Assembly: GCF_028561275.1 (NCBI RefSeq)
Contig: NZ_JAQQTF010000002.1
Coordinates: 124,001 to 188,000, forward strand
DNA: 64,000 nucleotides
Direction of reading: 5' to 3'
From: Aureisphaera galaxeae
GTDB lineage: Bacteria > Bacteroidota > Bacteroidia > Flavobacteriales > Flavobacteriaceae
Under the pieces are notes generated by a model. The model did no database searches. It was not told the DNA's origin and saw nothing but the letters and a program-made list of their open reading frames with translations. The position numbers were made by a program, and so were the translations under genes. This document shows positions 1 through 64,000 of this stretch, in pieces; positions within the stretch are counted from its first letter, which is position 1, and each line of letters starts with the position of its first letter.

Positions 1-269
1 TGTGGGGGTTGGGCCATCTGCTCCTTGTCCATGCTCTCATCGATCATCCCCGAAATTTTCACATATCCCCCCAAAGGAAGCCAACCAATTCCGTATACGG
101 TCTCCCCAATCTTCTTTCTGAAAAGGGCATATTTTATATCGAAGAAAAGGAAAAACTTCTCCACACGGGTTTTAAAGGCCCGAGCAGGAAGATAATGCCC
201 AAATTCATGCAAAACGATGAGCAGGGAAAGGCTCAGCAGGAATTGGGATATTTTTATAACGATTTCCAT
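1..269 (-). CDS. rseP: RseP-type site-2 zinc metalloprotease (5' part only)
   Basis: The N-terminal 89 residues of a membrane-embedded site-2 protease, cut by the window edge. RseP-family enzymes cleave anti-sigma factors or signal peptide remnants within the inner membrane. The first transmembrane segment carries the zinc motif HEFGH at residues 21-25, followed by the conserved arginine-rich turn and a GWLPLGGYVKISGM stretch, which is the usual RseP/MmpL-protease signature ahead of the PDZ region. The second half of the active site (the NxxPxxxLDG motif) and the PDZ domains lie outside the window. The start is the ATG at 269; a -7 promoter box lies upstream at 294-301. Identification of the family is firm; the substrate is not known from sequence. 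Confidence 0.9.
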   Translation of the reverse strand, partial: MEIVIKISQFLLSLSLLIVLHEFGHYLPARAFKTRVEKFFLFFDIKYALFRKKIGETVYGIGWLPLGGYVKISGMIDESMDKEQMAQPP

Positions 270-293
270 ATAATAGTCTCAAAATTTGAACGA

Positions 294-301
294 CAAAAGT
301 A
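294..301 (-). promoter_or_regulatory. -7 box for rseP
   Basis: On the minus strand this reads TACTTTTG, a match to the flavobacterial -7 element TAnnTTTG. It lies 25 bases before the rseP ATG. I see no convincing TTG at the -33 position, so the call rests on the -7 box alone. Confidence 0.4.
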
Positions 302-398
302 ACTGAAACTGGGCGGTTAAAAAAATTAATAAATCTTCTTATCCCTTGTATTAGAAAAGTTTTAACGCTTCAAGCAAGCGCATTCCTTTTTTAGGTGG

Positions 399-406
399 TA
401 ATTTTG
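399..406 (+). promoter_or_regulatory. -7 box for the SCO gene
   Basis: TAATTTTG matches TAnnTTTG. Transcription would start near 410, which is downstream of the possible GTG start at 395 and upstream of the ATG at 422, so it helps choose the ATG. Confidence 0.4.
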
Positions 407-421
407 CAGAAAATTATTGGA

Positions 422-1090
422 ATGCTCCAGTTCTTTGCTAAATACAAACCCTTTGTAATCGTTTTAGGGATACTTTCCGTCTTCATTATTTACGGTATGT
501 ATACTGCCCTAAAGCCCGTTCCCAAACTGAAGGTCTATCAGCCTGCCGATTTCGATCCAGAATTGGTAGATACCACCCTTCAACACGTAAAGAAATACCA
601 CACTATATCCGATTTTGCTCTGACAAACCAGAATGGGGAAACCGTCACCCAAAAAACCTACGAAAACAAAATCTACGTGGCCGACTTTTTCTTCACCACT
701 TGCCAAACCATTTGTCCGATCATGACGGATCATATGTTGGAGATTCAGAAAGAACTAAAAGAAGAAAAGGATATACTGCTACTGTCGCATACCGTAACAC
801 CGGAAATAGATACCATTGCACAATTAAAACGATATGCCACCGAAAAAGGAGTGGATGACTTGAAATGGAACTTGGTAACAGGCGATAAGAAACAGATTTA
901 CGATTTGGCGCGAAAATCGTATTTAGTCGTGAAAGATATACCGGGCGTGGAGAGCTACGGAATGATACACACCGAGAATTTTGTATTGGTAGATCCTCAA
1001 AGGCGTATCCGTGGCTTGTACGACGGAACGGATCCCGAAGAAATCCAACGGCTTTTGGAGGATATCGAGATTCTGAAGAATGAAAAATAA
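422..1090 (+). CDS. SCO1/SenC-family copper chaperone
   Basis: A 222-residue membrane-anchored thioredoxin-fold protein that delivers copper to the CuA site of cytochrome c oxidase or acts as a thiol reductase. One N-terminal transmembrane helix (about residues 8-28) is followed by the SCO domain. The copper ligands are visible: C94 and C98 in the TTCQTICP motif, and a distal histidine in GMIHTENF near residue 180. A reading from GTG at 395 would add nine residues, but the -7 box at 399-406 overlaps that stretch, so the ATG at 422 is preferred. It stands alone between rseP (divergent) and the feo operon. Flavobacteria usually carry SCO near cytochrome oxidase or nitrous oxide genes, which are not present here. 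Confidence 0.9.
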   Translation: MLQFFAKYKPFVIVLGILSVFIIYGMYTALKPVPKLKVYQPADFDPELVDTTLQHVKKYHTISDFALTNQNGETVTQKTYENKIYVADFFFTTCQTICPIMTDHMLEIQKELKEEKDILLLSHTVTPEIDTIAQLKRYATEKGVDDLKWNLVTGDKKQIYDLARKSYLVVKDIPGVESYGMIHTENFVLVDPQRRIRGLYDGTDPEEIQRLLEDIEILKNEK

Positions 1091-1139
1091 CGCCCCAATG
1101 GAATCGATCCAAAACCTTTACGATTCCACATTTTTCTAC

Positions 1140-1147
1140 TACATTTG
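1140..1147 (+). promoter_or_regulatory. -7 box of the feo operon
   Basis: TACATTTG fits TAnnTTTG. It would start transcription around 1152, at the left edge of a palindrome (1153-1169), leaving a leader of about 25 bases to feoA. Confidence 0.45.
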
Positions 1148-1152
1148 CACTG

Positions 1153-1169
1153 TTTAAAATTATTCTAAA
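1153..1169 (+). promoter_or_regulatory. Palindromic operator candidate before feoA (Fur-like 7-1-7 layout)
   Basis: The arms TTTAAAAT and ATTCTAAA around a central T match at seven of eight positions. The layout resembles the 7-1-7 sites bound by Fur-family regulators (for comparison, PerR: TTATAATnATTATAA). It sits directly at the predicted transcription start, where bound repressor would block initiation. The regulator itself is not in the window, and a DtxR-family protein cannot be excluded. Confidence 0.45.
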
Positions 1170-1177
1170 TAAGAAAC

Positions 1178-1405
1178 ATGCCCACCATTGCAAATCTTAA
1201 AAAAGGGGAACGTGCCATTATCAAGCAATTTTCCATCGATTTGGTTCCCTTAAAGTTATTGGAAATGGGCTGCCTTCCGGGAAATGAAGTGTTCCTCGTT
1301 CAAACGGCACCTTTTCGTGACCCACTTTACCTTAACATCAATGGGAGCCATTTGGCCATTCGCAAGGATACTGCCGCTCAGATTGAAATAGAATTGATCT
1401 CCTAA
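1178..1405 (+). CDS. feoA: FeoA, ferrous iron transport accessory protein
   Basis: A 75-residue cytoplasmic protein of SH3-like fold that assists FeoB in ferrous iron uptake. The sequence begins MPTIANLKKGERAIIK and contains the family landmarks: a LLEMGCLPG turn in the middle and GSHLAIRKDTA near the end, which build the small beta barrel. The length is normal for a stand-alone FeoA. It ends two bases before feoB and is surely co-transcribed with it. In many flavobacteria FeoA is fused to FeoB; here it is separate. Confidence 0.93.
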   Translation: MPTIANLKKGERAIIKQFSIDLVPLKLLEMGCLPGNEVFLVQTAPFRDPLYLNINGSHLAIRKDTAAQIEIELIS

Positions 1406-1407
1406 GT

Positions 1408-3507
1408 ATGGCAAAACAGTTTAATGTTGCACTTATTGGTAACCCAAACACAGGAAAAACATCCGTTTTTAACCGACTTACCGGCCTTAATCAGAAAGTA
1501 GGGAACTATCCTGGAATTACGGTAGAAAAGAAAGAAGGTATTTGCAAACTCGACCGCGGTGTAAAGGCCCATATTTTGGATCTCCCCGGAACCTATAGCC
1601 TCAATGCTTCTTCTTTAGACGAGAATGTAGTGATAGAGCTCATGCTCAACAAAAACGATAAGGATTATCCCGATGTGGCCGTTGTCGTTTGTGAAATTGA
1701 AAACCTGAAGCGTAATCTACTGCTCTTCACCCAAATAAAGGATTTGGGAATCCCTACCATTTTGGCGATCAACATGTCCGATAGGATGAAGCGCAAGGCG
1801 ATTTCCTTGGACATTGAAAAGCTCGAAGAGCGGCTCGAGACGAAGATTGCGCTCATAAGTTCCCGAAAGAACACAGGATTCGATGCCCTGAAAAGCTTAA
1901 TCGCCAATTACAAACAAATCTCTACCAAACCTTGTTTGGATGCATCGGTCATAGCACCGGAATATTTCGATCAACTGAGGAAGACCTTCCCCAATCAGGA
2001 TTTATACAAGCTCTGGTTGGTCATTACCCAAGATGTCAACTTCGGGAAGTTGGACCGAAACGAATTTCAAGGGGTAGGATCCTTTAAAACAGAATCTAAG
2101 AGTAATCTTAAGCGGCTTCAGCAAAAAGAAACCATTAAGCGCTACCAGTTCATTAACGAAGTGCTCAAGGAAACCTTAGAAATTGATACCGCCAATGCCA
2201 AAGACTTTAGGAGTCGATTGGATCGTATCCTTACCCATAAAGTGTGGGGTTATTTTATTTTCTTCGGAATTCTATTGCTCATTTTCCAGGCGATTTTCGA
2301 CTGGAGTGGATATCCCATGGATTTCATCGATGAATCTTTTGCTTCATTGAGTGAATGGGTAAAAGATACGTTGCCCCCCGGGGATTTCACCAACCTCTTG
2401 GCCGAAGGAGTCATTGCTGGTCTAGGCGGGATCGTTATTTTCATTCCACAGATTGCCTTTCTATTCCTGTTTATTTCGGTGTTGGAAGAGAGCGGCTATA
2501 TGAGTCGGGTAGTATTTTTAATGGACCGTGTTATGCGTCGCTTTGGACTTAGTGGAAAAAGCGTGGTTCCCCTAGTGTCCGGGACAGCCTGTGCCATTCC
2601 CGCCGTGATGGCGACACGAAATATCGAAAACTGGAAAGAACGTCTTATCACCATATTGGTTACCCCATTTACCACTTGTTCGGCACGTCTTCCCGTGTAT
2701 CTTATTATCATCTCATTGGTGATTCCCGAAGAACGTGTATTAGGTATTTTCAATCTTCAAGGACTTACGCTTATGGCCCTTTATCTGTTGGGCTTTGGAG
2801 CTGCTATTTTCTCGGCCTATTTGTTGGACAAGATGCTAAAGATTCGAAGTAGATCCTTTTTTGTGATCGAAATGCCCAATTACAAGGTGCCCATGCCCAA
2901 AAATGTATTGATTACCGTAATAGAGAAGACCAAGTCCTTCGTTTTGGGAGCGGGAAAAATTATTTTGGCTATTTCCATTGTACTTTGGGTGTTAGCTTCC
3001 TATGGTCCGGGCGACTTTAATAATGCGGACGAAATTGTACGGCAACAAAACATAGGTACTTCACTTACTGAAGAAGAGATCGAAACCGAAATAGCTTCCT
3101 TTAAATTGGAAAAGTCCTATATCGGCATTCTGGGAAAAGCCATTGAACCCGCTGTTGCTCCTTTAGGGTATGATTGGAAAATAGGAATCGCTGTGATAAG
3201 TTCGTTCGCAGCCCGTGAAGTATTTGTAGGAACCCTGGCAACCATTTATAGCGTGGGAAGTGAGGAAGAGGAAACAATTAAAAATAGAATGGCGGCCGAA
3301 GTCATTCCGGGAACAAACAAACCTAGATTCAATTTTGCCAGTGGAATTTCCCTATTGCTGTTTTATGCCTTTGCGATGCAGTGTATGAGTACCCTAGCGA
3401 TTGTGAAACGGGAAACGAACAGTTGGAAATGGCCGATGTGGCAATTAATAGGAATGTCGGTGATAGCGTATATCACTGCGCTAATCGCTTACCAAATTTT
3501 AAATTAA
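1408..3507 (+). CDS. feoB: FeoB, GTP-dependent ferrous iron transporter
   Basis: A 699-residue inner-membrane Fe(II) importer. The N-terminal G domain shows GNPNTGKTS (G1, residues 11-19), the G3 motif DLPG near residue 58, and the G4 motif NMSD near residue 122, followed by a helical GDI spacer. From about residue 285 onward there are two Gate segments and core helices, including PLVSGTACAIPAVMATR and TPFTTCSARLPVY, which carry the conserved cysteines. The length is full. It follows feoA by two bases and is followed by a small Cys-rich protein 12 bases downstream, so the three form one operon under the operator at 1153-1169. Confidence 0.96.
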   Translation: MAKQFNVALIGNPNTGKTSVFNRLTGLNQKVGNYPGITVEKKEGICKLDRGVKAHILDLPGTYSLNASSLDENVVIELMLNKNDKDYPDVAVVVCEIENLKRNLLLFTQIKDLGIPTILAINMSDRMKRKAISLDIEKLEERLETKIALISSRKNTGFDALKSLIANYKQISTKPCLDASVIAPEYFDQLRKTFPNQDLYKLWLVITQDVNFGKLDRNEFQGVGSFKTESKSNLKRLQQKETIKRYQFINEVLKETLEIDTANAKDFRSRLDRILTHKVWGYFIFFGILLLIFQAIFDWSGYPMDFIDESFASLSEWVKDTLPPGDFTNLLAEGVIAGLGGIVIFIPQIAFLFLFISVLEESGYMSRVVFLMDRVMRRFGLSGKSVVPLVSGTACAIPAVMATRNIENWKERLITILVTPFTTCSARLPVYLIIISLVIPEERVLGIFNLQGLTLMALYLLGFGAAIFSAYLLDKMLKIRSRSFFVIEMPNYKVPMPKNVLITVIEKTKSFVLGAGKIILAISIVLWVLASYGPGDFNNADEIVRQQNIGTSLTEEEIETEIASFKLEKSYIGILGKAIEPAVAPLGYDWKIGIAVISSFAAREVFVGTLATIYSVGSEEEETIKNRMAAEVIPGTNKPRFNFASGISLLLFYAFAMQCMSTLAIVKRETNSWKWPMWQLIGMSVIAYITALIAYQILN

Positions 3508-3519
3508 TATCTTTAGTGT

Positions 3520-3678
3520 ATGCAAACGATATTGGTCATCATTACATTTTGTCTGGCAATGGGCTTCTTATTGAAGAAATTCGTTTGGAATCCTATTTTC
3601 GAGACTCGCCAGAAGTCTTTAGGGACCTTAGATGGTGATAAAACCAAGTGTGGCAACGATGATTGTGGGTGCCACTAA
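3520..3678 (+). CDS. FeoB-associated Cys-rich membrane protein
   Basis: A 52-residue protein found by translating the gap after feoB: one N-terminal transmembrane helix (residues 3-20, TILVIITFCLAMGF), a basic linker, and a C-terminal cysteine cluster CGNDDCGCH (C44, C49, C51). This architecture matches the FeoB-associated Cys-rich family, small proteins placed directly after feoB that probably bind iron or help the transporter. It starts 12 bases after the feoB stop. The last four bases overlap the stop of the convergent gene at 3675, so there is no room for a terminator between them. Confidence 0.82.
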   Translation: MQTILVIITFCLAMGFLLKKFVWNPIFETRQKSLGTLDGDKTKCGNDDCGCH

Positions 3679-4085
3679 TTACCGCCTTCACCAATAAGTA
3701 ATGAGTAGGGGCCCATTTCCTTTTCGTTCTCCGGATAAGGATTTACCGCCATTAGCTCGATAAAATAACCTTCCTTTTTATAGAACGTTTTATTCTTGGA
3801 AACGGCATCCGTAGCGCCTAGGGTAACCTCATGCATAGTAGCCTCTTTTCCTTTTTCCTGAATGGCTACTTCCACGCGTACCTCACCTGCCCACATGCAA
3901 TTTACATACTTGGGACAACGGGAATCTTCCAATACCTTGACAAAAGTGATGGACACATCTCCCAAAGTCACCGTTTCATCCAATGCTACCTTCACCCCAA
4001 TTTGCGGGGAAGCGGCTTTTTCTTCTTGCGCCATAAACAATGTGGGAATTAAAAAAACGATAAAATATAGATACTTTTTCATCAT
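3675..4085 (-). CDS. Secreted protein of unknown function with a CPxxVxCxWAG motif
   Basis: A 136-residue exported protein. The N-terminus MMKKYLYFIVFLIPTLFMAQ is a signal peptide cut after AQ. The mature part starts with VKVALDETVTLGDVSITFVKVLEDSRCPKYV-type beta strands and holds a conserved-looking motif DSRCPKYVNCMWAGEV, whose two cysteines are six residues apart and may form a disulphide. I recall this motif in small periplasmic proteins of Bacteroidota, but I know no function. It is a single gene lying tail to tail with the feo operon (4-base overlap) and just downstream of the Mn-transport operon, separated from it by a terminator. Confidence 0.7.
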   Translation of the reverse strand: MMKKYLYFIVFLIPTLFMAQEEKAASPQIGVKVALDETVTLGDVSITFVKVLEDSRCPKYVNCMWAGEVRVEVAIQEKGKEATMHEVTLGATDAVSKNKTFYKKEGYFIELMAVNPYPENEKEMGPYSLLIGEGGN

Positions 4086-4113
4086 AAATTCATTGTAATC
4101 ATAAAGGTATTGG

Positions 4114-4145
4114 AAAAAACCGTGCCAACTTTCCGTTAGCCACGG
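4114..4145 (-). terminator. Terminator of the Mn/Fe ABC operon
   Basis: Read leftwards, CCGTG (4145-4141) pairs with CACGG (4124-4120) around a 16-base loop, followed by six T residues (4119-4114). The stem begins inside the last codons of the permease gene, so the stop codon lies in the loop. Confidence 0.6.
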
Positions 4146-5296
4146 AATAGGAAGAAGTCATCCTTCATGGGCTCTATCTTTTCATCCTTATTGGTAATGA
4201 TGTATTCCAAGGCCAATTCGGTAAATTCTAAGCCCTTTTCGGTAAGGGAAACAATATCATCTTCAATGGAAATCATGTTGTTCTTTAAGGCCAAATCCAC
4301 CACCGTTTTAGAACGTACTTTTTGCCAGTTAATGTGCTCATTAAGGTGATTAATATGGCGTTCGTTAATATCTTGGTGGTTGTTGAGGTGCAATAAAAAA
4401 GTGAGCAAGGATACTTCGGTACGTTGTTGTCGCTGTCGATACAGCACGGAAATCAATCCTTTGTTGGGAGCAAAAAGATAGACCGACAAAAACACCAATC
4501 CCAATACGGACGTCATCGCTCCCGAGATGGAGGCATCCAACAAATGCGCAGCCCAGTAACCCATAAGGGCAGAGGCTACTCCAAAGGCAATGGAAAGTCC
4601 GATCATCTTCTTCAAATCACTGGTAAGAAGATAGGCGGTGGCTGCTGGAGCAATCATAAGTGCGACCACAAGGATGGCTCCGACGGCATCAAAAGCCCCC
4701 ACCACGGTAATAGAGGATACCGACATAAGACCATAGTGCATAACGATGGGCGATATACCAAGGGCTGAAGATAAACCAGCATCGAAGGTGCTTACTTTCA
4801 ATTCTTTAAAGAAAAGGAAGAGTAGTGCTAAGGTACAGATGAGGATGATTCCCATGACCCAAAGGGATTTAGGGCCAACATCTGCTCCGAACAATTCCAA
4901 CCGATCGAAAGGCGCAAAGGCCAATTCACCCAATAATACCGCATCTACATCCAAATGTACATCGTTAGCATTTTTGGCAATAAGAATGACACCAATGCTG
5001 AAAAGGGCAGGGAAGACCAAGCCTATGGCCGTATCTTCTTTTACTAAGCCCGTTTTCTGAATGGCCTCTACCAAGACCACGGTAATCACACCGGTAATCG
5101 CAGCTAACAAGATAAGCCAAGGGGAGTTGAGATCATGTGTTAGAAAGAATCCTAAAACGATCCCAGGCAGAATGGAATGACTAATCGCATCACTAATCAG
5201 TGCCATTTTCCGAAGTACTAGAAAGACCCCTGGAATGGCGCAGGCGATGGCCACCACCATGGCGATAAGCTGTATTTCAATCTGCGGTGCGGTCAT
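4136..5296 (-). CDS. Metal ABC transporter permease (second subunit), with C-terminal extension
   Basis: A 386-residue ABC-3 family permease for Mn, Fe or Zn. About eight to nine membrane helices fill residues 1-285, with the typical ALISDAISHSILPG loop near residue 35 and the GAILVVALMIAPAATAYLL segment near residue 205. The remaining 100 residues are hydrophilic and helical, with a pattern (NERHINHLNEH, KTVVDLALKNNMIS, DIVSLTEKGLEF) that looks like a winged-helix domain related to the N-terminal part of DtxR-type regulators. The gene overlaps the upstream permease by 20 bases, so translation is probably coupled. It is the last gene of the operon. Confidence 0.88.
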   Translation of the reverse strand: MTAPQIEIQLIAMVVAIACAIPGVFLVLRKMALISDAISHSILPGIVLGFFLTHDLNSPWLILLAAITGVITVVLVEAIQKTGLVKEDTAIGLVFPALFSIGVILIAKNANDVHLDVDAVLLGELAFAPFDRLELFGADVGPKSLWVMGIILICTLALLFLFFKELKVSTFDAGLSSALGISPIVMHYGLMSVSSITVVGAFDAVGAILVVALMIAPAATAYLLTSDLKKMIGLSIAFGVASALMGYWAAHLLDASISGAMTSVLGLVFLSVYLFAPNKGLISVLYRQRQQRTEVSLLTFLLHLNNHQDINERHINHLNEHINWQKVRSKTVVDLALKNNMISIEDDIVSLTEKGLEFTELALEYIITNKDEKIEPMKDDFFLFRG

Positions 5297-6413
5297 CTGC
5301 GAGTTGTTGGTTATACAAATTTTCAGCCTTATGGAATCCTTTAGAAGTCAATGCCCATTGCTGTCCCGTAATGGTGATCCAGTCCTTTTCTTCCATTTTC
5401 TGAAGGGTTTTTCGGGTAAACCCTTGAAAGTTGTTCAATATTTTTATCGCATGGGGATGCTTTATGTTTTCATGATTCACAGCAATACTATGCATGAACT
5501 GAAGGGTTTTCTGAAGTTTTAGATCCCTTCGGTTTTTCCGGAAACGCAATTGCCGAAACAGAATACCCCTTCCTGGGGAAAAAATGAAAGAAACAATGAC
5601 AAAGACGGCCGCCACCAAAACAATAACAGGCCCAGTGGAAAGGTTGTTCTGTGAAGCACTAATAGCTGTTCCAAAAACGCCTGAAAAGGCGCCAAATAAG
5701 GCCGCTAAAAAGATCATAATGCTGAGTCGGTTGGTCCATTGCCTTGCCGCTGCTGCAGGCGCCAATAGCATTGCGCTCATTAATACCACCCCTACGGTCT
5801 GTAGCCCTAAGACAATAGCCAAAACGATAAAGAAGGTGATAAGAATATCGATAAATCGAATGTTGAATCCCAAGGTTTTTGTAAAATCGGCATCGAAGAG
5901 CATGATTTTGAATTCCTTCCAGAAAAGCAATAGTACGACCAAACAAATCCCGGTAACTGTGGTCATGAGCCAAACGTCTTTTTCGACCAAAGTAGCTGCT
6001 TGTCCGAAGAGATATTTGTCCAATCCCGCCTGATTCGCATTGGGCTGCTTCTGAATAAAGGTGAGCAGGAGCATTCCGAATCCGAAAAATAGGGAAAGAA
6101 TAAGTCCTAGTGCTGTATCCGTCTTAAGATGGGTTTTGGTAATCATCCCCCGAATCCAAAAAGTGCCGATAAGACCACTTACCAAAGCACCCAATAGCAA
6201 AACGTTGGTGTCTTTAGCGCCTGTAATTAAAAACGCTAAGGCGATTCCAGGTAAGGCCGCATGGGAAATAGCGTCTCCCAAGAGACTTTGTTTCCGAAGC
6301 ACAGCAAAACTTCCCAACATACCACAAATAGCACCCAAAACGGCTGTTCCCAACGTAATGGTCCGAAGGGTGTAATCGCTTACTACTAATTGAAAGTATT
6401 CGGTTATTGACAT
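5277..6413 (-). CDS. Metal ABC transporter permease (first subunit), with C-terminal extension
   Basis: A 378-residue ABC-3 family permease, partner of the next gene in a heterodimer. The N-terminal part shows the family loop SLLGDAISHAALPGIALAF (about residues 44-62) and the VGVVLMSAMLLAPAAAARQW segment near residue 210. After the last membrane helix (about residue 285, ending near SFIFSPGRGILF) comes a basic stretch and a 90-residue cytoplasmic domain with GFTRKTLQKMEEKDWI and ALTSKGFHKAE, again of winged-helix type. Having the same extension on both permeases suggests an old tandem duplication. A short repeat-rich gap separates it from the ATPase gene. Confidence 0.88.
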   Translation of the reverse strand: MSITEYFQLVVSDYTLRTITLGTAVLGAICGMLGSFAVLRKQSLLGDAISHAALPGIALAFLITGAKDTNVLLLGALVSGLIGTFWIRGMITKTHLKTDTALGLILSLFFGFGMLLLTFIQKQPNANQAGLDKYLFGQAATLVEKDVWLMTTVTGICLVVLLLFWKEFKIMLFDADFTKTLGFNIRFIDILITFFIVLAIVLGLQTVGVVLMSAMLLAPAAAARQWTNRLSIMIFLAALFGAFSGVFGTAISASQNNLSTGPVIVLVAAVFVIVSFIFSPGRGILFRQLRFRKNRRDLKLQKTLQFMHSIAVNHENIKHPHAIKILNNFQGFTRKTLQKMEEKDWITITGQQWALTSKGFHKAENLYNQQLADDRTAD

Positions 6414-6417
6414 TTTT

Positions 6418-6466
6418 TAGTCGATGGTCTTTAGTCTATGGTCTATCGACCAACGACTATAGACTA
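6418..6466 (-). repeat. Repeat-rich palindromic spacer between ATPase and permease genes
   Basis: This 49-base spacer is built from variants of TAGTCTATGGTC. It contains nested inverted repeats: TAGTCTAT at 6432-6439 with ATAGACTA at 6459-6466, an inner GGTC/GACC pair, and outer TAGTCG/CGACTA. It overlaps the stop codon of the ATPase gene. It looks like a dispersed intergenic element, but only one copy is seen here. Confidence 0.5.
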
Positions 6467-7198
6467 TTTATTTATCGCGACCTTATAATTAATTCCGTAG
6501 GTCTTCGTAAGATTATCATCATTAAAAATATCCTTTACGGGTCCGGTTGCAATCTTCTTCACATTCAGGAAGGTTACCCAATCAAAATATTCAGGAACCG
6601 TTTGTAGATCATGATGTACTACAATTACCGTTTTTCCGGCTTTTCGCAGTTCCTTCAGAATATTGATAATGGCAATTTCTGTGGTAGCATCTACTCCTTG
6701 AAAGGGTTCGTCCATGAAATAAATTGAAGCATTCTGGACCAAAGCACGTGCAAGAAAAACCCGTTGCTGCTGTCCTCCACTCAACTGACTTATCTGTCGG
6801 TTCTTAAAGGAAAGCATGCCTACTTTTTCCAAAGCTTCCAAAGCGGCCTTTTTTTCTTTGGAACCGGGACGTTTTATCCATCCCAAGCTACCATAGGTAC
6901 CCATCATTACTACGTCTAAAGCGGTCGTTGGGAAATCCCAATCCACGCTTCCTTTCTGTGGTACGTAAGCCACTAATTTTCGTTGTTTGTCGTAGGGTTT
7001 TCCATAGATAGAAACACTACCTGCAATGGGGTCTATAATTCCCAAAATGGCCTTAATGAGTGTGGATTTTCCAGCACCATTGGGTCCGACGATAGCCATA
7101 AGCACCCCTTCAGGAATAAAGAGGTCAATATCCCAAAGCACGGGCTTATAATTGTAAGCCACGGTAAGGTCATCTACTTGTACGGCTATTTTTTCCAT
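6464..7198 (-). CDS. Metal ABC transporter ATP-binding protein
   Basis: A 244-residue cytoplasmic ATPase that powers the manganese/iron importer. Walker A is GPNGAGKST (about residues 39-47), the Q-loop is [13 protein letters not shown], the signature is LSGGQQQR, Walker B is IYFMDEP, and the switch histidine is in VVHHD. The DWDFP sequence after the Q-loop is typical of the Mn/Zn/Fe (MntB/ZnuC/TroB) branch. It starts one base after the stop of the binding-protein gene and precedes the two permeases, the normal order for this importer class. Confidence 0.93.
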
Positions 7199-8113
7199 TT
7201 ACTTCAATTCGTCTACAATGGTATTTACGTTGTATTGAAACATCCCAATATAGGTTCCTTCTACCGTTCCGGGGTCTCCAAGGGCATCACTGTAGAGCGA
7301 TCCTCCAATTTTCACATCAAAATCTTTGGCCTTTACAGCTTCTTGTAATGCTTCGATGGTCCTTCTTGGCACCGAGCTTTCTACAAAGATAGCTTTCACT
7401 TGCTTTTCAATAATGAAATCGGAAAGGCGTTGCACGTCTTGTACCCCTGCTTCGGTGGCGGTAGAAAGTCCCTGTAGTCCTACCACTTCAAAATCATAGG
7501 CTTCTCCGAAGTAGTTAAAGGCGTCGTGGGCTGTTACCAAGATGCGCTGTTCCTTTGGAAGGGTGGTTACTTTGGCTTCCAATTCAATCTTCAGTTGATC
7601 TAATTGGGCAAGGTACTTGGTTTCGTTCTTCACATATTCTACACTGTTTTCTGGATCTTTTTCAGAAAGTATAGCGGTCACCTTGCGAGCAAATTCCTTG
7701 AAATAGTCAATATTGAACCAAACGTGCGGATCGTAATTCGAGGCAAAATAATCGGACCCGATGAGGCCGGATTTATCCAAAATTTCCCCAAGGGCCACTT
7801 GGGTTTTGGTGTCACTGCCCATTTTTTCGAAGACTTCTACCAACTTTCCTTCCAAATGAAGTCCATTATAGAAAATGACATCTGCATTGTACAATTTGGA
7901 AACATCGCCTTCGCTGGCTTTGTAGAGGTGGGGATCTACCCCAGCGCCCATAAGTCCATTCACTTCAATATAATCACCTCCAATATTTTTAACCAAATCG
8001 GTAATCATGGTAGTGGTAGTGACCACATTTAGTTTGGCATTTTTCTTTTCTCCTTCCCCTTTGCAGTTTAGGAGTAGAAGACTCATGCATAGTATAAAAA
8101 TCGTCTTTTTCAT
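7199..8113 (-). CDS. Metal-binding lipoprotein of Mn/Fe ABC importer (cluster A-I)
   Basis: A 304-residue periplasmic binding lipoprotein. The signal MKKTIFILCMSLLLLNC ends in a lipobox (LLNC, lipidated C17). Four predicted metal ligands are visible: His in GVDPHLYK, His in DPHVWFN, Glu in IFVESSVP and Asp in SLYSDALGDPG. The His-His-Glu-Asp set is the manganese/iron type (MntA, PsaA, TroA), and the His-rich loop of zinc-specific ZnuA is absent, so Mn(II) or Fe(II) is the expected cargo. It sits between the outer-membrane barrel gene and the ATPase gene. Confidence 0.9.
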   Translation of the reverse strand: MKKTIFILCMSLLLLNCKGEGEKKNAKLNVVTTTTMITDLVKNIGGDYIEVNGLMGAGVDPHLYKASEGDVSKLYNADVIFYNGLHLEGKLVEVFEKMGSDTKTQVALGEILDKSGLIGSDYFASNYDPHVWFNIDYFKEFARKVTAILSEKDPENSVEYVKNETKYLAQLDQLKIELEAKVTTLPKEQRILVTAHDAFNYFGEAYDFEVVGLQGLSTATEAGVQDVQRLSDFIIEKQVKAIFVESSVPRRTIEALQEAVKAKDFDVKIGGSLYSDALGDPGTVEGTYIGMFQYNVNTIVDELK

Positions 8114-8119
8114 GATCTG

Positions 8120-8917
8120 TTATTTAGGGATTCTATAACTGGCACCTACCGATAGCAATAAGTCCTGTCCTTCGGTAATGCTGGTACCTACGGTGGCATC
8201 CAATTGTAAGTTGTTTTGTACGAGATACGTTAGTCCTGCATCCCAGAAATGATTTGCTTTACTGTCTTCGGGGAAGTCGCCATATACTTCGGCATAGACC
8301 CCAAACTTGTCAGTAATGCCGTAACCATAAGCCAAGGTATAGATATAGGCCGCTTCTGATGAATCGTTGCCCCATTCGGCACCAATGTTATAAGCGATGC
8401 TCGATGTTTCCGAAAGCGTATGATCGAACGAAAGTCGAAAATCCACGCCGGTCGTTTCGGGCCTGTAATCGGAAGACGCGCTTAATGGCAAAAACACGTG
8501 CCCAATTAAACCAATGGTTGGTAATAGGCCATCTTCTTGGGTAATATTTACCTTCATTCCCGCTAGGAGGGGAGAGAATCCACTTTGAACGTCATCCAAT
8601 CGGGTGCCACCAATAGACGTTCGGCCTTCTTCGAAGTTCCACCCCAGACGCAATTCAAGATTATCCAAGACACCATAGCGAAGGAGCGTGGTGTTATACC
8701 CCAGTACTTCCTGTTTTATATTGTCCTTCTCAAAGGAAGTATAGAATGCCCCGGTTTCAATCTGCAATAAACCTACAGGCACTGTTGATGGCGATTCGGT
8801 AGCATCGGGGCGATCGGTAATAAGTTCCGGATCGACTTGATACGTATCGTCTTGGGCAAAGGTCTGTAACGTAGCGCACAGAAGAAATAATAGAATAGAT
8901 AGTTTGGTCGGTTTCAT
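8120..8917 (-). CDS. Outer-membrane beta-barrel protein of the metal-uptake operon
   Basis: A 265-residue outer-membrane protein. The chosen ATG at 8917 follows the regulator stop by one base and opens a clean signal peptide (MKPTKLSILLFLLCATLQTFAQ); an ATG six codons earlier would overlap the regulator. The early motif ELITDRPDATESPSTVP and the alternating amphipathic strands match the barrel family annotated as MetA-pathway of phenol degradation or simply transporter. Its place inside a metal-importer operon suggests it is the outer-membrane pore for the metal; that role is inference from context. Confidence 0.78.
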   Translation of the reverse strand: MKPTKLSILLFLLCATLQTFAQDDTYQVDPELITDRPDATESPSTVPVGLLQIETGAFYTSFEKDNIKQEVLGYNTTLLRYGVLDNLELRLGWNFEEGRTSIGGTRLDDVQSGFSPLLAGMKVNITQEDGLLPTIGLIGHVFLPLSASSDYRPETTGVDFRLSFDHTLSETSSIAYNIGAEWGNDSSEAAYIYTLAYGYGITDKFGVYAEVYGDFPEDSKANHFWDAGLTYLVQNNLQLDATVGTSITEGQDLLLSVGASYRIPK

Positions 8918-8918
8918 G

Positions 8919-9575
8919 TTAGGTAGTTTGTACATATAGGTTTTCTGCTGTTTTTTTTGAAATGAAAAATTGATCCCTTCCTACTTGAATGATCATGGAT
9001 CCATCGAAAAACTCCTTTCCCAATACGGTAAGCTTGGTGCCAATAGTAATTTTTCTTTTGTCCAAATATTGAAGGAATTCACTGCTGGTCTCCTTAACCC
9101 CCACGCAAACTCCTTTTTGTTTTTTGGTGAGTTCGGAAAGCAGTTTTTTCTCGGTTTTCTTTACGTTTCCATTTTTGTCTGGAATGGGATCGCCATGAGG
9201 ATCGAAATCGGGGTGACCCAAGTATTTGTCCAAGCGATTGATGAGCTCTTCGCTGTGAATGTGCTCCAATTGCTCTGCAATTTCATGAACCTCATCCCAA
9301 TGAAAGTCTAGTTTGTCTACCAAAAAAACTTCCCATAAGCGATGCTTACGAATTACGCCTGCAGCGGTTTTTCGTCCCTTGGTGGTAAGAGAGGTCCCCT
9401 TGTATTTCTTGTACGATAAGGCTCCTTTTTCTGCCAGTTTCTGTACCATATCGGTAACGGAAGAAGGTTTGGTGTTTATTTTATCCGCTATGGAATTGGT
9501 GCTCACACCTCCCTTGGATTCCTGCTCCAAATGGTAAATGGCTTTTAAATAATTTTCTTCGGCTAATGAAAACAT
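8919..9575 (-). CDS. mntR: DtxR/MntR-family metal-dependent transcriptional regulator
   Basis: A 218-residue repressor. Residues 1-65 form the winged-helix DNA-binding domain (NYLKAIYHLEQ, TKPSSVTDMVQKL, YKGTSLTTKGRKTA), then the metal-binding and dimerisation domain (HRLWEVFLVDKLDF, EVHEIAEQLEHI, HPDFDPHGDPIP), and a C-terminal SH3-like FeoA domain from about residue 150. The metal ligands are expected in the His/Glu-rich HEIAEQLEHIHSEEL segment. It is the first gene of the importer operon, so it probably represses its own operon when Mn(II) or Fe(II) is abundant. A palindromic operator lies at 9612-9640, and the promoter box ends five bases before the ATG. Confidence 0.92.
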   Translation of the reverse strand: MFSLAEENYLKAIYHLEQESKGGVSTNSIADKINTKPSSVTDMVQKLAEKGALSYKKYKGTSLTTKGRKTAAGVIRKHRLWEVFLVDKLDFHWDEVHEIAEQLEHIHSEELINRLDKYLGHPDFDPHGDPIPDKNGNVKKTEKKLLSELTKKQKGVCVGVKETSSEFLQYLDKRKITIGTKLTVLGKEFFDGSMIIQVGRDQFFISKKTAENLYVQTT

Positions 9576-9579
9576 GCGA

Positions 9580-9587
9580 CAAAAGTA
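9580..9587 (-). promoter_or_regulatory. -7 box of the metal-uptake operon
   Basis: Reads TACTTTTG on the minus strand and ends five bases before the mntR ATG, so the mRNA would start at or next to the start codon. The palindrome at 9612-9640 covers the -33 region. Confidence 0.45.
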
Positions 9588-9611
9588 AAGATATTTTTTG
9601 TTTTATACATA

Positions 9612-9640
9612 CTTATTTTTTAGCCTTGCCTAAAAATAAG
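9612..9640 (-). promoter_or_regulatory. Probable MntR/DtxR operator
   Basis: A long inverted repeat with core arms TTTTTAG (9617-9623) and CTAAAAA (9630-9636) around CCTTGC. Allowing one extra T, the arms extend to CTTATTTTT..AG and CTAAAAATAAG. The centre TTAGsCnnGsCTAA resembles DtxR-family boxes (TTAGGnnnnnCCTAA type). It lies upstream of the regulator gene and overlaps the -33 region of its promoter, as expected for autorepression. Confidence 0.6.
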
Positions 9641-9643
9641 AAC

Positions 9644-9672
9644 AAAAAATAACCCCTATCGCATTGTAGGGG
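9644..9672 (-). terminator. Terminator of the YHS gene
   Basis: In the minus direction CCCCTA and TAGGGG (9672-9667 and 9658-9653) pair around an 8-base loop and are followed by a T-rich tail (9652-9644). It insulates the YHS gene from the Mn operon promoter. Confidence 0.65.
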
Positions 9673-9679
9673 CCTATGT

Positions 9680-10129
9680 TTATTGCATTTTCACAATATC
9701 CTGCCAGCGTTCGTCCGCTTCCTTCTGAAGGGTCTCAGCTCCTTCTTCATTCCATTTTTCTAGCGTATTCACACCCCAACTATTGTAGAATAAATAGAGT
9801 TTTTCGTCCGAAATAAGATAGGTTTTCGGGTTTACGCCTACTTTTTCACCTTTTTTGGCAATAGCATAAGCACAATACCCTCCGTATTGTGGAATGTATT
9901 TATCGGGATTGGCTTGAAATGCCATTAAATTTTCCTTGGAAGCAAACCGATACCGCACTCCTTCGTGTGTATGGGTGTATTTTTTATCTCCTTTTTGTGG
10001 GTGGTCCTGAAAGTAGGATACCACATCATACCCTTGCGCCGCGTAATTGTTCTTTAGATTTACATGGTCCTGACCCAATACAGGTAGGCTCATAAATATA
10101 ATTCCGAGTAGTAAAATGATCTTTTTCAT
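9680..10129 (-). CDS. Exported YHS-domain protein
   Basis: A 149-residue protein with a signal peptide (MKKIILLLGIIFMSLPVLGQ) and a YHS domain: AAQGYDVVSYFQ (about residues 30-41), the aromatic strand EGVRYRFASKENLMAF, and GGYCAYAIAKKG. YHS domains bind copper or other metals in some proteins and often appear in metal-handling contexts; this one keeps one cysteine in GGYCAYA. The gene is single, with its own terminator, next to the Mn/Fe operon. The function is not known. Confidence 0.82.
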   Translation of the reverse strand: MKKIILLLGIIFMSLPVLGQDHVNLKNNYAAQGYDVVSYFQDHPQKGDKKYTHTHEGVRYRFASKENLMAFQANPDKYIPQYGGYCAYAIAKKGEKVGVNPKTYLISDEKLYLFYNSWGVNTLEKWNEEGAETLQKEADERWQDIVKMQ

Positions 10130-10166
10130 GCTCCCTTAGTAGTGGGGCAACCACAATCCTTACGCT

Positions 10167-10904
10167 TTAAAAGCCTTTTTCTTTCTGAAGTTGTTCGTAG
10201 GCTTCCTGAACTTTTCTGAATTTCTCCTCTGCCCCTTTCTTATAGGCCTCGTCCATGTGCTGCAATTTATCGGGATGGTACTTCTTTACCATTTCACGAT
10301 AGGCCTTCTTAATTTCCGAAACCGTCGCCGTTCGTTCTATTTCCAAGATTTTGTAGGCACTATCCGGATTTTGGAAGAACATGGCCTTGATGCTCTCAAA
10401 ATCCCGCATTTGGATACCCAAATACATGCCTATTCTATTTATTTCTTGCACCTCCGGTTGGGAAACATGCCCATCGGCATTAGCGATACTAAACAGGAAA
10501 TGAATTACCTGTAAACGGGATTCATAGCGCATACGTTTACGCAATACGCCTGCAATATTCTGGGCAGAGACTTCCCTTTTTTTGATGACTTCATTAAACA
10601 CCTTGAAAGTTGCGTTGGCCCTTTCCTTTCCATATGCCTGAACAAAATATTGGCGAACGTAATCCAACTCCGTCTGGTTCACGGTACCATCGGCCTTAAT
10701 TACAATGGAAGCTAGGGAGAGCAAATTGAGTTCGAAATCGGCCGGGGTGACCTTATCCCTTGGCTGACTGAAAATAGGACGCCTTTGAGTTTTGGTTTTT
10801 CCCAAGTTCATATTATCGAAAATGCTTCCAAGGAGGAAACCGATCACGGCTCCTGGAAACCTGAAAAAACTATAACCTAAAATTGCAGCGAACCACCGAA
10901 TCAT
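10167..10904 (-). CDS. DjlA-like membrane co-chaperone (TerB and J domains)
   Basis: A 245-residue type III J-domain protein. A Gly-rich membrane anchor at residues 1-27 (LGYSFFRFPGAVIGFLLGSIFD) resembles the DjlA transmembrane dimerisation segment. A TerB-like domain follows (about residues 55-155) and the J domain closes the protein, with HPD in KKYHPDKLQ near residue 215. It stimulates DnaK at the membrane. I start at the ATG at 10904; a TTG eight codons upstream lies inside the -7 box at 10926-10933 and is unlikely to be used. Confidence 0.87.
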   Translation of the reverse strand: MIRWFAAILGYSFFRFPGAVIGFLLGSIFDNMNLGKTKTQRRPIFSQPRDKVTPADFELNLLSLASIVIKADGTVNQTELDYVRQYFVQAYGKERANATFKVFNEVIKKREVSAQNIAGVLRKRMRYESRLQVIHFLFSIANADGHVSQPEVQEINRIGMYLGIQMRDFESIKAMFFQNPDSAYKILEIERTATVSEIKKAYREMVKKYHPDKLQHMDEAYKKGAEEKFRKVQEAYEQLQKEKGF

Positions 10905-10925
10905 TGCTGTTGGGTATTTGAGGGG

Positions 10926-10933
10926 CAAATGTA
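10926..10933 (-). promoter_or_regulatory. -7 box for the DjlA-like gene
   Basis: Reads TACATTTG on the minus strand, 21 bases before the ATG at 10904. It supports the shorter start of the gene. Confidence 0.4.
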
Positions 10934-11079
10934 CATCATTTAACGCGTTGTTTTAATGGGTTTGTGGTGGTTATTTTGGCTATGGGCTGGTATGGAACAA
11001 GGATTCTATGCAAGAACTTAGCGATCCCTTTATCAACTCTTTAACGTTTCTACAGTAAATCCCTATCGTGTAAATTAGT

Positions 11080-11087
11080 TATCTTTG
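11080..11087 (+). promoter_or_regulatory. -7 box for the bacilliredoxin gene
   Basis: TATCTTTG, a full match to TAnnTTTG, 34 bases before the ATG at 11122. Confidence 0.42.
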
Positions 11088-11121
11088 TGCTCTAATTGTT
11101 ACACATTTAAAACAAATATAT

Positions 11122-11532
11122 ATGTACCCACCAGAGTTGGTAAAACCCATGCGAGAAGACCTAACCAATATCGGATTTGCCGAGTTGTTTAATGCCCAGG
11201 ATGTAACCGATGCACTGTCCAAAGAAGGAACTACCTTAGTGGTGGTTAATTCTGTTTGTGGTTGTGCGGCAGCCAATGCCCGTCCGGGAGCAAGGATTTC
11301 TTTGCAAAATACCAAAACCCCAGATCATTTGGTAACCGTTTTTGCTGGGGTGGATTTTGAAGCTGTAGATGCAGCACGAGCACAAATGGTGCCCTTTCCT
11401 CCAAGTTCGCCTTCTATGGCTCTTTTTAGAAATGGAGAATTGGTACACATGTTAGAACGTCATCATATTGAAGGAAGATCAGCTGATATAATCGCCGAGA
11501 ACCTTATGGGCGCTTACGACGAATACTGTTAA
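11122..11532 (+). CDS. BrxA/BrxB-family bacilliredoxin
   Basis: A 136-residue cytoplasmic thiol protein of the YphP/YqiW family. The family active-site motif CGC appears as NSVCGCAAANARPG near residues 50-53. In Firmicutes these proteins remove bacillithiol from protein cysteines; flavobacteria also carry bacillithiol-type genes, so the same role is plausible. The N-terminal MYPPELVKPMREDLTNIGFAEL stretch and the MVPFPPSSPS loop are family landmarks, and length is normal. It has its own promoter and a strong terminator, so it is monocistronic. Confidence 0.9.
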   Translation: MYPPELVKPMREDLTNIGFAELFNAQDVTDALSKEGTTLVVVNSVCGCAAANARPGARISLQNTKTPDHLVTVFAGVDFEAVDAARAQMVPFPPSSPSMALFRNGELVHMLERHHIEGRSADIIAENLMGAYDEYC

Positions 11533-11555
11533 GGTAAAACGTATTGAAATAATGA

Positions 11556-11587
11556 AACCGCCCTCATCTTTTGGGCGGTTTTTTTAT
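11556..11587 (+). terminator. Terminator after bacilliredoxin gene
   Basis: AACCGCCC (11556-11563) pairs with GGGCGGTT (11573-11580) around a 9-base loop and is followed by a run of T. The T run merges with the -7 box of the next gene. Confidence 0.8.
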
Positions 11588-11592
11588 TTTTG
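11585..11592 (+). promoter_or_regulatory. -7 box for plsC, overlapping the terminator tail
   Basis: TATTTTTG matches TAnnTTTG and ends five bases before the ATG at 11597. The box is formed by the T tail of the preceding terminator. A T-rich match is easy to get by chance, so confidence is limited. Confidence 0.35.
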
Positions 11593-11596
11593 ATGT

Positions 11597-12334
11597 ATGG
11601 CCAAACTACTTTCCTATCCCATATCCATTGTCTATTTCATTTTTTTCGGGATCACCCTCGTGGTATTTCATCCCTTACAATGGATTGCCCTTAACGTTTT
11701 TGGCTATCAGGCGCACAAGGTGGTGGTAGATGCCCTGCAGTTTATGCTGATGCGATGCCAAAATATATTGGGGACGCGCTTTTCATGTAATCACGAGCAT
11801 AAGGTGCCTAAAGGCCAGCCGGTTATTATTGTTTCCAACCACCAAAGCATGTTCGACATCCCACCTATTATTTGGTTCCTACGGAGGCATCACCCCAAAT
11901 TTATTAGCAAAAAAGAATTGGGCAAGGGCATTCCAAGCGTCTCGTATAACCTTAGGCATGGGGGTTCTGTGCTTATCGATAGAAAGGATCCCAAACAGGC
12001 TATTGCCGCTATTCAGAAGTTTGCCGATTACATTGAAACCAATAAAAGAGCGGCTGTAATTTTCCCGGAAGGGACGCGCAGTAGGGATGGAAGGCCACGA
12101 CCTTTTCAGGTGAAAGGGTTGCTTACTTTGTTTGAAGGTATTCCATCGGCCATTATATTACCCATTACAATCAATGATTCTTGGAAGACTATCCGTTATG
12201 GTAAGTTTCCTTTGGGTTTGGGGGCCCACCTTAAGATGAAGGTGCACGCTCCCATCGTTTTGAAAGACCATCCCGATCACCAAGCACTCATTAAGATCAT
12301 AGAAACCCAGATTAAAGATGCCATCAAAGTCTAA
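11597..12334 (+). CDS. plsC: 1-acyl-sn-glycerol-3-phosphate acyltransferase
   Basis: A 245-residue inner-membrane enzyme that acylates lysophosphatidic acid to phosphatidic acid. An N-terminal membrane segment covers residues 5-35. The catalytic motif is VSNHQSMFD (NHxxxxD, about residues 79-86), and the second substrate motif is FPEGTRSRDG near residue 155. Length is typical. The 3' end overlaps the HD phosphohydrolase gene by 17 bases, so both are one transcript. Other acyltransferases of the same fold (for example for ornithine lipids) are possible, but the motifs fit PlsC best. Confidence 0.9.
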   Translation: MAKLLSYPISIVYFIFFGITLVVFHPLQWIALNVFGYQAHKVVVDALQFMLMRCQNILGTRFSCNHEHKVPKGQPVIIVSNHQSMFDIPPIIWFLRRHHPKFISKKELGKGIPSVSYNLRHGGSVLIDRKDPKQAIAAIQKFADYIETNKRAAVIFPEGTRSRDGRPRPFQVKGLLTLFEGIPSAIILPITINDSWKTIRYGKFPLGLGAHLKMKVHAPIVLKDHPDHQALIKIIETQIKDAIKV

Positions 12335-12974
12335 CCTTATTGAAAGAACCATAGCTTTCGTACAGAAGGAATTGGCCACGGCCGAGGGTGGACACGATTG
12401 GTTCCACATAGAAAGGGTATACAAAAATACCATTGCCATTGCCAAAACCGAAACTGTAGACGAAGAGGTCGTGTTGTTGGGAGCCTTATTGCATGATATT
12501 GCGGATGCTAAATTTCATGATGGGGACGAAACCCTTGGCCCTAAAAAAGCGCGCCAATTTTTGGAAGGCGAAGGAGTGTCTCGGGAAGTGATAAATCATG
12601 TGGTGGCTATTATAGAAAATGTTTCATTTAAGGGCGGGAATGCGACCAAAAGTTTCGATTCTCTAGAGCTGCGCGTAGTACAGGATGCTGATCGATTGGA
12701 TGCTTTAGGAGCTATCGGTATTGCACGCACCTTTAATTACGGAGGCTTTAAGAATAGAAGTTTGTACGATCCTTCCATTCCTCCAAAGTTGGACATGACC
12801 CCGGAAGAGTACAGAGCCTCTAAAGCTCCGACCATAAATCACTTTTATGAAAAATTGTTGTTGCTAAAAGACCTTATGCACACCGAAACTGGGAAAAAGA
12901 TGGCCCAACAACGCCATTCGTACATGGAAGATTTTCTTTCCCGTTTTTATGCCGAATGGAATGGAGAGGCTTAA
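12318..12974 (+). CDS. HD-domain phosphohydrolase
   Basis: A 218-residue cytoplasmic metal-dependent hydrolase of the YedJ/YpgQ-like HD family. The metal residues are seen in HDWFHIERV (His-27 region), LLHDIADAKF (the HD pair, near residue 57) and VQDADRLDALGAIG (second Asp, near residue 120). The substrate is unknown; relatives hydrolyse nucleotides or pyrophosphate. It overlaps plsC by 17 bases and is convergent with the radical SAM gene, 29 bases away. Confidence 0.85.
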   Translation: MPSKSNLIERTIAFVQKELATAEGGHDWFHIERVYKNTIAIAKTETVDEEVVLLGALLHDIADAKFHDGDETLGPKKARQFLEGEGVSREVINHVVAIIENVSFKGGNATKSFDSLELRVVQDADRLDALGAIGIARTFNYGGFKNRSLYDPSIPPKLDMTPEEYRASKAPTINHFYEKLLLLKDLMHTETGKKMAQQRHSYMEDFLSRFYAEWNGEA

Positions 12975-12978
12975 AAAG

Positions 12979-13014
12979 CACTCTTATCATTTTTGGGAAT
13001 TTTCTAAAAGAGTG
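12979..13014. terminator. Weak hairpin between two convergent genes
   Basis: CACTCTT (12979-12985) can pair with AAGAGTG (13008-13014) across a 22-base loop. A few T bases lie near the stem, so it may end transcription of one or both genes, but the stem is short. Confidence 0.25.
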
Positions 13015-14071
13015 TCCTTTGTGGATTCTTAAGATCAAGATAATGGGTATTGTCTAGAGCGGGCATTTTCCTTCCTTTAAGGTATTTCGACCTACCCAAT
13101 CGCACCGTATCGGCGATTTGTTTAGCAATAATTCCCTCTCCGCTAATGCGGCGACCCCATTCGCTATCATTTACTTTTCCGCCATGACATTCCGCTATTT
13201 GATGTAACATTCTGTCCGCTCGATCCGGCAGTTTTTTTCGGGCCCAATCCTCGAAAATCTCACCTATCTGACCATTCAGTCGAACGATGGTATGGGCAAC
13301 ACTTTGGGCACCCAGAGAAGCTACTTTCTTAATGAGCGGAAGGATTTCATGACTATTCAACGAAGGAATAATGGGCGCAATCATAACATTTACCGGAATA
13401 TCATGAGCAGAAAGTATCTCTACCGCCTTCAATCGGTTTTTGATGCTGGCGGTTCTGGGTTCCAACATTCTTCGGGTTTCTTCGGACAAGGAAGTGATGG
13501 AAATATTGACACCTATCGTATTAAGTTGGGCCATTTCCTTTAAAAGATCTAGATCCCGTAATATGAGCGAGTTTTTGGTAATGATGCCTGTTGGATTTCG
13601 CCATTTTAGCATGACTTCCAAACAGTTTCGAGTGATTTCCAACCTGCGCTCAATGGGCTGATAACAATCTGTGTTTCCTGAAAACACAATGGTGTCCCCC
13701 ATCCAGTTTTTACCGGTGATTTTCTTTTCCAAAAGCGATGGGGCGTTCTTCTTTACAAGTATGTTGCGTTCAAAATCGACTCCAGCACCATACCCCCAAT
13801 ATTCATGTGTATTTCTTGCATAACAGTAAATGCATCCATGCTCGCATCCTTGATAGGGGTTGGCAGAATACATCATTCCAATGTCTGGGCTCGTGACCTT
13901 GTTTACAAAGGTTTTAGGGAACACATCGATATACTGCGTTCTGTTTTTGTCGGCTACTTCACCTTCCAGTTCGCAAAAGTTGAGAAACTCATCCAATACC
14001 TCGTGCTCCAACTCGAAAAAGCGGTTGTGTACTCTTTTCTGGGCGCCACGGCCTTTGATGGATTTGGGCAT
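13004..14071 (-). CDS. PA0069-family radical SAM protein (spore photoproduct lyase-like)
   Basis: A 355-residue radical S-adenosylmethionine protein. The 4Fe-4S motif is CEHGCIYC in NPYQGCEHGCIYCYARNTHEYWGYGAG (cysteines near residues 74, 78 and 81). Relatives include spore photoproduct lyase and the PA0069 group, in which DNA repair has been suspected but not shown. The reading frame extends 19 codons further upstream, but a -7 box at 14098-14105 would start the transcript inside that stretch and family members start near KGRGAQ, so I use the ATG at 14071. A double operator-like element lies at 14112-14142. Confidence 0.85.
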   Translation of the reverse strand: MPKSIKGRGAQKRVHNRFFELEHEVLDEFLNFCELEGEVADKNRTQYIDVFPKTFVNKVTSPDIGMMYSANPYQGCEHGCIYCYARNTHEYWGYGAGVDFERNILVKKNAPSLLEKKITGKNWMGDTIVFSGNTDCYQPIERRLEITRNCLEVMLKWRNPTGIITKNSLILRDLDLLKEMAQLNTIGVNISITSLSEETRRMLEPRTASIKNRLKAVEILSAHDIPVNVMIAPIIPSLNSHEILPLIKKVASLGAQSVAHTIVRLNGQIGEIFEDWARKKLPDRADRMLHQIAECHGGKVNDSEWGRRISGEGIIAKQIADTVRLGRSKYLKGRKMPALDNTHYLDLKNPQRTLF

Positions 14072-14097
14072 AATTACTCTGAAGGTATTGACTCCTT

Positions 14098-14105
14098 CAA
14101 AGGTA
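14098..14105 (-). promoter_or_regulatory. -7 box for the radical SAM gene
   Basis: TACCTTTG on the minus strand, 27 bases before the ATG at 14071 and directly next to the repeats at 14112-14142. Confidence 0.42.
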
Positions 14106-14111
14106 ATCATC

Positions 14112-14142
14112 ATTTGGAATATTTCCAATAGTATTTGGAATA
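14112..14142 (-). promoter_or_regulatory. Operator-like repeats upstream of the radical SAM gene
   Basis: ATTTGGAATA occurs twice in direct orientation (14112-14121 and 14133-14142), 21 bases apart, which is two helical turns. Between them TTGGAATATTTCCAA (14114-14128) is a perfect 15-base palindrome. The element overlaps the spacer between the -7 and -33 positions, as a repressor site would. Confidence 0.4.
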
Positions 14143-14161
14143 AATCCTAAATTGTATTATT

Positions 14162-14500
14162 TTAGTCCCAGTCGTAAGCAATAGTTTCACTATCTGCCCA
14201 AGAAGTTGAAGCGAATTCTGCAAAAATGGGGTAGTTGTTGTATTGCAACGCATTTATGAAGTCCGACCTTTCAAAGTAGTGAAAGGAAAGCAATTCGGGA
14301 AGGTCAAAAGGATCGGTCTTGGCCGATGCATCGCCTTTACCCTCGTAAGAAATACTCGGTGTTTTGCTCATGGAAGGGTTCTGAACAAAATTCATCGTAA
14401 TCTGTGAGATCAACTGGGTGGGTATTTCTTTATCGTGAACTTCGAAATCGTTCGAAATAGGGTCATCGTTGCCTGATGAGAAGATAACGGTAATGAGCAT
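14162..14500 (-). CDS. Hypothetical protein
   Basis: A possible 112-residue protein that I do not recognise. It opens MLITVIFSSGNDDPI, where a short hydrophobic stretch precedes an acidic region; the frame continues 11 codons upstream without another ATG, so the signal peptide may be incomplete or the gene may be a decayed lipoprotein without its cysteine. The rest is polar, with no cysteine and no known motif. It lies between the radical SAM gene and the leftover hydratase tail at 14648, in a stretch that seems to have been rearranged. It may be a gene remnant. Confidence 0.45.
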   Translation of the reverse strand: MLITVIFSSGNDDPISNDFEVHDKEIPTQLISQITMNFVQNPSMSKTPSISYEGKGDASAKTDPFDLPELLSFHYFERSDFINALQYNNYPIFAEFASTSWADSETIAYDWD

Positions 14501-14647
14501 CAGTGTAAAGGTTCGTTCATAATTGGCTTTTTTTGAAACAAATAGTTAGGCGATGTGAAAGTACAGTTATCCCCAGAAGCTTCCAATAGAAGCCACACCG
14601 AAAAGTTGAAGATTTTCAGGAATTAAGAGCAGTATTTTTATGGATAT

Positions 14648-14680
14648 TTATTTCCCTGGGAATTCGGGCTTGCGTTTTTT
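14648..14680 (-). pseudogene. Leftover 3' end of an enoyl-CoA hydratase gene
   Basis: On the minus strand this stretch encodes KKRKPEFPGK followed by TAA. The intact hydratase at 16034-16816 ends EKRKPEFPGK followed by TAG. The two 31-base DNA copies (14649-14679 and 16035-16065) differ at two positions, both synonymous (Glu GAA/GAG and Pro CCC/CCA). No other part of the hydratase gene is present here, so this is a tail without a body. It lies immediately downstream of the amidohydrolase gene. Confidence 0.75.
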
Positions 14681-14690
14681 TAAAATCCGA

Positions 14691-15923
14691 TTACGATTCC
14701 CTGAATAATTCGCCATCCTTTATTACAATGTGTATGTCTCTTGTGTTAGAGATGTTCTCCAACGGATTACTATTTAGAATAACGAGATCGGCCTTTTTAT
14801 TAGCTTCTATGGAACCATATTCATTGTCAATATTTAAATACTGGGATGGATTAATGGTTGCTGTTTTTAAGGCGTCTAATGGAGAAAGGCCTGACTTTAC
14901 CATCATTTCTAATTCCTTGTGCAATCCATCAAGTGTGGTATCGTTAATCGGTCCCATATCAGATCCCGATAATAGTACTACATCATTTTGATTCATCCAG
15001 CGAGTAATTTCATAAAAATGAGCCATCATTCGCATTCCCGTAGCGCGTGACGCTTCATTTTCTAGGTGGGAGTACATATCTTCGAGCGTGTATAGTGTTG
15101 GTGTTATCGCAATATTATTTTCTACATAGTATCGAGATAATTTTGAAACATAGGTGGAATCTAAAGTAGTTAGGGCCGTGGTAATATCTTCAATCCCGTT
15201 GGATTCCTTTAAGACCAAACCGCTTATCAGGCTATTCATATGTTCTACACAATCAATTCCATAAAATTCCAATTCCATGGGTCCTATCGTAACTGGAATA
15301 TGACCGGCAATTTTCAATCCAAATTCATTGCTCAATTCCTTTAGTTCTAGGAGTCGATCCTTCGGGAAATAATTGTGCACCTTGAAAAAATGGATCCCTT
15401 TATTTTTTAGACCAAGAGCAAGTTCTTTTAGATCGGTAGTGTCATGAATTTTTATGTGGAAGGGATCATTGCTTTGTGGGCCATCTAAGGTGACGCCTGC
15501 ATAGTAGATGTTGGGCCCTTTGATGTTTCCATTCACAATTAGGTCTTTGGCATAAGTAACAGTATCTACAACACCTCCCATATCGCGAATGCCGGTGATC
15601 CCGTTCAATAAAAACCGATCAAGTTTGGGAATTGGATTTTTATGTTCGGAAATATGGGTATGCACGTCAATTAAACCGGGAATCATATACTTTCCCTTGC
15701 AGTCTATAACTTGCGCTGGATTGCCTTTTGCTAATAGACTAAAGTTTCCAATTTCTTTAATTAAGCTGTCTTCAATTAACAACGAAGTGGTCGTTAATTG
15801 TCCATCCCGAATATCAATTATGGTTGCATCACGTAATATGATGGATGGATTGTCGGGACTCTCACAAGAATTTATACCAATAAAGACCAGTGCCGCGATT
15901 AGTAGATAAAAGTGTGCTTTCAT
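14691..15923 (-). CDS. Amidohydrolase-family lipoprotein
   Basis: A 410-residue exported metal-dependent hydrolase. The signal ends in a lipobox (GINSC, C20). The amidohydrolase barrel shows the first metal motif DVHTH near residue 90, a lysine in FFKVHNYF, histidines in AGHIPVTIG and VEHMNSL, and the final aspartate in SGSDMGP. It belongs with imidazolonepropionase- and prolidase-like members of the superfamily; the substrate is open. Its codons look more AT-rich than those of its neighbours. It is flanked by two copies of the hydratase 3' end 1386 bases apart, which suggests that the gene arrived as an insertion. Confidence 0.82.
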   Translation of the reverse strand: MKAHFYLLIAALVFIGINSCESPDNPSIILRDATIIDIRDGQLTTTSLLIEDSLIKEIGNFSLLAKGNPAQVIDCKGKYMIPGLIDVHTHISEHKNPIPKLDRFLLNGITGIRDMGGVVDTVTYAKDLIVNGNIKGPNIYYAGVTLDGPQSNDPFHIKIHDTTDLKELALGLKNKGIHFFKVHNYFPKDRLLELKELSNEFGLKIAGHIPVTIGPMELEFYGIDCVEHMNSLISGLVLKESNGIEDITTALTTLDSTYVSKLSRYYVENNIAITPTLYTLEDMYSHLENEASRATGMRMMAHFYEITRWMNQNDVVLLSGSDMGPINDTTLDGLHKELEMMVKSGLSPLDALKTATINPSQYLNIDNEYGSIEANKKADLVILNSNPLENISNTRDIHIVIKDGELFRES

Positions 15924-16033
15924 TATACGATGCTGTTTTTATAAGGACAACATCCAAAGTAGATAGGCCAACTTTAAATCCAGTTAGTTTTTATAATCTT
16001 TGACCTTTTAGGTGGAAGTTCTTGTTTAAGAAC

Positions 16034-16816
16034 CTATTTCCCTGGGAACTCTGGCTTGCGTTTTTCCAAAAAGGCTTGGGTCCCTTCTTTGAAGTCTGCC
16101 GTACCAAAACATTTACCAAATTCGGTGATTTCGGTGTCAAAACCATTCTCTCCATCTTCGAAACCGGCATTCACCGAATTGATGGCAGCAGCTACCGCTA
16201 CCGAAGAGTTCTTCTTGATTTTTCCTGCAATTTTTTGAGCCAGTGGAAGCAATTCTTCTTGAGAAACCACGTGGTTTACCAAACCATAGGATAAAGCATC
16301 CTCTGCGGAAACCATACCTGCGGTCATGATCATTTCCATAGCACGCCCTTTACCAACTAGTTGAGGCAGTCGCTGCGTACCTCCATACCCTGGAATAACT
16401 CCCAAGGAAACTTCGGGCAATCCCATTTTAGCATTATCACTAGCGATTCTGAAATGGGCCGACATGGCTAGTTCTAGGCCACCCCCAAGGGCAAAACCGT
16501 TAACAGCGGCAATCACTGGAGTGCCTAAATGCGCCACAAAGTCGAACAAAAGCGCTTGTCCTTGAGCGGCCAATCGCTCTCCTTGAGAAACAGAATAATC
16601 GGCAAACTCGCTAATATCTGCACCTGCAACAAAGGCCTTTTCTCCACTACCCGTAATGATGATTACCTTGGTATCATCATCCTTGTCGGCTTCTTTAAAA
16701 GCCTCGTGAAGTTCTTTGATCGTTACCTTGTTTAGGGCATTTAATTTGGAAGGTCTGTTAATGGTTATGGTAGTAACACCTTCGTTAAAATCACATAAAA
16801 TATTCTCGTAATCCAT
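16034..16816 (-). CDS. Enoyl-CoA hydratase/isomerase (crotonase family)
   Basis: A 260-residue cytoplasmic enzyme that hydrates enoyl-CoA in fatty acid or amino acid breakdown. The oxyanion-hole stretches are AFVAGADISEF (about residues 61-71) and NGFALGGGLELA (about residues 104-115), and the catalytic glutamates are in GGGLELA and GLPEVSLGVIPG. The C-terminus KRKPEFPGK is usual for short-chain members of the family. Its last 31 bases are repeated at 14649-14679 downstream of the amidohydrolase gene. It is the last gene of a leftward group with the NtrY-like kinase 84 bases upstream. Confidence 0.92.
   Translation of the reverse strand: MDYENILCDFNEGVTTITINRPSKLNALNKVTIKELHEAFKEADKDDDTKVIIITGSGEKAFVAGADISEFADYSVSQGERLAAQGQALLFDFVAHLGTPVIAAVNGFALGGGLELAMSAHFRIASDNAKMGLPEVSLGVIPGYGGTQRLPQLVGKGRAMEMIMTAGMVSAEDALSYGLVNHVVSQEELLPLAQKIAGKIKKNSSVAVAAAINSVNAGFEDGENGFDTEITEFGKCFGTADFKEGTQAFLEKRKPEFPGK
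16035..16065 (-). repeat. Copy B of the hydratase-tail direct repeat
   Basis: 31 bases inside the intact hydratase gene, identical to 14649-14679 at 29 of 31 positions and in the same orientation. The two copies bracket the amidohydrolase gene. Confidence 0.75.
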
Positions 16817-16900
16817 CGTACACGCTTTTGGGGGTCAGGTTTCGGGCTGCAAGTTAGCCAAAGATGCGCCCTTTTCAAAACCAAAAACGGAATTGCCGCT

Positions 16901-18355
16901 CTATTTTGGGATGGCTACCACAAAAGAAGTTCCCTCTTCTTCTTGAGAGGTAAAAGTAATGCTACCGCCATAGGTTTCAACGATGTTTTTTACCATAGCA
17001 AGCCCCAATCCCATTCCACTGGATTTGGTGGTGAATTTAGGTTCGAAGACTTTGTCTTTGTTCATTTCCGAAATACCAATACCATTGTCTCGCACCGTAA
17101 TGTGGGTGGCACTTTTGGAGGTAGAAACAGTAACGTCTATTCTAGGGTTTTCTGGACGTTTTTGCTCAATGGCCTGTATGCTGTTTTTTACCAAATTAGT
17201 CACCACACGAATTAATTGTGTACGATCGAATTTAGAAATGATCTCATCCTCTTCAGAAAAGAAATAGATATAATCTTCATTAAAAATCTCTATGGCCAAC
17301 TTCGTAATCCGAACGATATTCAAGGTTTCATCCTGTTGGGCAGGCATATCGGCATAGGTAGAGAATGCCGAGGCGATAGAACTCATCGTATCGATTTGTT
17401 GAATCAAGGTATTACTATACTCGTCCACCTTTTCGTTGATATTCTCGTCATTCGGATCGAATTTACGTAAGAAACTTTGCACCGTTAAACGCATTGGAGT
17501 CAACGGATTTTTGATTTCATGTGCCACCTGCTTTGCCATTTCGCGCCAAGCTGCTTCCCGTTCGCTTGCTGCCAATTGGGCGGCACTGCTTTCCAGTTCA
17601 TCGATCATGCCGTTATAGGCCAATACCAAGTTGGAAATTTCCTGGGTAGTATTAGAGTCCAACTCGATCTTTTTGTTCCTTTTATCCAATCGTGTTTCGG
17701 TAATTTTCTCACTCACCTGATTCAAAGACCGGGTAATGTATTTGGAAAGGAAATAGGCTAGGGCAATGGCAAAGAATAGGGTAACGAGATAGGCAATTCC
17801 CATTCTCGTGAGGCTTTCCTTTAGCTCTTTATTAATGAGATCATCATCTTCAATATAAGGCAAATTAAGGATGGCCAAAGGTTTAAAGGAGGGGTCGGTA
17901 ATGTAGAAGTAGGACGATTGGTATTTCTGCCCATCTTCCATGAATTCGATAAGATGCCTTTTCTCGGCGGAGTTTTCCAGATTGCCTAGAATCTCCTTGG
18001 GAACCCGAGCATGCGAAGTGTCTTTAAGGAAGGAGGCTCGGGACGATTTCAGTAATTTTCCTTCGAGGTCATAGAAATAAATTTCCAGTCCGTTCACATC
18101 CTTAATCTCGTAGATTTTGTTTTTGAAAATAAGGGGAATGTTCTCCGTTTCTATGGGATAGGTGGTATTCTTTAGCACATATTCAATATTCTTGGTAATG
18201 GCTGTTTCCTTTCGCAACAAACGCTCTCTGTGATAATCTTGTGCCTCTTCGCGATATTGATACACAGTCACCACCGCAATAAGGATGGATGCAGTGAGCA
18301 CAAGAAGGAGCATGGATAGGAAGATTCGGAAGCGCAACGATTTCAACAATCCCAT
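16901..18355 (-). CDS. NtrY-like membrane sensor histidine kinase
   Basis: A 484-residue kinase. Transmembrane helices at about residues 8-30 and 183-205 enclose a periplasmic sensor domain of some 150 residues; a HAMP segment follows. The phosphorylated histidine is in the H-box VAHEIKNPLTPM near residue 273, and the ATPase domain has NLVKNSIQAI (N-box), DNGIGI (G1) and SGMGLGLAM (G2). The NPLTPM form of the H-box is characteristic of NtrY-type kinases. No response regulator gene is adjacent, so it is an orphan here. The hydratase gene follows 84 bases downstream. Confidence 0.9.
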   Translation of the reverse strand: MGLLKSLRFRIFLSMLLLVLTASILIAVVTVYQYREEAQDYHRERLLRKETAITKNIEYVLKNTTYPIETENIPLIFKNKIYEIKDVNGLEIYFYDLEGKLLKSSRASFLKDTSHARVPKEILGNLENSAEKRHLIEFMEDGQKYQSSYFYITDPSFKPLAILNLPYIEDDDLINKELKESLTRMGIAYLVTLFFAIALAYFLSKYITRSLNQVSEKITETRLDKRNKKIELDSNTTQEISNLVLAYNGMIDELESSAAQLAASEREAAWREMAKQVAHEIKNPLTPMRLTVQSFLRKFDPNDENINEKVDEYSNTLIQQIDTMSSIASAFSTYADMPAQQDETLNIVRITKLAIEIFNEDYIYFFSEEDEIISKFDRTQLIRVVTNLVKNSIQAIEQKRPENPRIDVTVSTSKSATHITVRDNGIGISEMNKDKVFEPKFTTKSSGMGLGLAMVKNIVETYGGSITFTSQEEEGTSFVVAIPK

Positions 18356-18420
18356 AGGGTTAAATTTGATTCTGAAGATAGCAATAATTGAACCAAACGT
18401 TAAAACGCCCTTTCAATATT

Positions 18421-18966
18421 TTACTTTGAATTGTTTTTTTCCCGAATTCGTTTGTAAAATCGGAAGCCGAGCATGATGAGTACACTAAAGGCAACAATAC
18501 CTAATACGCCGTAAATCCAATTAATGGCGTTTTTCAAAATCACCAAGAAAACCACAGCAAATAGAATAATGGTAGCCCCTTCGTTGAATAACCGCATAAA
18601 ATTGGAGGAATGCTTCACCACATCCTGCTGGAGCTGCTTATAAATGATATGGCATTTTATGTGATAAATGATAAGCAATACAACAAACCCTAGTTTTACC
18701 TGCATCCAAGCATCGCTAATGTAGAATGGACGTATGTAGAGTAACCACACTGCAAAGAAAATGCTCAAAATCATAGAGGGCCACGAAATGATAAACCATA
18801 GACGTTTGGCCATGATCTTTAGCTGATTCCCTAGGATTTCTTTTTCTGGGGAAGGTTTATGAAAGGCCTCAATTTGGTACACAAATAGGCGCACTATGTA
18901 AAACAGTCCTGCAAACCAAGTAATCACAAAAATGAGATGCAGGGATTTTATGTAATTGTATTCCAT
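18421..18966 (-). CDS. hemJ: HemJ-type protoporphyrinogen IX oxidase
   Basis: A 181-residue inner-membrane protein with about five helices that oxidises protoporphyrinogen IX to protoporphyrin IX in haem synthesis. The residues known to matter in HemJ are present: His10 in KSLHLIF, Arg26 in FYIVRLFVYQ, and Lys91 in WMQVKLGF. The C-terminus adds a short basic tail (KRIREKNNSK). A promoter box sits in the 18-base gap to the upstream gene. The alternative annotation, CopD-like copper resistance protein, is less likely given these residues. Confidence 0.85.
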   Translation of the reverse strand: MEYNYIKSLHLIFVITWFAGLFYIVRLFVYQIEAFHKPSPEKEILGNQLKIMAKRLWFIISWPSMILSIFFAVWLLYIRPFYISDAWMQVKLGFVVLLIIYHIKCHIIYKQLQQDVVKHSSNFMRLFNEGATIILFAVVFLVILKNAINWIYGVLGIVAFSVLIMLGFRFYKRIREKNNSK

Positions 18967-18973
18967 AGGGCCA

Positions 18974-18981
18974 CAAAGATA
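18974..18981 (-). promoter_or_regulatory. -7 box for hemJ
   Basis: TATCTTTG on the minus strand, ending eight bases before the ATG at 18966. It lies entirely inside the 18-base gap between hemJ and the upstream gene. Confidence 0.4.
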
Positions 18982-18984
18982 CGC

Positions 18985-21900
18985 TTACTTATCTTCTTCT
19001 ATAAAGAGATAGTTTAAATTCAATGCATTGAATGCCGTATTGAATGCTGCTACTTCTTTCGATACCAGATTGTCGAATTTTACCAGCTCAATGTTGATCT
19101 TTTGTGTCAATTCATTTTTCACCGCAATGTCCTGTTCGGTAGGTGGGAAATCACCCATACCTACCAGACTGTTGAGGTGTGCCAACTTATTGGTAAGTCG
19201 AATGGGGAAATTCAATGGATCCTGTCCGCTTCTGTTTTTGGTTTGATATAAGGTTTTCTCAATTTCTGAAAATTGCTCGCTCAAGGTCTTGGCTTTTTCC
19301 AAAAGGTCTTTTACAGCATCATTCCCTTTGTATTGCTTCTGAAAGGCATCCAATTGATCTTTGATCTTGCGTATCTTTTTGATGGATTTATGGGCGTGAT
19401 CCACTGTTTCGTTAATGTCTGTAATGAAATCATACTGAAGCTGCATTTCCGCTATGCTAGCTTCTCCATTCTTGTTTGGGGAAATGGTAAACGATTGCGA
19501 TTGTACCTCATCATCCACTTGTAGTACCACTTTGTATTCGCCTGGCACTGCCTTGGGAGCATTGGTACTGGCCCACCAAAGTATCATGCCCTTGAGTCTT
19601 TCGGCACCTTTACCGCGAGTGTCCCAAGCAAATTTATTGGTACCCTCTTCTACCGTAAGTTTGTTGTCTTTGCTCTTGGTACTGAATGTTTTTATGGTGT
19701 CGTTTTTGGCATTCAGGAAACTCAATTTCACCTCCTTATCTTTAGGATCCTCTAAATTGAAATAGGTAATAACCCCTGCTGGGTGGTTGGTTCCCGTGGT
19801 GAGCGAACCTTTTCTACTACCTCCACGCAAACGATAAGTTTCTTTGGGTTTGAACAAATAATTTGCTTTTCCTTGGGCATCACTTAATTGATGCAATACT
19901 GTGAGGTCATCAATAATCCAAAGGCTACGCCCTTGTGTAGCGACAATAAGGTTGTTGTCCTTTAACGCCAAATCGGTAATGGGAACGATAGGTAGATTTA
20001 ACTGAAAGGGTTGCCAATTTGCTCCATCGTTAAAGGAAATGTACATCCCCGTTTCCGTACCGGCATATAATAATCCCTTCTTGGCAGGATCTTCCCTTAG
20101 AACACGTGTAAAGTGCTCCGGTGCGATGCCATTGGTAATTCGTTTCCAAGTTTTACCGTAATCGGTGGTTTTGTAAAGGTAAGGTGTGAAGTCCCCGGTT
20201 TTATATTTGGTTCCTGCTACATAACAGGTTCCTGCATCGAATCGAGAGGGTTCAATGCTGTTTATCATCATCCATTCCGGCATACCCGAAGGAGTTACAT
20301 TATCCCAGTTCTGGCCACCATTCCTGGAAACATGAATTAAACCATCGTCGCTACCCACCCATAACAATCCCGGGGTAACGGGGCTTTCGGAAGCAGCGAA
20401 AATGGTACAATAGTATTCTACCGAAGTATTATCCTTAGTTATGGGTCCTCCCGAAGGGCCTAATTTCGAAGGATCGTTGCGGGTAAGATCTGGACTGATC
20501 ACCTCCCAGCTTTGTCCTTCGTTGGTACTTGCATGCAAATGGTTGGAAGCCGTGTACAACTTATTGGGATCGTGAGGGGAGAAGAAAATGGGGAAGTTCC
20601 ATTGAAAGCGGTACTTCATTTCTTCTGCTCCGTGTCCCATGGGATTGTCCGGCCATACGCTAATACTGCGAATGGTTTTTTTCTTGTGATTGTATCGAGT
20701 AAGGAAGCCATCGTAACTTCCACCGTAGACAATATCATTGTCTTCAGGGTCTATGGCGATATGGGCACTTTCACCTCCCGCAGTGCTTTCCCAATCGTCC
20801 TCATCAATGTCCCGGCCTTCGGTACGATGGGGAATTCGGATGGTACTATTGTCCTGTTGGGCCGCATAAATACGATATGGAAAAGCATTGTCCGTCGTAA
20901 CCCGATAAAATTGTGAAGTGGGCTGATTGCGATACGTACTCCATGTTTCGCCACCATCGTAGGTTACCTGTGCGCCACCATCATCTCCAATCACCATTCT
21001 GTTGGGATTTTCGGGAGCGATCCACAAGTCATGATGGTCGCCATGCGGGGCATTATAGGTTTTGTATGTTTTGCCGCCGTCTGTGCTTTTGTGGTAGCGT
21101 ACATTCAGTACATATACCACATCTACGTCTTTGGTGTCGGCATAAATACGGGTATAGTACCACGCTCTTTGGCGTAGCTTTCGTTCGCTATTTACTTGAG
21201 TCCAAGTTTCTCCTCCATCATCGCTTCGATACACGCCTCCCTTGTCTTTGTTTTCAACAATGGCCCAAACACGTTCGCTGTTTACGGGAGAAACGGTAAC
21301 ACCAATAATCCCTAGGGTATCTGTAGGAAACCCTTTGTTTTTTGAAATCTCTTCCCAAGTTTCCCCACTGTCCGTACTTTTCCAAAGTGCAGAACCGTCA
21401 CCACCACTGCTTAGACTATAGGGCGTACGACGTACATTCCAAGTGGAAGCATATAGAATCCTCGGATTGTTAGGATCCATAGCCAAATCTACGGCTCCTG
21501 CATTTTCATTGGAAAACAGGGTTTTCCGCCATGTTTTTCCACCGTCAATACTCTTATAGACGCCTCTTTCCTGCGTAGGCTTGTAGATATTTCCCAATAC
21601 TGCTGCATAGACAATATCGTGGTCTTTGGGGTGAATCGCTATTCTGGGAATATGCCGCCCTTTTTCCAAGCCGCTTTGCGTCCAAGTTTTTCCGGCATTT
21701 TCAGATTTCCAAATCCCGTATCCTGACGAAACATTTCCTCGCACTGTCTTTTCTCCACCTCCCACATAAATGACATTGGGATCGCTTTCGGCCACTTCGA
21801 TGGCTCCAATGGACCCTCCAAAGAATCCGTCGCTAATATTTTCCCAAGTTCTTCCTCCGTCTTTGGTTCTCCAGATTCCTCCACCAGTCGCACCAAAATA

Positions 21901-22083
21901 AAAAAGATTGGGCTTGTTGGGAACTCCGGTTACGGCTGCACTTCGACCACCACGGAAAGGTCCTACCAAACGATACTCCAAGGCATCGTACAGGCTTTCA
22001 TCATAGGTTTGTGCTTCTAGGGAAGGAAGGGTTGCCAAAAAAGAAAAAAGAAATAGCAAAGAGGGAATGGAATAGCGTTTCAT
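18985..22083 (-). CDS. Large secreted BNR-repeat (VPS10/sortilin-like) protein
   Basis: A 1032-residue exported protein. After the signal peptide (MKRYSIPSLLFLFSFLATLPSLEAQ) it consists of beta-propeller repeats with many Asp-box motifs of the SxDxGxTW type, for example TKDGGRTWENI, SIDGGKTWRKT and STDSGETWEEI, running to about residue 700. A beta domain (about 730-850) and a helical, possibly coiled-coil tail (about 870-1032) follow. I see no T9SS signal at the C-terminus, so it is probably periplasmic. Members are annotated as VPS10 or glycosyl hydrolase proteins, but no catalytic residues can be assigned here. Confidence 0.82.
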   Translation of the reverse strand: MKRYSIPSLLFLFSFLATLPSLEAQTYDESLYDALEYRLVGPFRGGRSAAVTGVPNKPNLFYFGATGGGIWRTKDGGRTWENISDGFFGGSIGAIEVAESDPNVIYVGGGEKTVRGNVSSGYGIWKSENAGKTWTQSGLEKGRHIPRIAIHPKDHDIVYAAVLGNIYKPTQERGVYKSIDGGKTWRKTLFSNENAGAVDLAMDPNNPRILYASTWNVRRTPYSLSSGGDGSALWKSTDSGETWEEISKNKGFPTDTLGIIGVTVSPVNSERVWAIVENKDKGGVYRSDDGGETWTQVNSERKLRQRAWYYTRIYADTKDVDVVYVLNVRYHKSTDGGKTYKTYNAPHGDHHDLWIAPENPNRMVIGDDGGAQVTYDGGETWSTYRNQPTSQFYRVTTDNAFPYRIYAAQQDNSTIRIPHRTEGRDIDEDDWESTAGGESAHIAIDPEDNDIVYGGSYDGFLTRYNHKKKTIRSISVWPDNPMGHGAEEMKYRFQWNFPIFFSPHDPNKLYTASNHLHASTNEGQSWEVISPDLTRNDPSKLGPSGGPITKDNTSVEYYCTIFAASESPVTPGLLWVGSDDGLIHVSRNGGQNWDNVTPSGMPEWMMINSIEPSRFDAGTCYVAGTKYKTGDFTPYLYKTTDYGKTWKRITNGIAPEHFTRVLREDPAKKGLLYAGTETGMYISFNDGANWQPFQLNLPIVPITDLALKDNNLIVATQGRSLWIIDDLTVLHQLSDAQGKANYLFKPKETYRLRGGSRKGSLTTGTNHPAGVITYFNLEDPKDKEVKLSFLNAKNDTIKTFSTKSKDNKLTVEEGTNKFAWDTRGKGAERLKGMILWWASTNAPKAVPGEYKVVLQVDDEVQSQSFTISPNKNGEASIAEMQLQYDFITDINETVDHAHKSIKKIRKIKDQLDAFQKQYKGNDAVKDLLEKAKTLSEQFSEIEKTLYQTKNRSGQDPLNFPIRLTNKLAHLNSLVGMGDFPPTEQDIAVKNELTQKINIELVKFDNLVSKEVAAFNTAFNALNLNYLFIEEDK

Positions 22084-22108
22084 TAGGATGGTTTAAAAAT
22101 TGGACTCC

Positions 22109-22116
22109 TAAAGATA
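22109..22116 (-). promoter_or_regulatory. -7-like box for the BNR-repeat gene
   Basis: TATCTTTA on the minus strand, one base away from TAnnTTTG, 26 bases before the ATG. Confidence 0.3.
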
Positions 22117-22133
22117 ACTATAATTGGAAAATC

Positions 22134-22937
22134 TTACAGCTCCTCCGAAAAGCTAAAATCCAAATGGGGTTTAAGATGCACAGAATCTACTTGTTTGAAA
22201 GAAGTAGCCGCTTCTTCTTTTTCGAAGGAAGGAGGCTCCAATCCCAAATCCTTGGTTTTTTGAATGTAATAGGAAGATTTGGCCGGATGACTTGGATGAA
22301 CGGCATTAAAGATGTGTCCGTAGGCCTGTTGCTTCACAATTTCGATCAGGATGGAAATACAGTCATCACGGTGAATTAGATTCACGGGGGCATTTCCATT
22401 ACTCAGGTTTTCACGGCCTGCCAAATAACGAGCGGGTTGTCGGCTTCCTCCATACAATCCACCAAAACGGACGATACTGGTAGGGCAACTGGAAGTAAAG
22501 AAAAGCTGCTCTACTTGCAGCAATTGCCGCCCTGCTTCATTTTCGGGTTTGGGCAAGTCCTTTTCGGTCACCTTTCCTTGTGCATCACCATAGACCGAAG
22601 TGCTACTAACGAAGATGATATTTTCTATTTCCGAAGCTTCTATTTCCGAAAGAAAATGAGACATTTTCAAAACATAATCGGAACCCGTATTTCGCCGAAG
22701 TCCAGACGGAATCATGATGATAATATCTTTGACCTCGCTTAAAAATTCATTGACAGATCCAGCGACACCATCTTCAGAAATCATGATAGGAAAGACGTCC
22801 CATCCACTGTTGCGTAGGTCATTTGCCTTTTCTTGGGAAGAGACACTACCCTTTACGTTATAACCCAGAATTTTGAGGCGATGTGCCAAGGGCAATCCCA
22901 ACCATCCCATTCCTGCAATCGCGATCTGTTTGTTCAT
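22134..22937 (-). CDS. NAD(P)-binding epimerase-like protein (extended SDR, YeeZ-like)
   Basis: A 267-residue cytoplasmic Rossmann-fold protein. The dinucleotide motif is GMGWLGLPLA (about residues 9-18). Later landmarks are VSSTSVYGD, where the YxxxK tyrosine region of epimerases lies, and VRFGGLYGGSRQPA. The substrate is not known; relatives are annotated as YeeZ or sugar epimerases. It begins one base before the stop of the upstream M28 peptidase gene, so the two are co-transcribed. Confidence 0.8.
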   Translation of the reverse strand: MNKQIAIAGMGWLGLPLAHRLKILGYNVKGSVSSQEKANDLRNSGWDVFPIMISEDGVAGSVNEFLSEVKDIIIMIPSGLRRNTGSDYVLKMSHFLSEIEASEIENIIFVSSTSVYGDAQGKVTEKDLPKPENEAGRQLLQVEQLFFTSSCPTSIVRFGGLYGGSRQPARYLAGRENLSNGNAPVNLIHRDDCISILIEIVKQQAYGHIFNAVHPSHPAKSSYYIQKTKDLGLEPPSFEKEEAATSFKQVDSVHLKPHLDFSFSEEL

Positions 22938-25283
22938 TTAAGGTAATAGTTCTACTATAGTATCATTAACCGCTCTAAGCGCCTTCAAATCTATATCTTT
23001 TTTTACGATAACCGCATCGGTTGTTACAAAAGGTAACGGCATGGTATGCGCCGGTCTTTTATTAATGGTAAAGAGCGGATTTTCTGTGAGGTCTAAGGAG
23101 TATTCCAGCACACTAAAGTTGGGCTCTACATCGATTGGCAAAGAATAGGAAACCTCTAGGGAATCACTTTCCGACACATTATAATGCATTAGGAAATTAT
23201 TACTTCTTACTCTTGGAATGGCTCCGGTACTATCTGCAGGAACTTGCATGCCATTATACGCCAGTGAATTGAACACTACCGTAGAATCTGCATACAATCG
23301 CAAAATATGAACATCCCTTTTAGGAAGCAGGGTGAATGTTACTTCTTTGTTATTATCGATAATGGTATCCTTTTCCAATCGGATATCGAATTGCGGAACA
23401 TTGATAAGCGGAGCCGGTGCAGCGTAGGTATATCCTGTGTTGTACTTACTGCCGGAAGAGCTTACCACATATTTGGAAGCTTCCTCGGGCGATTCGCCTA
23501 GATACCCCTTCACCCATTCGCCAGGATTGTTATCGTAAGTAACCCAATGGGCTTTCCCTTCATTGGCATTTTGGTAGTACAACAAACTGGTAGGTTGCTG
23601 TCTTTCTTCACTAAAGCTACTTTCAAAATGGGCGCTGATGAAAAACCCGAATGCTAGAATGAAGAAGAAGATAGAAAACAATCGTTTTCCACGGTAAAAT
23701 CCTACTACATTGTAGACCAGACCGAAAAGCAATACTGTAAATACGCAGCTAATCGCAAGCATTTCGAGTCCAAGCCCTACCGGGAAAAACTGAATGAGTG
23801 GCGCAAATACGAAAATGGCCGGAGCACTTATAAGTGCCATTAAAAGTAGATTGGGTTTTTCCTGACGGGTCAATATCCACAAGGCTAGCAATCCGAAGAA
23901 CACGGGAATAATAAAGTAAGCTCCCCCTTTAATAACAAGGAAAACTACGGTATTAATGAGCAGCCAAAGGAAGAGCGGAGCAATATAAGCGCTTGCTATG
24001 TTCTTTATTTTAAATCTGCGATACACCATAAAGGTAATGGCCAACGACAATACCACGAAGAAGGCAATGTAGGTATGACCATTATAGGTGAAGCCGTGAT
24101 CTATTTCTTGATACTGGGGATAGATTTTCAGCAACAGTGTCCATCCAAAAAATCCGATGAGCCCACAAACGATGAGGGAAGTTAAAAGAGCTCCAAACCC
24201 TTTTCCTATTTCCTTTGCTTCCAGCTTTCCGTTTTTCAATCCCAAATAGATCAAAACGATAAATCCGATAGCCGCCAACAGCAGCATGGGTAGAATCCAC
24301 GAAAAAGGATAGCTAATCATGTTCACGAAAGGAAGGTTTACATAAACGTCATCCTGATCGCTTTTTAAATTGGAAAGGTCGGCATCGGCGTAATGATGTA
24401 GCAGTGGAAGCAAATAACTCCCCTGATGCTGCAGGGTATTCCTATCTAGATTTTCGAAATTGTCATTGGCCGTATGATAGTCGAAATGATCGTCTATAAA
24501 GGCAAAGAACAAACCATCGATATCGGCATCTTCGCGCAGCACGGTCGAATCGGTATCGTTGGGCAGCATTTTGTAAATGCTATACATGAGGGAAGAGGCC
24601 ACTGGGAATCGCACATCGGCATCGATAAACGATTGAATGATATTGTGGTTCCCTTGATTGCTTTCCAGAATCATGTTACTGGGGCCACCACTTCCCCTAG
24701 CTTCAAAATTAAGTGCCAATCGAATGTCTTTGGCCCATGGGTGATTGTTCACGAACAGATCGGCCCCGTCCAATCCAATTTCCTCCGCATCGGTAAACAG
24801 TACGATAATATCATTTTTAGGCTGCACCCCATTGGCCATATAAGCTCTCACACTCTCCAAAATAGTCACCACCCCACTTCCAGCATCGCTAGCACCAAAG
24901 GATGGGGTAAGGGCACTATCGTAATGCGCAAAGATGAGCAACGAATTTCCGGGTAGGGTCCCTTTAATACGCCCCATAAGGTTAATGGGTCTTACCAAGC
25001 CGCCCCAGTCGTTATAGATATAACCGTCCTGTGTTTGTACGTCGGATAGTCCTAGGTCCTCCAGCTGTTGCTTCAGGTATTCCCGAACCCTTGCGTGTTC
25101 ATCATTTCCAATGAAGTGGGGTGCTTTAGAAATTTCGCGCAAAGGGACTAAGGCACGTTCTGCCGAGAATTCCGTTTCCGGTGCCGAAGCAGGAACTGCT
25201 TTTCTGGGCATGAGGCTAAAAAAACTATAGTACGTAAGGGCTAAAAGAAGGAGAAGGGATGGAAAGGCGAGTTGTCGTTTCAT
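22938..25283 (-). CDS. Membrane-bound M28 family zinc peptidase
   Basis: A 781-residue protein. After an N-terminal signal-anchor, the M28 domain (about residues 60-300) contains the zinc ligands His and Asp in FAHYDSALTPSFGASDAGSG, the catalytic and metal glutamates in DAEEIGLDG, a distal Asp in a DADIDG loop, and His in DYHTANDNFENLD. Ten or so transmembrane helices follow (about residues 325-560) and a C-terminal periplasmic beta domain. The layout resembles eukaryotic Fxna/ERMP1-like peptidases. It is probably an aminopeptidase facing the periplasm. It is directly joined to the SDR gene. Confidence 0.87.
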   Translation of the reverse strand: MKRQLAFPSLLLLLALTYYSFFSLMPRKAVPASAPETEFSAERALVPLREISKAPHFIGNDEHARVREYLKQQLEDLGLSDVQTQDGYIYNDWGGLVRPINLMGRIKGTLPGNSLLIFAHYDSALTPSFGASDAGSGVVTILESVRAYMANGVQPKNDIIVLFTDAEEIGLDGADLFVNNHPWAKDIRLALNFEARGSGGPSNMILESNQGNHNIIQSFIDADVRFPVASSLMYSIYKMLPNDTDSTVLREDADIDGLFFAFIDDHFDYHTANDNFENLDRNTLQHQGSYLLPLLHHYADADLSNLKSDQDDVYVNLPFVNMISYPFSWILPMLLLAAIGFIVLIYLGLKNGKLEAKEIGKGFGALLTSLIVCGLIGFFGWTLLLKIYPQYQEIDHGFTYNGHTYIAFFVVLSLAITFMVYRRFKIKNIASAYIAPLFLWLLINTVVFLVIKGGAYFIIPVFFGLLALWILTRQEKPNLLLMALISAPAIFVFAPLIQFFPVGLGLEMLAISCVFTVLLFGLVYNVVGFYRGKRLFSIFFFILAFGFFISAHFESSFSEERQQPTSLLYYQNANEGKAHWVTYDNNPGEWVKGYLGESPEEASKYVVSSSGSKYNTGYTYAAPAPLINVPQFDIRLEKDTIIDNNKEVTFTLLPKRDVHILRLYADSTVVFNSLAYNGMQVPADSTGAIPRVRSNNFLMHYNVSESDSLEVSYSLPIDVEPNFSVLEYSLDLTENPLFTINKRPAHTMPLPFVTTDAVIVKKDIDLKALRAVNDTIVELLP

Positions 25284-25393
25284 TAAATTGGCTTTGTTTT
25301 CCTAAAAGTAAGCATAATTGAGCAAATGTTAAATTCGGATTTTTCGGGCCTCATTTTCAACCGAAACCGATTTCTCCAATCCACATTTTTTGC

Positions 25394-25401
25394 TATCTTT
25401 A
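25394..25401 (+). promoter_or_regulatory. -7-like box for the CBS gene
   Basis: TATCTTTA, preceded by TTTTTTG six bases upstream in the sequence; one base away from TAnnTTTG. It lies 22 bases before the ATG at 25423. Confidence 0.3.
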
Positions 25402-25422
25402 AGAAGATAAAAACCTAAAAAC

Positions 25423-25887
25423 ATGGGAATTAAAAGTTATATCGGAAGAAGGGCCAAACCCTCTAAAGGTTCTTCAGAAAACATCAAGGTTTCGGACTAT
25501 ATGAGCACCAACCTCATTACGTTTCGGCCCGACCAAAGCGTGATGGAGGTAATGAATACCCTTATTAAGAAGAAGATCTCGGGAGGTCCTGTGGTGAATG
25601 AAAAAAATGAATTGATCGGGATTATTTCCGAAGGGGACTGTATGAAACAAATTAGCAACAGCCGTTATTACAATCAGCCCATGGAAGACGTAAAAGTTGA
25701 GGAGCACATGGCCAAAGAAGTGGAAACCATAGATGGTGACATGAATGTGTTCGATGCGGCCGATCGGTTCCTTACTTCACGAAGAAGGCGGTTTCCCATT
25801 GTAAGTGACGGAAAACTGGTGGGGCTTATTAGCCAAAAAGATGTGTTGAAAGCGGCCCTTCAGTTAAAAGGGAATAGTTGGAAGTAA
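25423..25887 (+). CDS. CBS-domain pair protein
   Basis: A 154-residue cytoplasmic protein consisting of two CBS motifs, at about residues 22-75 (KVSDYMSTNLITFRPDQSV, KISGGPVVNEKNELIGIISEGD) and 90-145 (VEEHMAKEVETID, RRRRFPIVSDGKLVGLISQKDV). Such stand-alone CBS pairs bind AMP, ATP or other adenosyl ligands and regulate partners. Its partner is not evident. The stop codon is immediately followed by the stop codon of the convergent gene, with no spacer. Confidence 0.88.
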   Translation: MGIKSYIGRRAKPSKGSSENIKVSDYMSTNLITFRPDQSVMEVMNTLIKKKISGGPVVNEKNELIGIISEGDCMKQISNSRYYNQPMEDVKVEEHMAKEVETIDGDMNVFDAADRFLTSRRRRFPIVSDGKLVGLISQKDVLKAALQLKGNSWK

Positions 25888-26583
25888 CTAAGACTTGGGA
25901 TCCTTTAAGGCCCTTTTGTGGTCAGTAATGAGCAATTTTTTGTCCTTACTGCCTCGCAAGCTCAATATTTTGGAATAATGATACCCTTCTATAGGGTTTT
26001 TAAGGGATTTCCATTCTGCAATTCCCTTTACTGCTATGATTTCATCGATTCCTATGATGCCTTCCCAATATTTTAAATCTTTGTTGAATCCCAACCAATA
26101 CTTGCTATCCTTGCCGTGCTTGTTAAGATACTTCTCCACATGCTCTGATGGATTTTTGAAGATACCGGAATCATACTGATGGTCTTCGACCAAAACAACA
26201 TTCCTAAACGTAGGCGGTTGATCCATTTTCACCATGGCCATTTCCCCATCTTTTTCGATAAAGAAATCCTGAACCTGCATATCGTCAATGATGGTCCTTC
26301 GGTTCTTACCACTTCCTTGTATGACCGTAATATGATAAAAAATACAAGGACGTTTACTTATGGGTGCTAACATGGGTTCCGTAACATGTTTGGCCTTTCC
26401 TACGATCTTTGTGTATTTGCCTTCTTGTGCACGCCCAATGGTTTGGGATTTGGACTTTCTCATTTCCCTCAATAGGACAATCTTTTTGCTAAAAAAGTAA
26501 CCATATGCAAAACCACCAATGACCAACAATACCACTGTCACAGCAACCCATGGACTATCGAAAATGCTGTTTGCTATAACCAT
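25888..26583 (-). CDS. GIDE-domain membrane protein (mitochondrial E3 ligase MULAN-like)
   Basis: A 231-residue protein with one N-terminal transmembrane helix (about residues 11-29) and a soluble domain that resembles the GIDE domain of mitochondrial MUL1/MULAN. Matching features are the YTKIVGKAKHVTEPMLAPISKRPCIFY core and the later FKNPSEHVEKYL region. The RING finger of the eukaryotic E3 ligase is absent, so no ubiquitin activity is implied. It starts one base after the zinc-ribbon gene ends, and both follow a beta-barrel protein gene. Function in bacteria is unknown. Confidence 0.68.
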   Translation of the reverse strand: MVIANSIFDSPWVAVTVVLLVIGGFAYGYFFSKKIVLLREMRKSKSQTIGRAQEGKYTKIVGKAKHVTEPMLAPISKRPCIFYHITVIQGSGKNRRTIIDDMQVQDFFIEKDGEMAMVKMDQPPTFRNVVLVEDHQYDSGIFKNPSEHVEKYLNKHGKDSKYWLGFNKDLKYWEGIIGIDEIIAVKGIAEWKSLKNPIEGYHYSKILSLRGSKDKKLLITDHKRALKDPKS

Positions 26584-26584
26584 A

Positions 26585-26941
26585 TTAAAACTCCCTTTTT
26601 ACGAGCAAATAATAATTATTGTCCAACGCCAAATACCCTTGATCATATACGTAGAAGTATACATCGCCTTTTTTGGTGGTGTACATTCCTGTGAAGTAAT
26701 CGAATAAAAAACCATGTTTCGACAAGGTAGCCTTGGTCACTTTGGTTTTGGCCTTGGTGTTTAAGTTTTCTAGGATACGATGGTTTTTCCGAAGGCGATT
26801 ATTGGTCGTTCGGATGATGTTTTTGGTATCCTTGTTAAGTGCATTGTTGTGTGCATTGCGACAGGCATCGCTGCAAAATTTCTTATCGGCACGCCCAATG
26901 ATTTTCTCCCCACATTCTGGACAAAGCTTTTCCATATCCAA
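26585..26941 (-). CDS. Zinc-ribbon protein of unknown function
   Basis: A 118-residue cytoplasmic protein. The N-terminus carries a treble-clef type zinc motif, CPECGEKIIGRADKKFCSDACRNAHNN, in which C-x2-C (residues 7-10) and C-x3-C (near 22 and 26) can bind zinc. The rest is a basic helical stretch (NRLRKNHRILENL) and a beta-rich tail with many Tyr residues. It is one base from the GIDE-like gene downstream and five bases from the barrel gene upstream. It may help fold or regulate the GIDE-like protein, which is inference from spacing only. Confidence 0.7.
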   Translation of the reverse strand: MDMEKLCPECGEKIIGRADKKFCSDACRNAHNNALNKDTKNIIRTTNNRLRKNHRILENLNTKAKTKVTKATLSKHGFLFDYFTGMYTTKKGDVYFYVYDQGYLALDNNYYLLVKREF

Positions 26942-26946
26942 AACTA

Positions 26947-27861
26947 TTATAATTTTTCGGGATCGGTTTCCTTTTGGGGAAGGTTGAAGCGATAGATGGC
27001 TTCAAATCGCAAAAAGAATCCTCCTTGTATAGTTGGATTCAATTGCGTTCTGTCATCCCCAAAACTAAAAGCTGCTACACCCAAATCTATTTTCTCCCCT
27101 TGTTGGTATATTTCGAAATCATTGCTGGAGTATCCTAATTTGGCACGCAGCAAAATACTTTTATCCAACGCATTGAACTGTAAGTAGGAGGCAAACTCCA
27201 AAGAGCTGAGGTCGGCATAGGTGTTAGAATTATTGCCATCGATGTTGAAACTGCGCCCAATCCCAATATAGTCTACACCATAGGTAAAAATACCTTGGGT
27301 ATAGTTAATATCGGCCGAAACGGGAAGAGATACATCCATTTCGAATTGGGAATTAGGACTTAGGTAGTACCATCCAAAAATAGGAGTGCTAAATACCCCA
27401 AAGGCCTCGGAAGAAGCATATAGTCCAAATCGATAGATCAGGTTTTCCTTTTTCTGGTATTTCAACAGGGCAATACCCCCAAAATAGAAGTCATCTCCAT
27501 CAATATCTTCATAATCCGAAGCAATTTTGGGAAGCGCTACTAACGTCGTACTCCATTTTTCATCCCAAGTGGCTGCCCATCCTATTTTCAAGGTGCTGCT
27601 GTAAAGACTTGTAAATTCCGCTTCTGGGAATAATTGAAGGTTATTTCGGCTGAAGAGCCCCCCCGTAATGATGGCATGGTTGTCATTAAGGACTACGGGA
27701 AAGGTAAGGTCGACTTCAAATGTTTTTGTTTCTGTACTATTGTCGGTACCTTCAAAATCATTGTTAAAGGTTTGGCCGTAGCCCACTTTCAACAGGTCCA
27801 CATAGTTTTGTGCGTACAAGCAATTGGTTAGCAGCAGCGCAAGAAGGAGTAGTCTTTTCAA
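26947..27861 (-). CDS. Outer-membrane beta-barrel protein (DUF6268-like)
   Basis: A 304-residue exported protein with a signal peptide (MKRLLLLALLLTNCLYAQ) and alternating beta strands that end in an aromatic-rich C-terminus, as in outer-membrane barrels. I recall similar flavobacterial proteins as DUF6268. The start codon is TTG; there is no in-frame ATG upstream, and the reading begins exactly at the signal peptide. It heads a three-gene leftward operon with the zinc-ribbon and GIDE-like genes. Confidence 0.65.
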   Translation of the reverse strand: MKRLLLLALLLTNCLYAQNYVDLLKVGYGQTFNNDFEGTDNSTETKTFEVDLTFPVVLNDNHAIITGGLFSRNNLQLFPEAEFTSLYSSTLKIGWAATWDEKWSTTLVALPKIASDYEDIDGDDFYFGGIALLKYQKKENLIYRFGLYASSEAFGVFSTPIFGWYYLSPNSQFEMDVSLPVSADINYTQGIFTYGVDYIGIGRSFNIDGNNSNTYADLSSLEFASYLQFNALDKSILLRAKLGYSSNDFEIYQQGEKIDLGVAAFSFGDDRTQLNPTIQGGFFLRFEAIYRFNLPQKETDPEKL

Positions 27862-27889
27862 TGTAAATGTTCTTGGTCGTTAGTTGAGC

Positions 27890-27897
27890 TAAAGATA
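27890..27897 (-). promoter_or_regulatory. -7-like box for the barrel operon
   Basis: TATCTTTA on the minus strand, 29 bases before the TTG start at 27861. Confidence 0.3.
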
Positions 27898-27964
27898 GAA
27901 AATTGTGTTAGTAACTTGGGGAAATTATTTGATTTCGCACAAAGAGCAACATTCAAAAACAAAG

Positions 27965-27972
27965 TATCTTTA
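27965..27972 (+). promoter_or_regulatory. -7-like box for the lipocalin-like gene
   Basis: TATCTTTA, 18 bases before the ATG at 27990. It is one base away from the consensus. Confidence 0.3.
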
Positions 27973-27989
27973 CCCAAAATCTACTACTT

Positions 27990-28532
27990 ATGAACATTAA
28001 AAAATTACTATTACTCTTAACTCTTGCTCTTACGGTGGTAAGTTGTAAAAAGGACGATGATGGAGGGGACGATACCTTTCTGTTGAATAGAGAAAACCTA
28101 GCGGCTACCTACATAATGAATTCTTACATTGAAAATGTAGATGAGACGTACGTAATTAACGGTGTGCCAATCGATTCCAATACAAACACGGTTGGAGATA
28201 CATTTCAAGGAACCACAACCTTCGACGCCGACGGAAATTTTACCATTGATGTACAGTATCGTATTACAGAGACCATCACAGTAGCCGGAGAAGCTCCGTT
28301 AATAAATACTGCGATCATCATCGAGAATTATTCGGGGACTTATACTTTGAACGCTACAGCAGAAACCATTACGCTTAACTATGTAAGAGATGGTTTCAAC
28401 GAAAGTGACACCTATGATGTGACTGCATTTTCACGTACAGCATTTGGGATAGGATATACAGATATAAACAGTAACTCTACCACTGGAGAATCGTACGAAT
28501 TAACGGGCGAAATCCTTTTCGACAGACAATAA
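27990..28532 (+). CDS. Lipocalin-like lipoprotein
   Basis: A 180-residue lipoprotein. The signal ends in a lipobox (VVSC, lipidated C19) followed by KKDDDGGDD, an acidic stretch. The body is beta-rich, with FDADGNFTIDVQY and NYSGTYTLNATAETITL strands that look like a lipocalin-like domain of the kind common in flavobacterial lipoproteins. Function unknown. It has its own terminator. Confidence 0.7.
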   Translation: MNIKKLLLLLTLALTVVSCKKDDDGGDDTFLLNRENLAATYIMNSYIENVDETYVINGVPIDSNTNTVGDTFQGTTTFDADGNFTIDVQYRITETITVAGEAPLINTAIIIENYSGTYTLNATAETITLNYVRDGFNESDTYDVTAFSRTAFGIGYTDINSNSTTGESYELTGEILFDRQ

Positions 28533-28552
28533 TTTTCACTTAAATATAGATG

Positions 28553-28584
28553 GCGCCATGGTTAACTTATCATGGCGCTTTTTT
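28553..28584 (+). terminator. Terminator after the lipocalin-like gene
   Basis: GCGCCATG (28553-28560) pairs with CATGGCGC (28571-28578) around a 10-base loop, followed by six T residues. Confidence 0.85.
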
Positions 28585-28690
28585 ATGTCCCTTTAATTTT
28601 GGGTTAAATTCTACTGCCAAGTCGCTCTATGAGTGGGGTTTTTGTGCAAAAATTCCGTAAATTCGCACCCTTATTAAAAAACAAGGCCCT

Positions 28691-31600
28691 ATGAGCACAA
28701 AATTTAAGGAATACAAAGGCTTAGACCTTCCTAAACTGGGAGAGGAGCTACTCGACTTTTGGAAACGTGAAAACATTTTCGAGCAGAGTATTTCCATTCG
28801 TGAAGGAAGCGAACCTTATGTGTTTTTTGAAGGGCCTCCATCTGCTAATGGATTGCCCGGTATTCACCACGTAATGGCAAGGGCCATTAAGGATATATTT
28901 TGCCGCTATAAAACCCAAAAAGGGTATAAGGTAGATCGAAAAGCAGGATGGGATACTCACGGACTTCCTATAGAGTTGGGAGTGGAGAAGGAATTGGGGA
29001 TCACCAAAGAAGATATTGGTAAGAAAATATCCGTTGAAGAGTACAACGCGGCTTGTAGAAAAGCAGTGATGCGCTACACCGATGTTTGGAACAAAGTGAC
29101 CGAAAGCTATGGGTATTGGGTAGATATGGACGATCCTTACATCACCTACAAGTCCAAATACATGGAAACCGTATGGTGGTTGCTTAAGCAGATCTACAAC
29201 AAAGACTTGTTGTATAAAGGATATACCATCCAGCCATATTCCCCAAAGGCAGGTACAGGATTAAGTTCGCATGAGTTGAACCAACCGGGAACCTATCAAG
29301 ATGTAACCGATACCACGGTTGTGGCACAGTTTAAAACCTTAGTAGATACCTTGCCCGAGTTCCTTCAAGGATATGGCGATGTGCATATCTTGGCTTGGAC
29401 GACCACACCTTGGACCCTACCAAGTAACACAGCCCTTACCGTAGGTCCTAAAATAGACTACGTACTGGTTAAGACGTTTAACCAATATACCTTCGAGCCT
29501 ATCCATGTGGTATTGGCCAAGAATTTGGTTGGAAAGCAGCTGACTGGAAAATACGAATTGGCTGAAGAAGAATCGGCATTCGATGCATATGAACAAGGGA
29601 ACAAGAAGATTCCTTACGCGATCGTGAAGGAATTTAAAGGAGCCGATCTGGTAGACATTCGCTACGAACAGTTATTGCCTTTCGCTCAGCCCTATGAGAA
29701 CCCGGAAAATGCCTTCCGTGTTATTTCTGGTGATTTCGTTACGACCGAAGATGGTACAGGAATCGTTCATACCGCTCCTACCTTTGGTGCAGACGATGCC
29801 AAGGTAGCCAAGGAAGCCGTACCGGAAGTTCCTCCGATGTTGGTGAAAGACGAAAATGACAATTTAGTGCCATTGGTAGACCTTCAAGGACGTTTTCGAC
29901 CCGAAATGGGCGAATTTGGAGGTAAGTATGTGAAGAATGAATACTATGATGATGGCGAAGCGCCTGAAAAGAGCGTGGATGTTGAGCTTGCTATCAAGCT
30001 GAAAATAGAAAATAAAGCCTTTAAGGTCGAAAAATACGTGCACAGTTACCCAAACTGTTGGAGAACCGATAAACCCATCCTGTACTATCCTTTGGATTCG
30101 TGGTTCATTAAGGTGACTTCCTTCCGGGATCGTATGCACGAATTGAACGAAACCATCAACTGGAAGCCCAAGGCAACTGGAGAAGGTCGTTTTGGTAACT
30201 GGTTGGCCAATGCCAACGATTGGAACCTTTCCCGTTCGCGTTATTGGGGAATTCCATTGCCTATCTGGCGTACAGAAGACAGAAATGAAGAAATCTGTAT
30301 TGGTTCTGTGGAAGAGCTGAAGGCAGAAATGGCGAAGTCGGTGGCGGCGGGTCACATGGACAAGGATATTTTTGAAGATTTTGTGGTAGGTGATTTTTCT
30401 GAAGATAACTACGACAAGGTCGATCTGCATAAAAACATTGTAGACCAGATCGTATTGGTGTCCCCTTCTGGAAAACCCATGAAAAGGGAAGCCGATCTAA
30501 TTGATGTTTGGTTCGATAGTGGTTCCATGCCCTATGCACAATGGCATTATCCGTTCGAAAACAAGGAAAAGGTTGAAGATACCTGGAGAAAGGCCGATTT
30601 CATTGCCGAAGGGGTAGATCAGACCCGTGGATGGTTCTATACCCTACACGCGATTGCGACTATGATTTTCGACGATGTAGCCTACAAGAATGTGGTATCT
30701 AACGGATTGGTATTGGACAAGAACGGACAAAAAATGTCCAAACGCTTGGGGAATGCTGTAGATCCATTTGATACGTTGGCTCAGTACGGTCCCGATGCAA
30801 CACGTTGGTATATGATAAGCAATGCCAATCCATGGGACAACTTAAAGTTTGATAGCGACGGAATCGCGGAGGTACGTAACAAGTTCTTCGGAACCCTTTA
30901 CAATACGTACAGTTTCTTCAGTTTGTATGCCAATTTGGACGATTTCAACTATGAAGAGGCCGATATCCCTATGGAAAAGCGTCCGGAAATCGACCGCTGG
31001 ATACTTTCCGAATTGAACACTTTGATTCAGAAAGTAGATGAAGCCTATGGCGACTATGAGCCTACACGAGCGACACGTGCTATTTCAGAATTTGTTCAGG
31101 AGAACCTAAGTAACTGGTTTGTTCGTTTAAGTAGAAGACGTTACTGGAAGGGAAGTTATGGCGAAGACAAAATCAGTGCCTATCAGACCTTATATACCTG
31201 TTTGGTGACTGTGGCCCAATTGGGAGCACCGGTGGCACCGTTCTTTATGGACCGTTTGTACAGGGACTTAACGGCTGGTGTAATACACGAAGCACCCAAT
31301 TCGGTACACCTAAGTAACTTTCCGGTGGCCGACACGACACATATCGATAAGGAGTTGGAGCGAAAAATGCAGCGGGCACAGACAATAAGCTCACTTGTTT
31401 TATCGTTACGACAGCGCGAGAAGATTAAGGTGCGACAGCCGCTTCAGAAAATCATGATTCCTGTACTGGAAGCATCCGAAAGGGAAGAGATACTAGCGGT
31501 TTCCGATCTTATAAAGAGCGAGGTAAATGTGAAGGAGATCGAATTGATCGATGAAGGATCTGGAATTTTGGTAAAACAGATAAAACCGGATTTCAAGAAA

Positions 31601-32095
31601 TTGGGACCTCGTTTTGGAAAAGACATGAAGTCTATTGCGCAGGAAATCAGTTCGTTTGGACAAGAAGAGATCTCTAGATTTGAAAAAGACGGGAAAATTT
31701 CTATTTTGTTTAACGAAAAAAATGTTACATTAAGCCTCGATGAGGTACTAATTAGCTCGCAGGACATAGAAGGTTGGTTAGTGGCCAACGCCAGTGGAAT
31801 AACGGTTGCATTGGATGTTACCATTACCGATGAGCTTAGGAACGAAGGGATTGCGAGAGAGTTGGTGAACCGAATTCAGAACCTTAGGAAGGATTCTGGT
31901 TTCGAAGTTACCGACCGAGTAGAGATCATCGTTCAAGAAGACAAAAACCTGAAACCTGCCGTAGAGCAGAACATAGCTTACATTAAACAAGAAACCTTAA
32001 CCGAGGTATTGCAATTTGAAGCGGAAGTAGGAGATGGAACGGAAATTGCTTTCGATGACATTGCAACCCGATTAAGCATTAAAAAACATAATTGA
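28691..32095 (+). CDS. ileS: Isoleucyl-tRNA synthetase
   Basis: A 1134-residue class I synthetase that charges tRNA-Ile. The HIGH-type signature is GLPGIHHVMAR near residue 57, the editing (CP1) domain contains TTTPWTLPSN, and the KMSKR-type loop is KNGQKMSKRLGN near residue 679. The C-terminal anticodon domain is present. At 1134 residues it belongs to the longer type of IleRS (bacterial type 2, eukaryote-like), which often resists mupirocin; the length and the WYMISNANPWDNLKF core fit, but resistance is not tested. dksA-like, a small secreted protein gene and lspA follow, the usual flavobacterial order. Confidence 0.96.
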   Translation: MSTKFKEYKGLDLPKLGEELLDFWKRENIFEQSISIREGSEPYVFFEGPPSANGLPGIHHVMARAIKDIFCRYKTQKGYKVDRKAGWDTHGLPIELGVEKELGITKEDIGKKISVEEYNAACRKAVMRYTDVWNKVTESYGYWVDMDDPYITYKSKYMETVWWLLKQIYNKDLLYKGYTIQPYSPKAGTGLSSHELNQPGTYQDVTDTTVVAQFKTLVDTLPEFLQGYGDVHILAWTTTPWTLPSNTALTVGPKIDYVLVKTFNQYTFEPIHVVLAKNLVGKQLTGKYELAEEESAFDAYEQGNKKIPYAIVKEFKGADLVDIRYEQLLPFAQPYENPENAFRVISGDFVTTEDGTGIVHTAPTFGADDAKVAKEAVPEVPPMLVKDENDNLVPLVDLQGRFRPEMGEFGGKYVKNEYYDDGEAPEKSVDVELAIKLKIENKAFKVEKYVHSYPNCWRTDKPILYYPLDSWFIKVTSFRDRMHELNETINWKPKATGEGRFGNWLANANDWNLSRSRYWGIPLPIWRTEDRNEEICIGSVEELKAEMAKSVAAGHMDKDIFEDFVVGDFSEDNYDKVDLHKNIVDQIVLVSPSGKPMKREADLIDVWFDSGSMPYAQWHYPFENKEKVEDTWRKADFIAEGVDQTRGWFYTLHAIATMIFDDVAYKNVVSNGLVLDKNGQKMSKRLGNAVDPFDTLAQYGPDATRWYMISNANPWDNLKFDSDGIAEVRNKFFGTLYNTYSFFSLYANLDDFNYEEADIPMEKRPEIDRWILSELNTLIQKVDEAYGDYEPTRATRAISEFVQENLSNWFVRLSRRRYWKGSYGEDKISAYQTLYTCLVTVAQLGAPVAPFFMDRLYRDLTAGVIHEAPNSVHLSNFPVADTTHIDKELERKMQRAQTISSLVLSLRQREKIKVRQPLQKIMIPVLEASEREEILAVSDLIKSEVNVKEIELIDEGSGILVKQIKPDFKKLGPRFGKDMKSIAQEISSFGQEEISRFEKDGKISILFNEKNVTLSLDEVLISSQDIEGWLVANASGITVALDVTITDELRNEGIARELVNRIQNLRKDSGFEVTDRVEIIVQEDKNLKPAVEQNIAYIKQETLTEVLQFEAEVGDGTEIAFDDIATRLSIKKHN

Positions 32096-32096
32096 T

Positions 32097-32480
32097 ATGG
32101 CTCAAGAAGTTAAGAATCGATACAGTGATAAGGAACTTGAGGAATTCAGAGTCCTTATTCAAGAAAAAATTGAAAAGGCAACAGAGCAATTGCATCTTAT
32201 AGAGAGTGCCTATAAAAACGATAGTAATAATGGTACCGACGATACCTCGCCTACCTTCAAGGCTTTCGATGAAGGAAGTGAGGTAATGAGCAAGGAAACC
32301 TCTTCGCAATTGGCGATCCGTCAGGAAAAGTTTATCCGGGATCTTAAAAATGCCTTGATTAGAATTGAAAACAAAACCTACGGGATTTGCCGTGTAACCG
32401 GAAAATTAATTAATCCCGAGCGACTTAAATTGGTTCCCCATGCTACCTTGAGCATTGAGGCTAAGAACATGCAGAAGTAG
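32097..32480 (+). CDS. TraR/DksA-family zinc-finger protein
   Basis: A 127-residue cytoplasmic protein of the DksA/TraR family, which binds RNA polymerase and modulates transcription with ppGpp. An N-terminal coiled coil spans residues 5-45 and 60-90 (LEEFRVLIQEKIEKA, SQLAIRQEKFIRDL). The zinc finger is degenerate: of the four canonical cysteines only the one in GICRVTG is left, and the second pair is replaced by SIEAKN. This degenerate form is common in Bacteroidota. It starts one base after ileS and ends 30 bases before a terminator. Confidence 0.85.
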   Translation: MAQEVKNRYSDKELEEFRVLIQEKIEKATEQLHLIESAYKNDSNNGTDDTSPTFKAFDEGSEVMSKETSSQLAIRQEKFIRDLKNALIRIENKTYGICRVTGKLINPERLKLVPHATLSIEAKNMQK

Positions 32481-32510
32481 GCACTTCTTACAAATATCAC
32501 TTAATTAATG

Positions 32511-32534
32511 GCCCTACCTAGTGGGGCTTTTTTT
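32511..32534 (+). terminator. Terminator directly abutting the next start codon
   Basis: GCCCTAC (32511-32517) and GTGGGGC (32521-32527) form a 7-bp stem (one G-U pair) with the loop CTA, followed by seven T bases (32528-32534). The next base is the A of the ATG at 32535, so there is no space for a promoter or a ribosome site between the tail and the start. Confidence 0.65.
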
Positions 32535-33161
32535 ATGAAAAATTACTTGCTCCTAATATTCGTGGTATTTCTTGCCCTCCCAGGCAAAGCCCAAAAGGTC
32601 ATCCAGCGATCTTTGGATGCAGAAGGGATTAAGAAGCTTGAAATTACAAGTGATCAGGTATTTCTTATAAAATTGGAGGCCAAAGACACCGAAACCATAG
32701 AGATCAAGACCTTGGTAGAAGGTGAAAACTATGAAAATGTGGTGCTTTCGGTAGAAGAAAAGGAAGGTGTATTACGCGTTAAGACCGGGTATACCCCATA
32801 TTTTGAAGGGGCCAATGACAAATTGGCGGCACATAAGGTAATTTCTATAGAAATGACCCTCATCATACCTGAGAATCTATCGGTCTTTGTGAGTTCCTTT
32901 ATCGCTTCTGTGCAGGCCACGGGATTTTTCGAGAACCTTTATACGGGTCTGAATAATGGAAATTGTACGCTTCAAGATTTTTTGGGTAATGCACAGCTCA
33001 ATTCCCGGAACGGATTCATTCATGTGACTGCCGAAGCAGGGGTAATGGGAACAGCCCATTCGCAGCGCGGGAAGGTAAATAATTCACTTCCAAAGACAGG
33101 TTGGTACGAGGTAACTGCCCAAAGTGTTAATGGAGATGTAATTTTGAAGCCCAGCCAATAA
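32535..33161 (+). CDS. Exported protein with DUF4097-like beta structure
   Basis: A 208-residue exported protein. The signal MKNYLLLIFVVFLALPGKAQ ends with AQ. The mature part is all beta (TIEIKTLVEGENYENVVLSV, VISIEMTLIIPENL, NAQLNSRNGFIHVTAEAG), similar to the small beta-helix-like DUF4097/DUF2807 proteins. I choose the ATG at 32535; the frame extends upstream through the terminator. It sits between the dksA-like gene and lspA; function unknown. Confidence 0.7.
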   Translation: MKNYLLLIFVVFLALPGKAQKVIQRSLDAEGIKKLEITSDQVFLIKLEAKDTETIEIKTLVEGENYENVVLSVEEKEGVLRVKTGYTPYFEGANDKLAAHKVISIEMTLIIPENLSVFVSSFIASVQATGFFENLYTGLNNGNCTLQDFLGNAQLNSRNGFIHVTAEAGVMGTAHSQRGKVNNSLPKTGWYEVTAQSVNGDVILKPSQ

Positions 33162-33169
33162 TTATTCTT

Positions 33170-33177
33170 TATTTTTG
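33170..33177 (+). promoter_or_regulatory. Promoter for lspA
   Basis: TATTTTTG (-7 box) with TTTTG at 33142-33146 as a possible -33 element, spaced 23 bases. The ATG follows at 33195. Confidence 0.42.
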
Positions 33178-33194
33178 CGCAATTACATCGAACT

Positions 33195-33779
33195 ATGTCA
33201 TTACGAAAGGCCCTACTTATTGTTATTTTAATTCTGCTTGCCGATCAAGCATTGAAGATTTATATCAAAACCAATTTCATGTTAGGGGAAGGTTTTGAGA
33301 TTTTCAGTTGGTTCGATATCAATTTTGTAGAAAATCCAGGAATGGCTTGGGGTGTAGAAATCCCTGGGCAATACGGTAAGTTGGCACTTTCTATCTTTCG
33401 CTTGTTTGCTATAGCAGGAATTGGCTACTGGTTGTTCGATACCGTACGCAAGAAAGCCCCTGCCATATTAACCTTTGCCTTGGCCTTTATTTTTGCCGGT
33501 GCTTTCGGAAATATCATCGACTCTGTTTTTTATGGGGTTATTTTCGAAGACAGTATGGGGCAGGTAGCCCGTATGTTCCCCGAGCAGGGATACGGGAAAT
33601 GGTTTCACGGAAAAGTAGTGGATATGTTCGCCTTTTCATTCTTCCCACCCGTTTTCAATATTGCCGATGCTGCCATAAGCACTGGGGTTGGGATCCTAAT
33701 TGTATTCAATAGAAGGGCATTTCCTAAAAAAGTTCAGGAAGAGATATCAGAAGCTCCGGTACAGGAAACGGAGGCTTAA
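33195..33779 (+). CDS. lspA: Lipoprotein signal peptidase II
   Basis: A 194-residue inner-membrane aspartyl protease that removes the signal peptide from prolipoproteins. Four transmembrane helices are visible (about residues 5-22, 70-90, 97-115, 155-178). The catalytic aspartates lie in GNIIDSVFYG (about residue 113) and FNIADAAIS (about residue 158). A hydrophilic C-terminal tail of 15-20 residues, rich in Glu, is a flavobacterial addition. The stop codon overlaps the stop of the convergent receiver gene by four bases. Many lipoprotein genes in this window would need it. Confidence 0.94.
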   Translation: MSLRKALLIVILILLADQALKIYIKTNFMLGEGFEIFSWFDINFVENPGMAWGVEIPGQYGKLALSIFRLFAIAGIGYWLFDTVRKKAPAILTFALAFIFAGAFGNIIDSVFYGVIFEDSMGQVARMFPEQGYGKWFHGKVVDMFAFSFFPPVFNIADAAISTGVGILIVFNRRAFPKKVQEEISEAPVQETEA

Positions 33780-34201
33780 GCGCTACTTTTTACGAAAATA
33801 GCTTCAAACTCGTCTAAATCTACTGGCTTTACTAGATAATCCGTTACTAGGGAGAATTCTTTGGCGCGTTCCAAATCCAAAGGATTTATGGATGAACTCA
33901 CAATGTATAAGGTGGTTTTTACGTCCTTTCCTGTTTTTATTTTGGTGAATTCTTCCAAGAACCTCCATCCGTCCATGACGGGCATATTGAGGTCCAATAG
34001 AATGATTTCTGGGAACACTTTATCATCTTCTTCCTGAATAATGGGAGTGAAATAACGAAGCGCCTCTCGACCATTTTTGAAAATGAGCAGATTTTCAGAC
34101 AGCTTTCGAATGTTGATCACTTTCTTTATCAAGTTGATATAGACGTCATCATCATCGATAATGCACGCTAGTTTTATCGGGGTTGGGGATAGGTTTGTCA
34201 A
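33776..34201 (-). CDS. CheY-like single-domain response regulator (Rcp1-type)
   Basis: A 141-residue receiver domain without output domain. The acidic pocket is IDDDD (about residues 15-19), the phosphorylated Asp is in LLDLNMPVMDGW (about residue 70), and the conserved lysine is in LVKPVDL near residue 124. The insertion between strand 2 and the phospho-Asp is typical of Rcp1-type receivers that pair with PAS kinases. It follows the kinase gene at 34227 by 25 bases and is very probably its partner. Confidence 0.9.
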   Translation of the reverse strand: MTNLSPTPIKLACIIDDDDVYINLIKKVINIRKLSENLLIFKNGREALRYFTPIIQEEDDKVFPEIILLDLNMPVMDGWRFLEEFTKIKTGKDVKTTLYIVSSSINPLDLERAKEFSLVTDYLVKPVDLDEFEAIFVKSSA

Positions 34202-34226
34202 AATGTGGGCGGTTTTTGTTGGTTTG

Positions 34227-35366
34227 TTAAAAGGTAATTTTAAATGTGGTTCCTTCGTCCACTTTACTTTCTACATGAATGCTTCCTTGCAGGGTTTCAA
34301 TTTGATTTTTCGTTATAAATAGACCAATTCCTACCGACTCTTTTCCGGTGTGGAAGGTTTGGTACATATTAAATAGGTCATTCCCGTGTTTTTCCAGATC
34401 AATACCCAAGCCATTGTCCTTTACCATAAGACATACCCTCTCATCTTCATAATAACTACAGATGTCGATCACTGGGGATCTATCGGGGTGTCGGTATTTA
34501 ATGGCGTTGGTAATAAGATTTAGGAAAATACTCTCCATATAGGAGGGGATGTATCGTATTTCGGGTACTTCAGAGAAGTCCGAATAAATTTCTGTTTGCG
34601 TGTCCTCGATCATTCGGCTAATGGAACTCAAGGTACTTTGCAGTACATGATCAAAATTCAGTAGTCTTCTATCGTCCAACGATTGTGCTTGGGCCGTAAC
34701 AATTTCATTAAGGTGATTAATGGTCTCGTTTAGGCTTTCCGAAATTTGATAGAGACTGGATTTAAGCTCTTCCTCTTCCGTAGCATCATCGATGGACTTC
34801 AATAGGTCCAAAGTGAGACTCAAATTGCTCGCATGCGACCGTAGGTTATGCGAAACGATATGCGCGAAATTAAACAGTCGGGAATTTTGGGATTCGATCA
34901 CCTTTACAGAGGTTTCCAAACTTAATTCCTTCAATTTTTCCTCGTCTATATCCTGAAAAACCCCTTGTATTCCTACGATTTCGTTGTTTTCACCGTAAAT
35001 GGGTCTACCTACGGCTTTGGCCCAAAATTCTTGCTTATTGTACCTGAGCATTTTCACAGTAGCATTAAAGGGAGTACCCATGCTACAGGCCATAAATGCC
35101 TCGGCCGCTCTGGCTTTGTATTCATCAGAATAGAAATCTAATGCTGTTCTAAGGGAAGGGCGATAATCCTCGGGGGTTTCAAGGATTTTTCGGGCCTGCG
35201 GATCCAGAAAACTTTTCTTTTCATTAAAAAGAACAGTCCATCCACCGGCACCTGTTAATTCGGCAACGTCTTTATAGTAAAAGTTGCCATAAGGACGCTC
35301 TGTCTCACTGCTGGAAGTATCCTCATTCTCTTGTCCCTTATTTTTCTTCTTATGGGTCAAAAACAT
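34227..35366 (-). CDS. PAS-domain sensor histidine kinase (cytoplasmic)
   Basis: A 379-residue soluble kinase. A PAS domain at about residues 40-150 (DIDEEKLKELSLETS ends it) precedes a dimerisation helix with the H-box HIVSHNLRSHASNL near residue 175, and an ATPase domain with NAIKYRHP, KDNGLGID and SVGIGLFITKNQ. No membrane segment is present. The HNLRSH box is the form common in flavobacterial PAS kinases. It is followed by the CheY-like receiver. Confidence 0.9.
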   Translation of the reverse strand: MFLTHKKKNKGQENEDTSSSETERPYGNFYYKDVAELTGAGGWTVLFNEKKSFLDPQARKILETPEDYRPSLRTALDFYSDEYKARAAEAFMACSMGTPFNATVKMLRYNKQEFWAKAVGRPIYGENNEIVGIQGVFQDIDEEKLKELSLETSVKVIESQNSRLFNFAHIVSHNLRSHASNLSLTLDLLKSIDDATEEEELKSSLYQISESLNETINHLNEIVTAQAQSLDDRRLLNFDHVLQSTLSSISRMIEDTQTEIYSDFSEVPEIRYIPSYMESIFLNLITNAIKYRHPDRSPVIDICSYYEDERVCLMVKDNGLGIDLEKHGNDLFNMYQTFHTGKESVGIGLFITKNQIETLQGSIHVESKVDEGTTFKITF

Positions 35367-35458
35367 AATGGTTTTGTCAATTTGGGGGCCGTAATATAGT
35401 GTAAAAAATAAAACTGTACGAATTTACGTATTTCAGGAACCCTTAAGTAATCAGGGAA

Positions 35459-36022
35459 TTAGCGGAAAGAGTAGGTTTTATTGGGGGTAACGCAATAATC
35501 TAAAGAAACGTCATTAGAATCGTGCGGAATGCTGTCTTCTGCTTCAAAAAAAGAAATCCCGATGGTAAGGCAGGTATCGGGGCATTGGGCCAAGAATCGA
35601 TCGTAGAACCCTTTTCCATATCCGATACGATTTCCTTTTTCATCGAAAGCCAACAAGGGAACAAAGACCACTTCCATTTGTGAGGGAAGAATAGGGATCC
35701 CCGATACGGGTTCGGGAATGCCGTAGTTTGAAATGGCGATGGAAGTGTTTTCCTGGAGCAAGTAATGTTCCATTTCACCCGTTTCAAAATGGGCCTTGGG
35801 TATTACGATGCTTTTATCCCTTCCTTGTAGGATGTGCAACAGGAATTCGGTGAGGACTTCTTTCTTTTCTGAAATAGACAAGAAGATATGGTAGTAGGTC
35901 GCTTTCCAAATGGGCAAGGCTAGTGCCCTATTGGCAATGGCGATGCTGAAATCTTCGATTTGAGATTCGGTAAGGGCCTCCCGTTTTGCCTTGTACGCCT
36001 TTCTCAGTGCCTTTTTGTCCAT
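35459..36022 (-). CDS. 5-formyltetrahydrofolate cyclo-ligase
   Basis: A 187-residue cytoplasmic enzyme that turns 5-formyl-THF into 5,10-methenyl-THF using ATP. It shows RIGYGKGFYDRFL (about residues 132-144), the family signature that binds substrate and phosphate, and a basic N-terminal region (KKALRKAYKAKREALTE). Its start overlaps the stop of the upstream gene by one base. Its place in an operon with rimK is unusual to me; folate metabolism has no obvious link to ribosomal protein modification. Confidence 0.9.
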   Translation of the reverse strand: MDKKALRKAYKAKREALTESQIEDFSIAIANRALALPIWKATYYHIFLSISEKKEVLTEFLLHILQGRDKSIVIPKAHFETGEMEHYLLQENTSIAISNYGIPEPVSGIPILPSQMEVVFVPLLAFDEKGNRIGYGKGFYDRFLAQCPDTCLTIGISFFEAEDSIPHDSNDVSLDYCVTPNKTYSFR

Positions 36023-36993
36023 TACTGCACTTCGGTTGAAATGTGGAACAACGCATCCCCTTGATACACCAAGGGGGCTTCGTTTGCATTGATGATATAG
36101 CCTTCCTGAGGGGATTTAATCCAATGATGAATCTTTCCGTACGGATCGGTGATATGCCCAATAACTTCCCCCTTTCCTACATAACTTCCCACTTTGGTGT
36201 CCGATTTAAACATTCCCGATGCATTGGCGCGCACCCATTTACTTTGCGTAATAACGACCGAAGCTTTTTTGGGCGACGATACCTTAAAATTAGATCGCAG
36301 CATACCCAAATGATGTAACACCCTTTTAGATCCGTTGACTCCTGTATTGCTTACAATGGCATTGATAGAGTTGGATTTACCTCCTTCGAAAAGAAGCAAG
36401 GGAATGCCTTTCTTTTGGCAAGCACTTCTAAAGGATTTATTCAGGTTTTTGGAATGAAGAATGAAAGGAGCATTGAATTGCTCTGCTAGGTCTGAAAGTT
36501 CTTTTTGCTCTTTTTCAATTCGAATATGGGGCACGTTGAACCGGCTGGATCCTCCAGTATGGAAATCGATACAGTAATCTACATAGGGGACAATTTCATT
36601 CATCAATTTATAGGCCACTTGGGCGGCTAGTGAACCTGTTTTACTTCCGGGAAAGGAACGGTTGAGGTCACGTCCATCGGGAAATTCGCGAACCTTTTGT
36701 AGGAAACCGAATATATTCACAATGGGGATGCATATAATGGTACCTGCTTTGGGTTTGTTGATTCCCTTGGAAACCATTTGGCGTACAATTTCGATCCCAT
36801 TTACTTCATCCCCATGAATCCCAGCAGTAAATAGCACTGTAGGGCCTTCGTATTTGGAGCGCTCTACAATAATGGGCACATCTACCGGAGTATTGGTATG
36901 GAGGTTGGCAAAACTGAAGTTAAGCTCCATAGAGCTGCCGGGGGCAATTTCTTTGCCCATAAGAATTAGGGAGTTGGCCTTTTTTGGGGTCAT
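36022..36993 (-). CDS. Succinylglutamate desuccinylase/aspartoacylase-family (M14-like) hydrolase
   Basis: A 323-residue zinc hydrolase. The zinc ligands are visible as HGDE in TAGIHGDEVNG (about residues 58-62) and the later His of CIDFHTGGS near residue 140; the family's catalytic glutamate is probably in LLLFEGGKS. The C-terminal third is a beta-sandwich-like domain (HHWIKSPQEGYIINANEAPLV) that resembles a lipoyl-type tail. Members cleave amide bonds at small acyl-amino acids. It overlaps rimK by four bases, so the two act together; see the rimK entry. Confidence 0.87.
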   Translation of the reverse strand: MTPKKANSLILMGKEIAPGSSMELNFSFANLHTNTPVDVPIIVERSKYEGPTVLFTAGIHGDEVNGIEIVRQMVSKGINKPKAGTIICIPIVNIFGFLQKVREFPDGRDLNRSFPGSKTGSLAAQVAYKLMNEIVPYVDYCIDFHTGGSSRFNVPHIRIEKEQKELSDLAEQFNAPFILHSKNLNKSFRSACQKKGIPLLLFEGGKSNSINAIVSNTGVNGSKRVLHHLGMLRSNFKVSSPKKASVVITQSKWVRANASGMFKSDTKVGSYVGKGEVIGHITDPYGKIHHWIKSPQEGYIINANEAPLVYQGDALFHISTEVQ

Positions 36994-37865
36994 GTACGTT
37001 TGTTGCGTTCTATATAATTAATGATTTTAGTGGCGATGTCAATACCCGTGGTGGTTTCTATGCCCTCCAGTCCCGGGGTAGAATTTACTTCCAGTACCAA
37101 GGGCCCATGTTCCGATTCTAGGATATCCACTCCACAAACCCCCATTTTAAGGGCTTTGGCTGCTCGCAAGGCAATATTTTCCTGCGCATGGCTCAATTGT
37201 AGGGCCTCGGCCGAGCCTCCACGGTGTAGATTGGATCTAAATTCGCCTTCCCGACTTTGCCGTTTCATGGCGGCCACTACTTTTCCGTCTACCACTATGG
37301 CCCGCAGGTCCGAACCGTTGGATTCCGCTATAAATTCCTGAATAATGAAACGCACCTTGGCGGCCTTTAGTGTTTCTATGGTAGAAAGGGCAGAGGCATG
37401 TGTTTCGGCTAGGATCACTCCTTGACCATGCGTCCCCTGCAATAGTTTTATGATGATTGGGGTTTTCTTGAAATGGGCCAAGGCAGCTTGTGCATCTGGG
37501 GCATTTCCTAATATCGTTTTGGGAATAGGAATCCCGGCTTTGGCCAAAATCTGAAAGCAGGTCCATTTGTTGCGGGACTGAAGAATGGGTTCGGCTCCTA
37601 CCACACAGAAGACCCCCATGGACTGAAAATGGCGTACCAGGGAAGCTCCGTAAAAAGTGTTAGAGGCCCCTACACGCGGAATAACGGCATGCAGATCGTC
37701 CACAATCTCATTGTAATAGTACAGTACGGCTTTACCCTCTTCTACACCTAGGGTACAATGGGAAGGGTCCAACACTTCCATTTCGTGATTTCGTGCCAGC
37801 CCCGCTTTGAGCAGGCTTTGGGTAGAATACAGGTTTTCCCCACGGGATAGTACGGCGATGTTCAT
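36990..37865 (-). CDS. rimK: RimK-type ATP-grasp glutamate ligase
   Basis: A 291-residue ATP-grasp enzyme. The N-terminal lobe is followed by ILAKAGIPIPKTIL, KLLQGTHGQGVILAE (the nucleotide-binding loop), IQEFIAESNGSDLRA and LVLEVNSTPGLEGIE (Mg and ATP binding, about residues 260-275). E. coli RimK adds glutamates to the C-terminus of ribosomal protein S6; other homologues make small peptides or modify cofactors. The aspartoacylase-family gene directly downstream could remove the added residues. Start at 37865; the 230 bases upstream hold no gene. Confidence 0.88.
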   Translation of the reverse strand: MNIAVLSRGENLYSTQSLLKAGLARNHEMEVLDPSHCTLGVEEGKAVLYYYNEIVDDLHAVIPRVGASNTFYGASLVRHFQSMGVFCVVGAEPILQSRNKWTCFQILAKAGIPIPKTILGNAPDAQAALAHFKKTPIIIKLLQGTHGQGVILAETHASALSTIETLKAAKVRFIIQEFIAESNGSDLRAIVVDGKVVAAMKRQSREGEFRSNLHRGGSAEALQLSHAQENIALRAAKALKMGVCGVDILESEHGPLVLEVNSTPGLEGIETTTGIDIATKIINYIERNKRT

Positions 37866-38098
37866 GCGCAGTGCTTAGTGATTGCAATTTAGGAAAAAAG
37901 GGAATTAGATGGTAAGTAGGAAGAAAATACGTCCCGACTCTAGCAGATGCCCTGCCGTTAAACAAATAGAGACGACCGATAAAAGGAATTGCCTTTGGTG
38001 GATTGGGAAAGCTGTGTATTCTTGTAATTTTTGAAAGAAATTGAGAATTGGAAATATGAACCTGTTGAATTAATCCCTTATAACAAGGATAGTTAATT

Positions 38099-38557
38099 AT
38101 GAGAATTTTATGCATATTAATCATCTCAGTATTGTTTAATTCATGCAATGAAAAATTGAAGAATGAGGCTAAATTGACTGATGATAAAAATCTTTTAGGC
38201 AATTGGTATAGCGTTAAAAACAATCACTATTTTGAATATTTCTTTGAAAATTCGAAAATGTATGTTTTTAGCACCTCTTCTTTAGACCTATTTGAATACG
38301 ATTATTATATTAAGAATGATTCAATTTTCAATTCTATTTTGCTTCCCAGTGGGAAAAATGGGGAGTACAAATTTCATAGTATCATTATAGACAATGATGG
38401 GAGTAGATTGAAACTTAGCACAAGAACTTTAGAAAGAATGGTAGACTCTACAGAAACCATTGATAAATTTCTAAATGAAAAAATTGATTATGATGATTTA
38501 AAAAAACGGGTTTTGTCTAGGGAAAGAAAGTTTTCTAATCTGATTAAGAAAGAATAA
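38099..38557 (+). CDS. Hypothetical lipoprotein, AT-rich
   Basis: A 152-residue lipoprotein. The signal MRILCILIISVLFNSC ends in a lipobox (C16). The body has strands such as LGNWYSVKNNHYFEYFFENS and a basic, Lys-rich C-terminus (DDLKKRVLSRERKFSNLIKKE). I recognise no family. Codon usage is visibly more AT-rich than in the flanking rimK and lipoprotein genes, and the upstream 230 bases are also AT-rich, which hints at acquisition. A convergent gene lies 43 bases downstream. Confidence 0.6.
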   Translation: MRILCILIISVLFNSCNEKLKNEAKLTDDKNLLGNWYSVKNNHYFEYFFENSKMYVFSTSSLDLFEYDYYIKNDSIFNSILLPSGKNGEYKFHSIIIDNDGSRLKLSTRTLERMVDSTETIDKFLNEKIDYDDLKKRVLSRERKFSNLIKKE

Positions 38558-38600
38558 AAAACCCGAAATTTTACTGTTCTCAATGAAATCTAAGACAACC

Positions 38601-39110
38601 TTAGGGAGTATAGTGCATATCAAAACGACCATTTGTAATAACCACGTCTTCGCAATTATCGGTAACGTTCGAAAACTCAAAGGTTCCCGATACTATAAAA
38701 TTCGTTTGATCAAAACGTGTTAGTCTTAAAAACCCTTCGATAGTTTCTGGGAAATCATAATAACAACCCTCACCATTATTAACAAATATGGCATTGTTTG
38801 TAGGGGTGTTGGTTAAATCATAATTGGTGTTTAGGCTTAAAGGTCCCTCAACCCTAATAATTACCCCTATATCCATTTCCGAATTGTCTATTCCTCCTCC
38901 CAATTGCAATATCCCTCCCCCATAAAGAGCAGTCTGCTGAGAGGTGTTCGTTACGTTAATGGCTTCACCATTTACTGAAAAACCAAAAGTGTCTGCCCCT
39001 ATTTGCGTTTCTGGAGGTAATTGGTCAATGGGGTTTTGAGATAGGTTATCATCATCGTTAAGACAACTCATTAAGATGGTGAGCATAAAAACAAAATATA
39101 GGCTCTTCAT
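38601..39110 (-). CDS. Hypothetical lipoprotein
   Basis: A 169-residue lipoprotein. The signal MKSLYFVFMLTILMSC carries a lipobox (C16) followed by LNDDDNLSQNP. The body is beta-rich: GADTFGFSVNGEAINV, LNTNYDLTNTPTNN and a C-terminal FEFSNVTDNCEDVVITNGRFD with a probable disulphide between Cys residues. Similar proteins of about this size are frequent in flavobacteria, but none has a known function. No known catalytic motif. Confidence 0.65.
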   Translation of the reverse strand: MKSLYFVFMLTILMSCLNDDDNLSQNPIDQLPPETQIGADTFGFSVNGEAINVTNTSQQTALYGGGILQLGGGIDNSEMDIGVIIRVEGPLSLNTNYDLTNTPTNNAIFVNNGEGCYYDFPETIEGFLRLTRFDQTNFIVSGTFEFSNVTDNCEDVVITNGRFDMHYTP

Positions 39111-39292
39111 AGCGGGGTTTTTCCTTTTAAAAATAAGAAAAAATCCATTTTAAAAAATGTTAGTATATCTCGCGTAAATAGAACCTCTTTACCAGCTCTT
39201 ATCCAAGGTAGACATGATGTAGGGTTTGATTAAGAATGGCCATCTTTATGGTATTACAGGTAATTATTAGGGCTGAGGTTTTTAGCTTCAAA

Positions 39293-40606
39293 TCACTTAA
39301 CCTGCGCCTTAATGGACTGATACCCATAATACGTATACAACGCCAAAAAGTAGTTTCCGGCAGCAAGGCCTTTGGTATTCCAAGGAATGCTGTAGGTTCC
39401 TTTTTCTCCAAGACCCTCATAAATGGTCTGTATCCGTTGCCCGCTACCGTTGTACACACTCAATTCGTAATAGGTATTGTTAACGAGTTCGAGTGAAATT
39501 TCAGTTTGATGTTCAACGGGATTGGAACCCATAACCGTAATGGTATGCCCCTTAGGTTTTGGTATTGTGAAATCTTCCACACCCAATGTAGGATCTGAAT
39601 AACGGTATACATTCACGCCCGACCCAAACATCAAGGTATTGTTAACCCGATAAAACCGATTGAAGCTTTGTCCAATGGTAGGCAAGTACTCCCAAGTTTG
39701 TCCTGCATCTTGGGTTTCGTAAAATAGTTCGCCAAAACCACCGATCCAACCCAAATCCTCATTCAGGAAGCCAATCCCCTGCATGGTCCCCGAAGTATTG
39801 GTGGTTTCTACAGTTTGCAAGCCCCAGCTTTGTCCGCCGTCCACGGATTTAAAATATTGCGGACTGGGTTCAAATTCCTCTATGGAAGCATAAAAAACAA
39901 TCTCGTTCAGCATTTGAATTTTCCATGCACGTTGATTCACATGATCTGCTATAGCTAGCTCATTCCAAGTGTCACCACCATCCGTAGTACCAATAATAAT
40001 GGCTCTCAGTCCAGTGCCCTGTGCACTTTGTCCCACTGCGAAACCATTGTTTTCATCTACAAAATGAATATCCACCAATCCATTGCAAAGGGATGCCAAG
40101 CTAGCATAGGACCATGACTGACCTTGATCGGTCGATTTCATGACGTAAGCCGATCCAAAGAACACACCAGTAATGTAAATGGTGTTTTCGTCTACCATGG
40201 ATATGCCACAAATTCCCGGGACATTGTTGGGCAGGCTATTCGTAATATCTACCCAAGTTTGCCCACCGTCTATCGTTTTTAAAAGGGAAGCGGATGGATT
40301 TCCATTGGCCAAGGTTCCTGCAAAACCAATCTGATCGTTGTAAAACTCCACACTTCGGAAATAATAATCGGAATTGAAGTATTGTTGGGTCCAGTTTTCA
40401 CCGCCATCGGCCGTGTGCAATACCTGGCCCGCTCCATCGACCACCCATCCTTTGTCTTCATCTACAAAATACAAGTCTTCAAAGCGCCAACTCAAGGTGC
40501 TGGCATTAAGCGTTTCCCACGTCTGGGAAAAAACAGAACTACTAAGGAAACAAAACAATAAGATAGATAAGCAGTAGGTAGGTGTGAGGGATTTCATAGC
40601 TTTCAT
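39293..40606 (-). CDS. T9SS cargo: BNR/YCF48-like beta-propeller protein
   Basis: A 437-residue secreted protein. I start at the ATG at 40606 (an earlier ATG at 40636 lies upstream of the transcription start suggested by the box at 40621-40628). A signal peptide ending in VFSQ precedes repeated propeller motifs with W-x-x-x-x (HTADGGENWTQ, TIDGGQTWVD, STDQGQSWSY, TTDGGDTWNE), as in YCF48-like proteins. The last 80 residues form a T9SS C-terminal domain with YELSVYNGSGQRIQ and GLAAGNYFLALYTY. It is probably exported to the surface by the type IX system; its ligand is unknown. Confidence 0.82.
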   Translation of the reverse strand: MKAMKSLTPTYCLSILLFCFLSSSVFSQTWETLNASTLSWRFEDLYFVDEDKGWVVDGAGQVLHTADGGENWTQQYFNSDYYFRSVEFYNDQIGFAGTLANGNPSASLLKTIDGGQTWVDITNSLPNNVPGICGISMVDENTIYITGVFFGSAYVMKSTDQGQSWSYASLASLCNGLVDIHFVDENNGFAVGQSAQGTGLRAIIIGTTDGGDTWNELAIADHVNQRAWKIQMLNEIVFYASIEEFEPSPQYFKSVDGGQSWGLQTVETTNTSGTMQGIGFLNEDLGWIGGFGELFYETQDAGQTWEYLPTIGQSFNRFYRVNNTLMFGSGVNVYRYSDPTLGVEDFTIPKPKGHTITVMGSNPVEHQTEISLELVNNTYYELSVYNGSGQRIQTIYEGLGEKGTYSIPWNTKGLAAGNYFLALYTYYGYQSIKAQVK

Positions 40607-40620
40607 TTTGGGATAATGTC

Positions 40621-40628
40621 CAAAAGTA
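40621..40628 (-). promoter_or_regulatory. -7 box for the T9SS propeller gene
   Basis: TACTTTTG on the minus strand, 15 bases before the ATG at 40606. Confidence 0.4.
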
Positions 40629-40669
40629 AAGGCCATATTCCATCGAAAATAGGAAAAAAACGAAACGGA

Positions 40670-41479
40670 TTACCCCACACGAAGGTTCAAGATGTCCCCG
40701 TTGGGATTTATGGATTTTAGAAATTGGGAAGGGTTTACCCCTGTGAATTGCTTAAAATCCCGAATAAAATGGGATTGGTCGTAATAGCTGTGTTTCAGGG
40801 CAAGTTGGGTTAATGACTCTGGATTTTCTTTGCATAAATCCCCGATGATTTTGTTAATTCTTTGGGTGCGCAGAAACAGTTTATGTGGAATTCCCACTTC
40901 TTTTTTGAATCGTTGTTCCAATCGCCTTGTACCAATACCCAACTGTTCGGAATAATCCCTTTTATCGTTGGGATGAATGCTAGATAGAATACATTTCAAG
41001 CTTGTTTCACCCTTGTAATTTAAATGGGCCGAAAGGTAATTTTCAATAAGGGCCATCCTATGTTGTATTCCCTTGGCCAGATACACTTTTTCCTGAAGGG
41101 TTTTCATCTCAGGAAGTTCCAAATCGATCAAATCAATGCAGCTATCGGTAAGGTAATGCATGTCGGTTTTCCAAATTTCATTGGCGATCCAAGGATGGAA
41201 TTTTACACCGAAAATGTCCAAACCATCTTTAGGGAGAGCTAGGTTTACATAGCGCTTTATCTGTCCGAACACATGAAATCTTCCGGTTTTGGAATGCGAA
41301 AATTCGTTAGGAAAATCACATTGCCAGGGCGTTCCCAAATGAAAAACCCAATCTACATATCCATCCGGCACAAACCTGTATTGTGCTCCCTTTGCATCGT
41401 TTTCGGACGATGTCAACGTCCAGAAATAAGCAATGAGGTGTGCATGCGAATGAGACGGTAAGTACTTTTCAAATACCAT
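40670..41479 (-). CDS. AraC-family transcriptional regulator
   Basis: A 269-residue regulator. The N-terminal part (FEKYLPSHSHAHLIAYFWTL, RFVPDGYVDWVFHLG) is a sensor of the DUF6597 type. The C-terminal AraC DNA-binding domain shows QLGIGTRRLEQRFKKEVG, TQRINKIIGDL and the second helix-turn-helix HSYYDQSHFIRDFKQFTGVNPSQF. The ligand is unknown. It is a single gene between two T9SS cargo genes. Confidence 0.88.
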   Translation of the reverse strand: MVFEKYLPSHSHAHLIAYFWTLTSSENDAKGAQYRFVPDGYVDWVFHLGTPWQCDFPNEFSHSKTGRFHVFGQIKRYVNLALPKDGLDIFGVKFHPWIANEIWKTDMHYLTDSCIDLIDLELPEMKTLQEKVYLAKGIQHRMALIENYLSAHLNYKGETSLKCILSSIHPNDKRDYSEQLGIGTRRLEQRFKKEVGIPHKLFLRTQRINKIIGDLCKENPESLTQLALKHSYYDQSHFIRDFKQFTGVNPSQFLKSINPNGDILNLRVG

Positions 41480-41622
41480 AGGATTTTAGCATAAAGACAG
41501 CAGCCCTAAGGTAATTCAAAAATCATTTAGATCTTACCTATTGTGAAAAGCAATGGGAGAACTTTATAATTTTAAACCCCTATGACCCCAACGAATAAGG
41601 TGCCATAGGGATATAATAAGGT

Positions 41623-42339
41623 TTATTCTTTTACGATTTTATGAATTTCCCTACCCTGATCAGAAACAATTTCAATAAAATAGATACCGCTACGTAGATG
41701 TGATATATCTACGGAATTTGAAGAGGAATCTAACGCTTCATGAACCTTTCTGCCTGTATTGGAATATAGGATCCAGTTATTTATCGGAAAGCTTTCGGGT
41801 GAAGAAATCCGAAACGCACTGGATACCGGATTAGGATGAATAGAAAATACCTTCTTCTGTACATCTGGAACCGATAAAATTGGGGTGTCCTGAAAATAAA
41901 GACGTTCCCAAGTGCAATTGTCCATCACCATGGACGAACCTTCTACACCAATGGCAACAATACATTCGGTGTCTGATACTTCTGTTAGATAGTTCAAAAA
42001 ATAAAAATCGATATTGGAAGGAGGCACTTGCGGATCGTGATAACAAACATTGTCGCATGGAGAAATTTCAATATTTTGGAAATTTTGAATGTTAAACCAT
42101 TGACTGTCGGTATCATAAGTCCAGTTCCCGGTAAATTCAGAACAGGTTGACCTTCCATGAAACGTACCATCTGACCCAAAATAAATAAATAATGGATCAT
42201 CGCAAGGGTCGGCCTCGGAGTAATTATCCAGAACCGTGTGCCAATAGTAGTAGATATACCAAGGTTTGTCGAAAATTTCTGGGTTTTGGGCTTTAGCAAA
42301 AAAGGTTGCAAACAGCATGAGTAACATAATTTTTTTCAT
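41623..42339 (-). CDS. T9SS cargo, unknown function
   Basis: A 238-residue secreted protein. The signal MKKIMLLMLFATFFAKAQ ends with AQ. The central part contains several Cys residues in a pattern suggesting disulphides (EADPCDDPLFIYF, GRSTCSEFTGNW, SPCDNVCYHDPQ). The C-terminal 75 residues are a T9SS domain (KVFSIHPNPVSSAFRI, LRSGIYFIEIVSDQ). I know no function for the central region. The gap of 250 bases on its upstream side holds no gene. Confidence 0.75.
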   Translation of the reverse strand: MKKIMLLMLFATFFAKAQNPEIFDKPWYIYYYWHTVLDNYSEADPCDDPLFIYFGSDGTFHGRSTCSEFTGNWTYDTDSQWFNIQNFQNIEISPCDNVCYHDPQVPPSNIDFYFLNYLTEVSDTECIVAIGVEGSSMVMDNCTWERLYFQDTPILSVPDVQKKVFSIHPNPVSSAFRISSPESFPINNWILYSNTGRKVHEALDSSSNSVDISHLRSGIYFIEIVSDQGREIHKIVKE

Positions 42340-42592
42340 AGCAAAAAAATTTAAAGGTTAATAAAAAAGTAAACAGTTAGAGGGAAATTTTCGGGTCTCA
42401 CCCAAATATTTCGCGTCTTATATCACAATCATAAAATGAAACCTACGTGGAGGAATGAGAATACTTTCCTCGATTAAAGGAAGTTTACTCTTTTACCAAA
42501 AAAATTGAAAAACGATTAATGGTGGAAGTTGGGAAAGAATTCATTCTTTCAGTACTAAAATACACATTTTTAAGAATATAAAGCCAAAAATG

Positions 42593-43438
42593 CTAAACAA
42601 TTACAAGTTGAATAGCCTCCATAGGCTGTTTCTGTGCCAACCGATTAATAGATTCCTCGGTCAATTGTAAGACACGGGCATACCCTCCTGTAGTTTGTGC
42701 ATCGCGCATGAGCACGACCCATTTTCCGGACGGGGTTAATTGTATTGTTCCCGGTTGCACGGGCGCTGTAATGATTTCCGGTGCCGAGATTTCCGTTTCC
42801 GAATTCAAGACATAAGCCATACGATTGCTATTAGGAGAAACGGTAAAGGTGAGTCGTTTCAATTCTTTTTGAATTTCCTTCGGAAGTAGATAAAACTCAG
42901 GCCCTTTAAAAGCTTGTATCTGCATGGCACTAAAATGCGCTTCCCGAACCTTGACGGAAGCATTAGGAATCACTTCCTTTAAGGGAAGACTTTGTAAAGG
43001 GATGCTGTCTCCTTTTTCCAACCTTCCTTTGTGGGTGATTCCGGTATACCAACTCCTACTTCCCAGTATTCTTTCCGATTGAATACCACCTGCGGCTGAT
43101 AGATAACAACGTACTCCATACATGGGTTTCCCAAATCGTAATTCACTGTCTTTTGGAACCATAATTGGGGTATTGTTGGCTATCGATTTTCCATTTAAAG
43201 CAGGGGAAAGATCTGCTCCAGTTAAGGCGATTATCGTATTTTCTGTGAAGTGCAGTGTGGGTCCTTGCAGTGTGATTTCGATCACTGCTTCCTCAGGGTC
43301 ATTCCCCGCCAATCGATTGGCCAATTCTGCCGAATAGAGATCCATGGCACCACTTATAGGCACACCATATTTTCGGAAGCCGTAACGCCCCAAATCCTGA
43401 ATGCTGGTGTACAAACCCGATGTAATTACCTTAATCAT
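42593..43438 (-). CDS. pxpC: 5-oxoprolinase subunit C (biotin-dependent carboxylase-like, KipA family)
   Basis: A 281-residue cytoplasmic subunit of the ATP-dependent 5-oxoprolinase (PxpABC), which opens 5-oxoproline to glutamate. The family's cyclophilin-like core is visible in YTSIQDLGRYGFRKYGVPISGAMD (residues 8-31, DLGR and GAMD motifs), the GSRSWYTGITH turn and RMAYVLNSE. It is the last gene of the operon; its start overlaps pxpB by eight bases. Confidence 0.93.
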   Translation of the reverse strand: MIKVITSGLYTSIQDLGRYGFRKYGVPISGAMDLYSAELANRLAGNDPEEAVIEITLQGPTLHFTENTIIALTGADLSPALNGKSIANNTPIMVPKDSELRFGKPMYGVRCYLSAAGGIQSERILGSRSWYTGITHKGRLEKGDSIPLQSLPLKEVIPNASVKVREAHFSAMQIQAFKGPEFYLLPKEIQKELKRLTFTVSPNSNRMAYVLNSETEISAPEIITAPVQPGTIQLTPSGKWVVLMRDAQTTGGYARVLQLTEESINRLAQKQPMEAIQLVIV

Positions 43439-44159
43439 GATAAGGGACTTTGTCTAGTAAGTAAATGCCGTTTTCCACTAAAGCGTGGATATGCTCAAAC
43501 TCTTTTGTTGAAATCGGCTTAAATTTCACATAGTCCCCAGCTTCGATAATTGCTGGCGGTTGTTTGGTAGGATTGAAGAACGAAAGGGGACTTCGCCCGA
43601 TTAGATTCCATCCTCCGGGAGAGTCCATAGGGTAGATGCCCGTTTGTTTTCCTCCAATGCCCACAGATCCTTGTGCTACTATTGGTCTCGGATCGTCCTT
43701 TCTAGGAGTGTGCAATTTCGGATTCAGTTTTCCCAAATAGGGGAATCCGGGCAAAAAGCCCAGAAAGTAGACTTTATACATGGCTTCGGAATGAAGCTGG
43801 ATGACTTCGTCCTTTGAAAGATTGTGATAATGGGCCACATTTTCCAAATCAGGAGCAAAATCTTTCTCATAGCAAACGGGAATGGTAATTAAATGATGCT
43901 CGTCTGTACTTTCTTCTTGTTTTGCGGTTTTGAAAGAGGCTTTGATGGATTTCAAAAACGTATCGGGATCCACACCTTCTTTCAGATATACGACCAATGA
44001 CTGATAGGTCACTACCGTTTCTAGGATTTCTTCGCCATAGTTTTCAGTCATAAATCGGTCCCATCGTACTGCTTCTGCATGCACTTCCGCATCGATAATG
44101 GACTCCCAAGAAATGAGTGCCGCTCTATCACCAAAACGTTGAAAGGAAGGAGGTTTCAT
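43431..44159 (-). CDS. pxpB: 5-oxoprolinase subunit B (KipI family)
   Basis: A 242-residue cytoplasmic subunit of 5-oxoprolinase. I start at the ATG at 44159, which overlaps the stop of pxpA by four bases and opens MKPPSFQRFGDRAALISW; the frame itself extends further upstream into pxpA and is not coding there. Landmarks are YLGFLPGFPYLGKL (about residues 121-134), GSVGIGGKQTGIYP and SPGGWNLIGRSP. KipI homologues in Bacillus also control the sporulation kinase KinA, but this is the oxoprolinase subunit. Confidence 0.93.
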   Translation of the reverse strand: MKPPSFQRFGDRAALISWESIIDAEVHAEAVRWDRFMTENYGEEILETVVTYQSLVVYLKEGVDPDTFLKSIKASFKTAKQEESTDEHHLITIPVCYEKDFAPDLENVAHYHNLSKDEVIQLHSEAMYKVYFLGFLPGFPYLGKLNPKLHTPRKDDPRPIVAQGSVGIGGKQTGIYPMDSPGGWNLIGRSPLSFFNPTKQPPAIIEAGDYVKFKPISTKEFEHIHALVENGIYLLDKVPYHD

Positions 44160-44890
44160 ATGGCCAATTGTATGGAATGGTTGCGTATCTGATCCCTTAT
44201 ATGTTTCAGTATAGCTATCGAATGTTCGTGATCTCCATGAATGCAATAGGTAGCCGCTACGATGTCTTGAAAACTTCCCGAAAGCGTTCGAACCTGTTGT
44301 TTCTCGGCCATATAATGGAGTTGTTCCCAAGCCGCTTCGGGCTCATGGATCAAGGCTCCGCTTTCACTTCTGGAGACCAACGAGAGATCGTCATTATACC
44401 GTCGGTCTATAAAGGCTTCGAATACCAATGGGAGTAGATTTTCGGCTTTTTTAGCTAAGACAGAGTTGTGCAATACATATAATTTGGGTCTTACTTTAGT
44501 GGCTACAATTGCTTCAACCACAGCATCGGCAGTGGGAGCATCCTTGGCAGCGTAATTGTACAGAGCCCCATGCAATTTAATATGATGCAATTTGGCCCCT
44601 TCGGTTTCACAAATTGCATAGAAATGCAATAACTGTTCAAAAATGGATTCGGAAAGTTCGCTTTTGGTCAATGTTAGGATTTTTCTTCCGAAGTTATCTT
44701 TATCGGGAAAAGAGGGGTGTGCGCCAATCTTTACTCCATGTTTCATGGCCAATCGCACAGCCGTTCGCATGCTCTTTTCATCTCCATAGTGTCCGCCACA
44801 GGCGATACTGCAAGAGGAAATCAATGGCATGATGGCGGCATCGTTTCCCGTACCTTCTCCTAAGTCTGCATTGATGTCGATAGTAATCAT
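44156..44890 (-). CDS. pxpA: 5-oxoprolinase subunit A (LamB/YcsF family)
   Basis: A 244-residue cytoplasmic subunit of 5-oxoprolinase. The N-terminus shows the family signature IDINADLGEGTG (residues 4-15), then SCSIACGGHYGDE and GVKIGAHPSFPDKDNFGRK, whose His and Asp residues form the active site in related polysaccharide deacetylase-fold enzymes. Its start codon overlaps the Nramp-like gene stop by one base, so the order of transcription is transporter, A, B, C. Confidence 0.93.
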   Translation of the reverse strand: MITIDINADLGEGTGNDAAIMPLISSCSIACGGHYGDEKSMRTAVRLAMKHGVKIGAHPSFPDKDNFGRKILTLTKSELSESIFEQLLHFYAICETEGAKLHHIKLHGALYNYAAKDAPTADAVVEAIVATKVRPKLYVLHNSVLAKKAENLLPLVFEAFIDRRYNDDLSLVSRSESGALIHEPEAAWEQLHYMAEKQQVRTLSGSFQDIVAATYCIHGDHEHSIAILKHIRDQIRNHSIQLAI

Positions 44891-46116
44891 TACAGGTCGA
44901 TATTAAATACTTTGAACAGACTTCTTGCACCCAAAACAAGAGCAGTTAGAATAATAAGCCATCCCAAGATATTCTGAAAACGGGTGTTCTTGTACGTCCC
45001 TAAAACCGATGTTTTGTTCACGACCCACAAGAGGAAAATTGCGATAATGGGAAGTAGTAGCCCATTGGCTACCTGAGCGAATTTTATGATTTCAATAGGG
45101 CTAATTCCGATGGAAGAAAAAACGACGCCGAGTACCAATACGAAAATCCAAACAGCACGAAAACGACCCGAAGTTAATCCGGCATTCCACCCGAAACATC
45201 CCCGAACCACATAGGCCGCGGCCAAAGGTGCGGTTATGGCAGAGGTAATTCCAGCAGCGAACAATCCTATGCTAAGGAAATATTTGGAAAAGCTCCCAAA
45301 GAGCGGTTCCAGTCCCTTGGCCAAATCGGAGGCATTCTTAATTTCGGTCGAATTTATGGCCGCCGCGCAAATGATGATCGCCATGGATACCAATCCTCCC
45401 AAAATGATGGAAACCCGAGCATCTTTTCGGGCGGTTTGCAAATCGTCTACCCCTTTCCATTTTTCCCCGACTAAAGAGGCGTGAAGGAAAAGGTTGTAGG
45501 GAACCACCGTGGTTCCTACAAGAGCGATGACGGTGAGCCATCCCTCTTCGGGAACTTTTGGAATGAATATGCCTTTAAGAATTTCGATAAGGTTGGGGCC
45601 TGTAAGTGCCGCTGTGATTAAAAAGGAAAGACTCATAAGCACCACCAAAAAGACAAGGCTGCGTTCCAGTATTTTATAATTTCCAATGAATAACAGGACA
45701 AAGGCTAGAATCCCAATGGCAATGCTTAAGGTATTTATGGTATAGTCGAATACAGTGATTCTAGCATTGGGCACTAGGGTTTCCAGTCCCAAAGCGCCAC
45801 CGCTAATATTTCCGGCTTCGTAGGCAGCGTTTCCTATTAAAATGGCCGAAAGCATTAAGAGAATGGCAACCCATTTCCCTAAAGGAGACTTCATTTCACT
45901 TTTAACGGTTTCCGCGAGTCCTTTGCCTGTTACCAATCCCAATCGTGCTGCCATTTCCTGAAGCACAATGGTAGCAATAATAGAGAGTAACATGGCCCAA
46001 AGGAGGGTGAATCCATGGTTCACGCCAGCAAGGGTACAAACGGTAACAGTCCCCGGACCAATGAAAGCAGCCGCTACCAGAGTACCTGGGCCAATTTTGG
46101 AAAAGAAGTTTTTCAT
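44890..46116 (-). CDS. Nramp-like transporter lacking the canonical metal ligands, linked to 5-oxoprolinase
   Basis: A 408-residue inner-membrane protein with 11 helices and the Nramp fold. In canonical Nramps helix 1 carries DPGN and helix 6 carries MPHN, which together supply the Asp, Asn and Met metal ligands. Here helix 1 reads GPGT (residues 20-23) and helix 6 reads VPYN (residues 205-208), so all three ligands are replaced. It is the first gene of the pxpABC operon. Bacillus YcsG, also in an oxoprolinase operon, is a related Nramp-like protein. I infer a substrate such as 5-oxoproline or a related acid in place of a divalent metal; this is a prediction. Confidence 0.82.
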   Translation of the reverse strand: MKNFFSKIGPGTLVAAAFIGPGTVTVCTLAGVNHGFTLLWAMLLSIIATIVLQEMAARLGLVTGKGLAETVKSEMKSPLGKWVAILLMLSAILIGNAAYEAGNISGGALGLETLVPNARITVFDYTINTLSIAIGILAFVLLFIGNYKILERSLVFLVVLMSLSFLITAALTGPNLIEILKGIFIPKVPEEGWLTVIALVGTTVVPYNLFLHASLVGEKWKGVDDLQTARKDARVSIILGGLVSMAIIICAAAINSTEIKNASDLAKGLEPLFGSFSKYFLSIGLFAAGITSAITAPLAAAYVVRGCFGWNAGLTSGRFRAVWIFVLVLGVVFSSIGISPIEIIKFAQVANGLLLPIIAIFLLWVVNKTSVLGTYKNTRFQNILGWLIILTALVLGARSLFKVFNIDL

Positions 46117-46209
46117 GCGAAGGAATTCACGGTTGTATAAAAGTATGACAACTTATAGACAAAGAAAAGTAGCAAAGAACGAGCCTGCTGCATGAGACCC
46201 TTAAATTAT

Positions 46210-46223
46210 GGGGTATTTACCCC
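46210..46223. promoter_or_regulatory. Short perfect palindrome upstream of the pxp operon
   Basis: GGGGTA, two T, TACCCC: a perfect 6-base palindrome in the 190-base gap between the divergent pxp operon and the gene at 46306. It could be a regulator site or a small hairpin. No other copy was seen. Confidence 0.25.
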
Positions 46224-46305
46224 TTTCGAATAGGTCTACCACCCCGTGTTTTCCACTTTGGGGCTTCGGTTATTTGCTTTGTATTAACCACTAAACATTT
46301 TTATT

Positions 46306-46839
46306 ATGAAAAAGTACTTCAATGTAGCATTAGGCCTATTGGTTATTCTTGCGGTAACCATCGCCTGCGACAAGGACGAGACCGTACCAACGGAGAGTGC
46401 AGATCTTGTACATCAACAAACCAACACCGAAAGAGGGTTGTATTTCCCTTGGGATTATGTAATGGATTGGCGTTATAGCCGCTTAGAGTGTGCCACCGGG
46501 CCTGGGGTGTGCTTTAGAAATGGCTATGGTGACATTTTTAGAATGTACACCAAAGGGGACGATCCTGTAGGGGAAGTAACCGAAATGATGGCAAGGCTTA
46601 TGGCCGATTACCAAGATCCAGAAGATGGATTGATCGTTTTCAGTATCGAGGGAAACACCCTAAACCTTATCTTTTCCAGAGAACTGGAAGAAGGACAGTT
46701 TATCGTAGAAAGCGATGAGGTGATTCGTGGTGAATTGGCCGAGCGCTTGGGGCGTGACCAGATCGTGATTCCAGCAGGAGAGTATGAAGTGCAGTACGGA
46801 AATTACGAACATGGGGAAACCCATATCGAAATTGAGTAG
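46306..46839 (+). CDS. Hypothetical lipoprotein
   Basis: A 177-residue lipoprotein. The signal MKKYFNVALGLLVILAVTIAC ends in a lipobox (C21), followed by DKDETVP. The mature part contains two Cys in SRLECATGPGVCFRNG that may form a disulphide, and an acidic C-terminus with several Glu. No family recognised. It stands alone, with a clear terminator downstream and the pxp operon divergent upstream. Confidence 0.68.
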   Translation: MKKYFNVALGLLVILAVTIACDKDETVPTESADLVHQQTNTERGLYFPWDYVMDWRYSRLECATGPGVCFRNGYGDIFRMYTKGDDPVGEVTEMMARLMADYQDPEDGLIVFSIEGNTLNLIFSRELEEGQFIVESDEVIRGELAERLGRDQIVIPAGEYEVQYGNYEHGETHIEIE

Positions 46840-46872
46840 ATCCATAATCCCAACGTTTTTGGATTGAAAAGG

Positions 46873-46912
46873 GATAGGCCTTCTGGGGAGGAGGCCTATC
46901 TTTTTGTTTTTT
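46873..46912 (+). terminator. Terminator after the lipoprotein gene
   Basis: GATAGGCCT (46873-46881) pairs with AGGCCTATC (46892-46900) around a 10-base loop, followed by TTTTTGTTTTTT. It lies between two convergent genes. Confidence 0.85.
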
Positions 46913-47021
46913 AGAAAACAAGCCTGGGTTCCCGGAAGAATCCTTCCGTCGCTCATTTCTGCAATACCCCATAACCCATAAAAAGTGCGATCCACCGTTT
47001 CTTTTTAAGGACATATTGTAG

Positions 47022-47675
47022 TTAGAGTTTTAACCCATAGGCCAGATCGCCTGCATCACCCAAACCTGGAATAATATAGCCGTTAGAGCTCAGTACTTCA
47101 TCTACGGTGGCGATCCACAGATGGGTGTTTTCCGGAAAAATTCCTTTCACATAATCTACCCCTGCTTTGGATCCTATAATAGAGATAATATGAATTTGAG
47201 CGGGCTCTCCGTGCTTTCTAATGGCGTTGTACACATTTTCCAAAGTTTTGCCAGTTGCAAGCATGGGGTCTGTAAGGATTAATGTCTTTCCCAAGAGATT
47301 TGGGGCGGCAAAATATTTCACAATAACATCGAATTCATCACCACCATCAGGATGGTGACGGAAGGCAGAAATAAAGGCATTTTCGGCCTTGTCGAAATAG
47401 TTAAGCAATCCTCTATGCAAGGGTAAGCCTGCACGCAAAACGGAACACAATACAATATCGTCTACGGGAAGATGTATGCCCGTGTTACCCAAAGGTGTAG
47501 TCACTGTTTGTTTTTGAAAGTTGAGGGTTTTACTCAATTCGTAACCCAGAACTTCACCGATGCGCTCAATATTCCTTCGAAATCGCATGGCATCTTGTTG
47601 AATGTCTTTATCTCGCAATTCTGCAATAAATGTATTGAGTATAGAATTATTCTCCTGGAAGTTGTGAATGTGCAT
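47022..47675 (-). CDS. upp: Uracil phosphoribosyltransferase
   Basis: A 217-residue cytoplasmic salvage enzyme that makes UMP from uracil and PRPP. Landmarks: VLRAGLPLHRGLLNYF (about residues 77-92), the PRPP motif LILTDPMLATGKTLENV (about residues 130-146), and the uracil loop YIIPGLGDAGDLAYG near the C-terminus. Length is normal. The gene reads towards the hypothetical lipoprotein gene, convergent with it. Confidence 0.95.
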   Translation of the reverse strand: MHIHNFQENNSILNTFIAELRDKDIQQDAMRFRRNIERIGEVLGYELSKTLNFQKQTVTTPLGNTGIHLPVDDIVLCSVLRAGLPLHRGLLNYFDKAENAFISAFRHHPDGGDEFDVIVKYFAAPNLLGKTLILTDPMLATGKTLENVYNAIRKHGEPAQIHIISIIGSKAGVDYVKGIFPENTHLWIATVDEVLSSNGYIIPGLGDAGDLAYGLKL

Positions 47676-48236
47676 AGCGGCTATCTTGCTTTTGAATGGA
47701 AAGATAAAGAAAGCAATTTATTCCTTTTCAAACATTGAGGGTTGTCAGTTTAGCAATTGGTTTTTGTTTCCGCTACAACCGTATCCGAGGTCGGACGGCG
47801 AGGCCGAAAATGGAAGATGTAATAATAGCAGGAGATGCGATGATTTTTTGCCATCAAGTTCTTTAAGTTATAAAAAACCGAAAGAACAAAATCGTTTTTC
47901 CTACAAGAAATTTCTGTGGTATTCCCGCATTTCTTTCATGCTCATCCCATCAAAATATTTTGTACAAGTAATTGATATTGAATAATTTAGAATATCAAAT
48001 AGAAGCAATGGATCCTGTTTCGATTTGATGGGTTTTTACAAGAACTGACCAATTTTATTTTCATTACGCGCAGTGCAATCTTTTGCACAATGAAAGCTTT
48101 TGGGGAGAAGCGAGCACACTTTCCTGTTTCCATGAGTACGATGGAATAGGAGCCGACCTTCTTATGGCTCTTTTGAAAATCATCCAGAGGTTAAATCCTC
48201 AGCACTTAATTAATAACAAATCTAAAAACAACCATC
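47676..48236 (+). other. 561-base intergenic stretch rich in hairpins, no gene
   Basis: No convincing gene is seen here; the open frames lack starts, composition and similarity. It holds five inverted repeats. Two GC-rich hairpins stand in tandem at 47784-47806 (TCCGA/TCGGA and CGGC/GCCG). CCCATCAAA (47946-47954) pairs with TTTGATGGG (48024-48032), followed by TTTTT, with TTGATATT/AATATCAA (47972-47979 and 47991-47998) nested inside. GTGCAA/TTGCAC lies at 48073-48088, and GAGCC/GGCTC with TTTT at 48150-48174. It may be a leader or a small RNA gene ahead of the adhesin gene. Confidence 0.45.
47699..47706 (-). promoter_or_regulatory. -7-like box for upp
   Basis: TATCTTTC on the minus strand, one base away from TAnnTTTG, 24 bases before the upp ATG. 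Confidence 0.25.
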
Positions 48237-49118
48237 ATGAGAAATTTCAATTTTTTTCAGCAATTATTTGTCTTATTATTGATTTTATCGGCAACAGGCA
48301 CTGTTATGGCACAGGACCGGGGAGCCGAGATTGACGACCCTGTTAACCATTTTCAAGAGGTAACTAACACGCGCATGCCCATTAATGGAACCAACACCTA
48401 CGATGGACTGAATGCCGGTACTACGGGTAACTACGGTTCTTATTTTGGAGCCAATGCAGGTTTCAGCATAGGAGCGACTCCTTTCTACAATACCTTTATG
48501 GGAGGTTTTAGCGGGTATAGTACGACCGATGGGCAGTACAATACCTATTTAGGAGTTGCCGCTGGGTACAGAAATACCACAGGAAACTACAATACCGCTG
48601 TAGGGTTCTTGGCAGGATTTAGTGCCGTTACTGGAGAGCGCAACGTTTTCTTAGGGAATTTTGCAGGTCTTAATGAGACAGGAAGCGATAAGTTGTACAT
48701 AGACAACAGCAACACGACTACTCCTTTGTTGTTTGGAGACTTTGCTGCAGACAAATTGGGGATCAACACCAATCAGCTTCCCAATAGTGTTGGAGGCGCC
48801 AACACTAGTGCTTACAGTCTATATGTAAAAGGGGGAATCCTTACCGAGGAATTAAGGGTACGTACCGGTTGGGCCGATTACGTATTCGAGTCGGACTATT
48901 CCTTGATGCCTTTAAACGAACTGGAGGCTTACATTTCAACCAATGGACACTTGCCGAATGTACCTTCTGCTACCCAGGTGGAAGCACAAGGAATCGAGTT
49001 AGGAGACATGGCCCGAATTCAGCAGGAAAAGATAGAAGAATTAACCCTTTACATTATCGAGTTACAAAAGCAAGTAGACGCGCTTAACCAAAAGGTGAGA
49101 GATCTTTCTGAAAAATAA
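48237..49118 (+). CDS. Secreted repeat adhesin-like protein
   Basis: A 293-residue exported protein. After a signal peptide (ending VMAQ, residue 26) there are four consecutive 17-residue repeats at 84-100, 101-117, 118-134 and 135-151, with the pattern YNTxxGxxxGxxxxTGx; a less regular unit precedes them. This looks like the beta-helical head of a trimeric adhesin. The C-terminus is a coiled coil (QEKIEELTLYIIELQKQVDALNQKV). Similar proteins in flavobacteria end in a chaperone-of-endosialidase-like part. It is followed after 27 bases by a T9SS cargo gene, and a long hairpin-rich leader precedes it. Confidence 0.7.
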   Translation: MRNFNFFQQLFVLLLILSATGTVMAQDRGAEIDDPVNHFQEVTNTRMPINGTNTYDGLNAGTTGNYGSYFGANAGFSIGATPFYNTFMGGFSGYSTTDGQYNTYLGVAAGYRNTTGNYNTAVGFLAGFSAVTGERNVFLGNFAGLNETGSDKLYIDNSNTTTPLLFGDFAADKLGINTNQLPNSVGGANTSAYSLYVKGGILTEELRVRTGWADYVFESDYSLMPLNELEAYISTNGHLPNVPSATQVEAQGIELGDMARIQQEKIEELTLYIIELQKQVDALNQKVRDLSEK

Positions 49119-49145
49119 TTTAAGTCGAACTTTAAATTGAACGTC

Positions 49146-51149
49146 ATGAAAGATTTAAATAGAATTTGCATAGCGCTTATTTGCATGCTGTTTTCCGTAT
49201 CCCTAACGGCACAGGAAGACAGAATTGATACGAAGATTGATAACTGGAGGTACTGGAAAGAAAGAGCCGAAATGGGGCTTATTCCTTTTAACCCAGACGA
49301 TCCGGCCGATCCGGCCACTTATGTGGGAGACCAAAACCGAATGATGGATGGTCCAGATGTTGTTTTGATTAGTGGAGGAACTACCACCCAGAGCGAAAAC
49401 TCTGTATTTGTAGACCCTAATAACAATCAGACAGCTTTGGTGTCCAATAACTCTACTTTGGGAAGTTCCGTCCAGGGAACCAATGCGCTCTTCTCCTTCG
49501 ATGGAGGAGCTACTTGGACCGGAGGCACCGGTGGAGCCGGAGGAAACAATTCTGGAGACCCTGCCGCAGCCATTAGTTTAGGAGGAACCAGTTACATTGG
49601 GCATATTGCGCCTGGCTTTAAACAAGGGGTTTCCATTTCTAACGACAATGGGGTTACTTGGAGCGTGAGTAGCGTTTCCGCAGCTGCCGGATTTTTGGAC
49701 AAAAACCACTTATGGGTAGATAATTCTGGGGCGAGTTCCTTCCAGGGCAATGTATACAGTGCCTGGACCAATTTTGGAGGAGCTAACAATAACCAGATTG
49801 AGATTTCGAGATCTACCAATAATGGTACGACTTGGTCTGCTCCCCTTAATATTAGTGGAGCGGTAACAGCCGGAAGCCATAACCAAGGAGTGAATATTCA
49901 AACCGGACCCAATGGGGAAGTATATGCGGTTTGGGCTATTTACGACAGTTGGCCTTCTCGGGAAAATGCGATTGGATTTTCGGTGTCTACCGACGGAGGA
50001 GTCACCTATAGTCCTGCAACCCGTATTTTCAATAACATCCAAGGGGTGCGTTGGCAACCTGGATTTCCAATTGCCAATCCACATGGAAAGAACATGCGCA
50101 GTAATTCCTTCCCCGGGATGGCCGTGGATATTAGTGGTGGACCCAACAATGGGACTATTTACGTAACCTGGGCCAATGTTGGGGTTCCTGGAGTTAATAC
50201 TGGGTCCGACGTTAGTATCTATGTAATGAGTTCTACCGATAGTGGAGCTACTTGGTCTACTCCTTTGAAGGTGAATACGGATCCCTCGGGGAACATTCAG
50301 TATTTTCCTTGGATCACTTGCGATCCGGTAAACGGAAACCTAAGTATTATTTTCTATGATGATAGAAATGTAGGTGCCACAGAAGTGGAAGCTTGGGTAG
50401 CCGATTCTACCGATGGCGGGCTTACTTGGAGTGATTTCCGTGTAAGCGATGTATCCTTTACACCTGCTCCGATTCCCGGATTAGCTGGGGGTTATATGGG
50501 GGATTATCTAGGAATTTCTGCCAACGGAGGCAATGTATATCCAGTTTGGACGGACAACCGATCCGGTACAGTTTTAACCTATACATCGCCCTATACCTTG
50601 GCAGGTTGTGTGAACAATTTGGTAATTACGACCGATGTGCTTAGTGGATCGACAGATAACCAAGAAGCACTGAATACCATTACAGCGTCCAATACCGTGA
50701 ATTCTGGTGCAACTGCGGTATACCATGCTGGGGATGAGGTGCTTTTGGTCGATGACTTCGATGCATTGAATGGTTCTGTCTTCAGAGCTTATATCGAGGC
50801 GTGTACGGGAGTATTTACCCCATTGACCGATGGCGATATTACCCGAGCCAGCAAGCCGAGATTGAATGAACATTATGAGGAAGATCCCAAGGCAATGGGA
50901 CTTAGTATCTACCCGAATCCCACACATGGTGTTTTCAATGTGGGCTTAGATAATGCTAAGTTGAATGCTTTCGAAATTGAAATCTATAGTATTAGTCGAG
51001 GGTTATTGTATTCCAATGCATTTCAGCAGGATGGAGTGGATACCTTTCAGATTGACATTTCGAACTTCCCAGATGGGGTTTACGTAGTAAAGCTGATAAC
51101 ATCCGACACCCAACAAATATATACGGGTAAAATTATTAAGGATAGGTAA
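49146..51149 (+). CDS. T9SS cargo: sialidase-like BNR-repeat protein
   Basis: A 667-residue secreted protein. I start at the ATG at 49146 (a TTG three codons upstream has no support). The signal peptide ends SLTAQ. The body is a sialidase-type six-bladed propeller with Asp boxes: SFDGGATWTGG, SNDNGVTWSV, STNNGTTWSA, STDGGVTYSP, STDSGATWST and STDGGLTWSD. The catalytic Arg triad of sialidases cannot be assigned. The last 80 residues are a T9SS C-terminal domain (SIYPNPTHGVFNV, FPDGVYVVKLITSD). It shares a transcript with the adhesin gene and ends at a two-way terminator. Confidence 0.82.
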   Translation: MKDLNRICIALICMLFSVSLTAQEDRIDTKIDNWRYWKERAEMGLIPFNPDDPADPATYVGDQNRMMDGPDVVLISGGTTTQSENSVFVDPNNNQTALVSNNSTLGSSVQGTNALFSFDGGATWTGGTGGAGGNNSGDPAAAISLGGTSYIGHIAPGFKQGVSISNDNGVTWSVSSVSAAAGFLDKNHLWVDNSGASSFQGNVYSAWTNFGGANNNQIEISRSTNNGTTWSAPLNISGAVTAGSHNQGVNIQTGPNGEVYAVWAIYDSWPSRENAIGFSVSTDGGVTYSPATRIFNNIQGVRWQPGFPIANPHGKNMRSNSFPGMAVDISGGPNNGTIYVTWANVGVPGVNTGSDVSIYVMSSTDSGATWSTPLKVNTDPSGNIQYFPWITCDPVNGNLSIIFYDDRNVGATEVEAWVADSTDGGLTWSDFRVSDVSFTPAPIPGLAGGYMGDYLGISANGGNVYPVWTDNRSGTVLTYTSPYTLAGCVNNLVITTDVLSGSTDNQEALNTITASNTVNSGATAVYHAGDEVLLVDDFDALNGSVFRAYIEACTGVFTPLTDGDITRASKPRLNEHYEEDPKAMGLSIYPNPTHGVFNVGLDNAKLNAFEIEIYSISRGLLYSNAFQQDGVDTFQIDISNFPDGVYVVKLITSDTQQIYTGKIIKDR

Positions 51150-51185
51150 TTTTTTAGGTTGCACGAGTACCTAGCTCTTAAAAAT

Positions 51186-51215
51186 GAAATCGCCGTGAAT
51201 TTTCACGGCGATTTC
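51186..51215. terminator. Strong bidirectional terminator
   Basis: A perfect 14-bp stem: the arm GAAATCGCCGTGAA (51186-51199) and its complement (51202-51215) with a 2-base loop. It lies between two convergent T9SS cargo genes and can serve both. Confidence 0.85.
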
Positions 51216-51240
51216 TATTTCCAATTATTTGATTAAGAAT

Positions 51241-53088
51241 TTATTCCTTGATGATCTTCTTCACAATAGAGCTACCATCTTCAAATTTTATTAGAACAAA
51301 ATAAATTCCTTCCTTTTGATCATTTAGCATTATCTCACGGGATAGTTGTGTATTCATTTTCCGAATCAGCACCCCGGCCATGTCGGTAACCTTAACTTCG
51401 GAAATTGCTTTGTCCCCTTGGTTAAGGATCCGGAAGGCCCTATTGGTAGGATTGGGAGATAGTGTTAGTTGGTGTCCACCACCACCATTTCCACTACAAC
51501 TCAATAGTCTGGTGCCCGTTTTCTTGGGACAGCTTGTACCATCGGTAAGCGTGGGATATGCATTAACGATAAGAATACAATTGTCGTAATTATTCCCTGG
51601 AGGCAAGTAAATAGGAACTGTATGCATATTCCAAGCATTCCCAGTGGTAGTGCCGAGGAATACCTCGTTACCGCCATTTACACCGCAGATTCTATAATAC
51701 CAGTTTATACTTGCAATATCTGGGTAGCCACCAAAACTTGCCTGATAATCCACACAGTTTTCTACTTCTGCAATGAACATTTGGGCTGAGGTAGGAGGAC
51801 ACGTAGGATCTGGGTCTGGACCCATACAGGAAACAGTTATGTTTTCTTCATGGGTGTCTTGACATATCTTAAATGGTGAAGTTGGATTCACAATTCTGAA
51901 TTTCACATTATAGGTTCCGGTACTCTGAAAATCGTAGGTAAAGTCCTCTGCGGTACTTACCAAAACATTGTCGACAAACCAACGGTATTCAAATTCTGGG
52001 CAATGCTGTCCAGTGTTGATTCCATTGAAATTCACAACGCACTGATCAATGTTTGCATTGAAATCGGCTACCATTCCACAGGCTGTTGGACCACATGTGG
52101 TGACAGAGCAATTGGTTAGAATTGAACTTTGGATTTCCAAGGGAGGAATTACATTTTGAGGATCTTCCAAGAAGTATTTCATTCGTCTTACCTGTAGGGG
52201 TGTAAATCCATCTGCGCACGAAAGAGGATTACAGCTCGAGGTAAACGGGAACATATAGTTCGTGATATCGGGATTGGGAAATTCTGAGCTTCCGCAGCCC
52301 AAAGGAATGGTTGTGTTATCATTTACAGCGGTCGCAGTACATGTGCTAGTGTTGCAAATATAATCGCTATCAATAGCACTAGTATCTCCTACGTAATCTC
52401 CAGCAAAGTTAGCATTGCTTCCGCTAGGACATTCGGCTACGTGGCCAGAGAACCCGTCCCCATTTTCACAATTACTATTGTTCGCCCCAGAAGCGCCATA
52501 TCCAATAGTTCCGTGGTAGGGATGAAACAGTCCAAGAACGTGACCCAATTCATGAGCTAGTGTTGCCGTACTTAAATGTTCTGGGGTAAATGCTGCCATG
52601 GCCTGATCTGCTATTCCGTTGGCGACAGAACCCCCAATACTTCTTCCGTAAAAGAAAAGATCAATACCATCGCTGTGGGCATAAGAGTTTAATGGGCCAA
52701 AATTGATGGTTGGGCACGTACCTCCCTGAATGATGTCCCAATCGTAAACAGTATCATCGTTAATCTCCATGATATTGCCGTCCCAGACAAAACTGATCCC
52801 GGTTCCAGAGAACTGACTGTTCAATTGGTTTACTTGCGTATTCAGGACAGATTCGGAAACACCTCCCGTAAGATCACTGCGCATAACATTATGCACATAA
52901 ACCTTGAGGCAATAAGAATTGGTATTCACATGAGGAAATGTATTCACATGAATGTAATCGCTCATCTTCTGCCCACCGTTGGAATGGGTTGTGGCACAAG
53001 AATGTTGTGCTTGAGTACTCATACTGAAGAAAAGACCCAGCACCATAAGGAACAAAACCTTACGCAGGTAATTGAATGCATTTTTCAT
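51241..53088 (-). CDS. T9SS cargo: M43-like zinc metalloprotease with PKD domains
   Basis: A 615-residue secreted metalloprotease. After a signal peptide (ending TQAQ) the catalytic domain shows the zinc motif HELGHVLGLFH (about residue 180) and a Met-turn in DITNYMFPF, both typical of pappalysin-like M43 proteases. A PKD-type domain follows (CPEFEYRWFVDN, TYNVKFRIVNP) and then the T9SS C-terminal domain (LTLSPNPTNRAFRI, KEGIYFVLIKFEDG). Many Cys residues suggest disulphides. Substrate unknown. The 270 bases upstream hold no gene. Confidence 0.87.
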   Translation of the reverse strand: MKNAFNYLRKVLFLMVLGLFFSMSTQAQHSCATTHSNGGQKMSDYIHVNTFPHVNTNSYCLKVYVHNVMRSDLTGGVSESVLNTQVNQLNSQFSGTGISFVWDGNIMEINDDTVYDWDIIQGGTCPTINFGPLNSYAHSDGIDLFFYGRSIGGSVANGIADQAMAAFTPEHLSTATLAHELGHVLGLFHPYHGTIGYGASGANNSNCENGDGFSGHVAECPSGSNANFAGDYVGDTSAIDSDYICNTSTCTATAVNDNTTIPLGCGSSEFPNPDITNYMFPFTSSCNPLSCADGFTPLQVRRMKYFLEDPQNVIPPLEIQSSILTNCSVTTCGPTACGMVADFNANIDQCVVNFNGINTGQHCPEFEYRWFVDNVLVSTAEDFTYDFQSTGTYNVKFRIVNPTSPFKICQDTHEENITVSCMGPDPDPTCPPTSAQMFIAEVENCVDYQASFGGYPDIASINWYYRICGVNGGNEVFLGTTTGNAWNMHTVPIYLPPGNNYDNCILIVNAYPTLTDGTSCPKKTGTRLLSCSGNGGGGHQLTLSPNPTNRAFRILNQGDKAISEVKVTDMAGVLIRKMNTQLSREIMLNDQKEGIYFVLIKFEDGSSIVKKIIKE

Positions 53089-53358
53089 ATTATTTGATTT
53101 TTGAGTTACTACAATCGGGATATAACCGTATACCAGTTAAGCTCTTTTTTTGATGATGAATAGAATGAAGCTTAAAGAGCTTAGTACTGTTGGCAATATC
53201 GCTCTGGAGTAAGTCTGCAAATAAATGTCAACACACGCTACCTTAGTAGGGAATATATCAAATGTACGGCTTTACACTAAATTTTGTGGAATGTAATGGA
53301 TAAGCGTAGTTAAATGAATGATAGGCGTTTATAATTGGATGATAAGCGTTAACGCTAC

Positions 53359-54111
53359 TTAAGATAGTGCATTGATAAGTCGGGTTAGACTGGGTTTGTT
53401 CCGTACCGAAACATGGATCTTTTCCTTCGTCGTTAGGATAATGGTCTCCTTTTTATAAATGGATTTTATGAAATCGATGTTTATGATCACCGAACGGTGG
53501 GGCTTAAAAAAGCCTTTTTCGGTTAATAAAGATTCGTAATACTTCAAGGATTTTGAAGCCAAATGGGTTTTGCCATCTTCCAAAAAGAAAAGCGTATAAT
53601 TTCCTTGCGCTTCACATTTCACGATTTCCTTTATGGCTATGGAAATATGTTCGTTCCCTACCTGTACTAGAAAACGACTGTCTTTATTGAAAAGGAAGTT
53701 GGAAAAACTCTCTAGTTTATGTTGGTTGAAAAGCCGTTCCTTGAGTTTTAAATAACGATGGGTGGCATCGATCAATTTTTGCGGATCGATGGGTTTTATG
53801 ATGTAGCTAAAGGCATAGTGATCCATTGCCTTTTGAATGAGATTATCGAACGCGGTGACGAAAATCACTTCAAAATTAGGTTTGGGAAAATGCTCGAAAA
53901 TACGAAAGCAATAGCCGTCCTTAAGTTCAATATCCATGTAAATAAGCTCAGGATCTTTTCTCTGGATAAGAGAGACCGCATCCTTGATACTTTCCGCACA
54001 GCCAATTACCTCAATATTCGGTAAGTCTGTATTTATGAAATCTAGTAGATATTCTTGAGAACGGACATCATCCTCTACTATAATTGTATTAATTTTAAGC
54101 GCTTCATTCAT
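53359..54111 (-). CDS. LytTR-family response regulator
   Basis: A 250-residue regulator: a receiver domain with DD in VEDDVRSQEYL, the phospho-Asp in LIYMDIELKDG (about residue 58) and the Lys in IIKPIDP, then a LytTR DNA-binding domain (EIVKCEAQGNYTLFFLEDGK, GFFKPHRSVIINI). It pairs with the divergent TPR kinase at 54128; the two start codons are only 16 bases apart. LytTR pairs of this type are frequent in Bacteroidota; the target genes are unknown. Confidence 0.92.
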   Translation of the reverse strand: MNEALKINTIIVEDDVRSQEYLLDFINTDLPNIEVIGCAESIKDAVSLIQRKDPELIYMDIELKDGYCFRIFEHFPKPNFEVIFVTAFDNLIQKAMDHYAFSYIIKPIDPQKLIDATHRYLKLKERLFNQHKLESFSNFLFNKDSRFLVQVGNEHISIAIKEIVKCEAQGNYTLFFLEDGKTHLASKSLKYYESLLTEKGFFKPHRSVIINIDFIKSIYKKETIILTTKEKIHVSVRNKPSLTRLINALS

Positions 54112-54127
54112 AAAAACTAATCATCGC

Positions 54128-56035
54128 ATGAAATTACTGTTTTTTTTTGTTCCGCTATGGTGTAGTGTGCTTTTTGCACAGGAGGGTGAGTTAATAACAT
54201 TCAATCCAGAGAAAGAATATACGCAAGAATACATAGATTCCCTCATCGGTGAACTAAAGGTTGCCCGGCAAAAGCGAATTGAACCCCAAGAACTTAAAAA
54301 AATGCTAGAGTCCAACCCGGAACTAACGGGATGGAGCTATTATTATTTGGGAAGAACCGTAGTCGCATTCCGTGAGCAGAAATACGATTCTGCTATTTAC
54401 TACGGGAATCAAGGGATTGCTAAGTTTTATGAAACCAAGGAGCAGCGCGATTTTTACAAGCAGAATGTAATGCTCATTTACAATGCCATGGCCGATGCCC
54501 ATACGGAGGCCAAAAGGCATAAGGAAGCCATTCAATGTTACCAGAAAGCATTGGAAATTACCAAAGAGAATCCGTACGCCTTTAGCGCATTTTTTGTCGC
54601 AGGAATTGCTTCGAGTCACTATAAAATGGGAAATGATAGTCTTGCCTTTAATTACTACCTAGAAACCGTAAAGGATTCGGCATTCATGAGTTTTCCGCGT
54701 GCAGCAGGATCTACCTATATCCGGTTGGGTGTCCTTCAGGCAAATTGGGGAAATGATGACGAAGCGAAACTCTATTTTAATAAGGCCCTGAAAATTGGGG
54801 ATAGTACAGATTATAAGGGGGATGTTACCCCGGCCAATACCAAATTGGGGAATATGGCCTTGCGCGATTCCAATTTGGATCTAGCATTGGACTATTATAA
54901 GAAAGCAGCCGTTGCCATAGATTCGTTCGGATCGTCGCAATACGATGGCTCCATAGAACAAGAGCGTTTCGTGAAAGCCAGTATTAAAGTTCTGGAGGGT
55001 CCCGTTAACCAAGGAATCGAAGAATTGGAGGATTTGGTGGAGATTCTCAAGAATGAAGAAGTCAAAGCCAAACATGATTATGACCAGATCATGCGGGCCT
55101 TCGATGTTTTGGGAATTGCCTATCAAAAACAAGGGGATTATTCCAAATACCAGACTTTACTGCAGGATTCTTTCGAGTATTTCAATGCTTTTCAGGAAGA
55201 TCAATTGCAAGAGAATATCCAACGTTTGGAAACAGAGTACCAAACCAAGGAAAAAGATGCCTCCATCGCCCAATTGGAGCAAAACCGGGAACAACAAAAG
55301 ACCATCATTAACCAGCAGCGAACCATTGGTTTTATTTTGGGGGGCTCATTGCTCTTTATTTTAGGATTGGGCGGATTGCTTTGGAGACAACGCAAAATAA
55401 GGACCCTGTACGAAAAGGAAAATCTGGAGCAACGATTGTTAAGAACCCAAATGAATCCGCACTTCATAGGAAATGCCCTAAACACTGTGGGAGCTTTGGT
55501 AGAAAAAGGTTCGGAAAATACGCAGCCCTATATTCGGAAACTGTCCGAACTTTTCAGGCTTATTCTTACCAATAGCCGGGAGGAATTTGTGAGTTTGGAA
55601 GATGAGGTGGTTACCTTAAAAAGCTATCTGGAACTGCAATCGAATTTCTCCAAAAACTTCGATTATTCTTTCAATATTGAAGATGACTTGCACGAGGATG
55701 AAGTGATAGTTCCTCCTATGCTTATTCAACCGTTTATAGAGAACTCTATTCTTCACGGTCTTTCACATACAGAAGAAAGAGGGCGTATACAAGTCAACAT
55801 TTCAAAAGAAGGAAAAGGATTGCTTCGCTGCGATATCGTAGACAACGGAATTGGATACAGTGAAAGCCTTAAGATAAAGCGGGATGTGAATCATAAATCG
55901 GTTTCCCAGAACATTATCAAGGAGCGATTGGAGATTTTAAAGAAACAGTTTAAAGTGAATTCGCGCTTCCTTATCAATGACAGTACCAAGGGAACCCATA
56001 TTTCGTTGTACCTTCCTTATTTATTGGATGAGTAA
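54128..56035 (+). CDS. TPR-repeat sensor histidine kinase (LytS/YehU type)
   Basis: A 635-residue kinase with a signal peptide (VLFAQ), a periplasmic set of TPR repeats (about residues 50-375; AIYYGNQGIAKFYETK, AIQCYQKALEITKENP, AKLYFNKALKIGDST), a coiled coil, one membrane helix (about residues 398-418) and a cytoplasmic LytS-type kinase domain with the H-box TQMNPHFIGNALN and the ATPase residues ENSILHGL and DNGIGYSES. It is divergent from the LytTR regulator, its likely partner. Confidence 0.93.
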   Translation: MKLLFFFVPLWCSVLFAQEGELITFNPEKEYTQEYIDSLIGELKVARQKRIEPQELKKMLESNPELTGWSYYYLGRTVVAFREQKYDSAIYYGNQGIAKFYETKEQRDFYKQNVMLIYNAMADAHTEAKRHKEAIQCYQKALEITKENPYAFSAFFVAGIASSHYKMGNDSLAFNYYLETVKDSAFMSFPRAAGSTYIRLGVLQANWGNDDEAKLYFNKALKIGDSTDYKGDVTPANTKLGNMALRDSNLDLALDYYKKAAVAIDSFGSSQYDGSIEQERFVKASIKVLEGPVNQGIEELEDLVEILKNEEVKAKHDYDQIMRAFDVLGIAYQKQGDYSKYQTLLQDSFEYFNAFQEDQLQENIQRLETEYQTKEKDASIAQLEQNREQQKTIINQQRTIGFILGGSLLFILGLGGLLWRQRKIRTLYEKENLEQRLLRTQMNPHFIGNALNTVGALVEKGSENTQPYIRKLSELFRLILTNSREEFVSLEDEVVTLKSYLELQSNFSKNFDYSFNIEDDLHEDEVIVPPMLIQPFIENSILHGLSHTEERGRIQVNISKEGKGLLRCDIVDNGIGYSESLKIKRDVNHKSVSQNIIKERLEILKKQFKVNSRFLINDSTKGTHISLYLPYLLDE

Positions 56036-56092
56036 GGCTAATTTAAGGGGAGTATTTCAACCCTGTAGTTATTTCAAAACAAAAATACCCAG

Positions 56093-56100
56093 TATCTTTG
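56093..56100 (+). promoter_or_regulatory. -7 box for uvrC, leaderless type
   Basis: TATCTTTG, a full match to TAnnTTTG. It ends five bases before the ATG at 56105, so the transcript should begin at the start codon. Confidence 0.45.
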
Positions 56101-56104
56101 GGGC

Positions 56105-57892
56105 ATGGCAGAGGCACCTGTAAAACTTCAGATTTCCACCTTACCCAACGATCCCGGAGTGTATCAATATTATGATAAGGAAGGGAAGCTTTTGTATGTG
56201 GGGAAGGCAAAAAACCTGAAGAAAAGGGTGAGTTCTTACTTCAATAAGGAACATGACAATGCCCGCACCCGATTGTTGGTTAAAAGGATCCACACGATAA
56301 AGCACATTGTGGTAGCTACCGAAACGGATGCCTTATTACTGGAAAACAATCTCATTAAAAACTACCAGCCCAAGTACAATGTGATGCTCAAGGACGACAA
56401 AACCTATCCTTGGCTTTGCATTAAAAAGGAACGTTTCCCAAGGGTCTTTCCCACCCGGAAACTCATAAAAGACGGGAGTGAGTACTATGGGCCTTACACC
56501 AGTATGAAAACGGTGCATACCCTATTGGATCTCATTAAGGGGCTCTACCCGTTGCGTACCTGCAACTACGATCTTGCCGAAGACAAAATAAGAGCCGGGA
56601 AGTACAAAGTGTGCTTGGAGTATCATTTGGGCAATTGCCTGGGACCATGTGAAGGCAAATATTCGGAAGCTACCTATAACGAAAACATCCAATCCATTCG
56701 CAATATCATTAAAGGGAACTTTAAGGAATCGTTGAACGGTTTCAAACAACAAATGAAGGAACACGCCGAGGCCCTTCAGTTTGAGGATGCCCAGCGCATA
56801 AAGGAGAAGATCGATGTATTGGAGAACTATCAGGTCAAATCGACGGTGGTAAATCCGAAGATCAATAACGTAGATGTATTCTCTATTGTTAGTGATGAAG
56901 GTTACGCCTATGTGAATTACCTTCAGCTTTCTTTTGGGAGTATCATTAGGTCGCATACCTTGGAAATGAAGAAAAAACTGGACGAAACCGATGCGGAATT
57001 GTTGGAATTGGCCGTGGTAGAATTGAGACAACGATTTCAGTCCCAATGCAAGGAAATCTATGTGCCCTTTACCGTTAATGTGGAGGAAGGGCTCAAGGTT
57101 CATATACCCAAATTAGGGGATAAAAAGAAGATTCTGGAATTATCCACAAGGAATGCCAAGTACTACCGTATGGAGCGCTTTAAACAGGCCAAAATTGTAG
57201 ATCCCGATCGTCATGCTAATAGAATCATGGCGCAGATGAAAAAGGACCTGCGATTAAATGAAGAGCCTAGACATATCGAGTGTTTCGATAATAGCAATAT
57301 ACAAGGAACCAATCCTGTGGCTGCATGTGTGGTTTTTAAAAACGGAAAGCCTAGCAAAAAGGACTATCGTAAATTCAACATTAAGACCGTAGAGGGGCCG
57401 GATGACTTTGCTTCTATGGAAGAAGTCGTGTACCGTAGGTACAAAAGATTGAAGGAAGAAGGGCAACCCTTACCACAATTAATCATCATAGATGGGGGGA
57501 AGGGACAGCTGTCCTCGGCCCTGAAAAGTTTGGAGAAGTTGGAGTTAAGGGGGAAGATTGCCATTGTCGGGATCGCCAAACGCTTGGAGGAATTGTTCTA
57601 TCCAGATGATCCCATTCCGCTCTATTTGGACAAAAAATCCGAAACTTTAAAGATCATTCAACAATTAAGGAACGAGGCGCATCGTTTTGGTATCACTTTT
57701 CATCGCGATAAACGAAGTAAAGAGGCCCTAGAATCGGGATTGGAAACCATTCCTGGGATAGGCGATAAAACCATCGTAGAGCTGCTTCGGCACTTTAAAA
57801 GCGTGAAAAGGATTAAAGAAGCCGATTTCGATGCCTTGGAAAAAGTAATCGGAGCCAGTAAAGCAAAAAAAATTGTATCGCATTTCCAATAA
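56105..57892 (+). CDS. uvrC: Excinuclease ABC subunit C
   Basis: A 595-residue nuclease that makes the two incisions of nucleotide excision repair. The N-terminal GIY-YIG domain starts with DPGVYQYYDKEGKLLYVGKAKNLKKR (residues 17-42); the UVR motif EALQFEDAQRIKEKIDVLE is near residue 220; the RNase H-like C-terminal nuclease has ECFDNSNIQGTNPVA and IDGGKGQ; the HhH DNA-binding repeats lie at the end (IPGIGDKTIVELLRHF). Length is normal. The promoter box suggests a leaderless mRNA. Confidence 0.97.
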   Translation: MAEAPVKLQISTLPNDPGVYQYYDKEGKLLYVGKAKNLKKRVSSYFNKEHDNARTRLLVKRIHTIKHIVVATETDALLLENNLIKNYQPKYNVMLKDDKTYPWLCIKKERFPRVFPTRKLIKDGSEYYGPYTSMKTVHTLLDLIKGLYPLRTCNYDLAEDKIRAGKYKVCLEYHLGNCLGPCEGKYSEATYNENIQSIRNIIKGNFKESLNGFKQQMKEHAEALQFEDAQRIKEKIDVLENYQVKSTVVNPKINNVDVFSIVSDEGYAYVNYLQLSFGSIIRSHTLEMKKKLDETDAELLELAVVELRQRFQSQCKEIYVPFTVNVEEGLKVHIPKLGDKKKILELSTRNAKYYRMERFKQAKIVDPDRHANRIMAQMKKDLRLNEEPRHIECFDNSNIQGTNPVAACVVFKNGKPSKKDYRKFNIKTVEGPDDFASMEEVVYRRYKRLKEEGQPLPQLIIIDGGKGQLSSALKSLEKLELRGKIAIVGIAKRLEELFYPDDPIPLYLDKKSETLKIIQQLRNEAHRFGITFHRDKRSKEALESGLETIPGIGDKTIVELLRHFKSVKRIKEADFDALEKVIGASKAKKIVSHFQ

Positions 57893-57920
57893 GTGCGTCT
57901 AATAAAAGAAAATTGTATCG

Positions 57921-60158
57921 TTGAGAAAAGCACTAACCATATGCATACTACTTGTACATTGCTTTTCTTTCTCACAGGAAAAGGAAGATGTCAAGGTAGG
58001 ATTGGTACTCAGTGGCGGGGGAGCCAAGGGGTTGGCACATATTGGAGCCCTAAAGATTATTGAAGAGGCCGGCGTTGAGATTGACTACATTGGCGGTACC
58101 AGTATGGGAGCTATTGTTGGTGCGCTCTATGCTTCGGGGTACAAGGCGCAACAGTTGGACTCTATTTTCAATGTGCTCGATTTCGAAACCCTCATACAGG
58201 ATGATGTTCCCCGCGGAGCCAAGACGTTCTATGAAAAAGATGATGCCGAAAAGTACGCCGTTACCCTTCCATTCGATGATTTTAAACTGAAGGTCCCTTC
58301 GGGAATATCCAAAGGACAAAACGTTTACAATTTACTTTCCCGCCTACTCTTGCATGTTAAGGATGTAAACGATTTTAACGAACTACCCATTCCATTTTTT
58401 TGTGTTGCCACTAATATTGAAACTGGAGAAGAAGTTATCCTGGACAAAGGATATTTGCCTAGGGCGCTAACGGCCAGTGGAGCCTTACCTTCCCTTTTTC
58501 AGCCCGTAACCATTAACGATACTATTTATGTAGATGGCGGGGTGGTAAATAATTATCCCATCGATGAAGTGTTGGCCATGGGGGCGGATATTGTGATTGG
58601 GGTCGATGTGCAAGACGAATTGAGGGATCGGGAAAAACTAAAAAGTGGGGTAGAGGTTTTGGTGCAGATCAACAATTACAGGACCATTAAGGACATGGAA
58701 GCCAAACGGGAGAAAACCCATATCTATATCAATCCCTCCATTGATGATTTTTCGGTAGTTTCCTTCGACGAAGGGAAGCGGATCATACAATCGGGTGAAA
58801 TGGCGGCGCAAGAGATGCGCACTGAGTTGGAGAACTTAGCAGGTTCACAAACAAAGAAGGAAAAACGGGAAGCTATTCCTTTTGTGAGTAAGAACTCCCT
58901 GTACATTAAGAACGTGTTCATTTATGGAAACCAAGATTATACAAGGTCGTATGTGTTGGGAAAACTCAAGTTGAAGACCCCTTCCGAAATTACCTATGAA
59001 GCCTTCAATAATGGTGTAAATAACCTTTCAGCTACGGGAAATTTTGATGGTATTGACTATAAGTTTGTAGAGGATCCGGATAATACAGGAGAATATTCTT
59101 TGGAGTTTTATCTTCGGGAAAGTGAATCCCGGACCCTACTCCGTTTGGGGGCTCATTACGACGACCTTTTTCGATCCGCTGCCTTATTGAATGTCACCCA
59201 AAAAAGACTGCTTACCAACAATGATGTGGCTTCCTTGGATATTGGGATTGGAGACAATATCCGGTATAATTTGGATTATTACATAGATAAGGGATTCTAT
59301 TGGAGCGTGGGGCTTCGGTCTGCATTCAATAGTTTCGACAAGGACGTTGCCATCGATTTTATTCTGAATGAAAACAACGTGCCCGATACAGCGGAGGTGA
59401 ATGCAATTAACCTTCAATATGACGATTTTACCAATCAGTTGTTTGTGCAGACCGTTTTCCAAAGGAGTTTCTTGCTTCGATTGGGTGCCGAGCATAAATG
59501 GTTGAGGTACCTTTCAGAAACCATCGGTATTGATGAAAACAACCTTCCTAGAACAGTGTTTGAGAATACCAACTACTACAGCACGTATGGCATTTTGAAA
59601 TATGACACCTTCGACAACAAGTATTTCCCCAGAAAAGGGATTTATTTTGAAGGCGATTTTCATTGGTACCTCTTTGCCAAAGGGGGAAATAGGGACTTTG
59701 AGCCTTTTAGTATAGCAAAGGCCCAAATGGCCTATGCGCATTCCTTTACTCCCAAGCTTTCCGCAGTGATTACGAACGAAGGTGGGGTGAAGGTTGGAAA
59801 CCGCTTTACGAAGTCCCTCGATTTCTTTCTGGGAGGCTATGGCTTTAAACCATTGAACAACATTGTGCCATTGTATGGATACGAAGGGCTCAGTCTAAGA
59901 GGGGATACCTACTTAAAAGCTTCCCTTTTGGTAGACTACGAGATTTTCAGAAAACACCATATAAGCGTTGCCGGAAACATTGCCAATGTGGGGGACGAAC
60001 TCTTCGAACGCGGGGAATGGATCGATGGGATCGACTATAGTGGTTATGCTATAGGATATGGACTGGAAACCATTTTAGGTCCTGTAGAAGTGAAATATTC
60101 CTTTTCACCCGAGAGGGATACGGACGAATGGTATGTAAACGTGGGCTTTCGCTTTTAG
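57921..60158 (+). CDS. Patatin-like phospholipase fused to a BamA-type barrel (PlpD/type Vd class)
   Basis: A 745-residue outer-membrane protein. A signal peptide (ending FSQ) precedes a patatin domain with GGGAKG (oxyanion loop), the nucleophile in GGTSMGAIVG (Ser near residue 61) and the catalytic Asp in YVDGGVVNNYP. A POTRA-like domain (about residues 325-400, IKNVFIYGNQDYTRSYVLGK) and a BamA-like barrel (about residues 410-745, ending YVNVGFRF) follow. The architecture is that of secreted PlpD-type phospholipases. The start is TTG; no in-frame ATG fits, and the out-of-frame ATG at 57949 is not usable. Confidence 0.9.
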   Translation: MRKALTICILLVHCFSFSQEKEDVKVGLVLSGGGAKGLAHIGALKIIEEAGVEIDYIGGTSMGAIVGALYASGYKAQQLDSIFNVLDFETLIQDDVPRGAKTFYEKDDAEKYAVTLPFDDFKLKVPSGISKGQNVYNLLSRLLLHVKDVNDFNELPIPFFCVATNIETGEEVILDKGYLPRALTASGALPSLFQPVTINDTIYVDGGVVNNYPIDEVLAMGADIVIGVDVQDELRDREKLKSGVEVLVQINNYRTIKDMEAKREKTHIYINPSIDDFSVVSFDEGKRIIQSGEMAAQEMRTELENLAGSQTKKEKREAIPFVSKNSLYIKNVFIYGNQDYTRSYVLGKLKLKTPSEITYEAFNNGVNNLSATGNFDGIDYKFVEDPDNTGEYSLEFYLRESESRTLLRLGAHYDDLFRSAALLNVTQKRLLTNNDVASLDIGIGDNIRYNLDYYIDKGFYWSVGLRSAFNSFDKDVAIDFILNENNVPDTAEVNAINLQYDDFTNQLFVQTVFQRSFLLRLGAEHKWLRYLSETIGIDENNLPRTVFENTNYYSTYGILKYDTFDNKYFPRKGIYFEGDFHWYLFAKGGNRDFEPFSIAKAQMAYAHSFTPKLSAVITNEGGVKVGNRFTKSLDFFLGGYGFKPLNNIVPLYGYEGLSLRGDTYLKASLLVDYEIFRKHHISVAGNIANVGDELFERGEWIDGIDYSGYAIGYGLETILGPVEVKYSFSPERDTDEWYVNVGFRF

Positions 60159-60320
60159 TGAATTCTTAATCAGGCGGAAACTTTTTTTTCCGATATTTGT
60201 AATATGGTAAACAAGACTTGGAAATATACATTGCTTCTTCTCAAGATGCTCATCAAGAGAAATCCAGAATAGTACGCTTCTTTTTTGCTGAAAAACAAGT
60301 ACTAACGTAAATTTACTACC

Positions 60321-61481
60321 ATGCCATTTTATCATAAATTAGGGAAGATTCCTCCCAAACGTCATACCCAGTTTCGGAAACCCGACGGAAGTCTGTATGC
60401 CGAACAATTATTTGGAACCATTGGGTTCGACGGAATGTATAGTAACTCGTACCACGAGCACCGTCCTACTCAAGTAAAAGCGATTAAAAATCAATACAGC
60501 GTTGCGCCCAAGGTGGCCAAGGCCAATAATATGCAATCCTATCGTTTCAGGGGCTTTCAAGTGCCTGCCGAAGACGATTATTTGAAAAGCCGAAAGGTGA
60601 TCCTCACCAATAGCGATTGTAACATCATTTTATCGGCACCCAAAAAATCGCAGGACGATTATTTCTATAAAAACACCGATGCAGACGAACTGCTCTTCAT
60701 TCATAAGGGAAGTGGGAAATTGAGAACCCATATGGGGAATCTCGACTTTGGCTACGGGGATTATTTATTGATTCCCCGGGGGATGATCTATAAATTGCAA
60801 TTTAACGATGAAGATAATAGATTATTCATTGTAGAATCGAGAAGACCAATTTATACCCCCAAACGTTACCGCAATTGGTTCGGCCAATTGTTGGAGCATT
60901 CTCCATTCTGTGAAAGGGACATAAGAAAACCTGAAGAGTTGGAGACTTATGATGAAAAAGGGGACTTTCTCATCAAGATTAAAAAGAATGATGAAATCAT
61001 CGATATGGTATATGCCACACATCCCTTCGATGTAGTGGGATATGACGGGTACAATTATCCGTATGCTTTTTCCATTCACGATTTTGAGCCCATTACAGGA
61101 CGGATTCATCAACCCCCACCAGTGCATCAAACGTTCGAGACCGATGCCTTTGTGGTATGTTCTTTCTGTCCAAGATTGTACGATTATCACCCCGATAGCA
61201 TTCCAGCACCTTACAATCATAGCAATATAGATAGCGATGAGGTGTTGTACTATGTAGATGGTGATTTTATGAGCCGTAATGATATCGATGCCGGCCATAT
61301 ATCCTTGCATCCTGCAGGGATACCCCACGGACCACATCCAGGGGCTGCCGAACGAAGTATTGGACAGGTGAAAACGGACGAATTGGCGGTGATGGTAGAT
61401 ACCTTCAAGCCGTTAATGGTGACCGAAGAAGCCTTGAAGATAGCAGACGAAACCTACTTCCAAAGTTGGTTAGAAGAATGA
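60321..61481 (+). CDS. hmgA: Homogentisate 1,2-dioxygenase
   Basis: A 386-residue cupin-fold, iron-dependent enzyme that opens the homogentisate ring to maleylacetoacetate in tyrosine and phenylalanine catabolism. The N-terminal domain includes YHKLGKIPPKRHTQF and the C-terminal active site has DGDFMSRNDIDAGHISLHPAGIPHGPHPGA, whose His and Glu residues hold the ferrous ion. It is shorter than the human enzyme (445), as in many bacteria. The next gene, hpd, makes its substrate. Confidence 0.93.
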   Translation: MPFYHKLGKIPPKRHTQFRKPDGSLYAEQLFGTIGFDGMYSNSYHEHRPTQVKAIKNQYSVAPKVAKANNMQSYRFRGFQVPAEDDYLKSRKVILTNSDCNIILSAPKKSQDDYFYKNTDADELLFIHKGSGKLRTHMGNLDFGYGDYLLIPRGMIYKLQFNDEDNRLFIVESRRPIYTPKRYRNWFGQLLEHSPFCERDIRKPEELETYDEKGDFLIKIKKNDEIIDMVYATHPFDVVGYDGYNYPYAFSIHDFEPITGRIHQPPPVHQTFETDAFVVCSFCPRLYDYHPDSIPAPYNHSNIDSDEVLYYVDGDFMSRNDIDAGHISLHPAGIPHGPHPGAAERSIGQVKTDELAVMVDTFKPLMVTEEALKIADETYFQSWLEE

Positions 61482-61575
61482 AAAACCTTTTAGACATAGC
61501 ACCCCATTCAAGGGCCATGTGGTAATTGGGTCTTTTCTTTTCATGAAGTATTAATGCACTAAAAAATTAAAAGAA

Positions 61576-62739
61576 ATGGCACGAGAAATAAAAGATCTAA
61601 CAGAATTACAAAATACAGAATATACACTCAAGAAATTATTTGACGAAGCAGAGGATTTTCTTCCGCTTTTGGGAACCGATTATGTCGAATTGTATGTGGG
61701 GAATGCCAAGCAGGCCGCGCACTACTACAAGACCGCTTTTGGATTTCAATCCGAAGCTTATGCCGGTTTGGAAACGGGCCTAAAAGACCGAGTTTCCTAT
61801 GTATTGAAACAGGACAAAATCCGTTTGGTACTTACTTCTCCACTTAATAAAGGCGGAGACCTTAACCGTCATATCGACGAGCACGGAGATGGAGCCAAGG
61901 TCATTGCCCTTTGGGTAGAGGATGCCACCAAAGCGTTCGAAGAAACGACCAAGCGCGGAGCAAAACCGTATATGCAACCAACGAAGGAAGAAGATGAACA
62001 TGGGCACGTAATCCGTTCTGGAATCTACACCTATGGAGAAACCGTTCACATTTTCGTGGAGCGCAAGAACTACAATGGAGTATTCCTTCCTGGATTCGAA
62101 AAATGGGAATCGCACTACAATCCACCTCCGGTGGGCTTAAAGTTCATTGACCACATTGTGGGAAATGTTGGGTGGAATGAAATGAATACTTGGTGTAAGT
62201 TTTATGCCGAGGTAATGGGTTTTGCACAGATTATTTCGTTTGTAGATGACGATATCGCTACCGAATATACGGCCCTTATGAGTAAGGTGATGAGCAATGG
62301 GAATGGCCGAATTAAATTCCCTATCAATGAACCGGCGGAAGCTGAGAAGAAATCGCAAATCGAAGAATATTTGGATTTCTACAATGGCGCAGGGGTGCAA
62401 CACCTTGCTTTGGCCACCGATGATATCGTAGCGACCGTATCGGCCATGAGAGAACGAGGGGTAGAATTTTTGTACGTTCCAGAAACCTATTACGACGATA
62501 TTACAGAGCGCGTAGGAATTATTGATGAGGATATTGAAGTTCTGAAGAAACACGGAATTTTAATAGATCGAGACGAAGAGGGGTATTTGTTGCAGCTATT
62601 TACCAACAATGTACTGGATCGACCTACGATGTTTATTGAAATTATACAGCGCAAAGGAGCACAATCCTTTGGAGTGGGGAACTTTAAAGCCCTTTTCGAA
62701 GCCATTGAGCGCCAGCAAGCGAGAAGAGGAACCTTATAA
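61576..62739 (+). CDS. hpd: 4-hydroxyphenylpyruvate dioxygenase
   Basis: A 387-residue non-haem iron dioxygenase that converts 4-hydroxyphenylpyruvate to homogentisate. Two vicinal-oxygen-chelate domains are seen. The iron ligands are His in FIDHIVGNV (about residue 195), His in GVQHLALATDD (about residue 275) and Glu in FIEIIQRKG (about residue 355). It follows hmgA by 94 bases with no terminator between, so both are probably one transcript. The flavobacterial order hmgA-hpd is usual. Confidence 0.95.
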   Translation: MAREIKDLTELQNTEYTLKKLFDEAEDFLPLLGTDYVELYVGNAKQAAHYYKTAFGFQSEAYAGLETGLKDRVSYVLKQDKIRLVLTSPLNKGGDLNRHIDEHGDGAKVIALWVEDATKAFEETTKRGAKPYMQPTKEEDEHGHVIRSGIYTYGETVHIFVERKNYNGVFLPGFEKWESHYNPPPVGLKFIDHIVGNVGWNEMNTWCKFYAEVMGFAQIISFVDDDIATEYTALMSKVMSNGNGRIKFPINEPAEAEKKSQIEEYLDFYNGAGVQHLALATDDIVATVSAMRERGVEFLYVPETYYDDITERVGIIDEDIEVLKKHGILIDRDEEGYLLQLFTNNVLDRPTMFIEIIQRKGAQSFGVGNFKALFEAIERQQARRGTL

Positions 62740-62753
62740 ACCGTAACAACGGC

Positions 62754-62784
62754 AAAGCTCCGTCGTCTAAATAGATGGGGCTTT
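62754..62784 (+). terminator. Weak terminator-like hairpin after hpd
   Basis: AAAGCTCC (62754-62761) pairs with GGGGCTTT (62777-62784), eight pairs with one G-U. The T run that should follow is poor (GTCCATTTTT), so termination may be partial and the downstream genes could be read through. Confidence 0.4.
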
Positions 62785-62842
62785 GTCCATTTTTGGAACA
62801 GTCCTTGCGTACCCCTTTGCGATGACCTCAAAATCTATACGA

Positions 62843-63613
62843 ATGAAATATGCAATGTTCCTCTTTTTTACAATGGTATTTGGCCTGTCCCAAGCACAGG
62901 AAAAAGCCTATGATGCCGGAGAATGGTTTAAGTTTCGGGTGCACTACGGTTTTGTGACTGCTGGATATGCCACCTTGGAGGTGAACAATGAAGTACTCAA
63001 TAACAAGGAAGTGTACCACATTAAAGGATATGGTAAAACGACGGGATTGTCCAGGGCATTTTTTAAAGTAGAGGACAATTACCATTCTTATGTAGACAAG
63101 GAGAAGGATATTCCCTACCGTTTTATACGGGATATCGACGAAGGAGGCTACACCAAGGATATTCAGATCGACTTTAACCATACCACCCGACAAGCACTCG
63201 TTCATAATAGAAAGAAGGACACAAAGGATTGGGTTACCTTTCCGGCAGATGCTCAAGATATGGTGTCGGCTTTTTACTATCTGCGAAATCGTTTGGATGC
63301 TTCTTCGTTAAAAGAAGGGGAAACCATAGATATAAATATGTTTTTCGATAAGGAAAACTACAAGTTTCGTTTAAAGTTTTTAGGGCGGGAAGTAATCCGC
63401 ACCCGATTTGGTAAGGTGCCTACCCTAAAGTTTCGTCCCTATGTACAGTCCGGTAGGGTATTTCGTGAGAAGGAAAGTTTAACCGTATGGGTGTCGGACG
63501 ACGAGAACAAAATGCCCATGCTTATCAAGGCCGATTTGGCTGTCGGGTCCCTTAAGGCTTCCCTCACAGAATTCAAAGGACTTAAAAATTCATTTAAAAT
63601 ACACGTAGACTAA
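62843..63613 (+). CDS. DUF3108 family exported protein
   Basis: A 256-residue exported protein. The ATG at 62843 opens a signal peptide (MKYAMFLFFTMVFGLSQAQ); an ATG seven codons earlier is possible. The mature protein carries the family start GEWFKFRVHYGFVTAGYATLEV and the later RGSLxAS-type strand (SLKASLTEFKGLKN). Members sit in the periplasm of many bacteria and have no known function. The gene lies between hpd and tryptophan dioxygenase. Confidence 0.8.
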   Translation: MKYAMFLFFTMVFGLSQAQEKAYDAGEWFKFRVHYGFVTAGYATLEVNNEVLNNKEVYHIKGYGKTTGLSRAFFKVEDNYHSYVDKEKDIPYRFIRDIDEGGYTKDIQIDFNHTTRQALVHNRKKDTKDWVTFPADAQDMVSAFYYLRNRLDASSLKEGETIDINMFFDKENYKFRLKFLGREVIRTRFGKVPTLKFRPYVQSGRVFREKESLTVWVSDDENKMPMLIKADLAVGSLKASLTEFKGLKNSFKIHVD

Positions 63614-63619
63614 CAACCC

Positions 63620-64000
63620 ATGGAGATCCAACCAGAAACCAAAAAACTCCTAGAGCAACTTCAGAAGAAATACAATGCCATAGATCAGGATTTAGATACC
63701 CACTTAGAAGGCCTGTTATATGGAGAACCCATTACCTATTGGGATTACATACAAACCGAAGCCTTGCTCAACCTCCAGGTGCAACGTACCACCTTACCCG
63801 ATGAGATGGTATTTATCATGTACCATCAGATCAACGAACTATTGTTTAAAATGATCCTTTGGGAAATTGCCCAAGTATCGCATCACGAAAATCTAACGGC
63901 GAAGTTCTTTTCGGAGCGCCTTATGCGTATAAGCCGTTATTTCGATATGCTTACCTCTTCCTTCAATATCATGTCCGAAGGAATGGAAGTGGAGCAGTAC
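63620..64000 (+). CDS. kynA: Tryptophan 2,3-dioxygenase (5' part only)
   Basis: The first 127 residues of a haem dioxygenase that opens the indole ring of tryptophan to N-formylkynurenine. The start MEIQPETKKLLEQLQKKY is followed by GEPITYWDYIQTEALLNLQ and MYHQINELLFKMILWEI, the N-terminal helices with the distal-pocket His and Tyr residues. It begins six bases after the DUF3108 gene. The rest is beyond the window. The family call is supported by this motif set; the gene symbol is by analogy. Confidence 0.88.
   Translation, partial: MEIQPETKKLLEQLQKKYNAIDQDLDTHLEGLLYGEPITYWDYIQTEALLNLQVQRTTLPDEMVFIMYHQINELLFKMILWEIAQVSHHENLTAKFFSERLMRISRYFDMLTSSFNIMSEGMEVEQY

Follow-up and report, generated by a model that had tools for sequence, protein, structure and literature searches.

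The window analysed here, a stretch of 64,000 nucleotides from the genome of Aureisphaera galaxeae (contig NZ_JAQQTF010000002.1, positions 124,001 to 188,000), carries an Nramp-related gene directly in front of the genes for a 5-oxoprolinase, which raises the question of what a protein related to metal transporters moves across the membrane in such a place. Published accounts of Nramps linked to pxp genes are in conflict, as MntG and MumT have been described as Mn(II) importers and PxpT as an importer of 5-oxoproline.

An Nramp-related protein heads a complete pxpABC operon

The operon and the positions of interest within its first gene are as follows.

42593..43438, minus strand: pxpC, 5-oxoprolinase subunit C (PF02626, 236 bits)
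43431..44159, minus strand: pxpB, 5-oxoprolinase subunit B (PF02682, 230 bits; TIGR00370, 200.8 > 145.6)
44156..44890, minus strand: pxpA, 5-oxoprolinase subunit A, LamB/YcsF family (PF03746, 262 bits)
44890..46116, minus strand: Nramp-related transporter gene of the GPGT clade, 408 aa, ATG start, first gene of the operon
45493..45504, minus strand: VPYN, unwound motif of TM6, residues 205-208, replacing MPHN
45808..45810, minus strand: Asn103 of TM3, replacing a conserved Glu (DraNramp E134), invariant in the clade
46048..46059, minus strand: GPGT, unwound motif of TM1, residues 20-23, replacing DPGN

PxpABC is complete, its three subunit genes lying next to each other and in one operon with the Nramp gene, and PxpC scores below the NCBIfam PxpC equivalog cut-off (195 < 500). 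The genes overlap at every junction: by 1 nt between nramp and pxpA (TAATG), by 4 nt between pxpA and pxpB (ATGA, with the pxpB start set at the ATG inside this overlap) and by 8 nt between pxpB and pxpC (ATGATTAA). Divergently from the operon, and sharing its intergenic region, runs a small lipoprotein-like gene of 177 aa (46306-46839, plus strand), for which a Pfam search gave no match.

The 408-residue protein matches PF01566 along its full length (298.7 bits), misses the NCBIfam cut-offs for MntH (155 < 430) and TIGR01197 (116 < 272), and passes only the looser model NF037982 (95 > 50). In fold it resembles the canonical Nramp/MntH proteins DraNramp and BfraNramp (TM 0.79-0.83), from which it differs in lacking the DPGN of TM1, the MPH of TM6, and both the Glu134 and the TM9 Arg of the proton path. 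Alignment to DraNramp places G20 at D56, T23 at N59, T202 at A227, V205 at M230 and Y207 at H232; along the proton path, E134 is replaced by N103 and R353 by W323, the region of the TM9 Arg reading V322/W323. The initial annotation of this locus had described a tightly overlapping operon with the Nramp gene in front, had read GPGT and VPYN at residues 20-23 and 205-208, and had noted the loss of the metal-binding Asp, Asn and Met, all of which the overlaps, the translation of the reading frame and the alignment reproduce exactly. Its further statement that all metal ligands are replaced holds for Asp, Asn, Met and His and goes too far for the Gln of TM10, which is retained (DraNramp Q378, here Q348).

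An AlphaFold2 model (mean pLDDT 89.7), built from an alignment that leaves out two plasmid rows, has the LeuT/Nramp fold. Its TM1 is interrupted at residues 19-20 and its TM6 at 204-205, the positions that are unwound in this fold. Since the breaks coincide with the changed motifs, the altered residues are predicted to lie at the substrate site. The next-best folds after the Nramps belong to APC transporters (the GkApcT homologue 6f34, ApcT, BasC and AdiC), of which, at 13-16% identity, the protein is not a member.

The altered site is fixed throughout a clade

The search for homologues covered 297 genomes from the same phylum, 250 genomes of the Clostridia group, 80 named contigs and plasmid records. 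In the resulting tree, the window protein belongs to a GPGT clade that forms one side of a branch with an SH-aLRT support of 97, and whose hosts comprise Bacteroidota, Clostridia, Halanaerobia (Natroniella) and plasmids of haloarchaea (Haladaptatus, Haloarcula). In the motif alignment, all sampled GPGT rows (59/59) have Gly for the TM1 Asp, Val for the TM6 Met, Tyr for the TM6 His and Asn for the TM3 Glu, whereas D, N, M, H and E are all retained in 12/12 rows of canonical Nramps, and the NRMT proteins keep the TM1 Asp in 12/12. This fixation rules out that the motifs changed by chance or by a local mutation. Furthermore, N103, T202, T203, Y207, N208, S292, Q348 and N351 are invariant among 51 aligned sequences, and are candidates for a polar, uncharged binding pocket.

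One subgroup of the clade (L041, L042 and L047, about 3000-7180) reads VTYN or VAYN in TM6. Its Nramp genes adjoin genes for the alpha and beta subunits of a 2-oxoacid:ferredoxin oxidoreductase, not an oxoprolinase, and the genomes encode HyuB; the substrate of this subgroup may be another carboxylate. Elsewhere in the clade, in two genomes, a DUF2891 lipoprotein-like gene lies directly before or overlaps the Nramp gene (L009:387-1508, L035:4841-5995).

The clade is linked to two unrelated 5-oxoprolinases

The close clade of the window protein, defined by scores above 340 bits, occurs in 37 of the 297 Bacteroidota genomes, and PxpA is encoded in 36 of these 37, lying within 1.3 kb of the transporter gene in 32 genomes and within 30 bp in 30. 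Linkage with pxp genes, on which the initial annotation had staked its functional proposal, is thus near-invariant at this level. In the 37th genome (G283, L028), the neighbour is HyuB, a hydantoinase/oxoprolinase. More distant GPGT members are found in 27 further genomes, of which 21 encode HyuB, in several cases adjacent to the transporter, and six encode PxpA elsewhere. Taken together, each of the 64 Bacteroidota genomes with a GPGT protein (four of which, G008, G058, G207 and G279, were classed by score and genus, with the motif unread) encodes exactly one type of oxoprolinase: PxpABC in 42, the hydantoinase-type HyuAB in 22, and both in none. Exactly one of the two oxoprolinases is present in 64/64 genomes with the clade against 38/233 of the others, or in 31/31 genera against 26/110; the corresponding Fisher values (1.6e-38 and 8e-16) are indicative only, as neither genomes nor genera are fully independent.

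When mapped on the tree, the partner changed between pxp and hyu at least six times; counted by adjacent genes only there are four swaps, and four are forced by well-supported branches. Gene order changes as well: nramp-A-B-C in Bacteroidota, A-(D-Glu cyclase)-nramp-B-C or a divergent arrangement in Clostridia and Halanaerobia, and nramp-hyuA-hyuB in haloarchaea and some Bacteroidota. With order, orientation and partner enzyme all varying by lineage, the operon is not a merely inherited neighbourhood. Because two unrelated partner enzymes replace each other beside the same transporter, the common factor would be their substrate, 5-oxoproline, and not a metal.

The transporter, too, is exchanged. 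Among the Bacteroidota PxpA loci that lack the GPGT clade, nine have a YcsG-type protein, several have no adjacent transporter, and two carry an MFS transporter between pxpC and pxpA (L265:5635-6870, L275:5435-6673), a candidate for a third type of 5-oxoproline importer; at a further pxp locus (L268), a GPGT protein is truncated at the end of a contig. Where transporter families replace each other within a catabolic operon, one would expect them to import the substrate, not a cofactor metal.

Hydantoins are also accepted by HyuAB-type enzymes, a racemase belongs to one haloarchaeal GPGT locus, and the Clostridial operons encode a D-glutamate cyclase of PF07286, a family of 5-oxoproline-forming enzymes. 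Together with the subgroup beside 2-oxoacid:ferredoxin oxidoreductase genes, these observations would suit a neighbouring organic substrate, such as 5-oxo-D-proline, hydantoins, pyroglutamyl dipeptides or another small carboxylate, and the genomic context accommodates 5-oxo-D-proline, hydantoins and pyroglutamyl peptides about as well as 5-oxoproline. We nevertheless consider such a substrate unlikely for the window protein, given that the known common substrate of PxpABC and OPLAH-type HyuAB is 5-oxoproline, and that the close clade is so consistently tied to PxpABC. At four Clostridial loci (L130, L198, L202 and L204), an SSF symporter, a histidine kinase and a sigma-54 response regulator flank the pxp and nramp genes, and in L202, L204 and L130 the nramp gene sits between kinase and regulator, an arrangement that may point to sensing of 5-oxoproline.

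A second lineage beside YcsG, PxpT and MumT

YcsG/MntG and PxpT, which represent the 'G-motif 3' Nramp-related group, and MumT of A. baumannii share PF01566 and the LeuT fold with the window protein, and the YcsG/PxpT group likewise stands in operons with pxpABC and D-Glu cyclase. A YcsG-type clade occupies the pxp operons of many Clostridia (L218-L232), the nine Bacteroidota loci mentioned above, and records of Bacillus badius, Deinococcus, Shinella, Lactiplantibacillus, Fusobacterium and Acinetobacter. Its motifs are GPGF in TM1 and GGTVGGY in TM6, as against GPGT and GTTVVPYN in the GPGT clade, and it lacks the TM10 Gln that the GPGT clade has. By Foldseek against the deposited B. subtilis YcsG model 9a52, the window model reaches 22% identity (TM 0.79), whereas a model from the pxp-linked Clostridial clade reaches 68% (TM 0.98), which places YcsG in the other clade and not in that of the window. 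PxpT of C. glutamicum is 50% identical to YcsG (PMC13274462) and therefore should fall there as well. Our first assumption, that the window protein is a YcsG orthologue, was abandoned on the grounds of this low identity, the tree and the structure search.

In the tree, the GPGT and YcsG-type clades are separate (supports 97 and 100, respectively), the latter standing on a very long branch of 3.6 changes per site. In both, Asp56 has become Gly, Glu134 Asn and His232 Tyr. Constraining all GPGT members together with the YcsG clade carries no likelihood cost (AU p = 0.508), and constraining the two pxp-linked clades alone is not rejected either (AU p = 0.142). The initial annotation had invoked Bacillus YcsG as an analogue and had suggested checking for a single ligand-less clade beside pxpABC. 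The analogy stands insofar as the YcsG clade does adjoin pxp genes, although YcsG is no close relative, and ligands are lost in both groups, which nonetheless form at least two clades. A second lineage that has lost the same ligands and tracks two oxoprolinases would lend independent support to an organic substrate.

An Acinetobacter baumannii locus (L239, NZ_CP077849.1, 6001-12097) contains a YcsG-clade Nramp, PxpA, D-glutamate cyclase, a PxpB-PxpC fusion and biotin carboxylase, and matches the published mum operon, in which mumT is accompanied by LamB-type, hydrolase and biotin carboxylase genes. The reading of the mum locus as 'urea carboxylase' plus Mn import may thus deserve a re-test with 5-oxoproline.

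A possible alternative: metal import by a rebuilt site

The family name invites another explanation, namely that the window protein is a divalent-metal importer for Mn(II), Fe(II) or Mg(II) with a rebuilt site, supplying a cofactor to 5-oxoprolinase. Cellular Mn rises on overexpression of YcsG/MntG, whose operon is bound by MntR (PMC10448178), while deletion of mumT lowers cellular Mn (PMC5050338). Import by YcsG was concluded from overexpression and the effects of multiple mutants, in a study that also raised polar effects against the earlier 5-oxoproline evidence for YcsG (PMC10448178), and import by MumT from deletion phenotypes (PMC5050338). These reports concern the other clade, not that of the window. 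Second, the structure closest to the window model is that of the Mg transporter EleNRMT (TM 0.85, 28% identity), which also shares a Thr at the position of A227. However, NRMT proteins keep the TM1 Asp and a TM6 Trp where the window protein has Gly and Tyr, and their motif DxxG - TxxA/T is not matched by its GxxT - TxxV. Mutating the TM1 Asp strongly compromises transport by EleNRMT (PMC8806188), and it is precisely this Asp, conserved in every NRMT and canonical row, that is Gly in every sampled row of the GPGT clade, leaving the TM1/TM6 site with neither an acidic nor a thioether side chain. On the other hand, simultaneous replacement of the Met, Asn and Ala of its site leaves EcoDMT able to transport Mn (PMC8806188), and partial loss of ligands is therefore no proof against a metal.

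A third argument for metal import would be that the genome has no canonical D-motif Nramp, none having been found among its PF01566 matches. Two further matches were considered as canonical MntH and rejected: L002 (C11:51303-52313) is a very divergent Nramp-related protein with IGVSHLVQS in TM1 and no DPGN, and L003, the third PF01566 match of the genome, is a weak SSF symporter-like match. The window itself, however, carries a dedicated metal importer of another kind.

4136..9575, minus strand: metal ABC importer (SBP, ATPase, two permeases), DtxR/MntR-type regulator and outer-membrane protein (PF01297, PF00950, PF01325/PF02742)

Its permeases have C-terminal extensions and its regulator has a FeoA domain. 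With this importer for Mn or Zn about 35 kb away, the pxp-linked gene need not be assigned a role in metal supply. Metal import would also leave the partner swaps between unrelated enzymes with a common substrate, and the filling of the same slot by MFS proteins, without an obvious reason, and we therefore regard it as very unlikely.

Proposed function and mechanism

Judged from sequence and genomic context, the window Nramp is very likely an importer of 5-oxoproline (pyroglutamate), and would represent a second lineage beside PxpT. Import of 5-oxoproline or a related compound had been suggested in the initial annotation, and gains support from the linkage, the replacement of the partner enzyme and the replacement of the transporter in its slot, as well as from the D-glutamate cyclase of the Clostridial operons, whose family forms 5-oxoproline. 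A strain deleted for the distantly related PxpT fails to grow on 5-oxoproline and is rescued by complementation in trans, metal transport not being excluded by the authors (PMC13274462).

Genomic linkage alone does not give the direction of transport, and 5-oxoproline arises in all cells, spontaneously from glutamate and glutamine, so that an exporter might be imagined instead. Such an exporter would vie with PxpABC for one substrate, and PMC13274462, including its account of Niehaus 2017, describes a need for PxpT and YcsG in the use of external 5-oxoproline, as well as the Bordetella TRAP system for 5-oxoproline (DctP6/7) as an uptake system; export thus seems extremely unlikely to us. TRAP transporters and the MFS proteins of L265 and L275 take the same role or slot with folds unrelated to that of Nramps.

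In the importer model, an inner-membrane secondary transporter of the LeuT fold would bring in 5-oxoproline, which PxpABC from the same operon would open with ATP to glutamate, feeding carbon and nitrogen metabolism. APC amino-acid transporters bind the carboxylate of their substrate with a Gly-rich, unwound TM1. By analogy, the Gly-Pro-Gly-Thr break of TM1 may offer backbone amides to the carboxylate of 5-oxoproline, while its lactam could be held by the invariant N103, T202/T203, Y207/N208, S292, Q348 and N351, among them polar residues of TM3, TM6 and TM10. Transport might be coupled to Na+ or to the proton that the carboxylate itself brings, instead of relying on the Nramp proton path; Thr/Ser residues of TM8 resemble an Na2 site, at which canonical Nramps carry hydroxyls too.

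A likely local source of pyroglutamate would be the organism's own exported proteins. In Bacteroidota, exported proteins follow a Q-rule, starting with Gln that is cyclised to pyroglutamate (PMC5837995), and turnover of such proteins may release the residue. Gln occupies +1 at 41 of 98 signal-peptidase sites, as counted by a crude signal-peptide rule in the window plus 395 kb of the genome, which also encodes a plant-type glutaminyl cyclase.

Implications for the Nramp family

The link of YcsG and PxpT to 5-oxoproline (PMC13274462) and the Nramp-related 'G-motif' groups (PMC12873925) were already known. In the literature library searched, the separate GPGT clade, the 64/64 association with two oxoprolinases and the repeated partner swaps were not described, and no publication connected Nramp proteins with a hydantoinase. 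GPGT genes now carry the label 'Nramp family divalent metal transporter', which is probably wrong. The present analysis gives a likely function to one of those groups that a 2026 survey would count as 'entirely uncharacterized' (PMC12873925). Furthermore, the GPGT lineage renders the conflict between MntG/MumT and PxpT testable.

A bolder reading, which we find possible but rather doubtful, joins the glycine-motif Nramps (GPGT together with YcsG, PxpT and MumT) into one organic-acid branch, in which MntG and MumT would be 5-oxoproline importers with indirect effects on Mn; metal transport may then be a derived trait, and the origin of the family may lie nearer to the APC amino-acid transporters. 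If the GPGT proteins are indeed importers of 5-oxoproline, the Nramp fold can abandon metals altogether, and for Bacteroidota, which cap their exported proteins with pyroglutamate, the operon suggests a route by which this residue would be recycled.
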